Assembly (NCBI GenBank): GCA_017645765.1
Contig: JAGCNV010000026.1
Span: 124,001 to 188,000, forward strand
Length of the DNA: 64,000 nt
Direction: 5' to 3'
Source of the DNA: a bacterium
GTDB lineage: Bacteria; UBP6; UBA1177
A program made the position numbers and the translations under genes. The notes under the pieces are model-generated. The model was not told where the DNA came from. It saw nothing but the letters and a program-made list of their open reading frames with translations, and did no database searches. Positions within the stretch are counted from its first letter, which is position 1. Each line of letters opens with the position of its first letter. Positions 1 through 64,000 of this stretch are shown here, piece after piece.

Positions 1-1139
1 TCTATCGGAATGACGCTGTTTTCTTTCTGGATCACGAAATCGACTTCGGAAGTGCTACGCTCGTTTGTCCAATAACCAATATAATCTAAATTCAATGTTT
101 TGAGTTCCTGCATGACATACTGCTCGGTCAAAGCTCCTTTAAATTCAGTCATTATGCGGTTACCGTCGATAAGAGCAGCCGCGGAAAGTCCTGCTGATGC
201 GCCGAGAAGACCTACATCGACCATAAAAAGCTTGAATACAGCCAAGTCCTGATAGGCTTTAAGCGGCATTTTCGGGGTGCTGACCCGGTGCGATTTCAGC
301 ACGATTCCGCAATTGCAAAGCCACATTATCGCAAGTTCAAAATCCTTCGCCCGCGCCCCTTCACGGATCACGCCGTAGACAAATTTTTTATTTTCCTTCG
401 CAAGCTGTGCCGGAAGGCTTTCCCAGACCATATCAAGCCTCGGGACCTGTCCCGACGGCGCATGTTTTGAAAAATCGGCCTGATATGAGCGCAGGATCTC
501 GTGCTGAACTACTCGCACCTCGGAATAATCATGCGTTTCAAGCCATTTCATCACGACTTCCGGCATTCCTCCGACATAAAGATATGTTTTCAGCAGATTC
601 ATCAGCTCGCCGTGAAAAGTTTCGAGAGTTTTCCACTCCTGCCTGAACATTGCTTCAAGAAGCATCTCCATCCCAGAAGCTACGAGAAATTCCGAAAAAG
701 AGAGAGGATAAAGGTCTAAAAAAGAGACTTTTCCGACCGGAAACGACTGGTTTTCGTGCATAGCGATCCCCAAAAGCGATCCAGCCGCCGCGATGTAGTA
801 TTCGGGAGCGTTTTCGCAGAAGTATTTCAGAGAAGTCAAAGCCCCTTCCGCCGCCTGAATTTCGTCAAAAATAATAAGAGTGGTTTTCGCGACGATCTTT
901 TTTCCGTAAAAAAGCTGGATAGTCGAAATTATCCGCTTCGTGTCGAAATCCTCTTTGAAAAGATCCCTGAAACGGGGTTCGTTCTCAAAATTTATGTAGA
1001 CCGTGTCCTGAAAGAACAGACGTCCGAACTCTTTGAGAAGCCACGTTTTCCCTGTCTGACGCGCTCCCCGGAGTATCAAAGGTTTATGGATTTTGCTTTT
1101 TTTCCACTCCGCAAGCTGCCGCATTGCCGCTCTTTTCAT
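1..1139 (-). CDS. AAA_14/DUF4143-type ATPase, C-terminus beyond window edge
   Basis: The minus strand is open for 379 codons and runs off the left edge, so the C-terminus is missing. Walker A is GARQTGKT (residues 25-32) and Walker B is LIIFDEIQ (88-95). Later segments (LTEQYVMQEL, then SEVDFVIQ) match the DUF4143 C-terminal part, which has a PD-(D/E)xK-like look. Proteins of this family are usually 380-450 residues, so most of it is here. The ATG at 1137-1139 is preceded by GAGGTGA at good spacing. The family consists of accessory ATPases that often vary between strains; their biochemical role is poorly known, and none is inferred here. A second, diverged member lies at 34453-35634. The gene has its own promoter with palindromes (separate entries). 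Confidence 0.85.
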   Translation of the reverse strand, partial: MKRAAMRQLAEWKKSKIHKPLILRGARQTGKTWLLKEFGRLFFQDTVYINFENEPRFRDLFKEDFDTKRIISTIQLFYGKKIVAKTTLIIFDEIQAAEGALTSLKYFCENAPEYYIAAAGSLLGIAMHENQSFPVGKVSFLDLYPLSFSEFLVASGMEMLLEAMFRQEWKTLETFHGELMNLLKTYLYVGGMPEVVMKWLETHDYSEVRVVQHEILRSYQADFSKHAPSGQVPRLDMVWESLPAQLAKENKKFVYGVIREGARAKDFELAIMWLCNCGIVLKSHRVSTPKMPLKAYQDLAVFKLFMVDVGLLGASAGLSAAALIDGNRIMTEFKGALTEQYVMQELKTLNLDYIGYWTNERSTSEVDFVIQKENSVIPI

Positions 1140-1178
1140 AATTTTTCACCTCGATTTTTGAACCGCAAAAAACGAAGA

Positions 1179-1207
1179 ATCATACGTTATCTTGATAAAA
1201 GTGTCAA
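1179..1207 (-). promoter_or_regulatory. Sigma70-type promoter of the AAA_14 gene
   Basis: Read on the minus strand, TTGACA (1202-1207), a 17-base spacer and TATGAT (1179-1184) form a near-consensus promoter. Transcription would start near 1172, giving a leader of about 33 bases with a GAGGTGA ribosome site before the ATG at 1139. Both elements touch palindromes described in the next entry. Confidence 0.72.
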
Positions 1208-1233
1208 CAAAATACATTTTTATCTCGATAAAA
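1187..1233. promoter_or_regulatory. Two operator-like palindromes TTATC-NN-GATAA
   Basis: Two inverted repeats, TTATC-TT-GATAA (1187-1198) and TTTTATC-TC-GATAAAA (1218-1233), have centres 33 bp apart, about three helical turns. Each is followed on the plus strand by AGTGT. The first lies inside the promoter spacer and the second just upstream of the -35 box. This is the layout expected for a dimeric repressor binding the same DNA face twice. The regulator is unknown. Confidence 0.55.
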
Positions 1234-1285
1234 GTGTTGCTAAAACACAGAAAAATCAAGTTAAAAGGTGACTGGCAAAAATCAA

Positions 1286-1341
1286 GTCATTCTGAGCGGA
1301 GCGAAGAATCCAAGAGATGTTTCACATCCGTTCAACATGAC
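1286..1341. repeat. Short palindrome-ended repeat (GTCAT...ATGAC)
   Basis: A 56-bp segment begins GTCATTCTGAGCGGAGCGAA and ends in ATGAC, so its ends are inverted repeats. Sequences starting with this string are widespread short intergenic repeats in many bacterial genomes (recalled, not searched). It ends a few bases before the duplicated leader of the next gene. No second copy was noticed in this window. Confidence 0.45.
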
Positions 1342-1349
1342 GTATTTTA

Positions 1350-1535
1350 TTGAATTTATTTTCAAGATTCGTAAAATATAACGTTTTTTATTTGTCGTCT
1401 CAGGAGGAACTCATGAAAAAACTCCTTCTTTTACTTATTGCTCTGATATTTTTAGTCGTTTCGTGCAGCAGCTCGAAAAAAGCAGAAAACGATACCGACA
1501 TTTTGCCGGATGAGGATGCGACGGATGTTGATGAG
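1350..1535 (+). repeat. Direct duplication, copy 1 (leader plus signal peptide)
   Basis: This segment matches 3411-3596 at a constant offset of 2061 bp with no indels and few mismatches. It covers about 60 bp of untranslated leader, the AGGAGG ribosome site, the signal peptide and the first acidic residues of two adjacent lipoprotein genes. Similarity stops sharply at its upstream edge, where different repeat sequence precedes each copy. Confidence 0.85.
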
Positions 1536-3176
1536 GATAATCTGCAACCGGATGAGGATGTGACGGATGTCGATGAGGATAATCTGCAACCGGATGAAGA
1601 CAACGGCGGCACCGGACCTTCTTTCGTTAATATCTGCACGGGACTTACAAAGTGTTACAACAACGAAAAAGAGATAAAATGCCCGAAACAGGGTAAAGAT
1701 TTCTACGGTCAGGATGCTAACTTCGCAAAACTAGGGAAATGTGTTCCGCGAAAGTTTTCTGTTGACAGTTCTATCGGAAACGAACCGGTCGTCATTGACG
1801 AAGTAACAGGACTTGAATGGTCTCAGAGCTTTTTCGAAATCGGAAATTATGCGGAGGCTTCCGATTACTGCAAAAATCTGGAATACGGCGGACATAATGA
1901 CTGGAGAGCACCAACAGTCAAGGAACTTTTTTCAATTGTTGACTGGAGCAGATACGATCCGGCAATAGACACAGATTATTTTCCGAAAACACCGTCAGCG
2001 AATTTTTTGGCTTTATCGGCAGACGACCGGTACACGTGGATTGTCAATTTTTCAAATGGAGCGACACGTACGACCTCAAATCTAAGCGACAAAATTTATT
2101 TGCGCTGCGTCAGAGGCAGCGATTCATTCTGGAAAGTAGAAATCCTGTCGGATTACGGCGGTCCGGAAATCTATTACATCAACTACAATTCACGAGAAAA
2201 CAAAAAATCCGAAATTTTCATGGGAGGACTCCGTCCGTATGCACCAACTTGGGAAGAGGCTTTGAAGTACTGCAATAACCTGACTTTAGCCGGAATTTCA
2301 AACTGGAGACTTCCAAACATAAACGAACTAATGTTTTTTCTGTTTCATATCGGCGGAGGAAATTCTTCCTACTGGTCATCGACTACATACGCCGAAGATC
2401 CGTCCGGATCATGGATATTCAAATATGGTTCAAGTATTTCAGCAGAACCAAAAAACAGCAATCAGGACAATATTATTGTATTATGCGTGGCTGATGCTCC
2501 GTGTGAAAAAGGACTTGCATGGACAGGAACAGATTGCGTGAATTTCTGCGATCCTAACCCGTGCAAAGAGATGGAACATTCAAACGGAAAATGCGAATTG
2601 AATTTTTATTCCAAGCTCGACAAAGATTCCTTTATTTGCGGATGCAACGAAGAGGAAGGTGCTTTCTGGAATTTCTGGCAGGAAAAATGTGTCACGCCAT
2701 GTGAACCCAATCCATGCGAAAACTATGAACATTCCAATGGAGTCTGCACAATACATAAAGAGTTGCCGACTTACCCGGACAATATTCAGGAGTATAGCTA
2801 TTACTGCGGTTGCGATGAACCTTATTACTGGGTTGACAGACAAATCGGCTGCGTAAACGGTTGTATCCCCAACCATTGTGAAAACGTAGAACATTCAACC
2901 GGAGGATGCTATCCGGGTGATCTCGGCTGGTATTCATGCGAATGTGAAGAAGGATACGAATGGGATTGGAGCGATTCCTGTGTCAGTATCTGCGATGACG
3001 GTTACCTGTGGGACGGTTTTCAATGTGCCCCCGTTTGTGAGCCAAACAGATGCGAATATATAGAACATACAACAGGCGAGTGCTATCAGACAGGCAGCAA
3101 TATGTTCGGTTGTGACTGCGAGGAAGGCTATCACTGGGCATACTTTGACTGCGAAAAAGATCCTGAAGAGGATTAA
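1413..3176 (+). CDS. DUF1566 (Lcl_C) lipoprotein with EGF-like tail, 587 residues
   Basis: The ATG at 1413 follows AGGAGG and begins the signal MKKLLLLLIALIFLVVSC, with the lipidated cysteine at 18; an in-frame TTG at 1350 is ignored. An Asp/Glu-rich linker with DEDVTDVDEDN repeats follows. Next comes a header (NICTGL...CY...GQDANFA, about residues 70-110), then two DUF1566 domains recognised by NDWRAPTVKEL and NWRLPNINEL, and then four or five short EGF-like units (CxPNxCxxxEH...CxCxEGYxW). DUF1566 is the C-terminal domain of the Legionella adhesin Lcl, so a surface adhesion role is plausible but inferred. It is the first of a tandem pair and lacks a second header-pair unit present in its neighbour. 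Confidence 0.85.
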   Translation: MKKLLLLLIALIFLVVSCSSSKKAENDTDILPDEDATDVDEDNLQPDEDVTDVDEDNLQPDEDNGGTGPSFVNICTGLTKCYNNEKEIKCPKQGKDFYGQDANFAKLGKCVPRKFSVDSSIGNEPVVIDEVTGLEWSQSFFEIGNYAEASDYCKNLEYGGHNDWRAPTVKELFSIVDWSRYDPAIDTDYFPKTPSANFLALSADDRYTWIVNFSNGATRTTSNLSDKIYLRCVRGSDSFWKVEILSDYGGPEIYYINYNSRENKKSEIFMGGLRPYAPTWEEALKYCNNLTLAGISNWRLPNINELMFFLFHIGGGNSSYWSSTTYAEDPSGSWIFKYGSSISAEPKNSNQDNIIVLCVADAPCEKGLAWTGTDCVNFCDPNPCKEMEHSNGKCELNFYSKLDKDSFICGCNEEEGAFWNFWQEKCVTPCEPNPCENYEHSNGVCTIHKELPTYPDNIQEYSYYCGCDEPYYWVDRQIGCVNGCIPNHCENVEHSTGGCYPGDLGWYSCECEEGYEWDWSDSCVSICDDGYLWDGFQCAPVCEPNRCEYIEHTTGECYQTGSNMFGCDCEEGYHWAYFDCEKDPEED

Positions 3177-3320
3177 ATTCCTTTTATCACCGCAGATATT
3201 CCGTAAAGTGGAACATTTTCGAGCCAGTCTTCTTTTCTGGGTTTTTTTAGTCATCATAAAAGCTGAATTTAGATAAAAACACCAACACGTTGATTTCACA
3301 ACGTTTTTCTGCCATCATCC

Positions 3321-3406
3321 ACATTTTTAATGACCATCTTTTGATAGTATCTACATTTTTAATGACCATTTTCAGTCAATATGCAACATTTTTAAGGAGC
3401 ATTTTT
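3321..3406. mobile_element. Three 32-33 bp repeats, possible IS21-family end remnant
   Basis: ACATTTTTAATGACCAT occurs at 3321-3337 and 3353-3369, and a decayed copy (ACATTTTTAAGGAGCAT) starts at 3386, giving a period of 32-33 bp. On the minus strand the unit reads ATGGTCATTAAAAATGT. Multiple terminal repeats of this TGGTCA-plus-AT-rich form are typical of IS21-family elements, but there is no transposase frame nearby. It would therefore be an orphan end. A tandem regulatory site is the alternative. Confidence 0.35.
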
Positions 3407-3410
3407 TGAG

Positions 3411-3596
3411 TTGAATTTATTTTCAAAATTCCTAAAATATAACGTTTTTTATTTGTCGTCTCAGGAGGAACTCATGAAAAAACTCCTTCTTCTACTTATT
3501 GCTCTGATATTTTTAGTTGTTTCGTGCAGCGGATCGAAAAAAGCAGAGAACGATGCGGATTTAATGCCGGATGAAGATGCAGTGGATGTTGATGAA
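3411..3596 (+). repeat. Direct duplication, copy 2 (leader plus signal peptide)
   Basis: Partner of the segment at 1350-1535. It abuts the 32-bp repeats on its left and carries the leader, AGGAGG and signal peptide of the second lipoprotein. A shorter piece of the same signal-peptide DNA reappears at 6390-6420 in the pseudogene. Confidence 0.85.
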
Positions 3597-6392
3597 ACCG
3601 ATGAAGACGATGAAGACGCTATCGCTGATGACGATGAGATTGAAGATATAGATCTGTGCGAGCCGGATCCATGCGAAAATTTCGCCAACGTTGACGGGAC
3701 CTGTCTCAACAAAGAAGACGGTTCTTTCGAGTGCGGCTGTCTTGAAGGATATTTCTGGGCCAATCCCGGATGTAAAAAAATAACTTTCGCCAATATCTGC
3801 ACGGGGCAGAAAACTTGTTACAACAGAGATGTCAATATGAAATGTTCCAAAGAAGGAGAAGATTTTTACGGTCAGGATGCGCATTATGCCAAAAAAGGTT
3901 TTTGTATTCCGAAAAATTTATCTTCAACAACAGCGTCTTATAGCGAAGGTCTCACTTTAGACAACAATTTAAAGATCGAATGGTTACGCAAAACTGCAGA
4001 TTCGACCTATAGCTGGGATGAAGCTGTGAAATATTGTGAAGAACTTGAATATGCCGGTCACGACGACTGGCGGCTGCCGTCGCCTAAAGAGCTGATGTTT
4101 GCCGGAACTCTACTGAATCCTGTAAAGTATTTATGGTCGTCACAAGGCAGCAACGACACATCCGCATGGAAAATCCAGACCAGTTCAAAATATTTAAGCA
4201 CGGCCAAAAAGAGTGAAACAAACGATGTGCGCTGTGTCCGAGGAGAACGGCCGGAAATCCCGCGGCTCTATGAAATTCAGGACAGAAATATGGTTTTTGA
4301 TCCTGTGAACGGTTTGTCGTGGGATACCTCATATACCGGCAGAAAATCATGGATGGAGGCTCTTGCCTACTGCGAGAACTCGACTCATGCAGGTTTTTCC
4401 GACTGGAGAGTGCCCAACATCAACGAACTTCTCTCGCTCGTGAATTATGTCAAAGATGATCCCGATTCGGATTTTCCATATTCAGCGCACAATTTCGGAT
4501 ATGATATGTGGTGGTCGTCAACGACTCTTGATGCCGGTTCAGAATATGCAAGCTATGCCCGGACCGCCGTCATTTACACTGGAGAGACATCAAGCACCGT
4601 CAAATACGACGAAGCCCGTGTTATCTGTGTCAGAAACGAACCGTGCAGACAGGGTTATTTTTTGCATGATAAAAAATGCGTCGAATCACCGTGCAATGAC
4701 GATCCTTGCATAAACATCGAACACTCCGACGGAATCTGCCATCTGGACTATTCCGGCAGTCACTTCTGCGGATGTGTTGAAAACTACTTCTGGGACGGTA
4801 ACAAATGCGTAAATCCGTGCGATTCGGAGCCGTGCAAAAATGCCAAACATTCGGATCAAAAGTGTAAACCGGTTGACGCATTCCGCTACAGTTGCGGCTG
4901 CACAGGGAACTATCATTGGTGGAATGAAGATGCAGGCTGCATTGAAAAACAGCCTTTTTCTGGAAATATCTGCACCGGCCAGACAAAGTGCTATAGTAAC
5001 GAAGAAACAATGGAATGTCCTTCGGAAGGAGAGGATTTCTTCGGGCAGGATGCGAACTATGCTGAGCTTGAAGTCTGCATTCCGCAGAATTTTTTAATCG
5101 ACGACACCGTAAAAAGCGAACCGACAGTAGTTGATCTCAATACCAAACTTGAGTGGCAGCAGACATTCTCCGAAGCGATAACAGGTTGTTATTACCCGTG
5201 TGATGAGGCCGTTGATTACTGCGAAAACCTGAATTACGGAGGACACGACGACTGGAGACTGCCGACAATACTGGAACTTCATACGATCGTGGACAGCGAA
5301 AAGGTAAATCCTGCTACAAACACAAATTATTTCCCGAATACGCCGTCGGAATATTTTATGTCAGAATCATCGAGTCTCTCATTATATGCATCGGGAGGGC
5401 CACATGATCCGTCACAAGAGGGCACAAGATCTTATTGGTTCGTCGATTTTTCGACAGGAATTTCAACGATTTCTCCAACAAAAGACTCTCATATTCGTTG
5501 TGTCAGAGGCGAAAAGTTGCCGAAAAAGACTTCCTATATTCTTGCCGGCAACAATAAAAGAGGTGCGGAAATAGCCTTCTATTCAAACGGAACTTTGATC
5601 TGGCAGGCAGAAACAAGATCCTACGGATGGCAGAACGCTCTTAAATACTGTGAGAATCTGAACCTGGCCGGACTAGTAAACTGGAGACTGCCGAACAAAA
5701 ACGAATTACTTGAGTATTTTACGCCGTGCGGCATCTATTCGGTGTCTTATTATATGGGCTATTGGTATGATTACTATCCGTCCAAATACCACTGGTCATC
5801 CACGACAGTTTACAACAAACCGGAAAAAGCATGGATTGTTAACTACGGAGACTGTCTTGGATACGCCCACTACGATAGCTTTCAGGACAAAACAGATTCA
5901 TACCTCATCCATACGCGCTGTGTCACCGACAATCCATGTTTCAAAGGCGAAATATGGAACGGTGAAAGCTGCGTGAAAGAAAACCCGTGCGAACCGAACC
6001 CGTGCAAAGAGATGTATTACATAACCGGAAACTGCATTATAAGCTCAAAAGAAACTAACGGCTATTTCTGCGAATGTTCGGAAAATTCGTTCTGGAGTTC
6101 CGATGAAAAGAGGTGCATCAGAACCTGCGGCGGAAGAAACCCGTGCATATACGATGCATCACATACCGACCAACAATGCTACGAAGACGAAAAAGGGGAA
6201 TTCTACTGCGGCTGCGTTGAGCCTTACTACTGGAACTCAGAAAAGCACACTTGCTCTAAAAAATGTGAAACCGATCCGTGTGCCGACAAAGAAAACAGCG
6301 ACGGACACTGTTCCGATGACACAGAACACGGATATGTGTGCGGCTGTATCGAAGGTTATACCTGGAATTTCTCGGATGGAGAGTGCCAGTGA
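3474..6392 (+). CDS. DUF1566 (Lcl_C) lipoprotein with two header units, 972 residues
   Basis: The ATG at 3474 follows AGGAGG; the signal peptide is nearly identical to that of the preceding gene, with the lipobox cysteine at 18. The order is acidic linker, one EGF-like unit (CEPDPCENFANVDGTC), header 1 (NICTGQKTCY, near residue 107), a DUF1566 pair (DDWRLPSPKEL, SDWRVPNINEL), EGF-like units, header 2 (near residue 498), a second pair (DDWRLPTILEL, NWRLPNKNEL), and EGF-like units to the end. The second domain of each pair carries WWSSTT or WSSTT. It is likely an outer-membrane-anchored surface protein. The stop codon overlaps a GTG that starts a truncated copy of the same signal peptide. Confidence 0.87.
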   Translation: MKKLLLLLIALIFLVVSCSGSKKAENDADLMPDEDAVDVDETDEDDEDAIADDDEIEDIDLCEPDPCENFANVDGTCLNKEDGSFECGCLEGYFWANPGCKKITFANICTGQKTCYNRDVNMKCSKEGEDFYGQDAHYAKKGFCIPKNLSSTTASYSEGLTLDNNLKIEWLRKTADSTYSWDEAVKYCEELEYAGHDDWRLPSPKELMFAGTLLNPVKYLWSSQGSNDTSAWKIQTSSKYLSTAKKSETNDVRCVRGERPEIPRLYEIQDRNMVFDPVNGLSWDTSYTGRKSWMEALAYCENSTHAGFSDWRVPNINELLSLVNYVKDDPDSDFPYSAHNFGYDMWWSSTTLDAGSEYASYARTAVIYTGETSSTVKYDEARVICVRNEPCRQGYFLHDKKCVESPCNDDPCINIEHSDGICHLDYSGSHFCGCVENYFWDGNKCVNPCDSEPCKNAKHSDQKCKPVDAFRYSCGCTGNYHWWNEDAGCIEKQPFSGNICTGQTKCYSNEETMECPSEGEDFFGQDANYAELEVCIPQNFLIDDTVKSEPTVVDLNTKLEWQQTFSEAITGCYYPCDEAVDYCENLNYGGHDDWRLPTILELHTIVDSEKVNPATNTNYFPNTPSEYFMSESSSLSLYASGGPHDPSQEGTRSYWFVDFSTGISTISPTKDSHIRCVRGEKLPKKTSYILAGNNKRGAEIAFYSNGTLIWQAETRSYGWQNALKYCENLNLAGLVNWRLPNKNELLEYFTPCGIYSVSYYMGYWYDYYPSKYHWSSTTVYNKPEKAWIVNYGDCLGYAHYDSFQDKTDSYLIHTRCVTDNPCFKGEIWNGESCVKENPCEPNPCKEMYYITGNCIISSKETNGYFCECSENSFWSSDEKRCIRTCGGRNPCIYDASHTDQQCYEDEKGEFYCGCVEPYYWNSEKHTCSKKCETDPCADKENSDGHCSDDTEHGYVCGCIEGYTWNFSDGECQ

Positions 6393-6816
6393 AAAAACTC
6401 CTTCTTCTACTTATCGCTCTTTTATTGGAAAACCGTTAAATTTTGCCAAAAAATTCATGGAAAACCGTTAAGTTTGTTTTTCAAGTTTCGGCCGATAAAA
6501 AATCTTTGATGCTTGGGAAAGATAACATGCTGGAAACAATGACTTTTTCAATCAAAGGGTGCGGAAACTTCCAGGATGCTGAAATAGCACTCGAAGATAA
6601 TCCGAATCTCAAGATTTTCTCGCCTGATGCAACTGCGTCGATTCCTATTGGGGAGACGGAAGATACAGCGAATTAGGCGATGTCGGCTGGTTATGGTCTT
6701 CCTTTGTTGTGTCCGGTTATTCACATCTGGCATGGGGTGTCAATTTCTATTACGGTCGGGTGTATTACGAAGGTAAGTCAACATATAAAAACGTCTATGT
6801 CCGTTGCGTAAGATAG
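6389..6816 (+). pseudogene. Remnant of a third DUF1566 lipoprotein gene
   Basis: A GTG at 6389 overlaps the previous stop and starts a copy of the family signal peptide (KKLLLLLIALLLENR) that ends after 17 codons. A TGGAAAACCGTTAA direct repeat lies just downstream. An unassignable open stretch follows (6443-6676). From about 6628 another frame encodes a clear C-terminal half of a DUF1566 domain: VGWLWSS, then AWGVNFYYG, then VYVRCVR and a stop at 6816. Start and end of a family gene are therefore present, but the middle is deleted and frameshifted. Confidence 0.75.
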
Positions 6817-6925
6817 GACGCAGTTTTCTAAAGTAAAAATATAACTTTTTTATAAATTCGTGCTATAAAGGCGCGTTTTAGTTGTTTTTAAACTTTTAAG
6901 AAATTTTTATATTCCGGAGGTTCCA

Positions 6926-9900
6926 ATGTCAGGCGTGATAAAGACTTCTGAGGCTTTGAAAGTCAATCTGGCCGAAACTTTTGTTGCTGGTTACGAATTT
7001 TCCGAGCAGGAAAAGTTCATTCTGAGTGCAGTCGAAAAACATCCGCTTCTTGAAAAAAGGATGAGAACTTTCTTCCTCGAACTCAACCATCCGTTTCCCA
7101 ATTTTACCGAGGTTATTGAGGCTTACCGCTGGATAACACTTGAAAACATGTGGGTTTTTGCTGATCTTGAAGAGAGTGACAGGCTGCTGAAGCTTCTCGG
7201 TGACTATTTTATGCAGATTTTTTCTCAGAAGCTCGATATTCCGCAGAGAAACAGGCTCCGTCAGACGATTTTCAACGTTCTCGAACTGCTTTACAAAATC
7301 ATGCAGAGCAGCAAAATTTCCGATGATGTTTTCAATTCTTACCTCGATATAACCGAAACGGTTCTTGCAGACGGCAATCCCGGACTCATGGAAGCATCGA
7401 GTTCGCTCAAAAAATATGTCGCCGAAATCTGCAAGGACGAGCGTTTCTGCGGAAGAATCTTCAAAATGCTCAAGCGGGTCATGACGATAAATCTGGACTA
7501 CTGGAAAAACATCCAGTCGTTCTCGGACTGGCTTGAAAACAGGAAAATCGAGCACGGCGACGAGGCGTTGGAAATCGAAAATGCTATCCTTTCGCAGTTT
7601 CCGCCCGAGCTTTTCACTGAGTGCGAAGAGGGGATAGAGAAGGCCGAAAAGTGCGAAGACTTCTTCAAACTGCCGGACTACACTTTCTTTACTGACAGGT
7701 TCCGCAACACGATCGACTTCATACCGACGCCGATATGCAAAATCTACTACATTTTCTACCTTCTTGATTTCTCTTCGATGGAAAGTCTGCGCGAATACCT
7801 TCTTTTCGACCTCAACAGGACTCTGAAAATCGTTTCGATTGATGATGCGGGCGAGGCTAAACGCTTCATTTCGCGTATGTTCGACTTCTTCAAACCGGTC
7901 CGCGAGCTTTTCCAGAGCGCGATCCTTGACTGTGTTAAAACGCTCGGTAAAGAGATCGTAAAACGCGGCAGTGCGGCGATATGTGACCACTTTTTTGATG
8001 CCGTTATCCGTTTCGGATTTGTTTATCCCGAACTTAAAGGTGTCAACTCCGACTGGCAGATGATCGTTGACAAAAACCACGTCAAAAACATCAGAACATG
8101 GCTTGAAATAATCGAAGTTAACCCGTCGAAAAGCACGAAACTTCTTTCTGCGCTCCTTGTAAACCTCAGGATCGGCGGCGTTTTTATTTCCGATACCGAC
8201 CTTTTCCAGAGCGATGTCACGAAGTTTTTGAACAGCCAGATCGCGCCTGCTTACCACATTGCGCGTCAGATCGCCGTTCTGTTCCCGGTTTACTTCAACG
8301 AAATCGGTGCCGAGGGCGAACTCAGAAAGATTTCGACCGCGATTGACGAAATCTGCCACAGAAAGGATTTACTCACTCACTTTTTGAGAAAGCAGATCCA
8401 CGCAGAGAGCAACAATACCCACATCCAGCTTGCAAAAGACGTCTTCATTTTCTGGCTCACCGGCAAAAAGGAACATCTTCAGAATAAGATTCCGAACGAG
8501 ATTTATGAAACTCTCGAACCGGCAGGCGAAATGTACGAGGGTCTGCATGAAGTCGCCCGTTTCGTAACGAGCAGAGTTAGAGGCGACTACGAATCTCTTT
8601 TTACGATGAAACCTGCTGAAGTAGAGAAAATCATCGCCGATTTCGGAGCAGGTCATGAAGTAGAACAGAAGAAGGTCGGATATCTTTTCAACATTTATCT
8701 GCTTCTCAAGGAAAAATATTATCTCAATCCTGGCGATATTGCTAAAAAACTTAAGAAAATCACATATATACATCAGGCTACGATAGATGAGTTCGAAGCT
8801 GCGATGACTGCCGAGGACTGGAAAAGCGCAGTCAGAATCGCGTTTAAAATCATGTCGGCGCTCAAAAAGACCGTTCTTTCGGAAGAGCAGACAGAAGGCG
8901 TTGAAAACATCTACTATAAACGCCATATCGCGATAGGAATTCCTTCGATGTACGGCGAATACCGCGAACCGAAATTCGAGGCTTTAGGTATGATCTACAG
9001 GATGGAACAGCTTGTTTCGACGATGGTCGAAAAGCTGGTTTCAACTACGAAACTTCCGTATGTTTCAGCCGACAATCTCAGAGAAACCTGCGAAATTCTC
9101 GAGCTTTTCAGGGAAGGTCTGGAACTCGGCGGCATAACGAGCGAAAGTTTCAATTCCGATCTCAAAATGCTTGAATACAGCCTTGTTTCGTCAAGTTTCT
9201 CGCTGCACCAGTACACCAACATTTTCGAGTTCTTTGCCGAGGATTTGAGCAAAATCGTTTACGACTATTTCCTCGGAATCCACGATTCGAACCTCAAAAT
9301 CGTTCTCGAACAGTATATCGAAAAGCATAATCTCACCGTTTCGTCGGAAAAGGACAAGGAGAAGATCATCCACAAAAAGAGCGAGGAATTCTACCGCGAT
9401 ATCATTTCGTCGTCGTTCCTTATGCAGCAGATCGACAGTCTCATAAACTATCTTCTTTCGATTTTGCACGGCATTCCGAAGAGTCTGACTCAGGAAGATA
9501 TCCACATGATTATGACATACAAGCGCAAATCGATAATTTCCGAAATCGACAAGAAGGACGACGAGCTCGACAATCAGGTCTTCTTCGGTGCGAAAGGCTA
9601 TTTCCTGAAAAAAATCAAGTCGTACGGAATGCCTGTTCCACACGGATTCATTCTCACGACAGAGCTTTTCAGACGTCGCGAGGCTTTGATGAAACACCCT
9701 GAAATCGAGAAGGAAATTTATACGACGATATCTGATGAACTTGGTATTCTTGAGGAAAAAACAGGACTTCAGTACGGCAACCCGAACAATCCGCTCATGC
9801 TTTCGGTAAGAAGCGGTTCGGCAATGTCGATGCCCGGCGCGATGAACACTTTCCTCAATGTCGGAATGAACGATGAATTTGTCGAACAGCTCGCAAAAAA

Positions 9901-11008
9901 AGAGAATTACGGCTGGACTTCGTGGGACTGTTACCGCCGTCTGATCCAGACATGGGGCATGAATTTCGGTATCGACCGTGACCTTTTCGATGCTGTCATT
10001 GCCGATTTCAAAAAGGTCTACAAAGTCGAGAAAAAGATCGGTTTCAAGCCTGAAGTCATGAAACTCGTCGCCAAGGAATACATGAAGATCCTCGACAGCC
10101 AGAAAGTCAAATTCGAGCAGAATCTCCACAAGCAGCTTTTCACTTCGATCCACGCGGTTTTTGATTCGTGGAATTCGCGCCGCGCTTTGGTTTACCGCGA
10201 CAAACTCCACATTGCAAGCGAGTGGGGAACGGCTGTCATCGTTCAGAAAATGGTGCTCGGAAACATCAACTACGACTCCGGAACGGGCGTCGTTTTCACG
10301 CGGGAACCGAACGGCAGAGGCAGAAAGGTATGTCTTTACGGCGACTTCGTAATGTGTTCTCAGGGCGAAGACATCGTCGGCGGACTTGTTCACCCGTATC
10401 CTGTTTCAGAAAAGCAGAGACTTGAGATGAAAAACGCTCCGGATATCAGCATGGAAAAAGATTTTCCTGAGATATATTCGGCACTTAATGATATTTCAGT
10501 CGAACTTATCAACAAGCGCGGTTTCGGTCATCAGGAGATTGAATTTACTTTTGAAACTTCAAAAAGACAGGATCTGCACATACTCCAGATCCGTTCGTAC
10601 CACCAGAACGACCTGATGCAGGAAGAGCTTGTTCCCGACAATCTGACGATGATAGGCGAGGGAACGGGCATCGGAAACAACGTCCTTACCGGAAGAGTCG
10701 TCTTCTCGATGGAAGACATCGAAAAGTGCAAAAAACTCTATCCCGGCGAAAAAATCATCGTTATGCGTCCCGACACCGTCAGCGACGATATCGACATGAT
10801 TTTTGAAGCGGACGGACTTCTCACTTCCCGCGGCGGAGCTACGTCTCATGCGGCTGTCACGGCAGTACGTCTCGGCAAGATCGGTGTTGTAAACTGCAAG
10901 TCACTCGTTCTTGACGAAATCAACAAAACCTTCACCTTCGGCGGCGATACAAGAAAAGTTCTAAGCACACTCACGATCGACGGCAGAAGAGGATTTATCT
11001 ACGGTTAG
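6926..11008 (+). CDS. Large PEP/pyruvate dikinase-like phosphotransferase, 1360 residues
   Basis: The ATG at 6926 follows CCGGAGG. Residues 1 to about 880 are helical, acidic and unlike any family I recognise. From about residue 884 there is a PPDK-type ATP-grasp region (GAKGYFLKKIKSYGMPVPHG, then VRSGSAMSMPGAMNTFLN near 960 and GVVFTREPNGRGR near 1120). The swivelling phosphohistidine domain follows, RGGATSHAAVTA with the likely catalytic His at 1308. The C-terminal TIM barrel that binds pyruvate or PEP in PPDK and PEP synthase is absent; the protein ends about 50 residues after the histidine. The final acceptor is therefore not evident. Rifampicin phosphotransferase and glucan water dikinase also combine these two modules with other partners. 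A TATAAA-GGCGCG -10 region lies at 6864-6875. Confidence 0.8.
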   Translation: MSGVIKTSEALKVNLAETFVAGYEFSEQEKFILSAVEKHPLLEKRMRTFFLELNHPFPNFTEVIEAYRWITLENMWVFADLEESDRLLKLLGDYFMQIFSQKLDIPQRNRLRQTIFNVLELLYKIMQSSKISDDVFNSYLDITETVLADGNPGLMEASSSLKKYVAEICKDERFCGRIFKMLKRVMTINLDYWKNIQSFSDWLENRKIEHGDEALEIENAILSQFPPELFTECEEGIEKAEKCEDFFKLPDYTFFTDRFRNTIDFIPTPICKIYYIFYLLDFSSMESLREYLLFDLNRTLKIVSIDDAGEAKRFISRMFDFFKPVRELFQSAILDCVKTLGKEIVKRGSAAICDHFFDAVIRFGFVYPELKGVNSDWQMIVDKNHVKNIRTWLEIIEVNPSKSTKLLSALLVNLRIGGVFISDTDLFQSDVTKFLNSQIAPAYHIARQIAVLFPVYFNEIGAEGELRKISTAIDEICHRKDLLTHFLRKQIHAESNNTHIQLAKDVFIFWLTGKKEHLQNKIPNEIYETLEPAGEMYEGLHEVARFVTSRVRGDYESLFTMKPAEVEKIIADFGAGHEVEQKKVGYLFNIYLLLKEKYYLNPGDIAKKLKKITYIHQATIDEFEAAMTAEDWKSAVRIAFKIMSALKKTVLSEEQTEGVENIYYKRHIAIGIPSMYGEYREPKFEALGMIYRMEQLVSTMVEKLVSTTKLPYVSADNLRETCEILELFREGLELGGITSESFNSDLKMLEYSLVSSSFSLHQYTNIFEFFAEDLSKIVYDYFLGIHDSNLKIVLEQYIEKHNLTVSSEKDKEKIIHKKSEEFYRDIISSSFLMQQIDSLINYLLSILHGIPKSLTQEDIHMIMTYKRKSIISEIDKKDDELDNQVFFGAKGYFLKKIKSYGMPVPHGFILTTELFRRREALMKHPEIEKEIYTTISDELGILEEKTGLQYGNPNNPLMLSVRSGSAMSMPGAMNTFLNVGMNDEFVEQLAKKENYGWTSWDCYRRLIQTWGMNFGIDRDLFDAVIADFKKVYKVEKKIGFKPEVMKLVAKEYMKILDSQKVKFEQNLHKQLFTSIHAVFDSWNSRRALVYRDKLHIASEWGTAVIVQKMVLGNINYDSGTGVVFTREPNGRGRKVCLYGDFVMCSQGEDIVGGLVHPYPVSEKQRLEMKNAPDISMEKDFPEIYSALNDISVELINKRGFGHQEIEFTFETSKRQDLHILQIRSYHQNDLMQEELVPDNLTMIGEGTGIGNNVLTGRVVFSMEDIEKCKKLYPGEKIIVMRPDTVSDDIDMIFEADGLLTSRGGATSHAAVTAVRLGKIGVVNCKSLVLDEINKTFTFGGDTRKVLSTLTIDGRRGFIYG

Positions 11009-11031
11009 TTTTGATATTTTGGAGATAAAAA

Positions 11032-11988
11032 ATGAAGAAATTTTTGATTGTTTTCGCGCTTTTCTGTGCAGTTTTTATTGTTTCGTGCGGCAGCGACGAA
11101 GAGGAAACAGCGGAATCAGTGGATACTGACAGCAGCAGTCAGGGTGATACGGCACAAGAGGCTGATGAAACCGATACCGCAGCAGATTCAGCTGATACTG
11201 TTCCTGATGACGACAGCGGCAATACAGACAGCGGAACTGAAAATGATGCCGACAACGGTCAGACTGAAATAGAAAACGACAACGAGCCGTCAGAAAACGA
11301 TGACACGGAGAACGATAACGAGCCGTTAGAAGACGATGAGATGGAGAACGACAGCGACAATGAACCAGCTGATGTCGATGACTCGGAAATCAACGATGAT
11401 TCGGATGATGCAGACGACACGGAAGTGCCTGATTGCATTCCGCAGTGCGACGGAAGCAGTTGCGGCGATGACGGCTGCGGCGGAACCTGTCTTTGCGGAC
11501 ATGATCAGGGCTGCAACGATGAATTTAAATGCGTAGACCTTGATTTTTCGGGATGTACAGGCCTTTCAGTTGACTGGAGCAGGCTGGTTCTCTATTCAAT
11601 GGACAGTTTTTCGGCTGTGGGAAGCGGCGGCAGTGATCCGAGGGCTACAATACAATTTTATCAGGATCCGGTTACGCATAAAATCACTGCCGGAACGTAC
11701 GATCTCGGGAGCGGAAAAAATTTGCAGTATAAAACGTGCACGGAATGCGTTTTTGTCTACTCGGACATGTTCGTAAACGCTTCAGGATATAATGAATACG
11801 CAAAAAAGTATTTCCAGCATGACGGAACTTTGACAGTAAGCAGCGTCGATGAGGAAAACAGAATCAAAGGAACGCTTACGGCAAGAATCTTTGAAGCAAC
11901 TTTCGACAATAAACTGATGATGAATTTTGTGGCTGGCGGAAAATGCTTTGAAGTAGAATCGGCAGTACTGGATACTCCGGCGGAATAA
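11032..11988 (+). CDS. Acidic-linker lipoprotein with CGDDGCGG motif, 318 residues
   Basis: A signal peptide ends in the lipobox IVSC (Cys 19). Roughly residues 20-135 are Asp/Glu/Asn/Ser/Thr-rich, built from loose repeats of ENDNEP and DDxE. A cysteine cluster follows (CIPQCDGSSCGDDGCGG, about 138-155), and the last 150 residues form a beta-rich domain I do not recognise. The CGDDGCGG motif recurs in Myxococcota-type exported proteins. The gene starts 23 bases after the dikinase-like gene, behind GGAGAT, so the two may be cotranscribed. Function unknown; lipid-anchored with a flexible spacer. Confidence 0.75.
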   Translation: MKKFLIVFALFCAVFIVSCGSDEEETAESVDTDSSSQGDTAQEADETDTAADSADTVPDDDSGNTDSGTENDADNGQTEIENDNEPSENDDTENDNEPLEDDEMENDSDNEPADVDDSEINDDSDDADDTEVPDCIPQCDGSSCGDDGCGGTCLCGHDQGCNDEFKCVDLDFSGCTGLSVDWSRLVLYSMDSFSAVGSGGSDPRATIQFYQDPVTHKITAGTYDLGSGKNLQYKTCTECVFVYSDMFVNASGYNEYAKKYFQHDGTLTVSSVDEENRIKGTLTARIFEATFDNKLMMNFVAGGKCFEVESAVLDTPAE

Positions 11989-12151
11989 ACCGCAGGCAAG
12001 CAGTATGTTTTCTTCCGTATTTCCTAAAAATCCCTAAAATTTGCAGTCAGCCGCAAGACAATTTATTCGAAGAAAAAAATTCAAGCCTTAAATCTAAAAC
12101 TTGAATTGGAAAAAATGAAGGGAAATAAAAAAGAAAGCCTCTCGAAATCTC

Positions 12152-12226
12152 TGGCGACCCCTAGCGGATTCGAACCGCTGTTAGCGGCGTGAGAGGCCGC
12201 CGTCCTAACCGCTAGACGAAGGGGTC
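12152..12226 (-). tRNA. tRNA-Glu (anticodon CUC)
   Basis: The minus strand folds as a complete tRNA. The acceptor arms are GACCCCT and AGGGGTC followed by an encoded G-CCA; the D-arm is TCTAGCGGTTAGGA. The anticodon stem is GCGGC/GCCGC with loop CTCTCAC, giving anticodon CTC, and the T-arm has TTCGAAT. It lies 15 bases downstream of tRNA-Gln on the same strand. Confidence 0.93.
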
Positions 12227-12241
12227 ATTGCATGAATAAAA

Positions 12242-12315
12242 TGGATCCCGAACAAGGATTCGAACCTTGATTGACGGAGCCAGAATCCGTAGTCCTGCCA
12301 TTGGACGATCCGGGA
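12242..12315 (-). tRNA. tRNA-Gln (anticodon CUG)
   Basis: The minus strand gives acceptor arms TCCCGGA and TTCGGGA (one G-T pair) with an encoded T-CCA end, and an anticodon stem ACGGA/TCCGT with loop TTCTGGC, so the anticodon is CTG. The T-arm is CAAGG-TTCGAAT-CCTTG. It starts 10 bases after the stop codon of the upstream gene on the same strand, so it may be processed from that transcript. Confidence 0.92.
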
Positions 12316-12325
12316 ACCTCATGCT

Positions 12326-12682
12326 TTATTTGAAAATTCTTGCGAAGACCTTGTCATCCCAGCCGATGACGTAGATTTTGTGCCACGGTGCAGACTGTTT
12401 CAGGTTGTAGAAAACGTGAACCCGATAATTCTCTTCGTTGGTGAGCAGTTCGTCTTTAACCGAACTGTCTCCCACGAAAAGCGCCTGAACCTGTTTTACC
12501 GAAGTATCGAAGTCTTTCATGAGCTGATACTTATTGTCTCCGGTCTTAGTTGCCTGAGCCGGAAGGTAGGCCAAATTCAGATCTTTTGCAAAAATTCCAA
12601 AACTCAAAAGTGAAAGGACGATCAAAACGGCGGCTTTATAGCCAAAAAATTTTTTAAAGTCAAGAAAAAAATTCATTTTCAC
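12326..12682 (-). CDS. Small exported protein of unknown function, 118 residues
   Basis: The GTG at 12680-12682 has GGAG eight bases upstream, which favours it over the ATG two codons further in. The N-terminus has one hydrophobic segment (AAVLIVLSLLSFGIFA) that reads as a signal peptide with a possible cleavage after GIFA. The mature part of about 85 residues has no cysteine and ends in a beta-rich stretch (RVHVFYNL, HKIYVIGWDDKVFARIFK). I do not recognise it. It lies 23 bases after the coiled-coil lipoprotein gene and just before two tRNAs, all on one strand. Confidence 0.6.
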   Translation of the reverse strand: MKMNFFLDFKKFFGYKAAVLIVLSLLSFGIFAKDLNLAYLPAQATKTGDNKYQLMKDFDTSVKQVQALFVGDSSVKDELLTNEENYRVHVFYNLKQSAPWHKIYVIGWDDKVFARIFK

Positions 12683-12705
12683 GAAAAAATCTCCGTTTTC
12701 TTTAA

Positions 12706-13704
12706 CTATTCGCCCTGATTCTGGAGTTCTTTGATTTTATCTTTGAGAGCTTTTTCTCTTTCCCAGATCTCTTTGAGCTGTTTTCTTGCCTCTTCGTCAG
12801 CCTTTTTTGTGTCCTCGATGAGTTTTTTAAGTCTGTCTCTCTCTTTGTTCTCTGCAACGAGTTCTTCCGGAGTGATGTGAACGCCGTCGATGATGTAAAA
12901 ATTGAAAGAAAGCGGCTGATCCGGATCCCATTCTTCGGGAATATCTTTAACTACGGTCTTGAAAACTTTTACCGAGTTCGGAAGAAGCGAAGTTCTGAGA
13001 CCTTCGTATCTCATATCGGTTACGGGAAGGAAATTTTCAGCATAAATTACGTCGCCGTTTTTGTCTTTGAAGCGGACTCTGATGCCGACTCTGATCATGT
13101 CAAGGTCGCTGCTGCCGTTGAGGATCGTTCCGGTAAGTTCTGCAAGTCCGGGGCGTCCGGGAACCTTTTTACCGGTGATGTCGTCGATTTTGATGAGTCC
13201 TTTGTAGTTTTTGAGCAGATTTGCAAGTCTTGACTGCTCAGCGTTGCGCTCTGAGATTTCAGCCATAAGTGTCTGAAGTTCGACTTTGAAAGCCTCGCCT
13301 TCCTTGACGATTCTGACAGTGAAGATAAGTGACGCGTCTGCGTTCATGACGCCTGCCATACGACCCATGTTAGCCGTCTGACCGGTAGCTTCGATGAAAG
13401 CCTTGGTTTCTGCGTCGATGACGATATTTGCACGCGAAGTTCTGATTTCGGCACCGATTTTTCCTTTATATGTCGTTGTCGCAAAATCTTTGAAATCATC
13501 GAATGTTACGACTTTTTTCATTTCGGTTGAAAGCCAGTTGTCGTAAATGTCCTGCAAAGTTCCCTGTTTGCCGTCTGAAGCATCACGGACAGCATAAAGA
13601 TAGCTCTGGATGAAAGCATCGACCTGATCCTGAAGAGATTTCGATTTTTCGCCGCAGCTGACGAACATCAGTGCTGCAAGCAAGAAAAGCATCAATTTTT
13701 TCAT
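12706..13704 (-). CDS. Lipoprotein with C-terminal coiled coil, 332 residues
   Basis: The ATG at 13702-13704 follows AGGAGGAATT. The signal peptide MKKLMLFLLAALMFVSC puts the lipidated cysteine at 17; a longer in-frame start lacks support. The N-terminal half resembles a small alpha-beta domain and the middle a beta-sandwich (NGSSDLDMIRVGIRVRFKDK). The last 50 residues are a charged coiled coil (KKADEEARKQLKEIWEREK). No named family is recognised. It is followed by the 118-residue gene and the two tRNAs. A periplasmic lipoprotein is the safe call. Confidence 0.75.
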   Translation of the reverse strand: MKKLMLFLLAALMFVSCGEKSKSLQDQVDAFIQSYLYAVRDASDGKQGTLQDIYDNWLSTEMKKVVTFDDFKDFATTTYKGKIGAEIRTSRANIVIDAETKAFIEATGQTANMGRMAGVMNADASLIFTVRIVKEGEAFKVELQTLMAEISERNAEQSRLANLLKNYKGLIKIDDITGKKVPGRPGLAELTGTILNGSSDLDMIRVGIRVRFKDKNGDVIYAENFLPVTDMRYEGLRTSLLPNSVKVFKTVVKDIPEEWDPDQPLSFNFYIIDGVHITPEELVAENKERDRLKKLIEDTKKADEEARKQLKEIWEREKALKDKIKELQNQGE

Positions 13705-13750
13705 AATTCCTCCTGAAAAAGTAAAAAAACAATGTTGCGCGAACATATTA

Positions 13751-15682
13751 TCACTTTAAATATAAGTCAAGAATATAATAACCTTTGAGATTCATTGCAG
13801 AAATATTGGAGCTTTCGCTCATGAACGGCATGATTTTTACGGTGTATGTCTCTCCTGCCTTCACTTTTTGTGCGATGAAGCTGTATTTGTTGAAGTGGAT
13901 AGAGTCTATCATGTCGTCGGAAGTGATGATTTCAACGCCGTTGTGCAGCAAGGTCATCACCGTGTCGATGTCGAAAGAGGTCGATTCGCGGTCGGGACTT
14001 GTAGAAATATAGACGGTTCCGTTCCGTTCCGCCGTAAATTCAAAGGTGTTCTCGTAAAAATCGCTGTCGGTGTCGAAATATCCTAAGTAAGCTGCACCGG
14101 TTTTGATTTTTACCGGATTTTTGTCTGTTCCGTGACTCCATTTTTCGGGTTCGGAAACGCTTTCCTCGATCGAAAGTGTCAGTTTTTCTCCAGAATTCTG
14201 CTCGCATTCATTGATGTAAAGTCCGAAAATCAGATCCTCGGTTTTTTCATATTTTCTTGAAAAAAAGCGGAGGGTTTCTGCCGGATCAGGCATTGCAAAC
14301 GGAATTAGATCGCGGTTGAAAATGTAAAGTCCGGCGAGATTTCCCGGCACGGAAAGGGTGATTTCGGCGAGATTTTTTTCTTTGTCTGCATTCCACTTGA
14401 AAAATTTCCAGCCGCAGTCGGGAAGTTCGATTTCAAGGTCTCCGGCAGATGAATCGAAAGTCTCGATTTCTTTGTCTCTGCTGATTTCGAGAGAGTAGGG
14501 AATGTCGTTTCCCAGAAGGTCGAGGTAAATTTCGCCGTTGAAAGGGGATAGCATATTGATGTTGTGCGTTTCGGCGCCGCTTAGCATGCTTGCCCTCAAT
14601 GCGATGAGACCGCTTCCCGTTATGTTGTATGAGGAAGCCCATATCTCGGCAATGAAAGGATTCGGATTTTCAGGTGTGATTTTAAAACTCAGAATGTCGC
14701 CCTTTTCGACTTTGAACCTGAACCAGTCCTCATCGTCGCTCTCTTCTCCCAGAATATTTTTCTTTTCAGTGTCCAGGTAACCTGAAATATCGGCTGAATC
14801 AGTAATGTTGGCGTAGTTGAATGTGTCGTTGGGTTCAAGTTCAGCCGATTCGGGCTGCTGCGTGAATGAGATGTCGAAAACCTCGTCCTCCGTTTCGTCG
14901 AGATCGAGGAGCATTCTTCCGGTTACAAGAAGATGCCGAAGATTCCCTTCGAGCCTAGAGTAGATGAGAGGGTCGACTTTATTGCTGTAGTAGTCTTCAT
15001 CGTCGTTTCCTGCGACGATTTCGCGGCTTCCGCAGTTCATAAGAAAAGAAAATTTGTCGCTCAGCATATTTTTTGTGTCGACATTTATCTGGTAAATCTC
15101 ACTTTTTTCAAAAACGGGCTCAAGAATGTCAATATGCCTGCCTGATTTTGAAAATATTCTTTTAACTGTTGAATTTAATTTGATTTTTTCGTAACCTTCG
15201 GCATCGCATATATGGCTGGAAATGACTCTGAAATAGTATTTGAAACCGCCGGTTTTCTTTTCGTTTACGGTGTTTCTTTTGTCTCCGATCTCAAAATACT
15301 GCCAGCCGTCGGCAGTTGTAACGAAAGTGAATCGTTTTTTCCCGGGAAGTTTGAAAACCGCAAAAGTGTAGTTTCCGAGATTGTCTGAGTGACCGATGTA
15401 CGGCTCGAAATTTTTTTCTCTGCTTTCAAATTCGAAGGTAATAAGAGTTCCGGAAGGCAGCCAGATTTTATAAAGGTCGGTATCGGCTGAATTTTCTTTG
15501 GGTTTGGTGATTTCTGCGGCATAGATGCTCCCTTCAGAAATTTCCAAAGCCTGATAAGTAGCCTCGTTCGGTTCGGCTTCGTATATATATTCGGCTGAAT
15601 CAATGTATTTCGTGTGTTCACAGCCGAGAACAAGCGGCAGAAACAGCAAAAATCGGAAATATTTCAGAAATTTTAAAGTCAA
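13751..15682 (-). CDS. Lipoprotein with PPC-like beta domains, 643 residues
   Basis: The start is TTG at 15680-15682, nine bases after GGAG; no ATG or GTG lies before the signal peptide. The lipobox is LVLGC (Cys 21). At least three segments look like bacterial pre-peptidase C-terminal (PPC) domains. They start near residue 36 (EAEPNEATYQAL...DTDLYKIWLPSGTLITFEF), near 280 (ELEPNDTFNYA...DEDWFRFKVEKGDILSFKI) and near 535 (YLGYFDTDSDFYENTFEFTAERNGTVYI). PPC domains are usually attached to secreted enzymes, but no catalytic domain is visible here. It lies upstream of the coiled-coil lipoprotein on the same strand. Confidence 0.7.
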   Translation of the reverse strand: MTLKFLKYFRFLLFLPLVLGCEHTKYIDSAEYIYEAEPNEATYQALEISEGSIYAAEITKPKENSADTDLYKIWLPSGTLITFEFESREKNFEPYIGHSDNLGNYTFAVFKLPGKKRFTFVTTADGWQYFEIGDKRNTVNEKKTGGFKYYFRVISSHICDAEGYEKIKLNSTVKRIFSKSGRHIDILEPVFEKSEIYQINVDTKNMLSDKFSFLMNCGSREIVAGNDDEDYYSNKVDPLIYSRLEGNLRHLLVTGRMLLDLDETEDEVFDISFTQQPESAELEPNDTFNYANITDSADISGYLDTEKKNILGEESDDEDWFRFKVEKGDILSFKITPENPNPFIAEIWASSYNITGSGLIALRASMLSGAETHNINMLSPFNGEIYLDLLGNDIPYSLEISRDKEIETFDSSAGDLEIELPDCGWKFFKWNADKEKNLAEITLSVPGNLAGLYIFNRDLIPFAMPDPAETLRFFSRKYEKTEDLIFGLYINECEQNSGEKLTLSIEESVSEPEKWSHGTDKNPVKIKTGAAYLGYFDTDSDFYENTFEFTAERNGTVYISTSPDRESTSFDIDTVMTLLHNGVEIITSDDMIDSIHFNKYSFIAQKVKAGETYTVKIMPFMSESSNISAMNLKGYYILDLYLK

Positions 15683-15856
15683 AACAACGAACTCCGCAAC
15701 AAATCGGGATGATTATTCAGATAAATCGCCGAAAGTAAATATAAACGGCTGATTTCGGAGGCTTAAAAACGGTGTCATAATTTTTCTTAATCTTTTATGT
15801 TTACAAATAATATATTTTCGCTAAAATACTGAGGCTTTTTTTGTAAGGAGAGAAAA

Positions 15857-17212
15857 ATGAAGTTTTCAGCTTTGATTTCGGTTTTGTTCCTTTGTTTCGT
15901 TTTTGTAGCATGTGCTTCTGAAGAGGATGCTTCATGTGTCACGGGGTTTGACTGTGCTGACGGGTATTTATGTATAAACTCTGTCTGCCAGCCTCCTGTC
16001 GCGGTAAACGATGAAGATTCTCAGGACGATGTTGAAAATCAGGATTCTTCGGAACCTTCTGATGAAAAATCCGATGATAATGTTTCGCCGGAAGAAGACA
16101 GCGATATTACTGAAATTCCGGATGATATTGTCAGCTGTCCGAATGCCTGCAGCGGTTTCGGTGAATGTAATCTTGAAACAGGAAAATGTACCTGCACGGG
16201 AAATCACGGCGGCGAAGACTGCTCCGGATGTGCTGAAGGCTATCATTTGGAAGCAGAAGGTGACGATGAGGACGGAAATCCTGATATTCGTTCGTGTGTA
16301 GTGAACCTTACATGTGAACCCAATCCGTGCAACAACAACGGCTGCAAGGAAGTCGGAGCTACCGTACAATGCACATGTGCCGCGGCAAATCATCAGGGCG
16401 GAAGATGGTGCGAAAGATGTGCTGACGGTTATATGCTGAATAATTCTGGAGTTTGCAAGGAAGACTGCTCTTTGAAAACCTGCACTCCTCCGCAAAAATG
16501 CGGAATCGACTATGCTATAAACGAAGCAAACTGCAATAATTGTGAAAATGAATATTATACGGGAACTGATTGTAAAAGCTGCGATATTGAACATTTCTGC
16601 AACGGTCACGCTACGGCATGTGTCGTCGAAGGCGGAACAGAAAAATGTACTTGCGAAGCCGCTTATGCCGGTTCAACCTGCAATACCTGTGCAAACGGAT
16701 ATTTCCAGAGCAACGGCGTCTGCATAAAAAGCTGCGATGCGAACAAGTGTTTTAAAACGAGGCAGTGTGAGGCTGAATCCGTGCTGGGAGGAACCACGAC
16801 CGGTATTGCTGTTGCATATGGAACATGCAATCCGACAACGGGTACTTGCGATTGTGATCCGGGCTGGGTTACGGGAAATTCCGAATACGGTGTAGGAAAT
16901 TCGGTAGATTGTACAAATTTGTTAAGAAGAGTTCTGGAAACTTTTAACAATGTAGAATGTGCACAGTGTGATCAGAACAACCCGCCTGCTGAATATGCTC
17001 AGACTGGTTGTCCTACAGAATGTCCGATGACAATGGGAACGATTATGTTTTGCGATGTGTTCGTTGGGATGCCGATGGGGATAGGTAAATGTTATTATGA
17101 ACCAGGCACTCTCAGATTATACTGTAAATGTGAATCTGGTTACACGATGAGCGGCAGTAAATACTATGATGAAAATCCGATTGGTGCATGTGCTTCCGAA
17201 TCCAGTGAATAA
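15857..17212 (+). CDS. EGF-like cysteine-rich lipoprotein, 451 residues
   Basis: The ATG follows AAGGAGAG. The signal peptide ends at the lipobox FVAC (Cys 19). An early cysteine unit (CVTGFDCADGYLCINSVC) is followed by an Asp/Glu/Ser linker to about residue 92. The rest is a chain of EGF/laminin-like units, for example CSGFGECNLETGKCTC, CEPNPCNNNGCKE and CDPGWVTGNSEYG, with about 40 cysteines in all. It lacks DUF1566 domains, so it is only a relative in style of the large lipoproteins. A surface or periplasmic binding protein is likely; the ligand is unknown. Confidence 0.75.
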   Translation: MKFSALISVLFLCFVFVACASEEDASCVTGFDCADGYLCINSVCQPPVAVNDEDSQDDVENQDSSEPSDEKSDDNVSPEEDSDITEIPDDIVSCPNACSGFGECNLETGKCTCTGNHGGEDCSGCAEGYHLEAEGDDEDGNPDIRSCVVNLTCEPNPCNNNGCKEVGATVQCTCAAANHQGGRWCERCADGYMLNNSGVCKEDCSLKTCTPPQKCGIDYAINEANCNNCENEYYTGTDCKSCDIEHFCNGHATACVVEGGTEKCTCEAAYAGSTCNTCANGYFQSNGVCIKSCDANKCFKTRQCEAESVLGGTTTGIAVAYGTCNPTTGTCDCDPGWVTGNSEYGVGNSVDCTNLLRRVLETFNNVECAQCDQNNPPAEYAQTGCPTECPMTMGTIMFCDVFVGMPMGIGKCYYEPGTLRLYCKCESGYTMSGSKYYDENPIGACASESSE

Positions 17213-17299
17213 CTCTTATTTTTAATCAAGAACATTTTTCCGTAAATCATAAAAATTTTCATAAATTCAAATAAACACAAAAAGTGTCTCCGATTTTTC

Positions 17300-17327
17300 T
17301 TGACCTTATAAATTTCAGGTATATAAT
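17300..17327 (+). promoter_or_regulatory. Promoter of lexA
   Basis: TTGACC (17300-17305), a 16-base spacer and TATAAT (17322-17327), followed by TTGGCG. Transcription would start near 17334, 26 bases before the ATG. I did not find a convincing palindromic LexA operator, so autoregulation is not shown. Confidence 0.65.
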
Positions 17328-17359
17328 TTGGCGTTTATGTTTTTTTATGAGGTGAAAAA

Positions 17360-18004
17360 ATGAAAACGTCGAATCGTAACGAACTTACAGAATCTCAGGC
17401 GAAAGTTTTGAAAACAATCAACGATTTTATTACGGAAAACGGCTATTCTCCGACCGCAAAAGAGATTGCCGAAATTCTGCACATTACGCAGACTTCGGTT
17501 TTTGAGCAGCTTGAAAGGCTTGAGAAAAAAAGGTATATAACGCGCCAGAAAGGTGCTGCGAGAACTATCGGCATTCTGAATACTGTCGTAGATGAAAAGC
17601 CTGTAAAAAGCGAATCTGTCAAACTTGTAAAGGTTCCTGTTATCGGAACGATTGCAGCCGGAGCTCCGATCTTTGCTGACGAAAATATGGAAGGCGAGAT
17701 TCTTGTTGATGAAAGCAACATTGGAAAAGGGAGATTCTTTGCCCTCAGAGTCCGCGGTGACAGTATGATCAACGCCGGAATAAACAACGGGGACTTGGTC
17801 ATAATAAAACGTCAGCCGCTTGCCGAAAACGGTGATATAATTGCGGCTCTTATTGACAATGAGGCTACTTTGAAACGTCTTTCATTGACGAACGATGAGG
17901 TTTTTCTTCTTCCTGAAAACGAAAAATACTCTCCGATAAACGTTACCTGCCGTGAAGATTTCAAAATTTTGGGAAAAATGGTGACGACTGTAACGGTTTT
18001 GTGA
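17360..18004 (+). CDS. lexA: LexA SOS repressor
   Basis: 214 residues, the usual length. The N-terminal winged helix-turn-helix includes SPTAKEIAEILHITQTSVFE (30-49). The self-cleavage site is Ala100-Gly101 (TIAAGAPIF), and the Ser-Lys dyad is Ser135 (RGDSM) and Lys172 (EATLKR). On DNA damage RecA filaments would trigger cleavage and release SOS genes. The recognition helix differs from the common SSPSTVHRHL form, so its operator may be lineage-specific. It stands alone, with its own promoter, ahead of the barrel protein gene, which also has a promoter. Confidence 0.93.
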   Translation: MKTSNRNELTESQAKVLKTINDFITENGYSPTAKEIAEILHITQTSVFEQLERLEKKRYITRQKGAARTIGILNTVVDEKPVKSESVKLVKVPVIGTIAAGAPIFADENMEGEILVDESNIGKGRFFALRVRGDSMINAGINNGDLVIIKRQPLAENGDIIAALIDNEATLKRLSLTNDEVFLLPENEKYSPINVTCREDFKILGKMVTTVTVL

Positions 18005-18023
18005 CAAATCTCCTGAACTCTGT

Positions 18024-18051
18024 TTGACAACCTTATAAATACTGCTAATAT
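18024..18051 (+). promoter_or_regulatory. Promoter of the barrel protein gene
   Basis: TTGACA (18024-18029), a 16-base spacer and TAATAT (18046-18051), followed by TAGCG. The spacer shares CCTTATAAAT with the lexA promoter just upstream. The leader is about 25 bases and ends in GTGAGG before the ATG at 18081. Confidence 0.6.
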
Positions 18052-18080
18052 TAGCGGTTTTTTTGTGAGGTGTGAAAATT

Positions 18081-19562
18081 ATGAACAATTTTGTCAAGTG
18101 TTTTTTCGTTTTAATTTTCTTTTCATTTCCATTGTGGCTCGTTGCCGTGGAGGAAGAGTCAAAAGAGGCGACTGCGCCTTCTGAAAGCGAGTCTTCTCAG
18201 GAGTCTGTAAAGTCGGCTGAACAAAATCCTTCTTCCGAAAGTAAGCCGGCGGAAAAGGATGAACGCGGTTTTGTTTTCGGTTCTTACGGCAGAGTACAGC
18301 CTGCAACCGATCTTCGCGGCGGCTCTCCGAAATGGGTGAATATAGTCGGTCACGGCAGCAGGCTTGAGCAGTCGAGCTATGTCGAGCTTGATTTCGCATA
18401 TCTTTTCAAGAAAATCGGCGACAACGGTCCGCTTTTCGACTTTGTTTCGACTCTCGCTTTTTCAGAGTCGCTTTTCCACGATAACGGCAAATGGATAGCG
18501 CTGAATACAGTCAGAAATCTCTTCGTCAGGGGTGAAAATGTTTTCTGGAAGCCGCTCGGTTTCTGGGTAGGAAGCAGAATGTACCGCGGCGATGATATCT
18601 ATCTTTTGGATTTCTGGCCGCTTGACGACGACAATATCTACGGCGGCGGTGTAACGCTCCATTTCGATAATTGGGCTCTTGAATACTATTTCGGTTTCAA
18701 CCGCCTTGAAGTCGACTGGCAGTATCAGGAGCAGGAAGTCGTTTCGGATACTTTCGGTTCCGAAAGCATAACATGGATGGACAGGCAGCGCATAGTTACA
18801 GGTCTCAAGTATATGCAGAATTACAAAATTTCGGAAAAACTCGGCTTGAAATGGAAACTGATCGGTGAATTTCAGCGGATAAGTGCAGGCGAAAAAAGCA
18901 ACGATCCTCTGGATGAGGACAATTCAATTGTTTATCCCGAAGATTTCGGCTGGTCGCTTGGTGCGCAGCTTGGTCTTTTCGGTTATGCAAAGAACAGTTT
19001 TACCGATATTTTCTTCAAATATTCCGGCGGTCTCGCTGCTTACGGTCTTATGAGTGTTCCTTGGGGATTTGATTCCGAGTACAAAACGAAGGATGCGCGC
19101 GAGATTCTTTTTGCGGTCACATCCAATCTTGAAATCGGCTGGTTCGGAGCGATCTTCGGCGGTTATGTCCGTTCTTTCAGGGATTCCGACGGCAACCAAT
19201 ACGATAATGATGATTTTGTTGAATATACTTTTTCGCTTCGTCCGCACTTCTTTATTCACGAGAACTTCTATCTCGCTTTCGAAGTTTCGCATCAGCTCAA
19301 GGATATGAACGGTCTGACAGAGCTTAGCAACGGTAAAAACAAAAGCATTCTGCCTCAGGTTACGAAATTTTCGCTTATTCCGATTGTTACTTACGGCGGA
19401 GGAAACTACGGCAGACCTCAGCTTCGTTTAGTTTACACGCTTGCAGTACAGAACGACGACGCCCGCTACTCCTACAACAAAGAGGATTTCCGCGCGAAAC
19501 ATTCCGTTCTTCACTATTTCGGTTTGAGTGCCGAGTGGTGGTTCAATGTCGATCACAGATGA
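18081..19562 (+). CDS. Probable outer-membrane beta-barrel protein, 493 residues
   Basis: The ATG at 18081 is chosen because GTGAGG lies ten bases upstream; the in-frame GTG at 18072 would overlap that site. A signal peptide (about 25 residues, ending near LWLVA) is followed by a Ser/Glu-rich linker to about residue 60. The remainder has the alternating aromatic strands of a porin-like barrel, for example WALEYYFGFNRLEVDW and FYLAFEVSHQL, and ends in LSAEWWFNVDHR. It is strong in FGSYGRVQPATDLRGG near the start of the barrel. I cannot name the substrate; a porin or DUF3187/OprB-like channel is possible. Confidence 0.65.
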   Translation: MNNFVKCFFVLIFFSFPLWLVAVEEESKEATAPSESESSQESVKSAEQNPSSESKPAEKDERGFVFGSYGRVQPATDLRGGSPKWVNIVGHGSRLEQSSYVELDFAYLFKKIGDNGPLFDFVSTLAFSESLFHDNGKWIALNTVRNLFVRGENVFWKPLGFWVGSRMYRGDDIYLLDFWPLDDDNIYGGGVTLHFDNWALEYYFGFNRLEVDWQYQEQEVVSDTFGSESITWMDRQRIVTGLKYMQNYKISEKLGLKWKLIGEFQRISAGEKSNDPLDEDNSIVYPEDFGWSLGAQLGLFGYAKNSFTDIFFKYSGGLAAYGLMSVPWGFDSEYKTKDAREILFAVTSNLEIGWFGAIFGGYVRSFRDSDGNQYDNDDFVEYTFSLRPHFFIHENFYLAFEVSHQLKDMNGLTELSNGKNKSILPQVTKFSLIPIVTYGGGNYGRPQLRLVYTLAVQNDDARYSYNKEDFRAKHSVLHYFGLSAEWWFNVDHR

Positions 19563-19649
19563 TTTTATTCTTCCTTTGAAAAAAATTCATAATATTCAGG
19601 TTATGCGTATAATAAGATGTTTTTTTGTTTGTTAAAGTGAAGGTGAAGT

Positions 19650-20027
19650 ATGAAACTGGTTAAAAAATTACTTTTTATTTTGGTGATAGCTCTGATTGCG
19701 GTCATGATCTCATATTTCGCAAGAGTTAACGATACGAATGTCACTCTCAATCTGATTTTCGTTTCCGTAAAGGATATCCAGCTCTGGCTGCTTTCTCTGT
19801 TCTGTTTTCTCGCCGGAGTTATTTTTTCTGTTATGGCCGTTTTCATTGATATCATGTTCATGTCGGGCAACGAAAGGAAGCTGCGTAAAGAATTGAAAAA
19901 ACTTAAATCCGAGCTGATAGCTGTCCGTAACGAAAAGTTGGCAGATATCGATGATTCGACTTTTGACGAAAACGGTGAAAAACTTCCTTCAACAGAGGTC
20001 GAAAACGAAGATCAGAAACAAAATTAG
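19650..20027 (+). CDS. lapA: LapA-domain inner membrane protein
   Basis: 125 residues with two membrane segments (KLLFILVIALIAVMISYF and LWLLSLFCFLAGVIFSVMAV) joined by a short loop with NVTLNLIFVSV, which fits the LapA (DUF1049) fold. A cytoplasmic coiled coil follows (NERKLRKELKKLKSELIAV), and the tail is acidic. In enterobacteria LapA works with LapB in controlling LPS synthesis through LpxC turnover. The next gene is a LapB-like TPR protein nine bases downstream, which supports the call. A TATAAT at 19608-19613 is a plausible -10 box. Confidence 0.7.
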   Translation: MKLVKKLLFILVIALIAVMISYFARVNDTNVTLNLIFVSVKDIQLWLLSLFCFLAGVIFSVMAVFIDIMFMSGNERKLRKELKKLKSELIAVRNEKLADIDDSTFDENGEKLPSTEVENEDQKQN

Positions 20028-20036
20028 GAGTTTACT

Positions 20037-21080
20037 TTGTGGTTTTTCGATCGTTTAAAGAAAAAAGGCAGAAAATATACCTCGACTTATAAATTCCAGC
20101 CTGATATTCAGGTTTTTTTCGATGCTCTGCGTGACTGTCATCTGAACAATCATTCGGCGTATTTTGCACAGCTTAAAAAACTTGCCGGAATTTATTCCGA
20201 AGAGCCGGTTTTCTGGCTTTTTGCCGGAGATGTCCTGCGTGACAAAAATCCTGAAAAGGCGCTGGAACTTCACCGTGATGTTCTTTTCAGACCTGCGACG
20301 ACGGGTGTTTTCCGTGCGATGGTTCTGGAGCATATTGCCAGGGACTATATTGTTCTGAAGCAGAACAAAAAGGCGGTTTCTGTGCTGAAAGAGGCTGTCA
20401 AATGCGCCGATTATGCTCCTGCGGCTCTTCTTCTTTCCGAAGTGTACGAGTCGGAAGGCGAATATGAAGCCGGACTTGAAGAAATCAAGAGATATGTTTC
20501 ACTTACCGATCCGAAAAATGAAGTGATTATGCAGCGTTACTGCGCAAGAGCGGTAAATCATTTTTTCAGGACCCGTGAAGAAAATAAAAACAGTGTCTTG
20601 AAATGGCTTTCTCTCTTTTCAAAAAAATGCGGGGATGAACAGCAGTCGCTTTTTGCCGATTATATCTCGGCTCTTATAAACTCCAACGCTAAGAAAAGTT
20701 CGGAATATCTTAAAAAAATCATTGGCTTAGGTGAAAATTACGAGATTTTTGCACGCTCTTTCCTTCTTGGTTTCGAGAACGGTAGCGAGATAAATTATGG
20801 TGTAGAAGGTGTTTATAAAGAGTTGTTCCAGGTTATTTTCAACAAAAATCTCAAATATGAAGTAAAAAGTTCTAATATCGGTCAGGAAACGCTCGCAGCT
20901 CAAAAATTAACGGTCAGAAATTCATTTTCCGGCGATTTTAATATTCTTGATGCCGTGATCCCCGATTATTCTTTGTTCGTATGCAGCGAATGCGGCAGAT
21001 ATTTGAACGGAATTTTACCGGTATGTCCGGTATGTCAGAAGATAACAGGTAGAAAATTCAAAATAAATCAGGAGGTTTAG
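20037..21080 (+). CDS. lapB: LapB-like TPR protein with zinc ribbon
   Basis: The start is TTG at 20037, six bases after AGGAG. The 347 residues consist of TPR-like helical pairs (about 35-270) and a C-terminal rubredoxin-like zinc ribbon with two CxxC pairs (CSECGRYLNGILPVCPVC). That is the LapB/YciM domain order. Escherichia coli LapB starts with a membrane anchor; here the N-terminus (WFFDRLKKKGRKYTS) is charged and has none, so anchoring may come through LapA. Its stop codon abuts the next ATG, and AGGAGG for that gene lies inside its 3' end. Confidence 0.68.
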   Translation: MWFFDRLKKKGRKYTSTYKFQPDIQVFFDALRDCHLNNHSAYFAQLKKLAGIYSEEPVFWLFAGDVLRDKNPEKALELHRDVLFRPATTGVFRAMVLEHIARDYIVLKQNKKAVSVLKEAVKCADYAPAALLLSEVYESEGEYEAGLEEIKRYVSLTDPKNEVIMQRYCARAVNHFFRTREENKNSVLKWLSLFSKKCGDEQQSLFADYISALINSNAKKSSEYLKKIIGLGENYEIFARSFLLGFENGSEINYGVEGVYKELFQVIFNKNLKYEVKSSNIGQETLAAQKLTVRNSFSGDFNILDAVIPDYSLFVCSECGRYLNGILPVCPVCQKITGRKFKINQEV

Positions 21081-22223
21081 ATGAAAAAACTGCTTTTTGT
21101 CCTCGTTATTGCATTGTTTTTTTCTTCATGCGGCGGAGATTCAAAGTCAAGTGGCGGCGGCGGAGATATGAACACAATCGGTTTTTTCGAGATATATCTC
21201 GACACGCTCTGCAATGCTTCCGTAAAGTGTGCCTCGGGCTTCGTAAATGAGGACAACCTTTCTTTCTGCCCCAAAACTATACTTAATTCCGCAACTCCGT
21301 TTGAAGGTTTTCACAGAGGTGAATCTGTAATTTTCAAACACAAATACGATATGTTGAAGAATGCTGAAGAAAATGGATGGATAAAAATCGATATGGTTCA
21401 GGCTGAACAATGTTTTGCCGTTATTTCGCAGATGGAACCGTGCAATCCGCTCGATGTCCAGCTTCTTGACATTCCGGAATGCGCAAATGTTTTTAAAGGA
21501 ACGAAACTGCTGAGGGATGAATGCAATCAGGATGAAGAGTGTAAAAACGGCTGGTGCAACATGCGCGGAAATGTTTGCCCCGGGTCATGTGTTGATTACA
21601 AACAACCTGATCAGAGCTGTAATTCATCGCTTGACAAATGTGTCATCGGATATGAATGTCGTTCTTCGTACTGCTCCAAATCGAGTACCGGAGCTGTCAA
21701 CGACCCATGTGTCAGCAACAGTGACTGTACGACATTCCTTTTCTGTTATGTCAAGGAAGGAGATTCTTTCGGAACCTGCCTGAAAAGAAAAAGCGAGGGT
21801 CTCGGCTGCACGAATGCAAATGAGTGTGTCGTCGGTCTCAGTTGTGTCGATAATCTTTGCACCCGTTCGAGAATAAGTGACACTGTCGGTGATCCTTGCG
21901 GTGTACAGGCGGAAGCTGACGCAGACGGAAACGACGTTGTTCTTGAATGCAACAGGTTCTCGAAACTTGAATGCGGTCCTGCTCATGTCTGTCAGAGAAT
22001 GCCGGCAGCTTCGAACCTGCAATGTTCCGAGTCCTGTGATACTGATCTCGGACTTTACTGCGATTCTGCATCTCATTCATGCCAATGGCCGAAAAGTGCC
22101 GTTTCACAGTGTACAAGCAATGAACAGTGTGCATCGCTTTACTGTGCGGCGCTTCCCGGAACAGAGGATCAGGGAATTATGATTTGTCAGGAGCCGCAGT
22201 GTCTGCCTATAAATGAAGAGTAA
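21081..22223 (+). CDS. Cysteine-rich lipoprotein, 380 residues
   Basis: The ATG directly follows the previous stop and has AGGAGG. The signal peptide MKKLLFVLVIALFFSSC has its lipid cysteine at 17, then a Gly/Ser spacer. After an N-terminal helical region with paired cysteines come repeated units of the form C-x-ECxxGWC, CxxGxxC and ECVVGLSCVDNLC, reminiscent of dickkopf-like repeats in Myxococcota exported proteins. More than 30 cysteines imply many disulphides. The thioredoxin-like lipoprotein that overlaps its 3' end may serve its folding; that link is inferred. Confidence 0.73.
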   Translation: MKKLLFVLVIALFFSSCGGDSKSSGGGGDMNTIGFFEIYLDTLCNASVKCASGFVNEDNLSFCPKTILNSATPFEGFHRGESVIFKHKYDMLKNAEENGWIKIDMVQAEQCFAVISQMEPCNPLDVQLLDIPECANVFKGTKLLRDECNQDEECKNGWCNMRGNVCPGSCVDYKQPDQSCNSSLDKCVIGYECRSSYCSKSSTGAVNDPCVSNSDCTTFLFCYVKEGDSFGTCLKRKSEGLGCTNANECVVGLSCVDNLCTRSRISDTVGDPCGVQAEADADGNDVVLECNRFSKLECGPAHVCQRMPAASNLQCSESCDTDLGLYCDSASHSCQWPKSAVSQCTSNEQCASLYCAALPGTEDQGIMICQEPQCLPINEE

Positions 22224-22761
22224 TCTTTTTTCTGTTTTTTTATTCCTTGTTTTCTTATCGCTTTCCTGTGCAACAGCCGACAAAGTTCAGGATCAGAATC
22301 AGGAACAGCCGGAAGTGCAGGCAGAATCAGAGCCCGAGCCGGTTGAGCTGAAAAAGAAAAAATCAATTTCCGAAGATATAATCGTTCGTGACATCTACAC
22401 GAAAGAAGAGTATCCTTTAAGCAAAATTGCACGAAAAAGTGTTGTTTTTATTGAACTTTCAGCTTCTTGGTGTAAAGCGTGTCCTGAAATGAAGGAGACA
22501 ACGGCAAAGCTTGTTTCTTATTTCGGAAACCGTGTTTTTTTTATCCGGCTTTATCTCGAAAACGATATCCAGGAAGATAGGGAATACCGTGATATAGTTC
22601 CGGAAATGGTTGTCGTTTCATCGCCGGTCGAACTTTCGCTCGAAAAAACCGATATTATGCCAAGAGTCGTTGTTTTGAGCAATTCGGCAAGTGAAGTCGC
22701 TGCCGATATTATTGGTGCCTATCCTAGTCTCTATTATTACGGATTGCTTTCGGAACTCTGA
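22213..22761 (+). CDS. Thioredoxin-like lipoprotein, 182 residues
   Basis: The ATG overlaps the preceding stop by 11 bases, so translation is probably coupled. The lipobox is LSLSC (Cys 19), followed by a Gln/Glu/Pro-rich linker. The catalytic motif WCKAC sits in VVFIELSASWCKACPEMK (about residues 75-92), as in membrane-anchored TlpA/DsbD-like thioredoxins. The rest fits a thioredoxin fold, with a probable cis-proline near IMPRVVV. It would act as a periplasmic thiol oxidoreductase. It converges with era, the stop codons being adjacent. Confidence 0.75.
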   Translation: MKSNLFSVFLFLVFLSLSCATADKVQDQNQEQPEVQAESEPEPVELKKKKSISEDIIVRDIYTKEEYPLSKIARKSVVFIELSASWCKACPEMKETTAKLVSYFGNRVFFIRLYLENDIQEDREYRDIVPEMVVVSSPVELSLEKTDIMPRVVVLSNSASEVAADIIGAYPSLYYYGLLSEL

Positions 22762-23694
22762 TTATCTGTCGAAATCCTTTTCGAAACCCACTTTCTGAAG
22801 AAGTCTCTCTTTGTCGAACCACTTTTCTTCGACTCTGACAAAAAGTTTCAGTCCGACCTGACAGCCGTAAAGCTCTTCAATATCGCGTCTTGCGGCAGAG
22901 CCGATTTTTTCCAAAGTTGCCCCTTTTCTGCCGAGAACTATCCCTTTCTGGCTATCGCGTGCAACGTGGATCGTCGCATCGACAAGGAGAATATCCTTCG
23001 TTCTGTGGTCGCGCATCCTTTCAACCGTTACGACGACAGAGTAGGGAAGTTCCTGCGAAAGTTCGAGGAAAAGTTTTTCGCGTATGATTTCCGAAACGAG
23101 AAAATTGTCTTCCTGGTCGGTGTACATATCTTCCGGAAAGAGCTGCGGACCGGGTTTGCAGAACTGTTTCAGCGTGTTTATGAGCTCTTCCGTTCCGGTT
23201 CCGTCCTTTGCTGAAATTGCGCACGAAGCGGCGAAGCTGAAGTGTTTTTTATAAACTGCGATCGTGTCGTCAACGCGCATCGGTTTGACAGCATCAATTT
23301 TGTTGGCAACGAGGATTACCGGAGTTTCCGGCGGAAGATTTTTGAGGATATGAGCCTCTTCTTCTCCGATTCCCTTTTCAGGGTGCTGAGTCGAAACATC
23401 AACGAAAAATATAGTAAAATCAGCGTCTTGTGCGGCGGAAAAACTGTATTTGTTCATCCAGTTGTTGAGAAGTTTTCCGAAGTCGGTAGAGGTTATTCCA
23501 GGCGTATCGGTGAAAACTATCTGAGTATCTTCACCGTTGTAGATCCCGCGGATTTTGTTGCGTGTCGTCTGTGCTTTCGGAGTGACGATCGATATTTTCG
23601 ACTGAACTATAGTATTGAGAAAAGTTGATTTTCCCGAATTCGGAACGCCGATAATAGCCGCAAATCCGGAATATTTAAGCTCGTTACCCAACAT
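22762..23694 (-). CDS. era: GTPase Era
   Basis: 310 residues. GTPase motifs are GVPNSGKST (G1), the AQTTRNKI effector loop (G2), DTPGI (G3) and NKID (G4). The C-terminal KH domain contains ILLVDATIHVARDSQKGIVLGRKGA. Era binds the 3' end of 16S rRNA during small-subunit assembly. Its start overlaps the end of ansA by 11 bases, so it is probably translated from the ansA message. Confidence 0.95.
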   Translation of the reverse strand: MLGNELKYSGFAAIIGVPNSGKSTFLNTIVQSKISIVTPKAQTTRNKIRGIYNGEDTQIVFTDTPGITSTDFGKLLNNWMNKYSFSAAQDADFTIFFVDVSTQHPEKGIGEEEAHILKNLPPETPVILVANKIDAVKPMRVDDTIAVYKKHFSFAASCAISAKDGTGTEELINTLKQFCKPGPQLFPEDMYTDQEDNFLVSEIIREKLFLELSQELPYSVVVTVERMRDHRTKDILLVDATIHVARDSQKGIVLGRKGATLEKIGSAARRDIEELYGCQVGLKLFVRVEEKWFDKERLLQKVGFEKDFDR

Positions 23695-24703
23695 TTTCGT
23701 TTTCCTTTTCGCCGGCGCAGTTTTTCATCATGAACTTTTTGATTTCGTTTATGTCGGAGTATCTGCCCAAAGCGACCATCATTTTTACCAGAGTTGCTTC
23801 TCTAGTCATGTCGACTGCGCTGATAAGCCCGTAGAATTCTGCTTTTGAAGCGACATCGTAAAGGCGGAGATTGACTTTTCCGATCGGAGACTGGCTGCAT
23901 ACAGCAATCGGAACACAGTTTTCTGCCGCATCTTTGAAAAGTTCCTCAAGACCCGGGTTATCGCTCGGAATGTTGCCGCTTCCGTATGCCTCGATGACGA
24001 TTCCTTTCACTTTTTTGTTTTTTACCATGACTGAAAACGACGAGAAGTCGATCCCTGGGAAAAACGGGATTATGACGACCTGCTCCATGAGCCTTGTATC
24101 AATCTCGAATTTTTCAGTAGGTTTCGGCAGGAAACGGTGTTTTTTGCTTTCCATGCCGATTCCAAGTTTTATCAGAGCGTTGTAGTTCGGGCTGTAGAAT
24201 GCGTCGAAATCCCACGCGTCTTTCTTTTTTGCCCTGTTTCCTCTGAAAACCGTGTGGTTGAAAAGAAGAACGACTTCGTTAAGGTCGCTGTTTATCGCGA
24301 CTTCCATCGCGTCAACCAGATTCATGAACGCGTCGCTTCTGCGGTCGATCAAAGGAAGCTGTGCCCCTGTCATTACTACCGGTTTTCCCAGATTTTTCAG
24401 CATGAAAGAGAGTGCGGATGCAGTGTAAGCCATTGTGTCGGTACCGTGAATTACCACAAAACCGTCATATGAATCGTAGTTTTCCGCGATATGCTGCGCG
24501 ATTTTCGCCCAATGCGAAGGTCTGAAAAGCGAAGAATCGAGATTGCAGAGCTGATGCTGAACGATTTCTGCGTCAAAAAGCGGTTTGATCCTCTCGGAAA
24601 TGTAGTCTAAAGCATAATTGCCTGGTGTCAGCAGTCCTTTTTCGTTTGATTCCATTACGAAAGTGCCGCCCGTGTGGATTATAAGTATTTTTTTCTGTGC
24701 CAT
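23684..24703 (-). CDS. ansA: L-asparaginase, type I
   Basis: 339 residues starting MAQKKILIIHTGGTF behind GGAGG. Both catalytic threonine motifs are visible (HTGGTF and VIHGTDTMAYTASAL), as is MTGAQLP. No signal peptide is present, so the enzyme is cytoplasmic and hydrolyses asparagine to aspartate and ammonia. It is the first gene of a likely two-gene unit with era. Confidence 0.92.
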   Translation of the reverse strand: MAQKKILIIHTGGTFVMESNEKGLLTPGNYALDYISERIKPLFDAEIVQHQLCNLDSSLFRPSHWAKIAQHIAENYDSYDGFVVIHGTDTMAYTASALSFMLKNLGKPVVMTGAQLPLIDRRSDAFMNLVDAMEVAINSDLNEVVLLFNHTVFRGNRAKKKDAWDFDAFYSPNYNALIKLGIGMESKKHRFLPKPTEKFEIDTRLMEQVVIIPFFPGIDFSSFSVMVKNKKVKGIVIEAYGSGNIPSDNPGLEELFKDAAENCVPIAVCSQSPIGKVNLRLYDVASKAEFYGLISAVDMTREATLVKMMVALGRYSDINEIKKFMMKNCAGEKENENVG

Positions 24704-24830
24704 ATCATCCTCCTTTGCCGGAAGGGGAATTTATATAATATTTTTTTTATTGCAACATCTCCGCGTAAAAATCTTTTTTTAAATAGATTTTTCAATATAC
24801 TCTCCCGTTGTTTTGTTTTTAGAGGTTTTC

Positions 24831-25430
24831 ATGGAACAGAAAAAAACACTGGCGCTTTTCGATTTCGATAAAACTATCACCGACAGGGATTCATTTCTGC
24901 CGTTTATGTTGTTTGCTTTCGGTTACTTCAGGATAATATGCCTCATCGTTCTGTTTTTTCCTCATGCGCTTCTTTGTTTCGCCGGTTTTATGTCTCGGAA
25001 AAAGTTTAAGGAAAACTTTTTCAAGCTGACGATAAAAGGGTGGACGAAAGAGAAATTCCGCGATGTCGCGCTTAGATTCTATCAGCAGAAGATGAGAAAC
25101 TGGGTGAAAAAATCTGCTGCCGACGAGATTAAAAAACATCTTGAAAACGGTGCCGATGTCTCTCTCGTGTCGGCTTCTCCCGAAGACTGGCTCTGGCCTT
25201 TCACCGAAGAATACGGCATAAACCTCATTGCAACGAGGCTTGAAGTTAAGGACGGCGTCTACACCGGAAACATTGTCGGCGGAAACTGCCGAAAAGCGGA
25301 GAAGGTTAACAGAATCAAAGAAGTTTACAACATTGAAAATTATTCCGACATCTATGCCTACGGCGATTCAAGAGGCGATAAAGAGATGCTGGAGATGTCG
25401 AATCATCCCCATTTCAGAACTTTCGATTAG
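24831..25430 (+). CDS. HAD-IB family phosphatase with hydrophobic insert
   Basis: The ATG at 24831 follows AGAGG; an earlier in-frame start has no ribosome site. Motifs of the HAD superfamily are DFDKT (motif I), SASPEDW (motif II) and GDSRGDKEM (motif IV). Residues of about 22-55 are strongly hydrophobic, as in HAD-IB hydrolases (TIGR01490-like) that act on membrane-associated or serine-phosphate-like substrates. The true substrate is unknown. The end overlaps the convergent MshEN-HD-GYP gene by four bases. Confidence 0.8.
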   Translation: MEQKKTLALFDFDKTITDRDSFLPFMLFAFGYFRIICLIVLFFPHALLCFAGFMSRKKFKENFFKLTIKGWTKEKFRDVALRFYQQKMRNWVKKSAADEIKKHLENGADVSLVSASPEDWLWPFTEEYGINLIATRLEVKDGVYTGNIVGGNCRKAEKVNRIKEVYNIENYSDIYAYGDSRGDKEMLEMSNHPHFRTFD

Positions 25431-27088
25431 ATTTTTTTTCTGATTTCGTCTGCTATTTTTCTTGTCATATCGACAGGGTGATAATTTGCGAAAATACCTG
25501 AAACTTTTAGTGCGTTCGCCGCAATAGTCGTGTTTTTGTCGACAGAATACTGCGAAAATAAATAAAAAGGAATTTCAGAAATCTCTTTTTTGTGTTTGAT
25601 TGCGGCTAATAGTCGGAGCGGTGTGATCGCCGTGTCAGTCATGTCGATGTCGCAGAGGATGAAGCCGAGACGGTCTTTTTCTTCTTTAATTATCTGAGCT
25701 GCTTTTTCTATAGTTTTAGCTTTTATGGCTTCTATGTTTACCCTGCCGAATTTGTCAGCAATGTCGTCGAGGTCGAATTTTTTCTGCGAAATAACGATCG
25801 CAGTGATTTTTTTCAGCGAAGAATTTGCTTCCGATATCTGCTGCGTCTGTTCAAGTGCATTTATGATTCTGTCGCTGAAGAACATCGTCTCTTTGAGCTG
25901 TTTCAAGGCATCTTTCGGCGAAATCCCTGATATTCTCGTCATAAAATCGTAAGTGTTTGCAAGAAGCAGAATGAGCGAACCTACAGGTATTTCGTTCAGC
26001 TTTAGACTGCGCGGAAAACCTTGCCCGTTGTAGGTTTCATACATATTTTCAAGGCAGTTGATGGCAAGTTTGGAAAGCTGGACATCTGCGAATAGTTTTG
26101 TCACTATCTGCGGATAAGTCTTCATTTTTTCGATATTAGTCTGATTTTTTATGTCGAGAGCTGTCAGGTGAAGTTTTTTACCGACATCGTGAAGATATGC
26201 TGCGATCGTAAGATCATAAAGCTCGACTTCGGAAAGGTGTATCGCTTCGCCAATCTCTTTGCATAGGATCGCGACTCTCTGCGAGTGGGCGAAGTAAGCG
26301 TCTCCGTGTGCTGCGACATCAAGAAGATTAGAAAAGATGCGGAGAAGTTCGATCAGCTGGTTTCCCTGTTCGCGGACCCAGCTAGGCATACTGCTCATCA
26401 TAGAAGTCGTTACCGAAGTAACATCGACTTTTTTGTCGGAAAGTTCAGCTTTGTTAACGATCATCGAGAACGTTTCGCGTTTTTCCTGACGCAGTTTGTC
26501 CTCGTCCATCGTGGCTATATCCTGAATCCTGTTCGCTACTTCAACATCGTTGGGATTTTCGAGGGAAATAATGTTTTCGTTGGCGAACATGTCGTGGTGC
26601 ATAGAAACGGAATTTCTGACAAGTCTGTCGAAAGCAGTAATATCGTTGTTGTACTGCTTCATAATGAGAGCTTTTATGACATTTGAAGTTGCAACGACCG
26701 GAACAACTGACTGTACACCGTTGAGCAGAATCTTTAATTCGTCAAAAAGGACGATGTTCTGCGGTTCGTAAGTGAGAAGAGTGAGGCGGTAGTTGTTTAT
26801 GCTGTACTTCAACGGAAAAATAGTTTTATCCATCGCCATTTTCAGCGGAATGATGTCGGCAGGGTTCATAACCGCCATTTTTTCAAGTTTTTCGCTTGTT
26901 ATATACTGAACGTTGAACTGTTTCGAAAGGTATTGCAAGAGTTCAGTTTCAGGTATCTTACCGAGTTTGAGAAGGATTTCACCAAGATATATCGGGTGAT
27001 TTTTCTGAAAAGAAAGGGCTGAAGAAATATCCGTTTCAGAAACAAGCCCTTTATCTAAAAAGTATTCTCCGACTTTCAATCCAGTCAT
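25427..27088 (-). CDS. MshEN - HD-GYP-like signalling protein, 553 residues
   Basis: The N-terminus (about 1-65) matches the MshEN/GspE-N fold (YLGEILLKLGKIPETELLQYL), a known c-di-GMP-binding module in type II/IV secretion ATPases. The middle has an HD domain (SQRVAILCKEIGEA...AAYLHDVGKKLHL, about 270-305) with a GYP-like segment altered to YNGQGFPRSLKLNEIPVGS. The last 100 residues look like a receiver-type alpha-beta domain (RLGFILCDIDMTDTAITPLR). It may sense or degrade c-di-GMP; activity is uncertain because the GYP is not canonical. No transport ATPase domain is present. Confidence 0.75.
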   Translation of the reverse strand: MTGLKVGEYFLDKGLVSETDISSALSFQKNHPIYLGEILLKLGKIPETELLQYLSKQFNVQYITSEKLEKMAVMNPADIIPLKMAMDKTIFPLKYSINNYRLTLLTYEPQNIVLFDELKILLNGVQSVVPVVATSNVIKALIMKQYNNDITAFDRLVRNSVSMHHDMFANENIISLENPNDVEVANRIQDIATMDEDKLRQEKRETFSMIVNKAELSDKKVDVTSVTTSMMSSMPSWVREQGNQLIELLRIFSNLLDVAAHGDAYFAHSQRVAILCKEIGEAIHLSEVELYDLTIAAYLHDVGKKLHLTALDIKNQTNIEKMKTYPQIVTKLFADVQLSKLAINCLENMYETYNGQGFPRSLKLNEIPVGSLILLLANTYDFMTRISGISPKDALKQLKETMFFSDRIINALEQTQQISEANSSLKKITAIVISQKKFDLDDIADKFGRVNIEAIKAKTIEKAAQIIKEEKDRLGFILCDIDMTDTAITPLRLLAAIKHKKEISEIPFYLFSQYSVDKNTTIAANALKVSGIFANYHPVDMTRKIADEIRKKI

Positions 27089-27134
27089 CGCAAAACTCCT
27101 TGAATCAAAAAAACTACTTCAAAAAAAACGCAGA

Positions 27135-27162
27135 ATTATACTTAATAAAAAAATAAAAGCAA
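27135..27162 (-). promoter_or_regulatory. Promoter of the MshEN-HD-GYP gene
   Basis: On the minus strand TTGCTT (27157-27162), a 16-base spacer and TATAAT (27135-27140). The leader to the ATG at 27088 is about 40 bases and contains AAGGAG. The 85-bp gap after nagZ fits a new transcript. Confidence 0.5.
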
Positions 27163-27173
27163 GTTAGTTCGTT

Positions 27174-28091
27174 TTATTTAGTTTCAAGAAATTTCACAGC
27201 TGCTTCATGCATTTCGAGAATAGCCTCTTCTTTGCCGGAGCAGATGAGCAGCTTGTCTGTGCCGCTTTTGAAAAAAAGTTCCGTTTTCTCTTTTGCCGAG
27301 AATCTGTCGAGAGCATGCATTTCGATATCGTCGGTCATTGAAATTCCCATAAAATTCAAATCCTTACGCAGAATTTTGTCCCATTCGGGCGAAAGCGAAG
27401 CCGGAAGTTCGCTGATTTCAGGCAGAAGAAGGTGTGCTTTCATAACGAAACCGGCAGCGTTTGCAAGTCTGCGGTACGGAACGAGATCTTCTCTTAAAAG
27501 GTCATCGAACGGCTTGTTTATGAGCGGGAGTTCGGAATGAGAATCAATAACGGTCGTTCCGTGTCCCGGAAAGTGCTTTATCACCGGAAAAACGCCGTGT
27601 TCCTGCATTTTTTTGATGTAGATTCCGGCAAAATCTACGACTGTTTCGGGATTTTCCCCGAAAGAGCGGTCTCCGACGATCGAATTGTCTTCGCCGCTTC
27701 TCAGGTCAACATTCGGCGCCATGTTCATGTTTATCCCGGTTTCGTTCAGTTTTTGAGCGAGAATCCCGATTTTTTCCGCTGCAATCTCTTTGCCGTAAGT
27801 CACCAGTTCTTTCATCGAAGGAAGGGAATAGTCGTCTTTCGGCAGCCTGCGGACTCTTCCTCCTTCCTCATCAATTGAGTGAAATTCGATCGATTCGCAG
27901 AATTTCGTCGATTTGATGAGACTTTGCAGCGATTCGCAGCTTTCGACATTCCTTTTGAAATAGATGATCCCGCACGGAGAAACTTCGCGCAGCATTGATA
28001 TTTCGCTTTTTGTAAGCGAACTTCCCGAAAGCGATACGAACAAACGGTTCCCTGCTTCTTTTTTCAGTCTTGCAAGTTTAGGTGATACCAT
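27174..28091 (-). CDS. nagZ: Beta-N-acetylhexosaminidase, GH3 (NagZ type)
   Basis: The ATG at 28089-28091 has GGAGG five bases upstream; the frame extends further but without a start site. 305 residues, the usual short NagZ length. Visible motifs are SIDEEGGRVRRL, KHFPGHGTTVIDSH (acid/base His) and the nucleophile in SMTDDIEMHAL. There is no signal peptide, as expected for a cytoplasmic peptidoglycan-recycling enzyme that removes GlcNAc from muropeptides. It is divergent from coaX across a 129-bp gap. Confidence 0.9.
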   Translation of the reverse strand: MVSPKLARLKKEAGNRLFVSLSGSSLTKSEISMLREVSPCGIIYFKRNVESCESLQSLIKSTKFCESIEFHSIDEEGGRVRRLPKDDYSLPSMKELVTYGKEIAAEKIGILAQKLNETGINMNMAPNVDLRSGEDNSIVGDRSFGENPETVVDFAGIYIKKMQEHGVFPVIKHFPGHGTTVIDSHSELPLINKPFDDLLREDLVPYRRLANAAGFVMKAHLLLPEISELPASLSPEWDKILRKDLNFMGISMTDDIEMHALDRFSAKEKTELFFKSGTDKLLICSGKEEAILEMHEAAVKFLETK

Positions 28092-28220
28092 TTTACCCTC
28101 CCAAAAAATCGCGGAAATATAGCCGAAAGGATTTTCTCTGCAAATTTTGCCTGCTATTTTTGACAATATTTCTTTATTTTCTAAAGTTTCCCGTTTTTTG
28201 CTCAAGTTAAAGGAGGAAAG

Positions 28221-28985
28221 ATGATTTTTATAGTCGATATCGGCAACAGCAACACGGTCGTAGGAATTTACAAAGGCGAAAATCTTATAAGAAGGTGGCG
28301 AATCTCCACCGACAGAACTCTTACGGTCGATGATATCGCTGCGAAACTTTCTGCGTTGATGATGTTTGACAGGATCGAGACGAAAGATATAGCGCAGTGC
28401 ATAATCAGCTCGGTCGTTCCGACATGGAACCACGCATGGGAGCGTTTTTCAATCGAGTTTCTGAACATGAAGCCGCTATTTTTGAGATATAATACTAAAT
28501 GCGGAATTTCATTGGATATTTTGAATCCATCTGAAATCGGAGCCGATAGGATCGCAAACTCGGTAGCAGCGTCCGCCATCTATCCGCAGGGCTCTTTCAT
28601 AATTGATTCGGGCACTGCGATAACACTTGATATCGTGACTCCGGAAAAGAAGTATATCGGCGGCGCGATCATGCCCGGTATCATGATTTCGATGGAGGCA
28701 ATGTCTCTCAGAACAGCCAAACTTCCCCGTTTCGAGCTCGACAGACCTCATCATGCCATCGGAAAATCGACACTCGAAGGGCTTACGAGCGGTGTTTTCT
28801 ACGGTTTTGTCGGAATGGTTGACCGTGTCATCGAGGAATCGTTGAAGGAAGTCGATTTTAAACCAAAAATCATCGCAACCGGAGGACTTGCAGGAGCAAT
28901 CGCATCTGCATCAAACTATATCAGCGAATTTGACAGAGATCTTACCCTGAAAGGCCTCAGAATCATCGCGGAACTCAACAGATAA
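28221..28985 (+). CDS. coaX: Type III pantothenate kinase
   Basis: 254 residues behind AGGAGG. ASKHA-fold motifs are clear: MIFIVDIGNSNTVVGIY (phosphate-1), GADRIANSVAA, IDSGTAITLD (phosphate-2 region), GGAIMPG and ATGGLAG. It phosphorylates pantothenate in the first step of coenzyme A synthesis and, unlike type I, is not feedback-inhibited. No BirA or panD gene is next to it. The convergent gene is pyrD, 35 bases away. Confidence 0.93.
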   Translation: MIFIVDIGNSNTVVGIYKGENLIRRWRISTDRTLTVDDIAAKLSALMMFDRIETKDIAQCIISSVVPTWNHAWERFSIEFLNMKPLFLRYNTKCGISLDILNPSEIGADRIANSVAASAIYPQGSFIIDSGTAITLDIVTPEKKYIGGAIMPGIMISMEAMSLRTAKLPRFELDRPHHAIGKSTLEGLTSGVFYGFVGMVDRVIEESLKEVDFKPKIIATGGLAGAIASASNYISEFDRDLTLKGLRIIAELNR

Positions 28986-29020
28986 TCGTTGTCGGGAGAT
29001 ATTTCCTAGGATCGACCGTT

Positions 29021-29926
29021 TTATTCTTTTATAGATCCTATGAGCTGGTTGATATTTTCTTCTCTTTTTTCGAGGTATTCCTCGAGTTTTTCTGCGCATT
29101 CGCCTGCAATCGCCGGATTTACAAAGTTGTAAGCCCCGATCTGTACCGCTTTTGCACCGACGATAAGAAAGTCGAGAACATCTTCAAAGGATGAGATTCC
29201 GCCGATTCCGATGACCGGTATTTTCACGGTTTTCGCTGTCTGCCAGACCATGCGAAGTGCCACAGGTTTTATCGCAGGACCGCTCAATCCGCCTATTTTG
29301 TTGCCCAGAACGAAAGTCCTTTTTTCGCGGTTTATTGCGGTTCCGATCAAAGTGTTTATGAGAGAAACGGCATCTGCTCCGCCTGCTTCTGCAGCAAGAG
29401 CTGTCTGTGTTATGTCGGTCACATTGGGGGAGAGTTTTACGATCACAGGCTTATCTGTAGTAGCTTTTACAGCTTTTGTAAGTCTTTGAATTATTTCAGG
29501 ATTAGCTCCGAAAGCCGAACCTCCTGACTTCACGTTGGGGCATGAGAGGTTCATCTCGAAAGCGTCGATTCGCTCTTCTTTTGATAAAATCTCTGTAAGA
29601 CGGACAAAATCCTCTTCAGAAGATGCGTAAAGGTTAACTATTATCGCACATTTTAGATCTCTGATTTTCGGCATGATTTCGTTCAGAAAGTGCTTTGAGC
29701 CGCAGTTCTCAAGCCCGATGGAATTGAGCATTCCCGAAGCGGTTTCTACTACGCGCGGACTGGGATTTCCCGCTCTCGGTTCTATCGAAATCCCTTTCGT
29801 GCAGAATCCGCCGATTTTGTTGAGGTTGAAAAAATCGGTAAATTCGATTCCGTAGCCGAAAGTTCCCGAAGCAGTCAGGATAGGGTTTTTCAGCCGGAGT
29901 TTTCCAATATTTACAGAAAGATCCAT
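29021..29926 (-). CDS. pyrD: Dihydroorotate dehydrogenase, class 1B catalytic subunit
   Basis: The ATG at 29924-29926 has GGAG six bases upstream; a TTG seven codons earlier lacks one. 301 residues with LKNPILTASGTFGYG, NSIGLENCG, the active-site cysteine in NLSCPNVKSGG, and GNKIGGLSGPAIKP. The cysteine base marks a class 1 enzyme; the sequence looks like the NAD-dependent 1B type, which needs the iron-sulphur subunit PyrK, not found in this window. It follows wecB with one base between, so it is transcribed with the surface-sugar genes. Confidence 0.9.
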   Translation of the reverse strand: MDLSVNIGKLRLKNPILTASGTFGYGIEFTDFFNLNKIGGFCTKGISIEPRAGNPSPRVVETASGMLNSIGLENCGSKHFLNEIMPKIRDLKCAIIVNLYASSEEDFVRLTEILSKEERIDAFEMNLSCPNVKSGGSAFGANPEIIQRLTKAVKATTDKPVIVKLSPNVTDITQTALAAEAGGADAVSLINTLIGTAINREKRTFVLGNKIGGLSGPAIKPVALRMVWQTAKTVKIPVIGIGGISSFEDVLDFLIVGAKAVQIGAYNFVNPAIAGECAEKLEEYLEKREENINQLIGSIKE

Positions 29927-29927
29927 G

Positions 29928-31013
29928 CTATTCTCCGCTGTTTTCAATCAGATTGTCAACGATTTCTGCCGCGGCGTTGCCAGAGCCGTAAAGCATGCTG
30001 CCGAAGTCCGGATTTTTTTCCGAAAGCTGTTTGTAGGCACCCACGATTTTGTCAAAGTCGCTTCCGACGATGGTGTTAAAGCCGTTTTCGACAAGTTCGA
30101 CCCATTCTGTTTCGTCCCGGAGTGTGAGGCACTGTTTTTTGAAGAAGTAAGCCTCTTTCTGGACACCGCCGCTGTCTGTCATTACGGCAGAACAGTTCTG
30201 CAGAAGTTCGAGCATTTCGAAGTATCCGACAGGTTCGATGATGTCGAAACTCGGTTTTATGCCGTTCGCTTCCATGATTTTTTTCGTTCTCGGATGGATC
30301 GGAAGCAGCACTTTTTCAAACTTTGAAATTTCGTTCAACGCCTTGATTATTGAAGAGAATCTTTCGATGCTGTTGGTGTTTTCGGCTCTGTGGATGGTAG
30401 CGAGGATATATTTTTTGCCGTCAAGACCGATTTTCTTTAAAAACGCAGCTTTTCCTTCGATTTTTTTTGCGTAGTAAAGAGCCGCGTCGAGCATGACGTC
30501 GCCAGATTTCACGATTTTTATCCCGAAATTGTCGAAACCTTCGTTTTTCAGGTTTTTGATGGCAGTGTCGGTGGGGCAGAAAAGGATGTTCGATATCCTG
30601 TCGACTAAGATTCTGTTGATCTCTTCCGGCATTTTCATGTTGAAACTTCTGAGTCCAGCTTCGACGTGTGCTACTTTGCAGTGGAGTTTTGCAGCAGAGA
30701 GCGCTCCTGCGAGAGTAGAATTCGTGTCGCCGTAGACAAGGACGAAATCTGGTTTTTCGGTCAGGATTATTTCGTCGAGTTTTTCCAGCATCTGTCCCGT
30801 CATCGCGCCGTGTGAAAGGCCGTGTATGTTCAGATTGTAGTCGGGGCGCGGAATATCCATTTCTTCAAAGAAAATATCGGACATCGAAGCATCGAAATGC
30901 TGTCCGGTGTGGACGATGACTTCAGAAATGCCGCTGCGTTTTTTTATTTCGCGCGAAACGACCGCCGCCTTTACGAACTGAGGTCTCGCACCTATTACAG
31001 TAAGAATTTTCAA
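29928..31013 (-). CDS. wecB: UDP-N-acetylglucosamine 2-epimerase, non-hydrolysing
   Basis: 361 residues with the family landmarks TVIGARPQFVKAA, GQHFD, YGDTNSTLAGALSA, HVEAGLRSF, TIHRAENT and DSGGVQKEA. The enzyme makes UDP-ManNAc for surface polysaccharides. The glycosyltransferase gene lies 17 bases upstream on the same strand and pyrD directly follows. Confidence 0.93.
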   Translation of the reverse strand: MKILTVIGARPQFVKAAVVSREIKKRSGISEVIVHTGQHFDASMSDIFFEEMDIPRPDYNLNIHGLSHGAMTGQMLEKLDEIILTEKPDFVLVYGDTNSTLAGALSAAKLHCKVAHVEAGLRSFNMKMPEEINRILVDRISNILFCPTDTAIKNLKNEGFDNFGIKIVKSGDVMLDAALYYAKKIEGKAAFLKKIGLDGKKYILATIHRAENTNSIERFSSIIKALNEISKFEKVLLPIHPRTKKIMEANGIKPSFDIIEPVGYFEMLELLQNCSAVMTDSGGVQKEAYFFKKQCLTLRDETEWVELVENGFNTIVGSDFDKIVGAYKQLSEKNPDFGSMLYGSGNAAAEIVDNLIENSGE

Positions 31014-31030
31014 CTTATAACTCCTTGTTT

Positions 31031-32242
31031 TTATTTAAGTATTTCTAAATATTTCTTGGCAAGTTCCGAGTATGAATGATTTTTTATGACATACTCATGC
31101 CCGCGTTTTCCCATTTCGGCAAGCTCTTCCGGAGTCTTTCCGTAAAGAGTGAGGACTGCATTCACGATCTCTCCGGCGTTTTCAGATTTTATTGAAATTC
31201 CGCATTTCGCCTCTGAAACGATGTCGTTTGCCGCTTCTATTGCGTAAATTATCGGTTTTCCCGAATAGAGGTAGTCGAAAAGTTTGTTGGGCGAAACACC
31301 GAAGCGGAAAAGCGGAGACTTTGTGAGTCCGATGTAACAGACATCGCTTATAGCGAGCAGCGACTGAACCGAAGACTTCGGAACGGGATCGAGGATAAGA
31401 ACGTTTGAAAGCCCTTTTTCGGCAATAATTTTGAGATAATTTTCTTTCTCTGGGCCGTTTCCGACAAGAAGAAAAAGGATTTTTTCATTTGTTTTCAAAG
31501 TCTCGGCCGCTTCCAGAACACTTGTCAGATTGTTGGAAATACCGAATTTTCCCGCATAAGTTACGATAAATCTGTCGCGCGGGATTTTTGCGAGAGTTTC
31601 TTCCGGAAGGGGCGAGATGTTTTTAACTTCTTCGAGGTCGATTCCGTTCGGAATAGAAACGAATCTTTCTGCGTCAAGACCGTGATTATGCATATGTTCG
31701 AAAGCGTTTGGCAGTACCGAAACTACCATGTCGGACTTTTTGTATGAGAAATTTTCGAAAAACTGCGTGAATTTTATGAAAGGATGCTTGTCTGTAAGCC
31801 TTCCGATCTCTGTCAGCGTGAGAGGCCAGATGTCGCGCACTTCAAAAATCAGTTTCGCGCCTGTTCTTTTTTTAAGCCAGTAGCCGTTGAGGATCGAAAA
31901 CGGAGTAGGGGAAGTGACGATTATTGCGTCAGGCTTGCCGAATCTTTTCTTTCTGAGCAGGAACATTTTTGCAACGAAGGTAAATGCGTTGATAATGCGC
32001 CCCAGACTCTGCGATTTTCCGTATTTCGGAGTTTTTATCCAGCAGTAGTCAATACCGTCGATGTTTTCTGTCGTAGAGAAGCCTTTAACTTCGGGCAGTT
32101 TCGAAAAAATATGTGTGTAAGATCCTGAAAATATTGTGACTTTGTGACCGAGCTTCACGAATTCCTTTGCAAAATAGTACGGACGGAAGACCATTCCGTG
32201 GATTCGTGAGCCGATCGTTTCATTTATTATCCAGATATTCAT
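31031..32242 (-). CDS. Glycosyltransferase family 4 (WbuB-like)
   Basis: 403 residues with an N-terminal GT-B domain (MNIWIINETIGSRIHGMVFR, KLIFEVRDIWPLT) and a C-terminal nucleotide-sugar domain (IVTYAGKFGISNNLTSVLEA, KENYLKIIAEKGLSNVLILD, FRFGVSPNKLFDYLYSGKPI). The RDIWP segment is typical of WbuB-like O-antigen transferases. With wecB it suggests addition of a HexNAc-type sugar to LPS or capsule. The rest of a polysaccharide cluster is not in the window. Confidence 0.87.
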   Translation of the reverse strand: MNIWIINETIGSRIHGMVFRPYYFAKEFVKLGHKVTIFSGSYTHIFSKLPEVKGFSTTENIDGIDYCWIKTPKYGKSQSLGRIINAFTFVAKMFLLRKKRFGKPDAIIVTSPTPFSILNGYWLKKRTGAKLIFEVRDIWPLTLTEIGRLTDKHPFIKFTQFFENFSYKKSDMVVSVLPNAFEHMHNHGLDAERFVSIPNGIDLEEVKNISPLPEETLAKIPRDRFIVTYAGKFGISNNLTSVLEAAETLKTNEKILFLLVGNGPEKENYLKIIAEKGLSNVLILDPVPKSSVQSLLAISDVCYIGLTKSPLFRFGVSPNKLFDYLYSGKPIIYAIEAANDIVSEAKCGISIKSENAGEIVNAVLTLYGKTPEELAEMGKRGHEYVIKNHSYSELAKKYLEILK

Positions 32243-32403
32243 TTCTACCTCAAATCAAACAAAAACTGTAAAGAGTAATTAAAAAGATTTTTTTATCAAA
32301 TTTCCTTTTGCGTCTGAACGAAGCGCGAATTTGTTTTTTAAGTGTGAAAAAATTCAGCTTTCCGCAAAAAGTGTTATATTGCCGCGCTTTTGCTGGAGGA
32401 AAA

Positions 32404-33033
32404 ATGAACGGAAAAAAATGCTACATTCTTGATTTTGACGGAACAGTGACGGCTTTAGACACTCTCGTCGTCGCCTTTGACAAATACTGCATCGTTGACT
32501 GGAGAGAGCTTGAAAACGAGATGCGTGCCGGAAGAAAGGAGCGTCATCAGACCTTAGTCGATGAAGTCGAATCTATGAAGGCTGAAAAAGAGGAACTTTT
32601 TGATTTTATTAAGAAAAATGTCCCTGTCAGAAAAGGTTTTTTTGATTTTGTGAAAAAAGTCCGCGAAAACGGTGACGAGATCGTGATCTTGAGCGGCGGT
32701 TTCAGAAGTTTTGCAGAACTTTTCATGGGAGATACCGAAGTCGAGGCTTATATCAACGATATCGGATACTTAGGTGATAAAAACTGGGAGCTGATCCCAT
32801 GCAGAAACGCGCTCCCTCCGCTTTGCAGCAAAAACTGCTCGAACTGCAAGCGCGCAGTCGTCGAAAAGTATAAAAACGAAGGCTTCGAAACGATCTATTT
32901 CGGTGACGGAGAGACCGATTTCTGCGGTTCCAGATACGCCGATAAAATCTACGCGACAGACGAACTCGCCGAAAAATTAGCATCAGAAAACGTTAAATTT
33001 ACTTATTTTAAAGACTACAAAGATATTTTGTGA
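32404..33033 (+). CDS. HAD phosphatase, MtnX-like, 209 residues
   Basis: The ATG at 32404 follows GGAGGAAAA; upstream in-frame residues lack a ribosome site. Motif I is DFDGTVTALDT, motif II ILSGGF and motif IV FGDGETDFCGS. A CxxxCxxC cluster (CSKNCSNC, about residues 137-144) is reminiscent of MtnX and thiamine-type HAD phosphatases. MtnX removes phosphate in methionine salvage, but no other mtn gene is nearby. It ends seven bases before hydF and is likely cotranscribed with it. Confidence 0.72.
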   Translation: MNGKKCYILDFDGTVTALDTLVVAFDKYCIVDWRELENEMRAGRKERHQTLVDEVESMKAEKEELFDFIKKNVPVRKGFFDFVKKVRENGDEIVILSGGFRSFAELFMGDTEVEAYINDIGYLGDKNWELIPCRNALPPLCSKNCSNCKRAVVEKYKNEGFETIYFGDGETDFCGSRYADKIYATDELAEKLASENVKFTYFKDYKDIL

Positions 33034-33040
33034 GGTGATT

Positions 33041-34234
33041 ATGGGCAGAGTTATGGTTGGAGACAGGCTCCGCATTTCTATTTTCGGCAGACGCAACGCC
33101 GGCAAATCATCGCTGATAAACGCTTTTACTGGGCAGAAAGTTGCTATCGTTTCTGATGTTCCGGGAACTACGACAGATCCTGTCATGAAGGCGATCGAGC
33201 TTTTTCCGGTAGGCCCGGCAGTGCTTATCGATACAGCGGGAATTGACGATACGAATGATGCGCTTGGTCTAGAAAGAGTAAAAAAATCAAGAAGTTATCT
33301 CGATAAGTCCGATATGGTCCTGCTTGTTGTTGACGCTTCGGGCGAAGCTGGAGATTTCGAGAATGAAATAATTTCAAAATGCGAAGAAAAGCAGGTTCCG
33401 TTCATTATAGTCATTAACAAATCCGATCTGATGATCTCGGAAAGCGTGAAAAAATGGCTCGAAGGAAAGGAATTTGTCGCAATAAGTGCCTCAAACAACA
33501 CTGGAATCACTGATCTGACCAAAAAAATCACCGAAAAATCGCCGAACGAATGGGAGCCGCCGTTTCTGCGTGATCTCATAAAGCCGGGCGACATTGTTCT
33601 TATGATAACCCCGATCGATTCAAGCGCTCCGAAAGGAAGAATGATCATGCCGCAGGTCCGTGCATGGCGTGACATTCTTGACGGCGGCGGGATCGCACTT
33701 TCATGCGAACCTCAGAATTTGCAGAAAACCCTCGATTCGTTAAGCACAAAACCGGCTCTTGTTATCACCGATTCACAAGTTTTTTCAAAAGTTGCGCCGA
33801 TAGTTCCGGAAGATGTTCCTTTCACCTCTTTTTCGATCCTTTCGATCAGACAGAAAGGGAACCTCGCCGAAATGGTCAGAGCTGTGAAAACGGTCGAATC
33901 TTTGAAAGCGGGCGACAAAGTTCTTATTGCAGAAAGCTGCTCGCACCACTCTCAGGATGATGACATTGCAAGAGTCAAAATCCCGAAATGGCTTAACGAA
34001 AAAGTGGGCGGTGGGCTCATAATTGATACTTCTGCTGGCCGTGATTATCCGGAAAACCTCAGTGATTACAAACTGATAGTTCACTGCGGCGCGTGTACTC
34101 TGAACAGGCGCGAAATGCTTCTTCGTCAGGCGATTCCTGCTGAAAAAGGAGTTCCCGTGACAAATTTCGGAGTTCTAATCAGCTATCTGCACGGAGTTTT
34201 TCCACGTGCTCTCAAACCTTTCGGGATCGAGTGA
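33041..34234 (+). CDS. hydF: [FeFe]-hydrogenase maturation GTPase HydF
   Basis: The ATG at 33041 is preferred to a GTG at 33035 because GAGG (33032-33035) gives proper spacing only to the ATG. 397 residues. GTPase motifs are GRRNAGKSS, DVPGTTTDP, DTAGI and NKSD. The C-terminal cluster-binding residues are CSHHSQDDD (near 300) and HCGAC (near 348). HydF carries and delivers the 2Fe precursor of the H-cluster. HydE, HydG and the hydrogenase are not in this window. Its presence points to anaerobic hydrogen metabolism. Confidence 0.93.
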   Translation: MGRVMVGDRLRISIFGRRNAGKSSLINAFTGQKVAIVSDVPGTTTDPVMKAIELFPVGPAVLIDTAGIDDTNDALGLERVKKSRSYLDKSDMVLLVVDASGEAGDFENEIISKCEEKQVPFIIVINKSDLMISESVKKWLEGKEFVAISASNNTGITDLTKKITEKSPNEWEPPFLRDLIKPGDIVLMITPIDSSAPKGRMIMPQVRAWRDILDGGGIALSCEPQNLQKTLDSLSTKPALVITDSQVFSKVAPIVPEDVPFTSFSILSIRQKGNLAEMVRAVKTVESLKAGDKVLIAESCSHHSQDDDIARVKIPKWLNEKVGGGLIIDTSAGRDYPENLSDYKLIVHCGACTLNRREMLLRQAIPAEKGVPVTNFGVLISYLHGVFPRALKPFGIE

Positions 34235-34277
34235 TTCGTTTTGATATCTGTTTGATTTTATTACATTTTTTTTTGTA

Positions 34278-34299
34278 GAGACGTAACCTGATACGTCTC
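34278..34299. repeat. Perfect inverted repeat after hydF
   Basis: GAGACGTA (34278-34285), a six-base loop and TACGTCTC (34292-34299) form an eight-pair hairpin 44 bases past the hydF stop. It is not followed by a T-run on the plus strand, so it is not a classical terminator. It may mark the transcript end or a binding site. Confidence 0.45.
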
Positions 34300-34347
34300 A
34301 TTTACGGGAATCGTGGTTTTTGTTTTATGAGCCGTTTTGAAAATGGT

Positions 34348-34434
34348 TACTGGACACTTTTACACTTTTTTAAAAACTGTCCAGTAGAAGTGGACAAAAA
34401 CATTGATTTGCGGTAAATTGTTCAGTAGAAGTTC
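34348..34434. promoter_or_regulatory. Nested inverted and direct repeats upstream of the second AAA_14 gene
   Basis: TACTGGACA (34348-34356) pairs with TGTCCAGTA (34378-34386). TGTCC (34378-34382) can instead pair with GGACA (34392-34396), so the two pairings exclude each other. GTCCAGTAGAAGT recurs as GTTCAGTAGAAGT near 34420-34433, just ahead of the AGGAGG ribosome site. No good promoter boxes are evident. The arrangement suits an operator array or a leader with alternative hairpins. Confidence 0.4.
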
Positions 34435-34452
34435 TTTGTTCAGGAGGGAAAA

Positions 34453-35634
34453 ATGATTAAAAGAGAAAAATATATTCAGGCAATACGCGAATTTTATGAC
34501 AGTGATCTGATAAAAATAATAACAGGAATCAGGCGTTGCGGAAAATCGGTAATTCTCGGTGAAATCCATGAGGAGATAAAGGTAAAATCCGACAACACGA
34601 TTTATCTGGATTTTGAAGACACTGCTGTTCTTTCGGCTATACCAGATGAAGCAGCTTTGATTTCATATATCGAAAACAACCGCAAAGATTCATTATGTTA
34701 CGTTTTTCTCGACGAAGTGCAGCGTGTTCAAGGGTGGGCCGGGGCCTGCAGGACTCTCAGGATACGGAACTGTTCCGTTTTTATCAGCGGTTCGAACTCC
34801 AAACTTCTCTCTCGCGAATTTACGAAAGAACTTTCAGGCCGTTATGTCTCGTTCAGAATCCATCCTTTCGTATACAAGGAACTTGCGGAATACGGGCGTG
34901 AACTCGGCAAAGAAATTACGCTTACGGACTATATTGTCTGGGGCGGATTCCCGAAACGGATCGAATACAGCGGCGAAAGTGGTCAGCGGATATATCTTAA
35001 CGAATTGAACGAAACCATCATCCTGAACGACATAATAAACCGATACAACATCAGAAAAACCGAGATTTTCAAGCGGCTTGCGAATTTCATTTTTCTTTCC
35101 AACAGCAGAATTTTTTCAGTCCGCTCCGTGGCAAAATACATGAAAGGAGCCGGTTTGCCGTGTTCTGTCACGACAATCGCAAAATATATCGGATATCTTG
35201 AAGAAGCCTACGCGATAGCGACGATAAAACAATATTCTACTAAATCAAAACGCGAGCTGGAGTATTATTCGAAAGTCTACAACGAAGATGTCTCCTTGAA
35301 TTCGATCCGCGTGATGAACAACAGATACGACCTCACGCACAACTTCGAAAACATTGTTTACAACGAACTTGTTTACATGGGCTACACTCTTCAGGTTTAT
35401 TCGGATAACAGGCACGAAATAGACTTCGTGGCTAATAAAGGCAACAAACAATATTACATCCAGGTGGCATACAGCGTCGCCGAGGAAAAGGCTTATGAAC
35501 GCGAGTTTTCAGCGTTTGCCAAACTTGACAACACATGCCAGAAAATAGTAATCACAAACGACGATATCGACTATTCGACAAGCACTGTCCGCCACATAAA
35601 GTTCAAAGATTTTGTTTTGATGGATGAGCTGTAA
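34453..35634 (+). CDS. AAA_14/DUF4143-type ATPase, 393 residues
   Basis: The ATG follows AGGAGG. Walker A is GIRRCGKS (25-32) and Walker B YVFLDEVQRV (about 86-95). A sensor-like ISGSNSKLLSREF and the C-terminal DUF4143 part with EIDFVANKG and YYIQVAYSV follow. Full length for the family. It is a distant relative of the gene at the left edge, with a different promoter. The family is often found in variable genome regions; here the neighbour is a KilA-N gene between repeats, which fits an accessory islet. Function unknown. Confidence 0.87.
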   Translation: MIKREKYIQAIREFYDSDLIKIITGIRRCGKSVILGEIHEEIKVKSDNTIYLDFEDTAVLSAIPDEAALISYIENNRKDSLCYVFLDEVQRVQGWAGACRTLRIRNCSVFISGSNSKLLSREFTKELSGRYVSFRIHPFVYKELAEYGRELGKEITLTDYIVWGGFPKRIEYSGESGQRIYLNELNETIILNDIINRYNIRKTEIFKRLANFIFLSNSRIFSVRSVAKYMKGAGLPCSVTTIAKYIGYLEEAYAIATIKQYSTKSKRELEYYSKVYNEDVSLNSIRVMNNRYDLTHNFENIVYNELVYMGYTLQVYSDNRHEIDFVANKGNKQYYIQVAYSVAEEKAYEREFSAFAKLDNTCQKIVITNDDIDYSTSTVRHIKFKDFVLMDEL

Positions 35635-35644
35635 ATCCGTGAAA

Positions 35645-35830
35645 GATTCATCGTGGATTTCGGAAATTATGGGGAATTTGTAACCTTGTCGGAGCGCAGG
35701 CGGCTCGCCTGCTAAGGCGCCCCTGATTTCAGGGGAGCTGGCTCACAGAGCCTGAGGGGTTGGGAGCTGTCGCAAAGCGGCTGAGTGGTTGCTGAGTTCC
35801 GGTTGCTGAGCCTGTAGAAGCACTATCTTA
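35645..35830 (+). repeat. Hairpin-rich direct repeat, left copy
   Basis: From GATTCATCGTGGATT to GGGGTTGG the sequence matches 36850-36964 with few changes, and both copies end in GAAGCACTAYCT. It contains successive hairpins: GCAGGCG-GCT-CGCCTGC, CCCCTGA-tt-TCAGGGG, GGCTC-ACA-GAGCC and GTCGC-aaa-GCGGC. The last two sit in tandem units of the form GAGCTG-hairpin-TGAGxGGTTG. It resembles REP-type or structured mobile repeats. The stretch 35831-35982 holds only the promoter and leader of the next gene. Confidence 0.75.
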
Positions 35831-35865
35831 TATAACGGATATTTTATCTTATGTTAAAATTTTTA

Positions 35866-35893
35866 TTGACTTAAACTTCGCAACTTTTATATT
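35866..35893 (+). promoter_or_regulatory. Promoter of the KilA-N gene
   Basis: TTGACT (35866-35871), a 16-base spacer and TATATT (35888-35893). The predicted leader of about 80 bases is longer than at other promoters here and AT-rich; it ends in GAGGTAAAAG before the ATG. Confidence 0.5.
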
Positions 35894-35982
35894 TAGAATA
35901 AATAATAAGTGTTCTTTCATAAATGTTAAGATTTTCAGAAATCATTTTACGCTAACACAAAATAATATATTAGAGGTAAAAG

Positions 35983-36828
35983 ATGAAAACAGTTACAGAA
36001 ACAATTCATGCGAAAGGCATCGAAATTGGTATTTACACTACGGATTTTAAGGAAGAGTATATTTCTCTGACGGATATTGCCCGTTTCAGGAGTTCCGATC
36101 CGCGAATTACAATCCACAGCTGGCTTAGAAGCCGTGATATTGTGGAATTTCTCGGACTTTGGGAAAGCCTTCACAATCCTGATTTTAAACGTCACGATTT
36201 CGATACGTTTAAAAAGGATGCCGGTAGCAATGCCTACACTTTTTCGATAAAAAATTGGAATGAGATTTTGCACGGAATCGGCATAATTACAAAATCAGGT
36301 CGTTACGGCGGCGGCATTTTTGCCCATTCAGACATTGCATTAGAGTTCGCATCATGGATTTCGCCGGAATTCAAACTTTATATCGTAAAAGATTACCGTC
36401 GTCTCAAGTCGGATGAAAACAGCCGCCTTTCATTGAACTGGAATCTGAACCGCGAAATTTCTAAACTGAATTACAAGATTCAGACGAGCGCAGTTAAAGA
36501 AAATCTGATTCTGCCCGATCTTACGCCGGAACAGAAAAATTTTGTTTATGCCGACGAAGCGGACTTGCTGAATGTCGCACTTTTCGGCGAAACTGCTAAA
36601 GAATGGCGTTTAGAAAATCCGGATAAAAGCGGAAATATCAGGGATTATGCGGATATTCCGCATCTTTTGGTTCTTGCGAACCTTGAAAGTTACAATGCGA
36701 TTCTGATTGAGCAGAATATTCCGCAGAAAGAGCGTCTTTTGAAACTTCGCGACACAGCTAAAAAACAACTCGGAACGATACTTTCGCTTGATTTAAGAAA
36801 AGATCTTATGATTGTTGAAAATAAATGA
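35983..36828 (+). CDS. KilA-N domain protein, 281 residues
   Basis: The N-terminal 115 residues match a KilA-N DNA-binding domain (EYISLTDIARFRSSDPRITI, WLRSRDIVEFLGLWE, SGRYGGGIFAHSDIALEFAS). The C-terminal half is helical and ends in a coiled-coil-like stretch (PEQKNFVYADEADLLNVALF, KERLLKLRDTAKKQLG). KilA-N proteins occur in phages and in bacterial accessory regions, often as stand-alone genes. Here it lies alone between two direct repeats with its own promoter, which suggests movement as a cassette; no recombinase is present. Confidence 0.82.
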   Translation: MKTVTETIHAKGIEIGIYTTDFKEEYISLTDIARFRSSDPRITIHSWLRSRDIVEFLGLWESLHNPDFKRHDFDTFKKDAGSNAYTFSIKNWNEILHGIGIITKSGRYGGGIFAHSDIALEFASWISPEFKLYIVKDYRRLKSDENSRLSLNWNLNREISKLNYKIQTSAVKENLILPDLTPEQKNFVYADEADLLNVALFGETAKEWRLENPDKSGNIRDYADIPHLLVLANLESYNAILIEQNIPQKERLLKLRDTAKKQLGTILSLDLRKDLMIVENK

Positions 36829-36849
36829 AAATGCTTCGGATTTGAAATC

Positions 36850-37052
36850 ATGGATTCATCGTGGATTACGGAAATAATGGGTAACCTTGTCGGAGCGCGG
36901 GCGGCTCGCCCGCTAAGGCGCCCCTGATTTCAGGGGAGCTGGCTCACAGAGCCTGAGGGGTTGGAAAACTGGTTCGTAGAGCCTGAGATGGCTTGGTTCC
37001 CTGAACCTTACCAGTCGGTTCCTGAGCGGTCGTTGGAGTCGAAGCACTACCT
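36850..37052 (+). repeat. Hairpin-rich direct repeat, right copy
   Basis: Matches 35645-35830. The first hairpin here is GCGGGCG-GCT-CGCCCGC, a compensatory A-T to G-C change against the left copy. The region after GGGGTTGG differs from the left copy but keeps the GAGCCTGAG style and the common end GAAGCACTACCT. Its right end overlaps the stop codon of the 1441-residue gene (37047-37049). Confidence 0.75.
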
Positions 37053-40000
37053 CACACAAAGAACAACACGTTCTTTACTCTTCGGAGTATCGTAGTAGTC
37101 AACAAAAATACTCCCATCACTGAATGCTACTACCCACGCTAAGCCTGTGTTGCCCACATATGTAGAGGAAGACCAGAGCCAAGTGTTCGGAATATCAGGG
37201 AAATATGAATAAGGAGAATCCGATTTTTCATAGTTTACCAAAGATGCTAGTTCATTCTTGTTTGGCAGTCTCCAGTCACTATAGCCGGCATAAGTCAAAT
37301 CCTCGCAGTATTGCAAAGCCCACTTCCAGGTTTTATCGATCACATACTCTTTCTGCCACATGAGACCGGTTCGGCTGTCAGTAACTGTTTTGCCATCCGA
37401 CGATGTCGTAAAATCACTCGATACTGCCGGTTTCATCTCTTCTCCGCTAACACAAAGAACTTTGCTCGTGAGGGTTTTTTGTAATTGATACCACGATGAA
37501 CCAGCAGACAGTAAAAAACCGTAAGTAAAATATGTGGTATCGCCTTTGAATTCGTTGTTTGTCCACAAATAAACATTAGATCCTGTCGGCATTCCTGTGA
37601 AATTCGAGTTCGTTGCAGGGTTGTATGTGCTGTTATCAACAATCGTGAGAAGTTCAAGAGGATTCGGGACACGCCAGTTGCTCTTTCCGCCATAATTCGA
37701 GCTGTTAAGTTCATTGCAGTGAGTCTCTCTGTTGTCCCATATGTAGCTCTCGGCAGACGGTGATTTTTCCCATGTCAAACCTGTATTGTTGTCCACAACA
37801 ACATCTGATGAAGCAGTTAAACTCTGCGGTATGCATACTCCCAGAAAAGCATACTGCGCGTCTTGACCGAAGTAATCCTCATCTTCTGTTGGACAAACAT
37901 TTGTTCCTGAGTTGTAACACTTATCCTGACCTGTGCAGATACTGCCAAGAGTCAAAGGTTTGTTGGTACAACCTATTTCTGTTCCCCACCAGTAATATCC
38001 GTTTTCGCAACCGCAGGAATATTTTGTTGAATTTATTGGAGTGCAGACTTTGTTTGAATTTGAAACACTGTTGCACGGATAGGAATCACACGGATTTATG
38101 CATTGGGTTCCGTCCCAGAAATATCTGTCTTCGCAGCCGCATGTATATTTGTTCCACGATGAAGCCGTGCAGACCTTGTTTGAATTAAAAACGCTGTTGC
38201 ACGGATTGGGATCACACGGATTTATGCATTGGGTTCCATCCCAGAAATATCCGTCATCGCATTCACATGAGTATTCAAAAGCATTTTTAGGAATGCAGAT
38301 GCCGCTTGAATGATCCACACTTTCGCAGGAGTGGTTTTCGCACGGATCATTGATTCTTTCCGAACGGACACAACGAGTGTATCCGGAACAAGAGTCACAC
38401 TTATTCTTCGAACTAGTATTAGTCGACACATAACCTGATGTGAAAATTACAACCTCAGCTGATCTGTCCCTTACAAGCACAGTAGATGATGACCAAAAAG
38501 TGTTTGACAGCATATCAGGAAAGTCGGATGCTGGGTTATATTTCTCGTAATTCACAAGAGAAGCGATTTCATTTTTGTTGGGAAGACGCCAATCACTGTA
38601 ACCTGCATAAGTCAGATTTTCGCAATAGGAAAGAGCTTGTACCCAATTTTTGCTTTCATAAGTTTTCTGCCAGATTAAACCCGTTGTCGTATCTGTTACA
38701 ACCACATCGCCATTTATATTAGAGGTTTGGAATGAGGCTACAGGCAATGTTGAGCCTCTTACACAACGAACATAAAACTCTGAAGAATAATTGTTCTCAT
38801 TCGTAGTTATACCGCCAAAGCCCCGCATTATCCAATGTCTGGTGGAAATGCCATCAACGTCATAAATATCAGAAGACCATAATCCGGTATCTGAGGTGGT
38901 GGGAAAATATGTTGTGTTTATAGGATAGATTTTGCTGTTGTCAGCAATTGTCAAAAGTTCTTGTACTGTCGGCAGTCTCCAGTCGCTGTATCCTGCATAA
39001 GTCAGATTATTGCAGTATCTTTGTGGAGTTCCCCAAGAACCCCAGGTGTAAGTTTCTGCCGGGATTGTCTGCTGCCACATCAATCCTGTATTGTTGTCAA
39101 GAACTACTTTATCATCTGAAATAGTTTGGACTGTAAAACTTTGTGGGTAGCAGTAACCGGTTGCTGCATATTGAGCGTCCTGACCGTAAAACTCTGCATT
39201 GGACGATACCGGACAAGAGATTGCTGTGGCCGCCGAGTAACTGTAACATTTATTTTGTCCGGTGCAGATGTTTCCGAGAGTTATAACACACTGAGATCCG
39301 TTCCAAGCATATTTGCTTTCGCAGGCGCAGGTGTAATCCTGCCAGGATGAGGCGGAACAGCTGTTCGGGATCGCATTGGCAATTCCATTACAAGGTTCGT
39401 AATCACACGGATTAACACATTCTGAACTATCCCAATAATGCGTGTCATCACATTTGTATACGCATTCTCCGGCTGCTTCGCCGTAACTTGAAGAATGTGA
39501 AGAACTCCAGCCGCTTGAACTGTTCCATGTCTGCGTGTAAGTTCCATTTGCTCCGTTATCATTCCAAACGGTGTTTGCCGGTTTAGAACCGCAGTTAGAT
39601 GTTTTCTGGTTTATACAGCCGCCGCCTTCCCAAGTATGGGTCGAATCGCATTTGTATCTGCAAATACCTGCAGTTGTGCTGTAGCTTGAAGAATACGAAG
39701 CACTCCAGCCGCTTGAACTGCTCCATGTCTGCGTGTAAGTTCCGTTCGCTCCGTTATCATTCCAAACGGTGTTTGCCGGTTTTGTCGGGCAGTTTACATT
39801 TTTCTGATTTATGCAGCTGCTGTTTTCCCAAGTGTGGGTTGAGTCGCATTTGTATTTGCATTCACCTGCTGTTTTGCTGTAACTCGCAGCGAAACTAACA
39901 GGACTCCACCCTGAATTTGTCCAAGTCTGCGTGAATTTACCGTTCGCTCCGTTATCATTCCAAACTGTGTTTTCCGGTTTTGGATCACAGTTTGCTGTTT

Positions 40001-41372
40001 GCGTCGCTGCTACACATGTCGAAGTCGATGCTTTCCAATCATAATGCTCGTTACACTTGAATCTGCATTCTTCCGTGCTTGCCGTTTCGTTGTATACTCC
40101 GGCATTTGACGGCTGCCAGCCGTTAGCACTGGTCCAAGTTTGCGTTATGCTTGAAGCGGTATTCCAGCTTGCGTGTTCCGCCGGTAAACCGGTGCAGCTG
40201 ACAGTTTTTTGGTTTATGCAGCTGCCACCTTCCCAAGTGTGGGTTGAGTCACATTTGTATTTGCATATACCTGCTGCTTCGCTGTAACTTGAAGAATACG
40301 AAGAACTCCAGCCGCTTGAACTGTTCCATGTCTGTGTGTAAGTTCCGTTCGCGCCGTTATCATTCCAAACGGTATTCGCTGGTTTTGCCGGGCAGTAAGA
40401 GTTTTTTTGATTTATGCAACTGTCACCTTCCCAAGTGTGTGTTGAATCGCATATATATTTGCATTCTCCGGCAGTTTCGCTGTATTCTGACTCATAACCT
40501 GCCGGACCCCATCCTGAATCAGTCCAAGTCTGAGTGAATTTGCCATTTGCGCCATTGTCATTCCAAACACTGTTTGCCGGTTTCGAACTGCAGTCTGCTT
40601 TTTGTGTTTCTACCTCACATTTCGAGGTCAGTTCATCCCAATTGTAGTGTTCGTTGCATTTGAAGCGGCATTCGGTTGTGCTTGATTTTTCGTTGTATGT
40701 TCCTTCGTTTGAAGGCATCCACTCGCTTCCGCTCCATGTCTGAGTAATTTCGGAAGCAGTGTTCCACCGTGCGTTTTCAGGCAGTCCGAAGCATTTTGTA
40801 TTTTTTGTGTCAGCAACACACTGTGAACCGTTCCATGTGTAGTTTCCCAAGCATTTGAAACGGCATTCGCTTCCGCTGGCTTCTTCACTGAAAAATCCTT
40901 TGTTTGAAGGTGCCCACTCGCTTCCGTTCCATGTCTGCTCAATGCGTGAAGCATGGTTCCATGCTGCATTTTCAGGCAGTCCTTCGCAGTCTTCCAGTCT
41001 TGTGTCGGGAACACAGTCATCGCCGGAATAATTTTCTTTGCAGATGCAGGAATATTTTCCGTCTTCATTGGCGCATATGCTCACTTCGTTGTTGCAGTTG
41101 TTTTTCGACGGATCTGCACATTCGTCAATGTCCTGACATTTATTGCTGTTACAGTCATATCCGTTGTTGCATTCTCCGCAGAAAACCTTTCTCATTTTGC
41201 CAAAGTATTCGTATTCAATCTGGCCGCATTCGGCATTTTTTTCTTCGCAGATTTTTCTGATTTCCGCCTGATCGGCTTTTGAATCGTCAGGGTTTATCCA
41301 CTTCATATCCTTTTCGCAGGAAACGAAAACCGAAGAGAATATTACAAATAAAATCAATAATTTAATTTTCAT
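37047..41372 (-). CDS. DUF1566 (Lcl_C) lipoprotein with tandem Trp/Cys repeats, 1441 residues
   Basis: The ATG at 41370-41372 directly follows the stop of the upstream gene and uses a GAGGTGG site. Lipobox VSC with Cys 19. An N-terminal cysteine region and one calcium-type EGF unit (DIDECADPSKNNC) lead into eight tandem units of about 65 residues (PANTVWNDNGANGTYTQTW...CKYKCDSTHTWEG). Header 1 (NICTGQNKCY, near 700) and a DUF1566 pair follow, then EGF-like units, header 2 (SICTGQDKCY, near 1141) and a second pair. The protein ends at VLCVR, right after the last DUF1566 domain. Probably a long surface fibre or adhesin; ligand unknown. Confidence 0.86.
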   Translation of the reverse strand: MKIKLLILFVIFSSVFVSCEKDMKWINPDDSKADQAEIRKICEEKNAECGQIEYEYFGKMRKVFCGECNNGYDCNSNKCQDIDECADPSKNNCNNEVSICANEDGKYSCICKENYSGDDCVPDTRLEDCEGLPENAAWNHASRIEQTWNGSEWAPSNKGFFSEEASGSECRFKCLGNYTWNGSQCVADTKNTKCFGLPENARWNTASEITQTWSGSEWMPSNEGTYNEKSSTTECRFKCNEHYNWDELTSKCEVETQKADCSSKPANSVWNDNGANGKFTQTWTDSGWGPAGYESEYSETAGECKYICDSTHTWEGDSCINQKNSYCPAKPANTVWNDNGANGTYTQTWNSSSGWSSSYSSSYSEAAGICKYKCDSTHTWEGGSCINQKTVSCTGLPAEHASWNTASSITQTWTSANGWQPSNAGVYNETASTEECRFKCNEHYDWKASTSTCVAATQTANCDPKPENTVWNDNGANGKFTQTWTNSGWSPVSFAASYSKTAGECKYKCDSTHTWENSSCINQKNVNCPTKPANTVWNDNGANGTYTQTWSSSSGWSASYSSSYSTTAGICRYKCDSTHTWEGGGCINQKTSNCGSKPANTVWNDNGANGTYTQTWNSSSGWSSSHSSSYGEAAGECVYKCDDTHYWDSSECVNPCDYEPCNGIANAIPNSCSASSWQDYTCACESKYAWNGSQCVITLGNICTGQNKCYSYSAATAISCPVSSNAEFYGQDAQYAATGYCYPQSFTVQTISDDKVVLDNNTGLMWQQTIPAETYTWGSWGTPQRYCNNLTYAGYSDWRLPTVQELLTIADNSKIYPINTTYFPTTSDTGLWSSDIYDVDGISTRHWIMRGFGGITTNENNYSSEFYVRCVRGSTLPVASFQTSNINGDVVVTDTTTGLIWQKTYESKNWVQALSYCENLTYAGYSDWRLPNKNEIASLVNYEKYNPASDFPDMLSNTFWSSSTVLVRDRSAEVVIFTSGYVSTNTSSKNKCDSCSGYTRCVRSERINDPCENHSCESVDHSSGICIPKNAFEYSCECDDGYFWDGTQCINPCDPNPCNSVFNSNKVCTASSWNKYTCGCEDRYFWDGTQCINPCDSYPCNSVSNSNKVCTPINSTKYSCGCENGYYWWGTEIGCTNKPLTLGSICTGQDKCYNSGTNVCPTEDEDYFGQDAQYAFLGVCIPQSLTASSDVVVDNNTGLTWEKSPSAESYIWDNRETHCNELNSSNYGGKSNWRVPNPLELLTIVDNSTYNPATNSNFTGMPTGSNVYLWTNNEFKGDTTYFTYGFLLSAGSSWYQLQKTLTSKVLCVSGEEMKPAVSSDFTTSSDGKTVTDSRTGLMWQKEYVIDKTWKWALQYCEDLTYAGYSDWRLPNKNELASLVNYEKSDSPYSYFPDIPNTWLWSSSTYVGNTGLAWVVAFSDGSIFVDYYDTPKSKERVVLCVR
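39415..41000 (-). repeat. Eight tandem ~195-bp coding repeats
   Basis: Each unit encodes about 65 residues with the pattern C-x-xPxNxxWN...QTW...W.....Y...xxC(R/K)(F/Y)KC...HxW....C. Units alternate between a TASxITQTW and an NDNGANGxxTQTW subtype, and the latter are nearly identical at DNA level (for example around 39541, 39735, 40345). Four diverged units occur in the 2844-residue protein. Such DNA is prone to recombination and copy-number change. Confidence 0.8.
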
Positions 41373-43529
41373 TTACCACCTCAACGCGAATTGTAAGGTT
41401 CCGTCCATCGGGCTTGCGCCGAAAGAGAGATTGTATTTTTTCTTAACCTTTTTTTCTCCTTCAAAATCGATGCTGTAGAAGACTATGCCTGTTGTAATCA
41501 GAGCCACTCCGAGACCGGCTCCGACACCTCCCAAAATCAGATATGTTTTCCGCTTTTTGTCAGCATCCTGCGCTTTCTTGTGGTATTTATCCGCATCGCT
41601 TCCAACTGCATCAAGATATTTGTCGTAATAGTTTTTTCTGTCTTTTTCAGCTTCATTCATAGCATAGAATGATACTCCGCCGAGTGCGCCGACTACTATT
41701 CCTGAAACAAAAGTCGTAGTCGCGATTGTCAGCCTCTTTTTGCGTCCTGCCTGGTTGAGTTCTGCTGTTATTTTATCTTTTTTCTCTTTTTCGGCTTTAC
41801 GTCTTTCTGCTTCATCTTTTCTCCTTGCCTCATCAGCTTTTCTGCGTTCTTCCTCATCTTTTCTCTGCTGTTTCATCTGAGCGGCTTTCTCCGGAGTGAG
41901 ACCGGCAAGAGCTTTCGCAGGCTTGCAGCTTGCATCATAGCCGAGTTCGCATGCTTTTTTGTAAATTGCACCGGCTAAAACAAGGTCGCTGATTACTCCA
42001 ATTCCCCTTTCGATGAAATAGGCAATGATATGGCATCCTTCCGGTGAATCCATGCCGCACGCTTCGGTAAAGTGTTTTTCAGCTTCTTTGAATTGCCCAT
42101 CCTGATAATTGGCCTTTCCTGTTTTGACACATGCATTGACAACACCTCTTTCGCATGACTGTGCAAACGCCATATTCGCTTTCTGCTGATCCTCTACTTC
42201 TGTAAGTGATGCCGAAATATAGCATGCAGCGCCGTTTCCTTTGCCGCACTTTTCGGCCATTTCCTTCTTCAGGTAGTCATTGTAGACAAGTTCGTAGAGG
42301 TGTTTTGCAAGAGCATCATCCATCGAATAAATAATGGCGTTTACATCTTCTATGCCGTAAAAAGGCGAATAAATTTCCATATATTGAATAAGAACAGTCC
42401 TCTTTTGAGCGTCATTTATAACTTCAAGCGGAAGAACCTTTTTCAGTTTCGCAATATCCTGTTTACGCTGCTCATCGAATTTCTGAAGCTGAGCTCTATA
42501 TTTGTCAACTTGAGTGTTATACTGCATCCAAAAGTTGAACCTTTCTTTTGCTGTCTGTTCGTAAGGATTATCAAATTTTGCTGATTTGTCGGTATTTTTT
42601 TGAATATAGACATCATTCCATGCATTCATAGCTTCTTTCGGAAAAATCTGACCGGTTTTGTCGGTGTTTTTAGCGATTTCAAACAAGTCGGCCATCTGTT
42701 TGGAATAAATAAATTTTTTCCAGTCTGTAATTCGTTGCAGAGCCTGGTTCAAAAAAGGATTTTTATCTTGGATTCTGCTGAGTTGATACCATAAATCTAT
42801 TGCTGTCTGAGGATCTTTTTCGCCGTTTTTGTCGGCTTTGACGCATTTGTCATAAAGAACCAGGATATCAGCATCGGCGTCAAGCGAAATTCCGGTGTTC
42901 GATTCAAGTTCTTTTACCGAAACAGTATTTTTTACATCACTGAAGTCAGCTTCCTTAACTTCGATTTTGGGCATAGTGTCAAGTTCAACGCCGCCGAGTT
43001 TGACTCCCTGGATTTCCTGAGTTTTCATCGTTTCGACGTTGTAAGAAACAGCAGTTCCTGCAATCTGGACGACGATCCTGTCGAGTGCCTGCATGAGAGA
43101 TTTTTCAGAACCGTCAAAGTTCTGCTTTGCGCCGCTGACGGTCGCTTCTTTCGCAAGATCGATAAGCTCGGAAGTAATTGTGTAAACGCCGCCGAAGAAG
43201 TTGATTGTCGTTCTCAGAATCGTGTCGGCGGAAAGAGCCTGACCGAGCGGAATCTGACAGTTTTTGTCGTTGCAGGATTTATAGGATTCCTTTTTCATTT
43301 CCTTTATCAAGGCTTTTTCCTGCCTTTCCTTTGCGATGACGATGAACTTGTTTGAGCTGACGAATGCGCCGCGGATATATTCCGTGGCATCGGACAAAGT
43401 TTTTGCAGACAGATTTCCGCTTCTGTCCTCAAATTCCATAACCGCGAGTTTCTGCTTGTCGTCGTCATCATCGGCAAACAAATTCACCGAAAACAAAAGC
43501 AGAAAGAAAAAAACACAGAATCTTTTCAT
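41373..43529 (-). CDS. CsgG/LpoB-like exported protein with Sel1 repeats, 718 residues
   Basis: The ATG at 43527-43529 follows AAGGAG; earlier in-frame residues are ignored. A signal peptide ends near LFADDDDD. Residues of about 28-165 form a CsgG/LpoB-like domain (KLAVMEFEDRSGNLSAKTL, KFIVIAKERQEKALIKEM). Then come a helical middle, Sel1-like repeats (KACELGYDASC, CERGVVNACVKTGKANYQDG, about 440-545), a charged coiled coil rich in EERRKADE, and two hydrophobic segments. It ends in a beta-like FALRW. It may sit at the outer membrane. The next gene starts immediately, so it probably acts with the 1441-residue lipoprotein. Confidence 0.77.
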   Translation of the reverse strand: MKRFCVFFFLLLFSVNLFADDDDDKQKLAVMEFEDRSGNLSAKTLSDATEYIRGAFVSSNKFIVIAKERQEKALIKEMKKESYKSCNDKNCQIPLGQALSADTILRTTINFFGGVYTITSELIDLAKEATVSGAKQNFDGSEKSLMQALDRIVVQIAGTAVSYNVETMKTQEIQGVKLGGVELDTMPKIEVKEADFSDVKNTVSVKELESNTGISLDADADILVLYDKCVKADKNGEKDPQTAIDLWYQLSRIQDKNPFLNQALQRITDWKKFIYSKQMADLFEIAKNTDKTGQIFPKEAMNAWNDVYIQKNTDKSAKFDNPYEQTAKERFNFWMQYNTQVDKYRAQLQKFDEQRKQDIAKLKKVLPLEVINDAQKRTVLIQYMEIYSPFYGIEDVNAIIYSMDDALAKHLYELVYNDYLKKEMAEKCGKGNGAACYISASLTEVEDQQKANMAFAQSCERGVVNACVKTGKANYQDGQFKEAEKHFTEACGMDSPEGCHIIAYFIERGIGVISDLVLAGAIYKKACELGYDASCKPAKALAGLTPEKAAQMKQQRKDEEERRKADEARRKDEAERRKAEKEKKDKITAELNQAGRKKRLTIATTTFVSGIVVGALGGVSFYAMNEAEKDRKNYYDKYLDAVGSDADKYHKKAQDADKKRKTYLILGGVGAGLGVALITTGIVFYSIDFEGEKKVKKKYNLSFGASPMDGTLQFALRW

Positions 43530-43691
43530 TTCGACTCCTTTTTTATACCGTAGCAAACATTAAGGAATTTAGGTAAGTTATGGTGTTTAATGAAGCGGCG
43601 GCAAAAATCATATAATACTTTCATCGTACAAACCTCGGAAAAACCGCAGTATTTTAGGCGTTTTTAAAACAATGACAAGTTTTTGATTGAA

Positions 43692-43719
43692 TTGACAACT
43701 TTTTCCAAAAATATAATAT
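43692..43719 (+). promoter_or_regulatory. Promoter upstream of the aroQ pair
   Basis: TTGACA (43692-43697), a 16-base spacer and TAATAT (43714-43719), followed by GCAGCG. TATAAT two bases earlier would leave a 14-base spacer and is less likely. The leader ends in GTGAGGTGA before the ATG at 43744. Confidence 0.55.
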
Positions 43720-43743
43720 GCAGCGCTTTCTGTGAGGTGAAAA

Positions 43744-43959
43744 ATGGTTACTGAAACGATGATTATAATAGCTCTCAGGCAGAAAAACTGGGAAGCTGCG
43801 GCTGAAATGGCGCGTGAATATGCCGAAAAAAAGCCTGAAAGCGAGATTGCAAAAATTGCTCCGGCGGTTGAAACGGCTGAAAAATCGGTTGAAGCGGCCT
43901 GGCTGCTTTCAATTTTTTCAGAAATAAAATGGCGTGAAATGAATGAGGTCGATATATGA
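43744..43959 (+). CDS. Small helical protein, 71 residues
   Basis: The ATG follows GAGGTGA at normal spacing. The sequence is alpha-helical and Ala/Glu-rich (NWEAAAEMAREYAEKKPESE, VEAAWLLSIFSEIKWREM), with no membrane segment or cysteine. I do not recognise it. Its stop overlaps the aroQ start (ATGA), so the two are translationally coupled. Codon use resembles its neighbours, so I take it as real. Confidence 0.6.
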   Translation: MVTETMIIIALRQKNWEAAAEMAREYAEKKPESEIAKIAPAVETAEKSVEAAWLLSIFSEIKWREMNEVDI

Positions 43960-44390
43960 AGATACTGCTTATTGAAGGACCTCTGCTTGATAAGATCGGC
44001 GAGCGTGAGCCTGAAATCTACGGCGGAAAGGGAACGCGCGAAAAACTGATTTCGGCTTTTTCAGAAAAAGCGGATGCTCTCGGAGTTGAGACCGAATCGG
44101 TTTCTGAATACTGCGAAGGAGCTCTCGCAAAAATTATCGTAAATGCAAAATGCGACGGGATCGTGATAAATCCCGGAGCTTACACTCACACCAGCGTTTT
44201 ATTGCGTGATGCGCTTTTGTGCTCTAAAATACCTTTTGTTGAAGCGCACATCTCAAATGTTTTCGAAAGAGAAGAGTTCCGTCGTAAATCGTATTTAAGC
44301 GATATCGCCGTAAGAGTCGTTTACGGTCTCGGAACCGCGACGTATTCAGCTGCTCTTGAAAGTTTGGTCGCTTTTCTTAAAGCAAACTAA
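43956..44390 (+). CDS. aroQ: 3-dehydroquinate dehydratase, type II
   Basis: 144 residues, the usual length. Landmarks are GEREPEIYG with the catalytic Tyr22, INPGAYTHTSVLLRDAL, EAHISNVFEREEFRRKS and YGLGTATYSAALE. It converts 3-dehydroquinate to 3-dehydroshikimate in aromatic synthesis. The opening is GPLLD rather than the common GPNLN, and the QSN loop is SEYCEG, so it is a diverged member. The 3' end overlaps convergent rimM by four bases. Confidence 0.88.
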   Translation: MKILLIEGPLLDKIGEREPEIYGGKGTREKLISAFSEKADALGVETESVSEYCEGALAKIIVNAKCDGIVINPGAYTHTSVLLRDALLCSKIPFVEAHISNVFEREEFRRKSYLSDIAVRVVYGLGTATYSAALESLVAFLKAN

Positions 44391-44863
44391 GGCTTTGCAA
44401 TCAGCACGATCTTTCCTTTTTCAAGTCTGAAAAATTTTTCGGTGAACGGGATAAATTCTGAAGATTTGTCCTCTTTTTCGATTTCAGCGAGAGAGTAGGT
44501 TGGAGTAGGGGTGAATGCGACTATTTTGCCGAATGGTTTTCCTGACTTGTCGGAAACAGTCCCTCCGATCATAAGGTCCTGCGATTTGCCGAAAATCTCT
44601 TCTTCTGGAAGTGCGAACTTTTCACCGATCAGAAACTCAGCTTCCTTGAAAGTTTTAACTTCGGTTAATCTGATCATAAAGCCTTTGCCGATTTTTGCCA
44701 TCGAGGCTATATGCCACTTTGTCTTGAACTCAAAATGATAAAGAAAGCCGAAATCCAATAAGAAATCACTATCTTTGAATTCCGGCTTAAAAAGAAGAGA
44801 TCCGTCTTTTTTGAGAACTTTGGAAAAAGTTCCGACGACTTTTAAAGAAGAGACACCTTTCAA
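44387..44863 (-). CDS. rimM: Ribosome maturation factor RimM
   Basis: 158 residues. The start is a TTG overlapping the khpA stop (TTGA), with no ATG or GTG near the N-terminus. The N-terminal beta-barrel contains VGTFSKVLKKDGSLLFKPEF and RLTEVKTFKEAEFLIGEKFAL; the C-terminal PRC-type domain contains MIGGTVSDKSGKPFGKIVAF and FIPFTEKFFRLE. It assists 30S head assembly through S19. Its place after rpsP and khpA is the usual one, but trmD and rplS do not follow. Confidence 0.83.
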   Translation of the reverse strand: MKGVSSLKVVGTFSKVLKKDGSLLFKPEFKDSDFLLDFGFLYHFEFKTKWHIASMAKIGKGFMIRLTEVKTFKEAEFLIGEKFALPEEEIFGKSQDLMIGGTVSDKSGKPFGKIVAFTPTPTYSLAEIEKEDKSSEFIPFTEKFFRLEKGKIVLIAKP

Positions 44864-45093
44864 TCTTCGACTATTTCGAGAGTGTATTTTTTCTGTGCAT
44901 GTGAAGTTGCCGCGCCGAGAAGAACTCTCATTGCCTTCGCAATCCTACCTTCTTTGCCGATAACTTTACCAAGATCAGATTTTGCTACTCTGAGTTCGAG
45001 AACTGTCGAATTTTCACCTTCAACTTCTGTTACTGAAACCTGTTCAGGATAATCAACCAATTTCATAGCGATCTGTTCAATGAGTTCTTTCAT
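44860..45093 (-). CDS. khpA: KH-domain RNA-binding protein KhpA
   Basis: 77 residues making one KH domain with the GxxG loop in KVIGKEGRIAKAMRVLLGAA. The ATG follows AGGAGG-type sequence. KhpA is a small RNA chaperone normally encoded between rpsP and rimM, as here. It overlaps rimM by four bases. Confidence 0.92.
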   Translation of the reverse strand: MKELIEQIAMKLVDYPEQVSVTEVEGENSTVLELRVAKSDLGKVIGKEGRIAKAMRVLLGAATSHAQKKYTLEIVED

Positions 45094-45125
45094 AAAATCC
45101 TCCGAAAATAGAAAAGGTTATTTTC

Positions 45126-45365
45126 TTACTTTCTTACTTTTTTTACGAGAGAAGCGACTGTATCGGAACTCTGTGCACCTTTTTTGATCCATTCGTCATA
45201 CTTTTCAACATCGATAACGATTTCAGCCGGATCAACGCACGGATTGTAGTGTCCGAGTCTTTCAAGGTAATCGCTGTCTCTTTTTTTTCTGCTGTCGAGA
45301 ACAACAACTCTGTAAGAAGGTTTCTTTTTTGAACCGCCTCTGGTCAGTCTGATACTAACGCTCAT
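45126..45365 (-). CDS. rpsP: 30S ribosomal protein S16
   Basis: 79 residues from the ATG at 45363-45365, which has GGAGG five bases upstream; a start four codons earlier would place the ribosome site inside the gene. The opening MSVSIRLTRGGSKKKPSYRV, the following VVLDSRKKRDSDYLERLGHY and NPCVDPAEIVIDVEKYDEW are standard S16. It sits between ffh and khpA. Confidence 0.95.
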   Translation of the reverse strand: MSVSIRLTRGGSKKKPSYRVVVLDSRKKRDSDYLERLGHYNPCVDPAEIVIDVEKYDEWIKKGAQSSDTVASLVKKVRK

Positions 45366-45381
45366 TAAATCCTCCAAAAAA

Positions 45382-46734
45382 TTATTTGACTAAGTTGCCT
45401 AAACCCTTGAATTTTTTCATAAGTCCGCCCAATCCGAGCTTATTTATGCTTTTCATCATTTTTTTCATTTCAAGGTATTGCTTCATAAACTGGTTTATAT
45501 CCTGAACCTTTGTTCCGCTGCCGTTCGCGATCCTTCTGCGACGCGATGCATTGAGAATTTCAGGTTTTTTACGTTCTTCTTTCGTCATCGAAAAGATGAT
45601 GGCTTCTATTTTGGAAAGCTCTTTCTCGAAGTTGACCTTGCCTTCCATCTGCTTCATCGCTTTGCCCATTCCAGGGATCATTTCAAGCATGTTTTCCATC
45701 GGCCCCATGTTTCTTATCATCTTCATCTGGGCAAGAAAATCTTCAAGGTCGAACTCGTTTTTCCCCATTTTTTTCTGAAGACGTATTGCTTCTTCGGCAT
45801 TGATTTTTTCAGTCGCTTTTTCGACAAGAGAAAGAACATCACCAAGCCCGACGATTCTTCCTGCGATCCTTTCAGGATGGAAAACTTCGAACTGATCGAT
45901 TTTTTCGCCCATACCGACGAATTTGAGCGGTGCGCCTGTTGCCGCATTGATCGAAAGCGCCGCGCCGCCTCTTGCATCGCCGTCCATCTTCGTGAGGACG
46001 ACACCGGTAATAGAAAGTCTTTTGTGAAACTCGGCCGCGACGTTTACCGCTTCCTGACCCGTCATAGCGTCGGCTACGAAAAGGATCTCCGATGGTTCGA
46101 CCGCGTTTTTGATGTTCGTGATCTCATCCATCATATCTTCATCGACCTGAAGACGGCCCGCGGTATCGATAATTATTACGTCCGCAACATTGTTTTTGCC
46201 GTATTCGACCGATTTTTTTGCGATATCGACAGGATCCATCCCGACTTCTGACGGATAGACATCAACATCGATTTTTGCAGCCAGAGTTTTGAGCTGATCG
46301 ATAGCGGCAGGTCTGTAAACATCGGCCGGAACGAGCAGGACTCTCTTTTTCATCTTGTTTTTGAGAAGGTATGCGAGCTTTCCGGCAGTCGTTGTTTTAC
46401 CGCTTCCCTGAAGACCGGCCATGAGGATTATCGCCGGCGGTCTGACGTTCAGATTGAGCGAATGATCGCCCTCTCCGAGCATCGCGACAAGTTCTTCGTG
46501 GAAAATTTTGATGAACATCTGACCCGGATTTATGCTTTTCGCGACTTCCGTTCCAAGCGCTCTTTCCTTAACCTTTTCAACGAGTTCCTTGACGACTTTG
46601 AAGTTTACGTCGGCTTCTAAAAGAGAAAGTTTGAGTTCTCTTATTCCGTCTTTGATGTTATCTTCAGTGAGCTTGCCGACACCGCGCAACTTTTTAAAGG
46701 TTGCCTCAAGCTTGTCGGTGAGTTGATCGAACAT
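45382..46734 (-). CDS. ffh: Signal recognition particle protein Ffh
   Basis: 450 residues. The N-domain starts MFDQLTDKLEATFKKLRGVG. GTPase motifs are GLQGSGKTTTAGKLA, DTAGRLQVDED and TKMDGDARGG; the M-domain has the methionine-rich GPMENMLEMIPGMGKAMKQM. It targets signal-peptide-bearing ribosomes to the membrane, fitting a genome rich in lipoproteins. It is the first gene of the ffh-rpsP-khpA-rimM run. Confidence 0.96.
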   Translation of the reverse strand: MFDQLTDKLEATFKKLRGVGKLTEDNIKDGIRELKLSLLEADVNFKVVKELVEKVKERALGTEVAKSINPGQMFIKIFHEELVAMLGEGDHSLNLNVRPPAIILMAGLQGSGKTTTAGKLAYLLKNKMKKRVLLVPADVYRPAAIDQLKTLAAKIDVDVYPSEVGMDPVDIAKKSVEYGKNNVADVIIIDTAGRLQVDEDMMDEITNIKNAVEPSEILFVADAMTGQEAVNVAAEFHKRLSITGVVLTKMDGDARGGAALSINAATGAPLKFVGMGEKIDQFEVFHPERIAGRIVGLGDVLSLVEKATEKINAEEAIRLQKKMGKNEFDLEDFLAQMKMIRNMGPMENMLEMIPGMGKAMKQMEGKVNFEKELSKIEAIIFSMTKEERKKPEILNASRRRRIANGSGTKVQDINQFMKQYLEMKKMMKSINKLGLGGLMKKFKGLGNLVK

Positions 46735-46849
46735 TTCACCCTCTCCAAAAAAGCCGTGAGATTATAGAGATATTCTTTTTATAGTCAAGATTTTAGTTTA
46801 TTTTCACTAATAAAAGTGTATAATCGCGCGTTGTTTTTCGGGGGATTCC

Positions 46850-47647
46850 GTGCGCGACTTCATTGAACAGTTAGGTTCCAAGGCTGTAAGCACTTTCAAA
46901 AATATATCCGGATTCTGGGCTTTCTGCCTGAAATGTCTGCGTGAATTTTTGATGGGATCGTTTTTCAACCGTGCCGCGTTCGATATTCTCGTCATGCAGA
47001 TATTTTTCACGGCGTATCAGCTTCTTAATTTTTTCGTTGTTCTGAGTGCGGTTTTCGGCAGTATTTTCATCGGGATCGTTTTCCAGACTGTAAAAAGCAT
47101 CGGTCTTGTCCAGTATCTTGGAAACATCATCATGGGTGTTGTCGTTCTGGAGTTTTCGCCGCTCATCACTGTCGTTCTGCTGGCTTTGCGCAGTTCTTCC
47201 GCCGTCAATTCAGAAATCGCCGTCATGAAGGTCAACCGCGAAATCGACGCGCTTGAATCGTTCGGGATAGATCCGGTCATTTACCTTTTCCTGCCTAGAA
47301 TCATCAGTTTCATTATCAGTGTCACGATCCTTTCGTCGCTTTTTGCGATAATCGTCCTTTTCAGCGGATTTATTTTCAGCAGCATAATTTTCGAAATGAG
47401 CGCCGGAATATTTTCAGAAATGATTACAAAATCGATATCTGTTTTTGATATAATTATTTTCTATATGAAAACGATAGTCTTCGGCTTCTTTATATCGGTT
47501 ATACCGCTTTACAACGGCTGGAAGACCCAGTACCGTTCGACCGACATTCCGGTTTCGGTTCTGCGCGGGATGATGGGCGTTTTCATGTCGATAGTTTTGG
47601 TGGAGGTTGTGTCATTAGTAGCAAGATTCTTCCTGAATTCTTTGTGA
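46850..47647 (+). CDS. mlaE: MlaE-type ABC transporter permease
   Basis: GTG start at 46850 behind GGGGGATTC. 265 residues with about five membrane segments and the MlaE-family signature RSSSAVNSEIAVMKVNREIDALESFGIDPVIYLFLPR. MlaE is the inner-membrane core of a phospholipid transport system between inner and outer membranes. A TATAAT box at 46819-46824 is followed by CGCGCG. The next gene, overlapping by GTGA, is where the ATPase MlaF should be, but it is degenerate. No MlaD gene follows. Confidence 0.88.
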   Translation: MRDFIEQLGSKAVSTFKNISGFWAFCLKCLREFLMGSFFNRAAFDILVMQIFFTAYQLLNFFVVLSAVFGSIFIGIVFQTVKSIGLVQYLGNIIMGVVVLEFSPLITVVLLALRSSSAVNSEIAVMKVNREIDALESFGIDPVIYLFLPRIISFIISVTILSSLFAIIVLFSGFIFSSIIFEMSAGIFSEMITKSISVFDIIIFYMKTIVFGFFISVIPLYNGWKTQYRSTDIPVSVLRGMMGVFMSIVLVEVVSLVARFFLNSL

Positions 47648-48072
47648 GCGAGACTGAGCTCAAGGCTCGTGCTGCAGCGATCCGCGCCGAACAGCGCGCA
47701 GGTTTTGTGTCGCCCGATATCCCGCTTCTTTCGAACCTGAGTGTTTACGACAACATTTCGCTTGTTCCTCGTTATCTGACTACTGAAAAAGATGATGTGA
47801 TACGCGCCGAAATAGAGAAATTCCTGGCTCTTCTTGAGATTTCGGATTCGATAAACAAAAAAACTTTTCAGCTTGATTCGGAGACACTTTTCAAAGTGAA
47901 ACTTTTGCGTGCCCTCATGCTGAAGGATTCTGTCACCGTCATTGACCGGCCGTTCGTCATGCTGAACACCGCAGCCGACATAAAACCGGTCGTGAAAATG
48001 CTTGACACGCTTGAGCTGAATGATAAAAAAATAATATTTTTCGATTTCGAGTGGAATAAATCAAAATATTGA
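47644..48072 (+). CDS. Degenerate MlaF-like ATPase fragment, 142 residues
   Basis: The GTG start overlaps the mlaE stop. The sequence aligns with the part of an ABC ATPase after Walker A: a Q-loop-like region (SPDIPLLSNLSVYDNISLVP, as in MlaF VFQ...LF.SL.V..NV), a helical domain, and a Walker-B-like TVIDRPFVML without the catalytic glutamate. The signature LSGG is ETLFKVK. Walker A is absent and the 75 or so residues before it are missing. It cannot bind ATP in the normal way, yet the frame is intact and coupled to mlaE. It is either decaying or a pseudo-ATPase partner. Confidence 0.6.
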   Translation: MSETELKARAAAIRAEQRAGFVSPDIPLLSNLSVYDNISLVPRYLTTEKDDVIRAEIEKFLALLEISDSINKKTFQLDSETLFKVKLLRALMLKDSVTVIDRPFVMLNTAADIKPVVKMLDTLELNDKKIIFFDFEWNKSKY

Positions 48073-48157
48073 TCGTCACGTCGTTACGTCGTTACGCCGT
48101 CACGTCAATTCGATATTTCGTGCGCCGCCGTCGATATTTCGACAAGAATTGCGGCGC
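48073..48157. repeat. CGATATTT/CGCCGCC element A
   Basis: After the mlaF-like stop comes GTCGTTACGTCGTTACGCCG, then CGATATTTCG, then an inverted pair GCGCCGC (48122-48128) and GCGGCGC (48151-48157) enclosing TCGATATTTCGA. It shares its modules with element B (49626-49734), which lies in reverse orientation on the other side of lpdA. Confidence 0.6.
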
Positions 48158-48159
48158 GA

Positions 48160-49530
48160 TTAAATATGAATTGCTCTTCCGAGTGCGCCGAGCAACGCTT
48201 CCAAAGACGCTTCCGAAAGGGTGGGGTGCGGATGGATCGATTCGATGATTTCTTCTGCGGTGAGGCCTGCGTTCATTGCCGGAATGAATTCCGAAATGAG
48301 GTCCGTCGCGCCGTTTCCGATGATGTGGACACCGAGGATTTTGTGGGTTTCTTCATCGATTATGACTTTCACGAAACCGGTCGTATGGTTTGAAGCGACC
48401 GCTTTTCCGTTCGCGCTGAAGGGGAATTTGCCGATTTTGAATTTAAGTCCTTTCTCGGCTGCCTGAGCCTCTTTGAGACCCATCGAAGCGATCGACGGAG
48501 TGCAGTAGATGCATGCCGGATTGTAAAGGTAATTTATCGGTTTTAGGTCTTTCATTCCCGCGATCTGCTCGACTGCAAGGATTCCTTCGTGTTCCGCTGT
48601 GTGGGCAAGCATCGGGGTGAAGATCACGTCGCCGACAGCGTATATTCCGGGAACATTCGTGCGGCAGAATTCGTCAACAGGAATGAATCCGCGTCTGTCT
48701 GGGGTGATCCCGGCAGCTTCGAGGTTGAGTTTTGCGGTGTTCGGAGAACGTCCGACGCATGAAAGGACCTGCTCAGCCTGAACGACGTTTCTGTTTGCGA
48801 GCGTGAGGGTGACGCCTTCATCGGTCTTTTCCGCTTTTTCAACTGAAGTGCCTGTAATTATTTTGATTTTTTTCTTCTTAAACTCTTTAGTAAGTTCTTT
48901 GGAAACGTCAGCGTCTTCCATCGGAATGATGGTGTTCATCGCTTCGATTATCGTTACTTCGACTCCGAAAGTGCGGTAAACAAATCCGAGCTCGACTCCG
49001 ATCACGCCGCCGCCGATTATAGCGAGGCTTTTCGGCAGTTTAGCCTGGAAAAGAGCCTGGTCGGAGCTGATTATTTTTCTGTTGTCGATTGAGAAATTGG
49101 GGAAATCGCGGACGATTGAGCCTGTCGCAATGATGATATTTTCCGCCTCAAACTCGGTTTCTCCCGCTTTTACGGTGTGCGGGGAAGTGAAAACTGCTTC
49201 AGCCTGGACGTGGCGGACGTTGTTTTTCTTGAAGAGATATGCGATTCCCATTCTATTCTTTGCAGCCGCGTTTTTAGCGTGCTCGTTTACTTTTGTCCAG
49301 TCAAATTCAGCGCTTGCGGTGATTCCAAAAGCTTCTGCGCTCAGAATTGAATTGAAAGTTTCAGCCGCTGAAATGAGCGCTTTTGTCGGGATGCAGCCGC
49401 GGTTGAGGCATGTTCCGCCAAGAAATCCGCGTTCGATAACAACAGGTTCAAGACCGAGCTGAGCCGCTCTGATTGCAGCGACGTATCCGCCGGGACCTGC
49501 GCCGATGATGAGAAGTTTAACTTTTTCCAT
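48160..49530 (-). CDS. lpdA: Dihydrolipoyl dehydrogenase
   Basis: 456 residues. The FAD-binding motif is LIIGAGPGGYVAAIRAAQLG, the redox disulphide is GGTCLNRGCIPTK, the NAD motif is AIIGGGVIGVELGFVYRTFG, and the C-terminal interface carries the catalytic HPHPTLSEA. It re-oxidises lipoamide in 2-oxoacid dehydrogenase or glycine cleavage complexes; no E1 or E2 gene is nearby, so the complex it serves is unknown. The gene is alone, bounded by inverted copies of a short repeat. Confidence 0.94.
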   Translation of the reverse strand: MEKVKLLIIGAGPGGYVAAIRAAQLGLEPVVIERGFLGGTCLNRGCIPTKALISAAETFNSILSAEAFGITASAEFDWTKVNEHAKNAAAKNRMGIAYLFKKNNVRHVQAEAVFTSPHTVKAGETEFEAENIIIATGSIVRDFPNFSIDNRKIISSDQALFQAKLPKSLAIIGGGVIGVELGFVYRTFGVEVTIIEAMNTIIPMEDADVSKELTKEFKKKKIKIITGTSVEKAEKTDEGVTLTLANRNVVQAEQVLSCVGRSPNTAKLNLEAAGITPDRRGFIPVDEFCRTNVPGIYAVGDVIFTPMLAHTAEHEGILAVEQIAGMKDLKPINYLYNPACIYCTPSIASMGLKEAQAAEKGLKFKIGKFPFSANGKAVASNHTTGFVKVIIDEETHKILGVHIIGNGATDLISEFIPAMNAGLTAEEIIESIHPHPTLSEASLEALLGALGRAIHI

Positions 49531-49625
49531 ATTTTCCTCCTAAAAAATAAAAAAGAATCAACAAATTGCGCGCAATGTTAGGAAAAAGCGGGGAAAAGGC
49601 AAGATTTTGCCGCCGCCGTTTTTGT

Positions 49626-49734
49626 TGCCGCCGAATATCTGTCGATATTTCGATATTTCGATATTTCGATATTCGAAATTTCGACGGCGGCATCGTGACG
49701 ACGAAACGACGTAACGACACAATATTCGGCGGCA
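49626..49734. repeat. CGATATTT/CGCCGCC element B with 13-bp terminal inverted repeats
   Basis: TGCCGCCGAATAT (49626-49638) and ATATTCGGCGGCA (49722-49734) are perfect inverted ends of a 109-bp element. Inside are three and a half tandem copies of CGATATTT (49643-49677) and, read in reverse, GTCGTTACGTCGTTTCGTCG, matching element A. The form is MITE-like, but no flanking target duplication was identified. Confidence 0.65.
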
Positions 49735-49766
49735 GAAAATTTGCCTTTTTTATTTCAGGTATTACA

Positions 49767-49829
49767 ATGTTAGAGACTTGGTTTTTTATAGGTTTGATTA
49801 TTGCGGTGATATTTCATGGAACTTATTGA
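49767..49829 (+). CDS. Possible 20-residue membrane peptide
   Basis: An ATG at 49767 opens MLETWFFIGLIIAVIFHGTY, one hydrophobic segment, and ends 14 bases inside the radical SAM gene. There is a weak AGG six to nine bases upstream. The overlap with the next start could couple translation. It may equally be chance. Confidence 0.2.
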   Translation: MLETWFFIGLIIAVIFHGTY

Positions 49830-51063
49830 AAAACTTGAGATTTTGGGCGCGGCGGCAAAGTTTGATGCAAGCTGTTCTTCAAGCGGGAGCGACCGCAAAG
49901 GGACCTTTGGCGGTATAGGCAGCGGGCATAAATCGGGGATTTGTCACAGCTGGTCGGCTGACGGCAGGTGCATAAGCCTGCTCAAAGTTTTGTTCACGAA
50001 CTACTGCATAAACGACTGCGCATACTGCATCAACAGGCGCAGCAACGACGTGAAGCGGGCTGCTTTCACGGTTGACGAACTTGTTTCGCTCACGATGAAT
50101 TTCTACAAACGAAACTATATCGAAGGACTTTTTCTGAGTTCGGGTATTGTAAAAAATGCCGATTTTACGATGGAAAAGCTGATTGCGGTGGCGAAAAAAC
50201 TGAGGACAGAAGAAAATTTCAACGGCTATATTCATTTGAAAGTTATTCCCGGAGCGAGCGACATTCTGATAAAAGAGGCTGGGCTTTATGCCGACAGAGT
50301 TTCTGTAAATATTGAACTTCCTTCCGAAAAAAGCCTGAAACTGCTTACCGAAAAAAGCAGGGATTCGATCATAAAACCTATGGGGGAAATTTGCGGAGAC
50401 ATTGTCGAAAACCGTGAAGAAAGGAAAAAAACGAAGAAACTTCCGGTTTTTGCACCTGCCGGGCAGACAACTCAGCTTATTGTCGGTGCGACGCCTGAAA
50501 GCGACTTCAAAATAGTTAAACTGACTGAGGCTTTCTACAAAAAATTCAGCATGAAAAGGGTTTATTATTCCGCTTTCGTGCCGGTGAACAGCGACAACCG
50601 TCTTCCTGTTGTATCGACTCCGCCGCTTGACCGCGAGCACAGATTGTATCAGGCTGACTGGCTCATGCGTTTTTACGGTTTTCAGGCTGACGAAATTGTT
50701 TCGGAAGACAATCCTTTCCTTTCGAATGAAGTTGATCCGAAGGCTGTCTGGGCGATGCGGAACATGCACCTTTTTCCGCTGGAAGTGAACACAGCCGCGT
50801 TCGAAATGATCCTCCGCGTTCCGGGAATAGGGCGGCAGTCGGCAGTCAGAATAGTTTCGGCAAGAAGGAACGGCTCTCTTGATTTCGACGACCTCAAACG
50901 GATCGGCGTGGTTCTGAAAAGAGCGCGCTATTTCATCACATGCAAAGGAAAAATGATGCCGGAAACACTGCTTTCCGAGAAGACTGTTTTCGAGGCGATG
51001 AAGACGACAAGCACGAGGGCAGGGGCGCCTGACCACACAATCGAGCAGCTTTCGTTGTTTTGA
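49816..51063 (+). CDS. Putative DNA modification/repair radical SAM protein
   Basis: 415 residues. The radical SAM cluster motif is CINDCAYC (CX3CX2C) preceded by LLKVLFTNY. Later comes ISASRD-like variation with EKSRDSIIKPMGEI, then APAGQTTQLIVGATPESDF. The C-terminus carries a helix-hairpin-helix (LRVPGIGRQSAVRIVSARR) typical of DNA binding. This is the TIGR03916 type, usually encoded beside a DUF4130/TIGR03915 protein. That partner is present at 59838, but 8.5 kb away, with the giant lipoprotein gene between them on the opposite strand. GGTGA lies six bases before the ATG. Confidence 0.87.
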   Translation: MELIEKLEILGAAAKFDASCSSSGSDRKGTFGGIGSGHKSGICHSWSADGRCISLLKVLFTNYCINDCAYCINRRSNDVKRAAFTVDELVSLTMNFYKRNYIEGLFLSSGIVKNADFTMEKLIAVAKKLRTEENFNGYIHLKVIPGASDILIKEAGLYADRVSVNIELPSEKSLKLLTEKSRDSIIKPMGEICGDIVENREERKKTKKLPVFAPAGQTTQLIVGATPESDFKIVKLTEAFYKKFSMKRVYYSAFVPVNSDNRLPVVSTPPLDREHRLYQADWLMRFYGFQADEIVSEDNPFLSNEVDPKAVWAMRNMHLFPLEVNTAAFEMILRVPGIGRQSAVRIVSARRNGSLDFDDLKRIGVVLKRARYFITCKGKMMPETLLSEKTVFEAMKTTSTRAGAPDHTIEQLSLF

Positions 51064-51080
51064 AAAGCTTTTGGGGAGTA

Positions 51081-51107
51081 GGGAGTTTAGGGAGTTTAGG
51101 GAGTTTA
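51081..51107. repeat. Three 9-bp tandem repeats (GGGAGTTTA)
   Basis: GGGAGTTTA is repeated three times between the radical SAM stop and the end of the giant lipoprotein gene. It is followed by GGAATC-A-GATTCC, a small palindrome. No function is evident. Confidence 0.6.
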
Positions 51108-51127
51108 GGGAATCAGATTCCTTAGAT

Positions 51128-54100
51128 TTACTCCGATCTTACGCACATAACAGGAAGGTCGAAGCTTTCGCCGTATATATTCCTGTAGTCTTTATAGAAC
51201 TGAGCAAGTCCACCGTTTGCAGTCATGAAAAGCCATGTATATTGGGGATCATTTGCAATAATCGTATCTGCAGACCAGAAAACAGAATATTCAGTTGTCT
51301 CCATTTCCATATCCGGGAATGCTGAAGCCGGCTGGTATCTGTCGTAATCAGCAAGCGAAGCAAATTCATTATTGTTTGGCAGTCTCCAGTCAGAGTACCC
51401 GGCATAAGTCAGGTTTTCACAGTAATAAAGAGCGTCCTGCCATATAACAGCTGTACCGTATGTCTTCTGCCAGATGAGTCCTGTTGTGGAATCTGTTACG
51501 ATCTGGTTGCCGTTTCTTTCCGAAACGCTGAGTTTAGCCCCTTTCATTTTGTTGCCTCTGACGCACAAAACTCTATTGTACATTGTTTCGGATACGCCCA
51601 TCTGGCTCGGGAATCCCATCTGATAGTTGTCGTACAGTCTCCATCTTTCGTCTTTTTCCGGTTCTGCATAATATTTTGAAGTCAGCAGTTTTATGTTGGG
51701 ATTATTTTTCAGGTCGGGGAAATAAACCGTATTTACTGCCGTTTCATTGTAATTTACAATCGAAAGAAGCTCATTCGGTTCGGGCAGTCTCCAGTCGTCA
51801 TGTCCGCCGTAAACAAGATCCTCACAGTATGCGTCTGCTTCAGTCTCTTCAACCTGTGTATCAGAAGAAATTTTTCTCTGCCATTCCAGACCGGTGTTGT
51901 TGTCGATAACAGTCTCCTCGTCCGGAACTGAACTGTCTATCGAGAAGTCCTGAGGTGTGCATTTTCCGAGTGCCGCGTACTGGGTGGGCTGTCCGTAGAA
52001 GTCATTATTTTCCGACGGGCAGGATATTATCGCCGCATCGTTAAAGCACATTTCCGTCCTTGTGCAGATGTTGCCGATTGTAAGCTGTTTTCTGCCGGTG
52101 CAGCCGATACCGTCCCACCAGTAGAAACCTTCATTGCATTCACATTTGTATTGCATTGCACTTTCAGGAATGCAGTTTCCGTTTGAATTCGGTTCGCTTG
52201 CACATGAACTGCTGTCGCACGGATTGACACATTCGTTTCCGTTCCAGAAATAGTTCTCTTTGCATCCGCAGGAATAGTCAGTTATGCCAGAAGCTGTGCA
52301 GACACCGTTTGAGTTCGGGTCGCTTCCGCAAGGAGTTGCACTGCACGGTGTCACACATTCGTTTCCGTTCCAGAAGTATCCTTCATCACATTCACAGGAG
52401 TGTATTGTCAAACTTTCCGCAATACATTTTTCTGTGGAATTAGCGACACCGTTACAGATTCCGGCGCTGCACGGAGTTGCACATTCTGTTCCGTTCCAGA
52501 AGTATCCTGCGCCGCACAATCCTGCTCTGACACAGCGGACACCGGCTTTTACATTTTTTTCTGTATCACCTGGTATTCCGGTGCCGAATTCAAGATAGTA
52601 CGCATCACCGCCACCCTGATATGATGTTGAAGACCAGAATGCGCCGGATGACGGCATAGCAGGAAAATCTGAAGCCGGATATATTTTGTCATGGTTTATC
52701 AGCGATTCAAGTTCGTTTTTGTTGGGGAGTCTCCAGTCAGTATGACCTGCAAGTTCAAGGCCTTCGCAGTAGGAAAGAGCGTTTTCCCATGTTTTGTTTA
52801 CATAAGATTTCTGCCATACAAGTCCTGTTGTAGAATCAGTCACAGTTTCATCTCCGTTGTCCGTGAAACTGCCTTTCTGCAATTCGTTTCCGCGGACACA
52901 GATTATATTATCATCGCTGTAGTCCGAATCTTTGCTGTAATCGAAAAAGTATCCGCTCCACATGTTTACAATAAACGCTCTCTCTTCGTTGTATTCTTCA
53001 GAGGTCCACAATCTTTCATTTTTCAGGTTATATATATCCGGGAAATAATTTATATTTACCCCTTTCATATTCATGTAAGCTAAATCGAGAATTGTCCAAA
53101 GTTCGTATCTTGTCGGAAGTCTCCAGTCGTTTTTGTTTCCGTAATTGAGAGTATTGCAGTAGTTTAGAGCGTCTTCCCACAAATATTTGGTCTCAGGTAT
53201 TCTGTACAGCCATTCGAGTCCCAAATTATTGTCAACGACAATTTCCTGATTTTCTATAGAAGCATCGATCGAGAAACTCTGGTGTGCACAAGTGCCTTTT
53301 GCTGCATAGTTGGCATCCTGGCCGAAGAAATCCATTCCTTCTTTCGGGCAAGTGATTTTGTATCCGTCTTTGTTGTAACATGTTCTCTGACCAGTGCAGA
53401 TGTTGCCGAAAGCAGGTTTCCTGTTTATACAGCCGGTCTCTCTGCCCCACCAGTAGTAGCCTTCATTGCAGCCGCAGACATAGTCATCCGATGCAACAGC
53501 ATTGCAGGTTCCTGATTTTGCATTTGCAAATCCGCCGCACGGATCGTCTTCGCAAGGTGTTACGCACTCGCCGTTGTGGCGGAAGTGGTCGTTGTCGCAT
53601 CTGAACAGGCATGAGTTTGAGGCATAAGCGGAAATGTAGTCTGCATCATCATAATAATTGTTGAAATAATTAGGTGTTGTCCCCGGTGCCCAGTTGTAGC
53701 CGTTCCAAGTCTGCTCGACAGTTGAGCCTGCAATCCAGACAGCGTTTGCCGGAAGATCGTCGCAGTCAACCGTTTGTGTGTCAGGAGTACATTGTGCACT
53801 CTTCCATGAGTAATGTTCTTTGCAGTTGTGGCGGCATTCAGTCGGTGAAAATACAGTTCCGTGCGTCGAAGTTGTCTCCGGAAGCCATTGCCACTCGGAT
53901 GCTGTTTCATTCCACTGCCACTGCTGGACTATCTGACCGTTCGGATTAAGCCATTCCGCGTTCGCAGGAAGATATCCGGAGCAGCTTGCAAGCCTTGTAG
54001 CTCCGACGCATTGGTTCGTATCTCTCTCGTAAACAAAGTTTGTGTCACATTTGAAATGGCATTCCTTGTTAGTCGGAATTTCATTGTATTCCGGAACTGT

Positions 54101-57100
54101 CGTCGGATACCAGTTGCCGTGACCGTCATGGTACTGGCTGATTCCCTGAGCAGTGTTCCAAACCGCATTTGCAGGCAGCAGGTTAAGGTCGCACGCCTGA
54201 TATCTAGCAGTCGTAAGAACGCATTTGGAAAGTGACGCATCCCATTCAAATCCTGAATAGCACAGGCACGAATAGCTGTCTCCGCTTTCCGACGGTTTGC
54301 AAACACCGGTCGAATTGACTGTATTCCTGCACGGGTCGAAGGTGCACGGATTTACGCAGTCTGAGCCGAGGCACTCCTCGTCCTTTCTGACACAGATAAG
54401 ATATTTTGTGTCGTCTTTGCTGCCTTCCGCTATCGTTCCGCTTTCAAAATCGACTGTCCATGCCTTTGCAGGTTCGCTGACTGAACTTGTCGAAGTCCAG
54501 AACTCTTTAGCCGCAATGCCGGGGAAACCGCTCATCGTGCCGTCTGCTTCGGTGTAATCGACTAATGATGCAAGTTCGTTTCTGTTCGGAAGTCTCCAGT
54601 CGTATTTTTCGCCCGCACTGCTGTTTTCGCAATATGCAAGAGCTTCAGACCAAGTTTTTGCTGAAGTGTAGTATCTTTGCCACATAAGTCCGCTTTCTGC
54701 GTCTTTGACTGTCTCGGTATCAAGAGTGAAGCGGTCCTGAAGCGGGTCGTAATCGTTTACATGAACACAGATTACATGGTTCGAAGCCGATTTTTCGACG
54801 CTTTCAAGTCCGCCGTTTTCACCGAGCATCCATGCGTTTCCTGCGGTTTTTTCGTCTTCGCCAGCCCAGAAACTGTATCCGTAAATTATGAAACTGCCGG
54901 AAAGTGCCTGGCTCGTTGTGTCTGAATTGACGATCGTGAGAAGCTCTGCCGGGCTCGGAAGTCTCCAGTAAAGCTGTTTGCCGCCGTAAGTCGAAGTGCG
55001 GCAGTATTCTTCTGCTTCATCCCAGGTCATCGCGCTGTTTGAAGAAACTCTGTGCCACTCGTAGTGCGTGAAGCCGTCAACAACGATCTGCTGACTGCCG
55101 CTTCCGGTCGTGCTGAAGCTGTGCTTCGTGCAGTAGCCGGCATCGGCATACTGAGCATCCTGACCGAAGAGAGTTGAGCCGTAAACCGGGCACTCCGTCA
55201 TTTTGGAAGCGTTGTCGAAGCAGCTTTCCTCGCCTGTGCAGATGTTTCCGAGTGAAAGCGGATCGTCGATGCATGCTCCGTCATACCATTTGTAGCCTTT
55301 CGCACAGGAGTAAACGCACTCTTTTCTCTCAACGCCGTAAACAGCCTCTTTTTCTTCCGGAAACCACAGTGAACCGTTGTAAACCTGCTTGAACTTGCCT
55401 GTTCCGTCGTTCCACAGAGTATTTGCCGGTTTTGTTCCGCAATCAGCAGTCACTATCGAGCAGTTGCCGGCCGTAATCCAGTCGGAGCAGTCATCAGCAC
55501 ACGGAGCAGAGCCTTTCGAGCCTTCAAAACCGATGATTTCGGAGCACTCTTTTGCGCCGCCGTCGCAGCCTTCGCCCGCATCAATTATTCCGTCACCGCA
55601 ATCAGCAAATGTAATGCCGCATTCCGACTTGTCGTAAACGCATGTGGCCGGGTTGCAGACAACCTGATTTGCGGGGTTCGGTGATGCAGGATAAATGTCG
55701 CTGCAAGTGAGATTTCCCGAAACGGAAGGTTCGCAGTCTTCGGACGAATCGATGATCCCGTTTCCGCATGCGTTCTTTGCAACGACTGTGATTTCCTTTG
55801 AGTTGTTTCTGTCGTCTTCGTAAACTGTGATTGCCTCAAGATAGTTGTACATCTCTTCGCCGACTGCGAGAAGAGTGTATCTGCCTGAGGTTATTCCTAT
55901 ATTGAGAGTTTCGTAAGAGTTGGTGTTTTCGTCAAACCTTGTCGATTCGTTAGCAACGAGCTGCATATTTTCGTCATAAATCTGGATGTAGACTTTCGAC
56001 GGATGCTTTACAGTGTTGATTTTTACCTTAAGTTCAAGATTTGCAATGTCACTGCTTGTAATAAGCTTGTCAAGTTTGATTTCAACGCCGAATGTAGCAC
56101 CGGCCGTGACGTTTACACCGACATTCTTTGTGTAGTAACCGTCTGCAAAAGCGTTGATCGTGTATGATGCCGGAGTAAGTTCGGTGATGTTGATGAGTCC
56201 TGTTATGCTATCGGGATAAAGAGTTCTGTTGCCAGGATTCAGGATTATGCCCGGATTTGCTTCCGGCGGGATAATTTGACCGTCTGAATCGCGAAGCAGG
56301 ACCTGAAGATTTGCCGGAACCGGCTTGGATTCAACACCGTCAGATTCACTGTTTGCAAGGAACTCGTAAGTTTTCTGCGTCGTGTAGGTTTTGTCTGAAA
56401 TCTTCGATGTCGCGACAACAGTTACTTTGCCTGTGATATTGCCGAGCGTATCGACATTGTTCGTGCCGAGAAGCTCTTTGAGCGCTTTCAGACCGTTATT
56501 CAAAGTTCCGGGAGTGAGGATTATCGATTTTTCCTTGAGTTCTCCTTTCGGCTTGTAGTAAGTGCGCGTATTGTCTGTGATCTTGTCAAATTCGTAGCCT
56601 TCGATCCTGACAAGAACCTTTTCGACATCAGCGCTTGCAGCTGCAACATTGAGCGAAATCCTGTCTGTGAGTGCGCTGACTTTCGTGATGTAGGGCTTTG
56701 TCTCCATGACGTTTCCTTTGAGGATCTGAACAGTGTGAGCAGAAGCGTCGAAAGTATCAACGATACTGACTGCGTTTAAATTGCCGTCGATCCCGTCAAA
56801 AACAAGGAAAGCCGCTTTAAGAAGTTTTTCGTTGAGCGCCTCGATAGCAGTTCCGCCCTCAAAAACGGTTCCTGCATATTTCAGAATAAGGAAGAATGTT
56901 CTGAAGAGAGTGAATTTGTCTTCATCGCTGATTCTGCTGTTGAACGGCATGAAGAAGTGTCTGAATATTGCGTCAGCCTCTTCGAGAGAAACTTCGGTGC
57001 CGTCAGCGGTGACGTGACCTGCATCGTTAAGCGTGTAAACTTTATTGCAGTTCTGTGCCGGAGTTTCGTGGTTGAACCACGCACATATAAACTTGTCAGC

Positions 57101-59662
57101 AGTCAGAGGTGATGCAACGCCGCTGAAATTAGGACCTTTCGCGGAAGTCGTGACATAGTTCGCAAAAATCATCATGTCGTTTTTACTTGCCGCAAATTTA
57201 TTGCCGCTCTCAGTGTTTCCGGTGATTGCACTCTTTGCTTCAGCTGAATAATCTTCAATTCCGACTCCTCTGTAAGTTAAAGGAATCATTGATGAATCAA
57301 ACATGTCGGCAAGAGTTGCGCTTCTGTTGTATGAAGTCGTTGAAGTGTAGAGGGCTGCGATCGCGCTTCTGAGCTCGATACCGTTGGTGACAGCCGCCAC
57401 TTCTCCGTTTTCACGTCTTGCCTTCATGCGGTTGTAGAATGCCGAAACATAGAAAATATTCTCAAAAAGATTGAGGTTGCGCTGGAATCCTACCGGTTTG
57501 TTCATAAGTTCGTAAAGGTCGCTTCCGAGTTCGCTGAACTTTTCAGTTTCTTCTTCACAGGTGAGATAGGGGAGAAGTGTGCTTTCCGGCTTGTTGTCAA
57601 TCACACCTTTCTTTATGAACTCAACCGGCGAGTAACCGCGGTAGAATGAGCCGTCGCACCATCTGTTGACCAGAGCTTCTACCGAAACAGGGAGAGAATT
57701 CGAATTGATCAGGAATTCCGAGAAATGATTTGTTTTTGCAACCATTACACTCGAACTTGTTCCCATCATGATGGGATCTCCTGCTGCTTTTGACATGATA
57801 GGATCACCCGCAGCACTCGTCATGATCGGGTCGCCGCCTGCGGCATTCATGATCGGATCTCCTGCTGCGGAAATCATGATCGGATCTCCTCCCGCAGAGT
57901 ACATTATCGGATCTCCCGCCATGATCGGGTCACCGCCTGATGAACGGAGAACGTGCATGATCGGGTCACCTCCGGCAGTGAACATTATCGGGTCGCCGCC
58001 GTCTTCCATCATGATCGGATCACCGCCTGCCGACTGGAGGACATCGCTTGTGCCGTCGGCATTGTTCCTTTTTGCCGAAAGCATGATCGGATCACCGCCG
58101 AAAACAGTGCCGAGCTCATATACGAAATAGAGTGAATCGCCGGTGAAAGTCGTTCCTTCCTGTTCAAAACTTATCTTTGAAACCTGAGAGCTTCCGTTTG
58201 ATTTTGCGAGTTTATAAGTCAGGTAATTTACTGGCGCATTTCCTCTTTTTATAGTCGTGTTCTTAGGTATTACGACATAAATTCCGTTATCGATATAGTG
58301 CACGATATCACTTGACATATCGCGGACATCGATTACATCGGTGGATTTCTCAAGCAGGAAAGATATCGTTTCGGAATCTTCGGTTATCATGATCGGATCG
58401 CCGCCGTCATCCTGCATGATCGGATCACCGCCTTCATCATCCATGATCGGGTCGCCTCCGGCAACGAGTTTTGCGCGGACAAGATATTCGCCAGGTTCGA
58501 CACTTTTGAAATTGTATGTTGCCGCTTCGGCAGTGTTGTTCATGACAGTCAATGTGATTTTGAAACCTTCCGCAACCACGCTGCTGCCGCCTTCGACATT
58601 GAGCGTTACTTCGTTGCTGTCAGGATTTGCGACATTTATGAGAACTTCATTTCTATTTGCCGAAATTTTGAAACCGTTGAAAAATTTCCGGAACTTACGG
58701 TCTGTCCTCAGAATATCATCCGCAATCTCTTCGGAAAGAGTTTTTGAATCGGTCGTGTCGAGATAACTTGAAAGAAGTCTGAGTCCTTCTTTGATGCCCG
58801 AAAGCTTCGTGTAATCGAGCTCTCCCAGCCATTCGCCAGTTCCAAGTTTTACATATTTTCTGACTTTCGTCTCGTTTTTTCTAAAATCGGGACATGTTGA
58901 AATGAGAGCAACAACATGAGTGATTTCGGAAATGTTGGCTGTATGATCGCTCATCCCTGCAAAGCAGCTGTAAAAGCTGTTTGCATTCACGCAGTAAACC
59001 TTATCAGCCGAAATATCGGCGTTGAAAGAATATTTTCCGTCCGCGTCAGTATTTGCGTAAGCTATTTTTTCGGTTTTGCCGCACTCATGAAGAAACACTT
59101 CTATTCCCGAAACATCGCTGCCGATCTGGTATGAACCTGAAATATTGTGATTTTCGGTTACTTCCGGAGTTTCAGGAGTGTCAGTGTCTTCATCCGGAGT
59201 CGGATCGGTCGGATCAGTGTCAGTGTCTTCATCCGGAGTCGGATCGGTCGGATCAGTGTCAGTGTCTTCATCCGGAGTCTGGTCGGTCGGCTCAGTATCT
59301 GTGTCTTCATCCGGAGTCTGGTCAGTCGGATCGGTATCGGCATCGTTATCCGTTATTCCGGAATCCGAAGTGTCAGTATCTTGATCAGGTTCAGGTTCTT
59401 CCGTGTCGGTATCATCGGCAGGTTCTTCAGGATTTCCCGGATCTTTGATGCAGATATTGTTATCTTTATCGCAGACAAGACCTTCGTTGCATGTTTTGTT
59501 CGGATAACACTCGCCGTAAAGTTCGCCCATTATTCTCCCTGAATCGTCATTGGTCGGATTATCGTCGGGATACTCGTAAGGACTTTTTTCCTTTTTTTCA
59601 CCGCAGCCAAACACAAGAACAATTGCGGAAAGAATTAAACAGAGTGAAAGGAATCTTTTCAT
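51128..59662 (-). CDS. Giant modular DUF1566 lipoprotein with GDPIM array, 2844 residues
   Basis: The ATG follows AAAGGAGAT. Lipobox VFGC with Cys 20. In order: a cysteine unit; an acidic region with TPDEDTDTDPTDP repeats (to about 165); a carboxypeptidase-regulatory-like beta domain; beta domains carrying 14 GDPIM peptides (about 400-635); a helical region; Big/PKD-like and regulatory-like domains (about 1040-1290); two CGNGIID-type myxococcal disulphide repeats (near 1300-1400); three headers (near 1474, 2086, 2530), each with a DUF1566 pair; four Trp/Cys units; and EGF-like units. It is probably a very long surface protein. It is transcribed against both neighbours and splits a repair gene pair. 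Confidence 0.85.
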   Translation of the reverse strand: MKRFLSLCLILSAIVLVFGCGEKKEKSPYEYPDDNPTNDDSGRIMGELYGECYPNKTCNEGLVCDKDNNICIKDPGNPEEPADDTDTEEPEPDQDTDTSDSGITDNDADTDPTDQTPDEDTDTEPTDQTPDEDTDTDPTDPTPDEDTDTDPTDPTPDEDTDTPETPEVTENHNISGSYQIGSDVSGIEVFLHECGKTEKIAYANTDADGKYSFNADISADKVYCVNANSFYSCFAGMSDHTANISEITHVVALISTCPDFRKNETKVRKYVKLGTGEWLGELDYTKLSGIKEGLRLLSSYLDTTDSKTLSEEIADDILRTDRKFRKFFNGFKISANRNEVLINVANPDSNEVTLNVEGGSSVVAEGFKITLTVMNNTAEAATYNFKSVEPGEYLVRAKLVAGGDPIMDDEGGDPIMQDDGGDPIMITEDSETISFLLEKSTDVIDVRDMSSDIVHYIDNGIYVVIPKNTTIKRGNAPVNYLTYKLAKSNGSSQVSKISFEQEGTTFTGDSLYFVYELGTVFGGDPIMLSAKRNNADGTSDVLQSAGGDPIMMEDGGDPIMFTAGGDPIMHVLRSSGGDPIMAGDPIMYSAGGDPIMISAAGDPIMNAAGGDPIMTSAAGDPIMSKAAGDPIMMGTSSSVMVAKTNHFSEFLINSNSLPVSVEALVNRWCDGSFYRGYSPVEFIKKGVIDNKPESTLLPYLTCEEETEKFSELGSDLYELMNKPVGFQRNLNLFENIFYVSAFYNRMKARRENGEVAAVTNGIELRSAIAALYTSTTSYNRSATLADMFDSSMIPLTYRGVGIEDYSAEAKSAITGNTESGNKFAASKNDMMIFANYVTTSAKGPNFSGVASPLTADKFICAWFNHETPAQNCNKVYTLNDAGHVTADGTEVSLEEADAIFRHFFMPFNSRISDEDKFTLFRTFFLILKYAGTVFEGGTAIEALNEKLLKAAFLVFDGIDGNLNAVSIVDTFDASAHTVQILKGNVMETKPYITKVSALTDRISLNVAAASADVEKVLVRIEGYEFDKITDNTRTYYKPKGELKEKSIILTPGTLNNGLKALKELLGTNNVDTLGNITGKVTVVATSKISDKTYTTQKTYEFLANSESDGVESKPVPANLQVLLRDSDGQIIPPEANPGIILNPGNRTLYPDSITGLINITELTPASYTINAFADGYYTKNVGVNVTAGATFGVEIKLDKLITSSDIANLELKVKINTVKHPSKVYIQIYDENMQLVANESTRFDENTNSYETLNIGITSGRYTLLAVGEEMYNYLEAITVYEDDRNNSKEITVVAKNACGNGIIDSSEDCEPSVSGNLTCSDIYPASPNPANQVVCNPATCVYDKSECGITFADCGDGIIDAGEGCDGGAKECSEIIGFEGSKGSAPCADDCSDWITAGNCSIVTADCGTKPANTLWNDGTGKFKQVYNGSLWFPEEKEAVYGVERKECVYSCAKGYKWYDGACIDDPLSLGNICTGEESCFDNASKMTECPVYGSTLFGQDAQYADAGYCTKHSFSTTGSGSQQIVVDGFTHYEWHRVSSNSAMTWDEAEEYCRTSTYGGKQLYWRLPSPAELLTIVNSDTTSQALSGSFIIYGYSFWAGEDEKTAGNAWMLGENGGLESVEKSASNHVICVHVNDYDPLQDRFTLDTETVKDAESGLMWQRYYTSAKTWSEALAYCENSSAGEKYDWRLPNRNELASLVDYTEADGTMSGFPGIAAKEFWTSTSSVSEPAKAWTVDFESGTIAEGSKDDTKYLICVRKDEECLGSDCVNPCTFDPCRNTVNSTGVCKPSESGDSYSCLCYSGFEWDASLSKCVLTTARYQACDLNLLPANAVWNTAQGISQYHDGHGNWYPTTVPEYNEIPTNKECHFKCDTNFVYERDTNQCVGATRLASCSGYLPANAEWLNPNGQIVQQWQWNETASEWQWLPETTSTHGTVFSPTECRHNCKEHYSWKSAQCTPDTQTVDCDDLPANAVWIAGSTVEQTWNGYNWAPGTTPNYFNNYYDDADYISAYASNSCLFRCDNDHFRHNGECVTPCEDDPCGGFANAKSGTCNAVASDDYVCGCNEGYYWWGRETGCINRKPAFGNICTGQRTCYNKDGYKITCPKEGMDFFGQDANYAAKGTCAHQSFSIDASIENQEIVVDNNLGLEWLYRIPETKYLWEDALNYCNTLNYGNKNDWRLPTRYELWTILDLAYMNMKGVNINYFPDIYNLKNERLWTSEEYNEERAFIVNMWSGYFFDYSKDSDYSDDNIICVRGNELQKGSFTDNGDETVTDSTTGLVWQKSYVNKTWENALSYCEGLELAGHTDWRLPNKNELESLINHDKIYPASDFPAMPSSGAFWSSTSYQGGGDAYYLEFGTGIPGDTEKNVKAGVRCVRAGLCGAGYFWNGTECATPCSAGICNGVANSTEKCIAESLTIHSCECDEGYFWNGNECVTPCSATPCGSDPNSNGVCTASGITDYSCGCKENYFWNGNECVNPCDSSSCASEPNSNGNCIPESAMQYKCECNEGFYWWDGIGCTGRKQLTIGNICTRTEMCFNDAAIISCPSENNDFYGQPTQYAALGKCTPQDFSIDSSVPDEETVIDNNTGLEWQRKISSDTQVEETEADAYCEDLVYGGHDDWRLPEPNELLSIVNYNETAVNTVYFPDLKNNPNIKLLTSKYYAEPEKDERWRLYDNYQMGFPSQMGVSETMYNRVLCVRGNKMKGAKLSVSERNGNQIVTDSTTGLIWQKTYGTAVIWQDALYYCENLTYAGYSDWRLPNNNEFASLADYDRYQPASAFPDMEMETTEYSVFWSADTIIANDPQYTWLFMTANGGLAQFYKDYRNIYGESFDLPVMCVRSE
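57765..58105 (-). repeat. GDPIM-coding repeat array, 11 copies
   Basis: Eleven copies of a codon string for G-D-P-I-M, usually preceded by Gly or Ala, lie 5-25 residues apart, with four in close succession. The DNA reads GGNGAYCCNATHATG in every copy: differences fall only on third positions of Gly, Asp, Pro and Ile. Between copies the residues are short and variable (SAA, NAA, TSAA, FTA). Confidence 0.9.
58386..58462 (-). repeat. GDPIM-coding repeat array, 3 copies
   Basis: Three copies spaced by DDE and QDD in an earlier beta domain of the same protein (RAKLVAGGDPIMDDEGGDPI...). The same synonymous-only variation is seen. The array sits at a predicted loop between beta strands, about 280 bp from the main array. 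Confidence 0.9.
59178..59345 (-). repeat. 39-bp tandem repeats coding TPDEDTDTDPTDP
   Basis: Four head-to-tail 39-bp units encode 13 residues each, of the form TPDEDTDT(D/E)PTD(P/Q). The DNA is nearly identical between the central units. It forms part of the acidic stalk after the lipid anchor and is a likely site of length variation. Confidence 0.85.
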
Positions 59663-59837
59663 TTTTATCTCCTTTAAAACACATTAACCTACCAAATTAA
59701 CAAGCGCACAATATTGTATGTATTCTACTAAAAAATGCAAAAAAACCGCAGCTTTGATTATGCAAAAAAACGGCGGAAACTTGAATTGTTAGAAATATCG
59801 GTATGATGTTCCGTTTTTCTGTGTTTTCGGAGTCTGA

Positions 59838-60608
59838 ATGATTTTTTTATATGACGGCACATTTGAAGGTTTTCTGAGTACGGTTTTTGATGCGTTTTTA
59901 GTCAGGGAAGATGTCGAAATTGCGAAAAAAGCCGGTTTTCAGCCGCATTTTTTCACTGAAACACGCGAAGTTGAAACTTTACCGGAAAAGGCGGAAAGGG
60001 TTGCCTCAAAACTTCTGGAAATATGCGGAGAGCGCGGATTCACGGCGATAGTCTATATCTTTCTTTCGGAAGAGGAAAATTGCGAAACTTACTGTTTTTA
60101 TTTGATAAAAGCTGCTTTGAAGAACGGAAAAAAGGCGTTCTCGTGTTTTCAGGATGAAAGAATAGCTCGTGCAATGATGATGCGTAAAAAAGTGTCGCGA
60201 GAATATGACAAAATGCTTGGTCTGCTGCGGTTTTCCGAGCTTGCAAACGGCATTTTCTATGCCCCCTTCGAGCCAGATTTCAATCTTATTCCGCTTCTCG
60301 TTCCTCATTTTTACGAGCGTCTTTCGGGAACGAGGTGGATGATCCACGATTTGAAACGCGGAATAGCAGTATATCATGCCGAAGGAAAAACAGAAAATGT
60401 TGAATTTATTGATGAAATTACGTCTCATCAGAACATGGAAACGCTTCTCGGAAAATCTGAAAACGAGGATTCTTTCGAAAAAATGTGGTCAAATTACTTC
60501 AAGATAATAGCGATCGAAAGCCGCATAAATCCCAAACTTCAGCTGCGTTTCGTGCCGCAGAGATACTGGAAACACCTGACGGAAAGGAAGATAATAGAAG
60601 GAGAATAA
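59838..60608 (+). CDS. TIGR03915/DUF4130-type putative DNA repair protein
   Basis: 256 residues from an ATG five bases after GGAG. The opening MIFLYDGTFEGFLSTVFDAF and the later RFSELANGIFYAPFEPDFNL, HFYERLSGTRWMIHDLKRGI and YWKHLTERK are characteristic of the protein that accompanies the TIGR03916 radical SAM enzyme. In many genomes a uracil-DNA-glycosylase domain is fused to it; here there is none. The pair is thought to act on damaged or modified DNA, but the chemistry is not established. The next gene starts two bases after its stop. Confidence 0.85.
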   Translation: MIFLYDGTFEGFLSTVFDAFLVREDVEIAKKAGFQPHFFTETREVETLPEKAERVASKLLEICGERGFTAIVYIFLSEEENCETYCFYLIKAALKNGKKAFSCFQDERIARAMMMRKKVSREYDKMLGLLRFSELANGIFYAPFEPDFNLIPLLVPHFYERLSGTRWMIHDLKRGIAVYHAEGKTENVEFIDEITSHQNMETLLGKSENEDSFEKMWSNYFKIIAIESRINPKLQLRFVPQRYWKHLTERKIIEGE

Positions 60609-60609
60609 T

Positions 60610-62661
60610 ATGAGCAAGTTCGGTAAATTTGACGAAAAAGAGACCAAAGAAGGCAACATCAGGCGTGTTGTCTCAAAATGTCTTGAAAGGATGAAACACG
60701 ACAATGTCCGCACTTGTGAAGATGAAAAAACTGAAGAAGTAATCATGATTTTGTCAGAACTTCTGAATGAAAAAGAGGCAAAGGATCTGCTCAGTATTGC
60801 CAATTACGACAAAATTTTGGACAAAAATGAAGAAGCTGATTTTTCGGAACTGGAAGATAAGTTCTTTGAATTCAGTAAAAAGACAAGCGACTATGAAAAG
60901 TTTCTGAAAGGTTTTTATTACGATGTACTGCCGACGGTAATGATTGCCGATTTTCACGGTTTCGGCGAGGTGAGAAATGATTTCCTCCGCTATTTCATTC
61001 TTTGGGATAACTTCGCCGATAAAAAGAAAATGGTAATAGGCTGGATTCCAAAATACAGCTTTGAAGCGGCAAACAAAAGTGTGATTGAAAGACTAGAAAG
61101 ATTTAATAATATCAAAGCGTTATGCGAATTTGCGGCAAAAGAGATCCAATTTCTTTTTTACGATCAGCTGACAACAATGTGTTTTTACAATGTTTTCAGA
61201 GGATTATTCAACAACATCGGTTTTTTTAAGGCTGCGATCGAAGAGAAAAGGCTCTCGCCGAAAGATCTTCTCGACATATTCTCATTTCATCCAGAATTGT
61301 TTGGCTGCCTGGAAATATATGGAACGCCGGATAAGAAATTCAAATTTGAGGTTCTTGACCGTGAAACAAAGCTGAAACTTGCAGAAATCCTTTTTTCCTG
61401 GGATGAAATGACCGGTTTTCTTGCTGATGACGATCCTTCAAAATTTTCAGAAATGCACAACGGAAATATGATGCCGCAGGTTTTTAACCGCTCCTTTTTC
61501 TCTTTGATGATGAAACTCGACTGCGAATACAGAATACCCTTAATCAGGCGTGTCGCTGAAAGAGAGATTAAAAAAATCGAAGATCTTGAGAATGCCTGCT
61601 ATTTTGCATCACGTGTCGCGCATGTTCTTTTCGTAAAAGTCAGTGAATGCTGCGGCGAAGAGGCTGTCGAATCTGATGATGTTAAAAAGATGCTCCTTGA
61701 AGTTTTTCTCCGTGATAAAATTGTCGGGAAGGAGTGGTTCAAAAATCTGCCTGAACTTTTTCAGAAGATTGTCATTGTCGAGCAGGCAAGAACAATTTTC
61801 AATAAATCGGAAATAGTGATCCTGCCGGAGCTGCCTGAAACAAATATCGATAAAAATGCCTTGAAAAAAGAAATCGACAGTTTCATGGGTGAACTTAGAA
61901 AAATCGCCGCATCAGGCGGAAAACCTTCAGATTATTATGCAGATGAGCCTTTTGAAGCTGAAGGTGTTCCCGATTCTGAATCTTATCTAACGACCTTGAT
62001 TTTTGATAAGGCAGTAACATTTTTGAAGGATTCTTTCGGCCCGTGGAAAGCGGTCAAGCCTGTGCTTTCGATTTTCAGGAATCTCAGGGAGCAGGCCTAT
62101 TCGATAGACATGAAACCTTACGAAGATTTCCGTTTTGTCTGGGCTTTCGTGCCGCTGCGTCTGACTCCGCTTCTTGGTTCGTTGGAAAGTGAAGAAGCCG
62201 CTGAAGTATGCGAAGAGTGGTTCAAACATCTTACAGGAGAACTTAAATCGGCGGACGATTTTGTAATTAAAAAACGTGAGGAGAATCCTGAAATATTGCC
62301 GGAAGAGTTCAGGGACGGCTACGACATAAAAGTGATAGAACCTCATCCGCTCTGGCGTGAGGCTTACTGCGAAGCGGCAGGAGATCTGAGAGTAAATCTT
62401 GGATTCAACAACTGTAAAATTTTCAACCACTTGAAAAAGAACGATATTGACAAAGATGTGCGCGAGGCGGCAGAAAAAACTCTTGAGCGCATTGAAAAAA
62501 TCAATGGAAAATTTGATTCAGGCTCAAGAAAAAGGGCGCTTCTCAATGCGTGGTGGTGGTACAGAGTCGCCCATTTGAAGAGTCTCGGCATTGATTTTGA
62601 CTGGGTTGCCGCGCAGAATCTCAAAATCAAGGAAGTCAAAATAAATTACCCGAAAATTTAA
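60610..62661 (+). CDS. Unrecognised helical protein, 683 residues
   Basis: The ATG follows AGAAGGAG inside the end of the previous gene, so the two are very likely cotranscribed. The protein is cytoplasmic (no signal or membrane segment), mostly helical and charged. It contains runs such as FLADDDPSKFSEMHNGNMMP, CEYRIPLIRRVAEREIKKIE and ALLNAWWWYRVAHLKSLGID. I see no nucleotide-binding or metal motif and cannot name a family. Its coupling to the DUF4130-type gene makes it a candidate third member of that repair module, by position only. Confidence 0.7.
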   Translation: MSKFGKFDEKETKEGNIRRVVSKCLERMKHDNVRTCEDEKTEEVIMILSELLNEKEAKDLLSIANYDKILDKNEEADFSELEDKFFEFSKKTSDYEKFLKGFYYDVLPTVMIADFHGFGEVRNDFLRYFILWDNFADKKKMVIGWIPKYSFEAANKSVIERLERFNNIKALCEFAAKEIQFLFYDQLTTMCFYNVFRGLFNNIGFFKAAIEEKRLSPKDLLDIFSFHPELFGCLEIYGTPDKKFKFEVLDRETKLKLAEILFSWDEMTGFLADDDPSKFSEMHNGNMMPQVFNRSFFSLMMKLDCEYRIPLIRRVAEREIKKIEDLENACYFASRVAHVLFVKVSECCGEEAVESDDVKKMLLEVFLRDKIVGKEWFKNLPELFQKIVIVEQARTIFNKSEIVILPELPETNIDKNALKKEIDSFMGELRKIAASGGKPSDYYADEPFEAEGVPDSESYLTTLIFDKAVTFLKDSFGPWKAVKPVLSIFRNLREQAYSIDMKPYEDFRFVWAFVPLRLTPLLGSLESEEAAEVCEEWFKHLTGELKSADDFVIKKREENPEILPEEFRDGYDIKVIEPHPLWREAYCEAAGDLRVNLGFNNCKIFNHLKKNDIDKDVREAAEKTLERIEKINGKFDSGSRKRALLNAWWWYRVAHLKSLGIDFDWVAAQNLKIKEVKINYPKI

Positions 62662-62669
62662 AAATTCAG

Positions 62670-62729
62670 CCGCCGTCATCTTTAGTCGATATACCGATAT
62701 ACCGATATTTCGATATTTCGACACGGCGG
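62670..62729. repeat. CGATATTT/CGCCGCC element C
   Basis: CCGCCGT (62670-62676) and ACGGCGG (62723-62729) are inverted ends enclosing two CGATATAC units, then CGATATTTCGATATTTCG. It lies nine bases after the stop of the 683-residue gene. It lacks the GTCGTTACG module of elements A and B. Confidence 0.6.
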
Positions 62730-62976
62730 TATCGAAAAACTTGCATTTTATCTTAAAATCCCCATAATTTCTGCGTTTATTGTTGCGCTGTGAGCAGCAG
62801 ATGTTATTTTGTGCGATCTGGGAATGATTTCCCGCTTTTCGTGAACGGTGAGCATTTCGCCGGCAGGTAACGAAGTTGCCAAAAGGCATTAAAAAGTTTT
62901 TTGGACTTCGGATGGTTGTTTACCGCAGGTAGACAGTCATTTATTTCAGCTTGACAATCGGTCGTTTTAAAAATTC

Positions 62977-63005
62977 AGGGCTTGGTTTTGTTTTAAGCCT
63001 TTTTG
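62977..63005 (+). terminator. Possible intrinsic terminator nested in a larger inverted repeat
   Basis: AGGGCTT (62977-62983) pairs with AAGCCTT (62995-63001, one G-T) around a T-rich loop, and the stem runs into TTTTT. Outside it, CAATCGGT (62955-62962) pairs with ACCGATTG (63009-63016). It could end the transcript from the DUF4130-type operon 316 bp upstream, or shape a small RNA. Confidence 0.4.
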
Positions 63006-63090
63006 TCAACCGATTGCGCCAAAATCCAAAACTCTTTGCAACAAGTTGATTTTATTAACTTTTTGTGAGCCATCAAAAAAAACTTTTATG

Positions 63091-63117
63091 CCAAAATGGT
63101 AGTCGTAAGCAAAATCG
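63091..63117 (+). promoter_or_regulatory. 27-bp element, copy 1
   Basis: Starts CCAAAATGGTAG and ends CAAAATCG; 23 of 27 bases match copy 2 at 63651-63677. It lies 25 bases before the ATG of the 164-residue gene and is followed by a T-run. Confidence 0.5.
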
Positions 63118-63142
63118 GTTTTTTTTGATGCAAAGGGGGATT

Positions 63143-63637
63143 ATGGGAAAAATTAATGATGCGGAAAGCTTGGTGCTTTTCGATTTTATTCGGGAGCTTG
63201 GCTACGAAAATCCGGGGAAACTTGCGAACTGGGTTCGCGAAATTATCAAAAACAAGGAAGATTTTGACAAACGGTTTCATGTTCCGAGTGCAGACAGTTT
63301 TTTCAACAGGCGTGAAGACAAGTTCATGCTTTCTCCTGAAGCCAAAATTCTGGTCGAAAATCTCTGTTTTTTAAAGCCCTATATGTCGTGCTTCGGAAAA
63401 TCTCTTGAAAGTCATCGTGAATTTCAGCCTTACCGCATTCTTTGCGGAGAGAAAACCGACAAGGCTGCTCTTGAGAAAAAGTTCAAGAGGCTGAAGATGG
63501 AACTTCAGGCGGAAAAAGAGCGGAACGAACGCGCAATGGCCAATCTGGAGTATTTTCACTCAATTCTTTTGAGCGATCAACCAATTGATATTACTGAAAA
63601 AAAACTAAAAGGAGATAAATGCGAGGAAGATCAATAA
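63143..63637 (+). CDS. Unrecognised protein with coiled-coil end, 164 residues
   Basis: The ATG at 63143 follows AAGGGGG; earlier in-frame residues come from the repeated element. The N-terminal 110 residues are a compact, mainly helical domain (VLFDFIRELGYENPGKLANW, FFNRREDKFMLSPEAKILVE). A coiled coil follows (LEKKFKRLKMELQAEKERNE), then a charged tail. No signal peptide or known catalytic motif. It is framed by copies of a 27-bp element and is the only cytoplasmic gene between the repair module and a new lipoprotein. Confidence 0.65.
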   Translation: MGKINDAESLVLFDFIRELGYENPGKLANWVREIIKNKEDFDKRFHVPSADSFFNRREDKFMLSPEAKILVENLCFLKPYMSCFGKSLESHREFQPYRILCGEKTDKAALEKKFKRLKMELQAEKERNERAMANLEYFHSILLSDQPIDITEKKLKGDKCEEDQ

Positions 63638-63650
63638 TTTTTTTTGCATA

Positions 63651-63677
63651 CCAAATTGGTAGCCTTAAACAAAATCG
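63651..63677 (+). promoter_or_regulatory. 27-bp element, copy 2
   Basis: Starts with the palindrome TACCAAATTGGTA (63649-63661) and ends CAAAATCG followed by TTTTTTG. It lies 35 bases before the ATG of the last gene. TTTTATTAACTTTT also occurs near both copies (before copy 1, after copy 2). Confidence 0.5.
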
Positions 63678-63712
63678 TTTTTTGTACTTTTATTAACTTT
63701 TGGAGGTTAAAG

Positions 63713-64000
63713 ATGAAAAAATTTCTTGCTTGTGCAGCTCTTTTTGCTGCGATGTTTCTGACGGTTTCATGCGGCGGAAGTGACAGCGGTAACGACAACA
63801 ACGAAGAAGGTGGAAACGGCACTGCCGAACAGCTTTGCCACTACGGCGAGTACAAGTGCGACGGCGGAAATTCCTATTTCTGCGGTTACATGGACGGAAG
63901 TAACGATCTGACTTGGAAATTCTCGGAACAGTGCGCGAACGGATGTGATTCCGTGACTGGAAAATGTTCGGAAGGTTCGAACAGTAATGACAATGGAAAC
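63713..64000 (+). CDS. Lipoprotein, N-terminal part only
   Basis: The ATG follows TTGGAGG. The signal peptide ends in the lipobox TVSC with Cys 20, followed by a Gly/Ser/Asn/Glu spacer. A cysteine-containing region begins near residue 45 (LCHYGEYKCDGGNSYFCGY, then CANGCDSVTGKC), and another Asn/Gly/Ser linker is starting at the edge. 96 codons are visible and the frame runs out of the window. The style matches the other lipoproteins here; what follows cannot be seen. Confidence 0.8.
   Translation, partial: MKKFLACAALFAAMFLTVSCGGSDSGNDNNEEGGNGTAEQLCHYGEYKCDGGNSYFCGYMDGSNDLTWKFSEQCANGCDSVTGKCSEGSNSNDNGN

Follow-up and report, generated by a model that had tools for sequence, protein, structure and literature searches.

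PPDK (TIGR01828) combines an ATP-grasp domain, a phosphohistidine domain that carries the catalytic His, and a PEP/pyruvate barrel. In rifampin phosphotransferase (RPH), two-component HpeHI, and phenylphosphate synthase, an ATP-grasp domain and a swiveling His are combined with an acceptor domain that is not a barrel, and these enzymes serve aromatic or antibiotic pathways. The acceptor domain of RPH sits between the ATP and His domains. The swiveling-His logic has been described for both RPH and two-component HpeHI (PMC4844700, PMC12167813). VadK (Rv1127c), a PPDK-derived dikinase, has only an ATP-grasp domain and a His domain and no barrel; it is reported to autophosphorylate on its His residue and to control enzymes encoded nearby, those of the methylcitrate cycle (PMC13400623).

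Here we describe a dikinase-like protein (the dikinase) encoded within a bacterial DNA stretch of 64,000 nucleotides, the whole of which is called the window. The dikinase shares with PPDK the order of its ATP-grasp and phosphohistidine domains, the nucleotide residues, and the catalytic His, but it lacks the barrel, carries an 880-residue domain in front, and falls in a clade of its own. The combination of ATP-grasp, swiveling His, and a putative acceptor domain other than a barrel resembles RPH, HpeHI, and phenylphosphate synthase, but only the ATP-grasp part matches. As in VadK, ATP-grasp and His are the only catalytic modules, the barrel is absent, and there is a tie to metabolic enzymes; VadK, however, is a protein of about 50 kDa without a large N-terminal domain, and its neighbors are methylcitrate-cycle genes, whereas the neighbor of the dikinase is a GAPDH. 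We conclude that VadK is the closest precedent for a barrel-less protein with ATP-grasp and His domains. PPDK-like dikinases are easily annotated from the ATP-grasp domain alone, and a family that could be named PPDK is here without the pyruvate barrel, is tied to a second GAPDH, and is found in five phyla, including rumen lineages.

A PPDK-like catalytic part without a PEP barrel

The dikinase gene runs from ATG to stop at positions 6926 to 11008 of the window, encodes 1,360 amino acids, and is preceded by a GGAGG ribosome-binding site (6916 to 6920) five bases upstream of the ATG; these and all window features below lie on the forward strand. Pfam indicated only PPDK_N (2e-27) and the PEP-utilizers mobile domain (2.1e-11), both within the last 480 residues. 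Together with NCBIfam and PDB alignment, Pfam delimited a PPDK-type ATP-grasp domain at residues 880 to 1225 (9563 to 10600) and a phosphohistidine, or swiveling, domain at residues 1240 to 1359 (10643 to 11002), which bears out the claim of an earlier, sequence-only reading that these two modules of PPDK are kept. The closest PDB relatives were PPDKs, aligned across residues 880 to 1359. In the alignment with the solved PPDK of Clostridium symbiosum, K890 corresponded to K22, R962 to R92, E1204 to D321, E1206 to E323, Q1221 to Q335, R1223 to R337, and H1308 to H455, such that the dikinase has Glu where position 321 of PPDK has Asp. The His1308 codon is at 10847 to 10849, within an invariant GGATSHAAV, and its equivalence to phospho-His455 of PPDK agrees with the earlier assignment of His1308 as the catalytic His. 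The ATP-grasp and His residues were also conserved in alignments of the relatives. We conclude that the ATP and His machinery of the dikinase is, by its sequence, intact.

The same reading had the protein stopping early after the His and lacking the barrel, and it does: the C terminus lies 52 residues past His1308, Pfam found no PEP barrel in the dikinase, and none was present downstream in the window. The reading also raised a pairing of relatives with a stand-alone PEP-barrel protein; no such protein was found in the window or in 36 loci of the module or its partner. The PEP-utilizers_C barrel, absent from the window and those loci, was seen only in a true PPDK of 982 amino acids, which is encoded on another contig of the window's genome (G000:C16).

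Scores against enzyme families separated the dikinase from its named relatives. In NCBIfam, the ATP-grasp part scored best with PPDK and not with PEP synthase, and the dikinase reached 343.6 bits against the PPDK model TIGR01828 versus an equivalog cutoff of 843.45. With a score below that cutoff, the barrel absent, and a separate group in the tree (see below), membership in PPDK was rejected. Identity as a rifampin phosphotransferase was rejected as well, since NCBIfam RIF_Ptrans_rph gave 24.9 bits versus a cutoff of 999, in the ATP-grasp part only. The sequence-only reading had likened the dikinase to glucan water dikinase and rifampin phosphotransferase as enzymes with just these two modules; this likeness calls for correction, as both enzymes have other domain orders.

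A family in five phyla

The dikinase gene was present in 19/19 genomes of the window's family, in three of them split between contigs, and in 0/9 other genomes of the window's phylum. Public records place the window's family in UBP6 and trace it mostly to gut or rumen samples. A profile search with the N terminus recovered relatives in four further phyla, giving five phyla and about 80 genomes in all. The relatives were mostly full-length open frames of about 1,340 to 1,440 amino acids, barring contig cuts and one over-extended start, and the domain order was identical throughout. With copies in all 19 family genomes and in four other phyla, the gene is neither a chance ORF nor a fusion artifact or truncation. 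In a tree of the catalytic part, 30 dikinases were set apart from six PPDKs with 100/100 support. We conclude that the dikinases are, as judged from these comparisons, one monophyletic family across five phyla. A search for viral and plasmid relatives found none. A literature search that covered little of the subscription literature found nothing on the family, on its pairing with the GAPDH described below, or on Cloacimonas together with the dikinase.

A long GAPDH paralogue as partner

The gene directly downstream of the dikinase gene in relatives encodes a long GAPDH paralogue of 396 to 417 amino acids, and it follows the dikinase gene in every relative phylum. Long GAPDH was found in 81/82 dikinase-bearing genomes, the lone exception being a 59%-complete genome, versus 3/99 genomes scored as dikinase negative. 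All three of the latter copies were at contig edges: two of the contigs keep the C-terminal end of a dikinase, and the third is cut some 100 bases upstream of the GAPDH. The phylum of G167, which consists of one contig of 2,246,820 bases and which we take to be Candidatus Cloacimonas acidaminovorans, had long GAPDH in 49/49 dikinase genomes (45 directly downstream and on the same strand) and in 3/76 genomes without a detected dikinase (Fisher p about 1e-31, with relatedness ignored). For three other phyla the counts were 14/14 with the dikinase, one of the 14 being cut by a contig end, versus 0/14 without it, and for the window's phylum they were 18/19 versus 0/9. Moreover, in G429 the dikinase is reduced to a deletion remnant and long GAPDH is absent. 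Within the window's own genus the pair is mostly separated, with the partner on a different contig (G000:C67:6571-7779 in the window's genome), and the two genes are still adjacent in G004, G010, and G015 to G018. We conclude that the dikinase and long GAPDH show near-obligate co-occurrence and gene adjacency.

In 32/32 sequences, long GAPDH retains the catalytic residues C149 and H176, the Pi-site residues S148, T150, and T208, and the Ps-site residues T179 and R231; G209, also of the Pi site, is retained in 31/32. Given these catalytic and phosphate-site residues, long GAPDH is expected to carry out the phosphorylating GAPDH reaction with a phosphorylated aldehyde as substrate. Asp32, which in GAPDH binds the adenosine 2′-hydroxyl of NAD (PMC3728087), was lost in 32/32 and an invariant Gly-Arg stands just after. 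Because the NAD-selecting residue is lost and Gly-Arg follows, long GAPDH is predicted to prefer NADP. The canonical Asp181 is Thr or Ser in long GAPDH, and so the substrate could differ from glyceraldehyde 3-phosphate. Four long copies scored 290 to 313 bits with the type I GAPDH equivalog TIGR01534, short of its threshold of 367.

No neighbor of the dikinase beyond GAPDH recurred across lineages. Some genomes have a short second GAPDH directly upstream of the dikinase, and in G015 NfnA/NfnB-like genes and a glutamate dehydrogenase come after the pair; Rnf, NfnAB, and glutamate dehydrogenase occurred near the dikinase in single lineages only. Co-occurrence by itself suits regulation equally well.

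GAPDH of ordinary length and PGK were present in most genomes, whether these carried the module or not, and PGK was present in 25/25 genomes tested. Since both occur either way, the pair adds to glycolysis and does not replace part of it, and replacement of PGK was rejected as a general explanation. A divergent PGK of 430 amino acids was also rejected as a third component, as it is general in the phylum concerned and independent of the module.

The N-terminal region

The sequence-only reading had left some 880 N-terminal residues unassigned and proposed a profile search of them. That search found no significant relative of residues 1 to 875 in Pfam, NCBIfam, or PDB, even with a diverse profile, and no standard acceptor domain. 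An AlphaFold model of residues 1 to 880 predicted nearly all helices, with a confident alpha-solenoid-like region at residues 9 to 362 (6950 to 8011; pLDDT mostly 80 to 94). The remainder, an orphan and apparently all-helical core at residues 365 to 870 (8018 to 9535) that the N-terminal profile recovers in five phyla, was of low confidence over much of its length and is the proposed acceptor or partner domain. Foldseek with the N-terminal model returned only generic alpha-solenoids (E above 0.008, TM about 0.1 to 0.2) and no known fold, and a model of residues 251 to 1360 had a mean pLDDT of 51.6, too low for use.

Conservation was uneven along the N terminus. The solenoid is the least conserved part, with a mean column identity of about 0.3 to 0.5 among 31 sequences and poor conservation over residues 81 to 360, whereas islands at about 361 to 512 and 641 to 692 match the ATP-grasp domain in conservation level. 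Invariant alignment columns mark DTDLFQ...EIGAEGxxR...RKQxHxES at residues 418 to 498 (8177 to 8419) and ENIYYKRHxAxGIPSMYG at residues 658 to 692 (8897 to 9001). Across ten diverse sequences the core motifs DTDLFQ, EIGAEGxxR, TxxDExxxRxD, HFxRKQxHxES, and IYxKRHxAxGIPSMYG were invariant, as were the charged residues D423, D425, E459, E463, R467, D474, E475, R479, D481, H485, R488, K489, H492, E494, K665, R666, and H667. We infer that these basic and acidic clusters resemble a substrate site more than a scaffold. The earlier suggestion that the N terminus may bind a new phosphate acceptor, or that the protein may phosphorylate a partner, is compatible with the two charge-rich islands in both of its forms; the long GAPDH partner was not visible to that reading.

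A possible role at the GAPDH step

Pairs of a kinase and a GAPDH-fold reductase with an acyl phosphate as shared intermediate are well established, as in PGK/GAPDH and aspartate kinase/ASADH. Quite possibly, the protein represents a new family of phosphohistidine dikinases and forms one functional unit with a dedicated long GAPDH, its N-terminal core being the acceptor site and its acceptor a metabolite of the GAPDH step, with 3-phosphoglycerate the likeliest. An acceptor from that step is favored because GAPDH alone recurs beside the dikinase. ATP and Pi would charge His1308 in the manner of PPDK with release of AMP and PPi, a chemistry we infer because the ATP-grasp part scores best with PPDK. 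The charged His domain would swivel to the conserved core holding the acceptor, 3-phosphoglycerate would be phosphorylated to 1,3-bisphosphoglycerate, and long GAPDH would reduce the latter with NADPH to glyceraldehyde 3-phosphate. The pair might thus act as an AMP-forming bypass of PGK beside ordinary NAD-GAPDH and PGK; in the alternative direction, ATP might be made from AMP, PPi, and 1,3-bisphosphoglycerate. This specific version, in which the carboxylate of 3-phosphoglycerate would receive phosphate from the phosphohistidine, with AMP and PPi as products, to supply a dedicated NADPH-dependent GAPDH in the lower glycolytic/gluconeogenic segment, is more doubtful. PGK is present with or without the module, and so a bypass would not be needed for glycolysis as such.

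The pair would share with the PGK/GAPDH couple a kinase and a GAPDH-fold acyl-phosphate reductase, but the phosphate donor there is PGK and here would be a phosphohistidine dikinase. The partner resembles the GAPDH of that couple, and NADP-dependent gluconeogenic or photosynthetic GAPDH, in being of the phosphorylating type, with its NADP preference predicted, but it is 60 to 80 residues longer than ordinary GAPDH and a distinct copy. An acceptor belonging to the GAPDH step would mean a new and energetically distinct drive or control of the triose-phosphate/3-phosphoglycerate step beside PGK. Points counted against a dikinase acting at the GAPDH step were the low-confidence core model, its lack of a known fold, the presence of PGK irrespective of the module, the Thr or Ser in place of Asp181 in the partner, the equally good fit of co-occurrence with regulation, and the precedent of VadK, whose reported targets are enzymes and not a small molecule (PMC13400623).

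The main rival reading is regulation in the manner of VadK, in which the N terminus would dock long GAPDH and the phosphohistidine domain would phosphorylate or allosterically control it according to energy charge. Barrel-less VadK itself autophosphorylates and modulates enzymes encoded nearby (PMC13400623), the partner is fixed, and the N-terminal 360 residues are predicted to form a helical solenoid, a common protein-binding shape. The solenoid, however, would be the expected interface and is conserved least, whereas the best-conserved islands resemble an active site and are conserved like the catalytic domain; moreover, 880 added residues are many for docking. We consider regulation of this kind rather unlikely; if correct, it would provide a second, independent PPDK-derived controller of a central enzyme.

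Fainter still is the prospect of a metabolite dikinase whose acceptor lies outside the GAPDH step, such as glyceraldehyde, dihydroxyacetone, or glycerate on its way into the triose pool, the product being used further on by GAPDH. Dikinases of the superfamily phosphorylate varied hydroxyl groups (Rph, HpeHI, phenylphosphate synthase; PMC12167813, PMC4844700) and an orphan core leaves the choice of substrate wide, but the recurrence of GAPDH alone among neighbors across lineages favors a shared intermediate. Finally, a truncated or decaying PPDK with unrelated N-terminal sequence and lost enzyme function, which the absent barrel and the true PPDK elsewhere in the genome (G000:C16) might suggest, is highly improbable, being refuted by mostly full-length, in-frame copies from five phyla and about 80 genomes, by monophyly against PPDK with 100/100 support, and by conserved ATP-grasp and His residues.

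Gene neighborhoods of the dikinase and long GAPDH pair

Genes downstream of the dikinase gene and its long GAPDH paralogue differed between genomes. NfnA/NfnB-like genes and a glutamate dehydrogenase gene follow the pair in G015, a genome of the window's phylum (L079 10857-14775), whereas in G167, a single-contig genome of another dikinase-bearing phylum, the next genes form an Rnf-complex operon (L074 859-5945). These neighbors hint at a connection to NADPH or ferredoxin metabolism. In some lineages, a short second GAPDH paralogue is found immediately 5′ of the dikinase gene (L071 5661-6659, L072 5047-6048, L138 5844-6848, and L143 13128-14132), and in the L071 copy several of the canonical residues are no longer present (TCTGNC, ILHPYL).

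The genome G429 retains a dikinase remnant (L173 2722-3447) that is deleted between about residues 297 and 899, and the same genome is without a long GAPDH. Occurrence of a divergent 430-aa phosphoglycerate kinase (PGK) was independent of the dikinase module. The divergent PGK is encoded in the window's genome (G000:C28:2573-3790) and is also carried by relatives and by most genomes of the G167 phylum; within the window's family, it is usually accompanied by an ordinary PGK.

Upstream of the dikinase gene in the window are two tandem genes for paralogous lipoproteins (1350-3176 and 3411-6392), the starts of which are near-identical (91% over 185 nt). Their products contain Lcl_C (DUF1566-type) domains in several copies, together with EGF-like Cys repeats, and the arrangement resembles a cassette-like array of surface proteins. 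The interval separating this array from the dikinase gene (6383-6820) opens with a signal-peptide start (KKLLLLLIALL), continues in broken frames and finishes with a typical VRCVR-like end; it looks like the remnant of a further lipoprotein of the array type.
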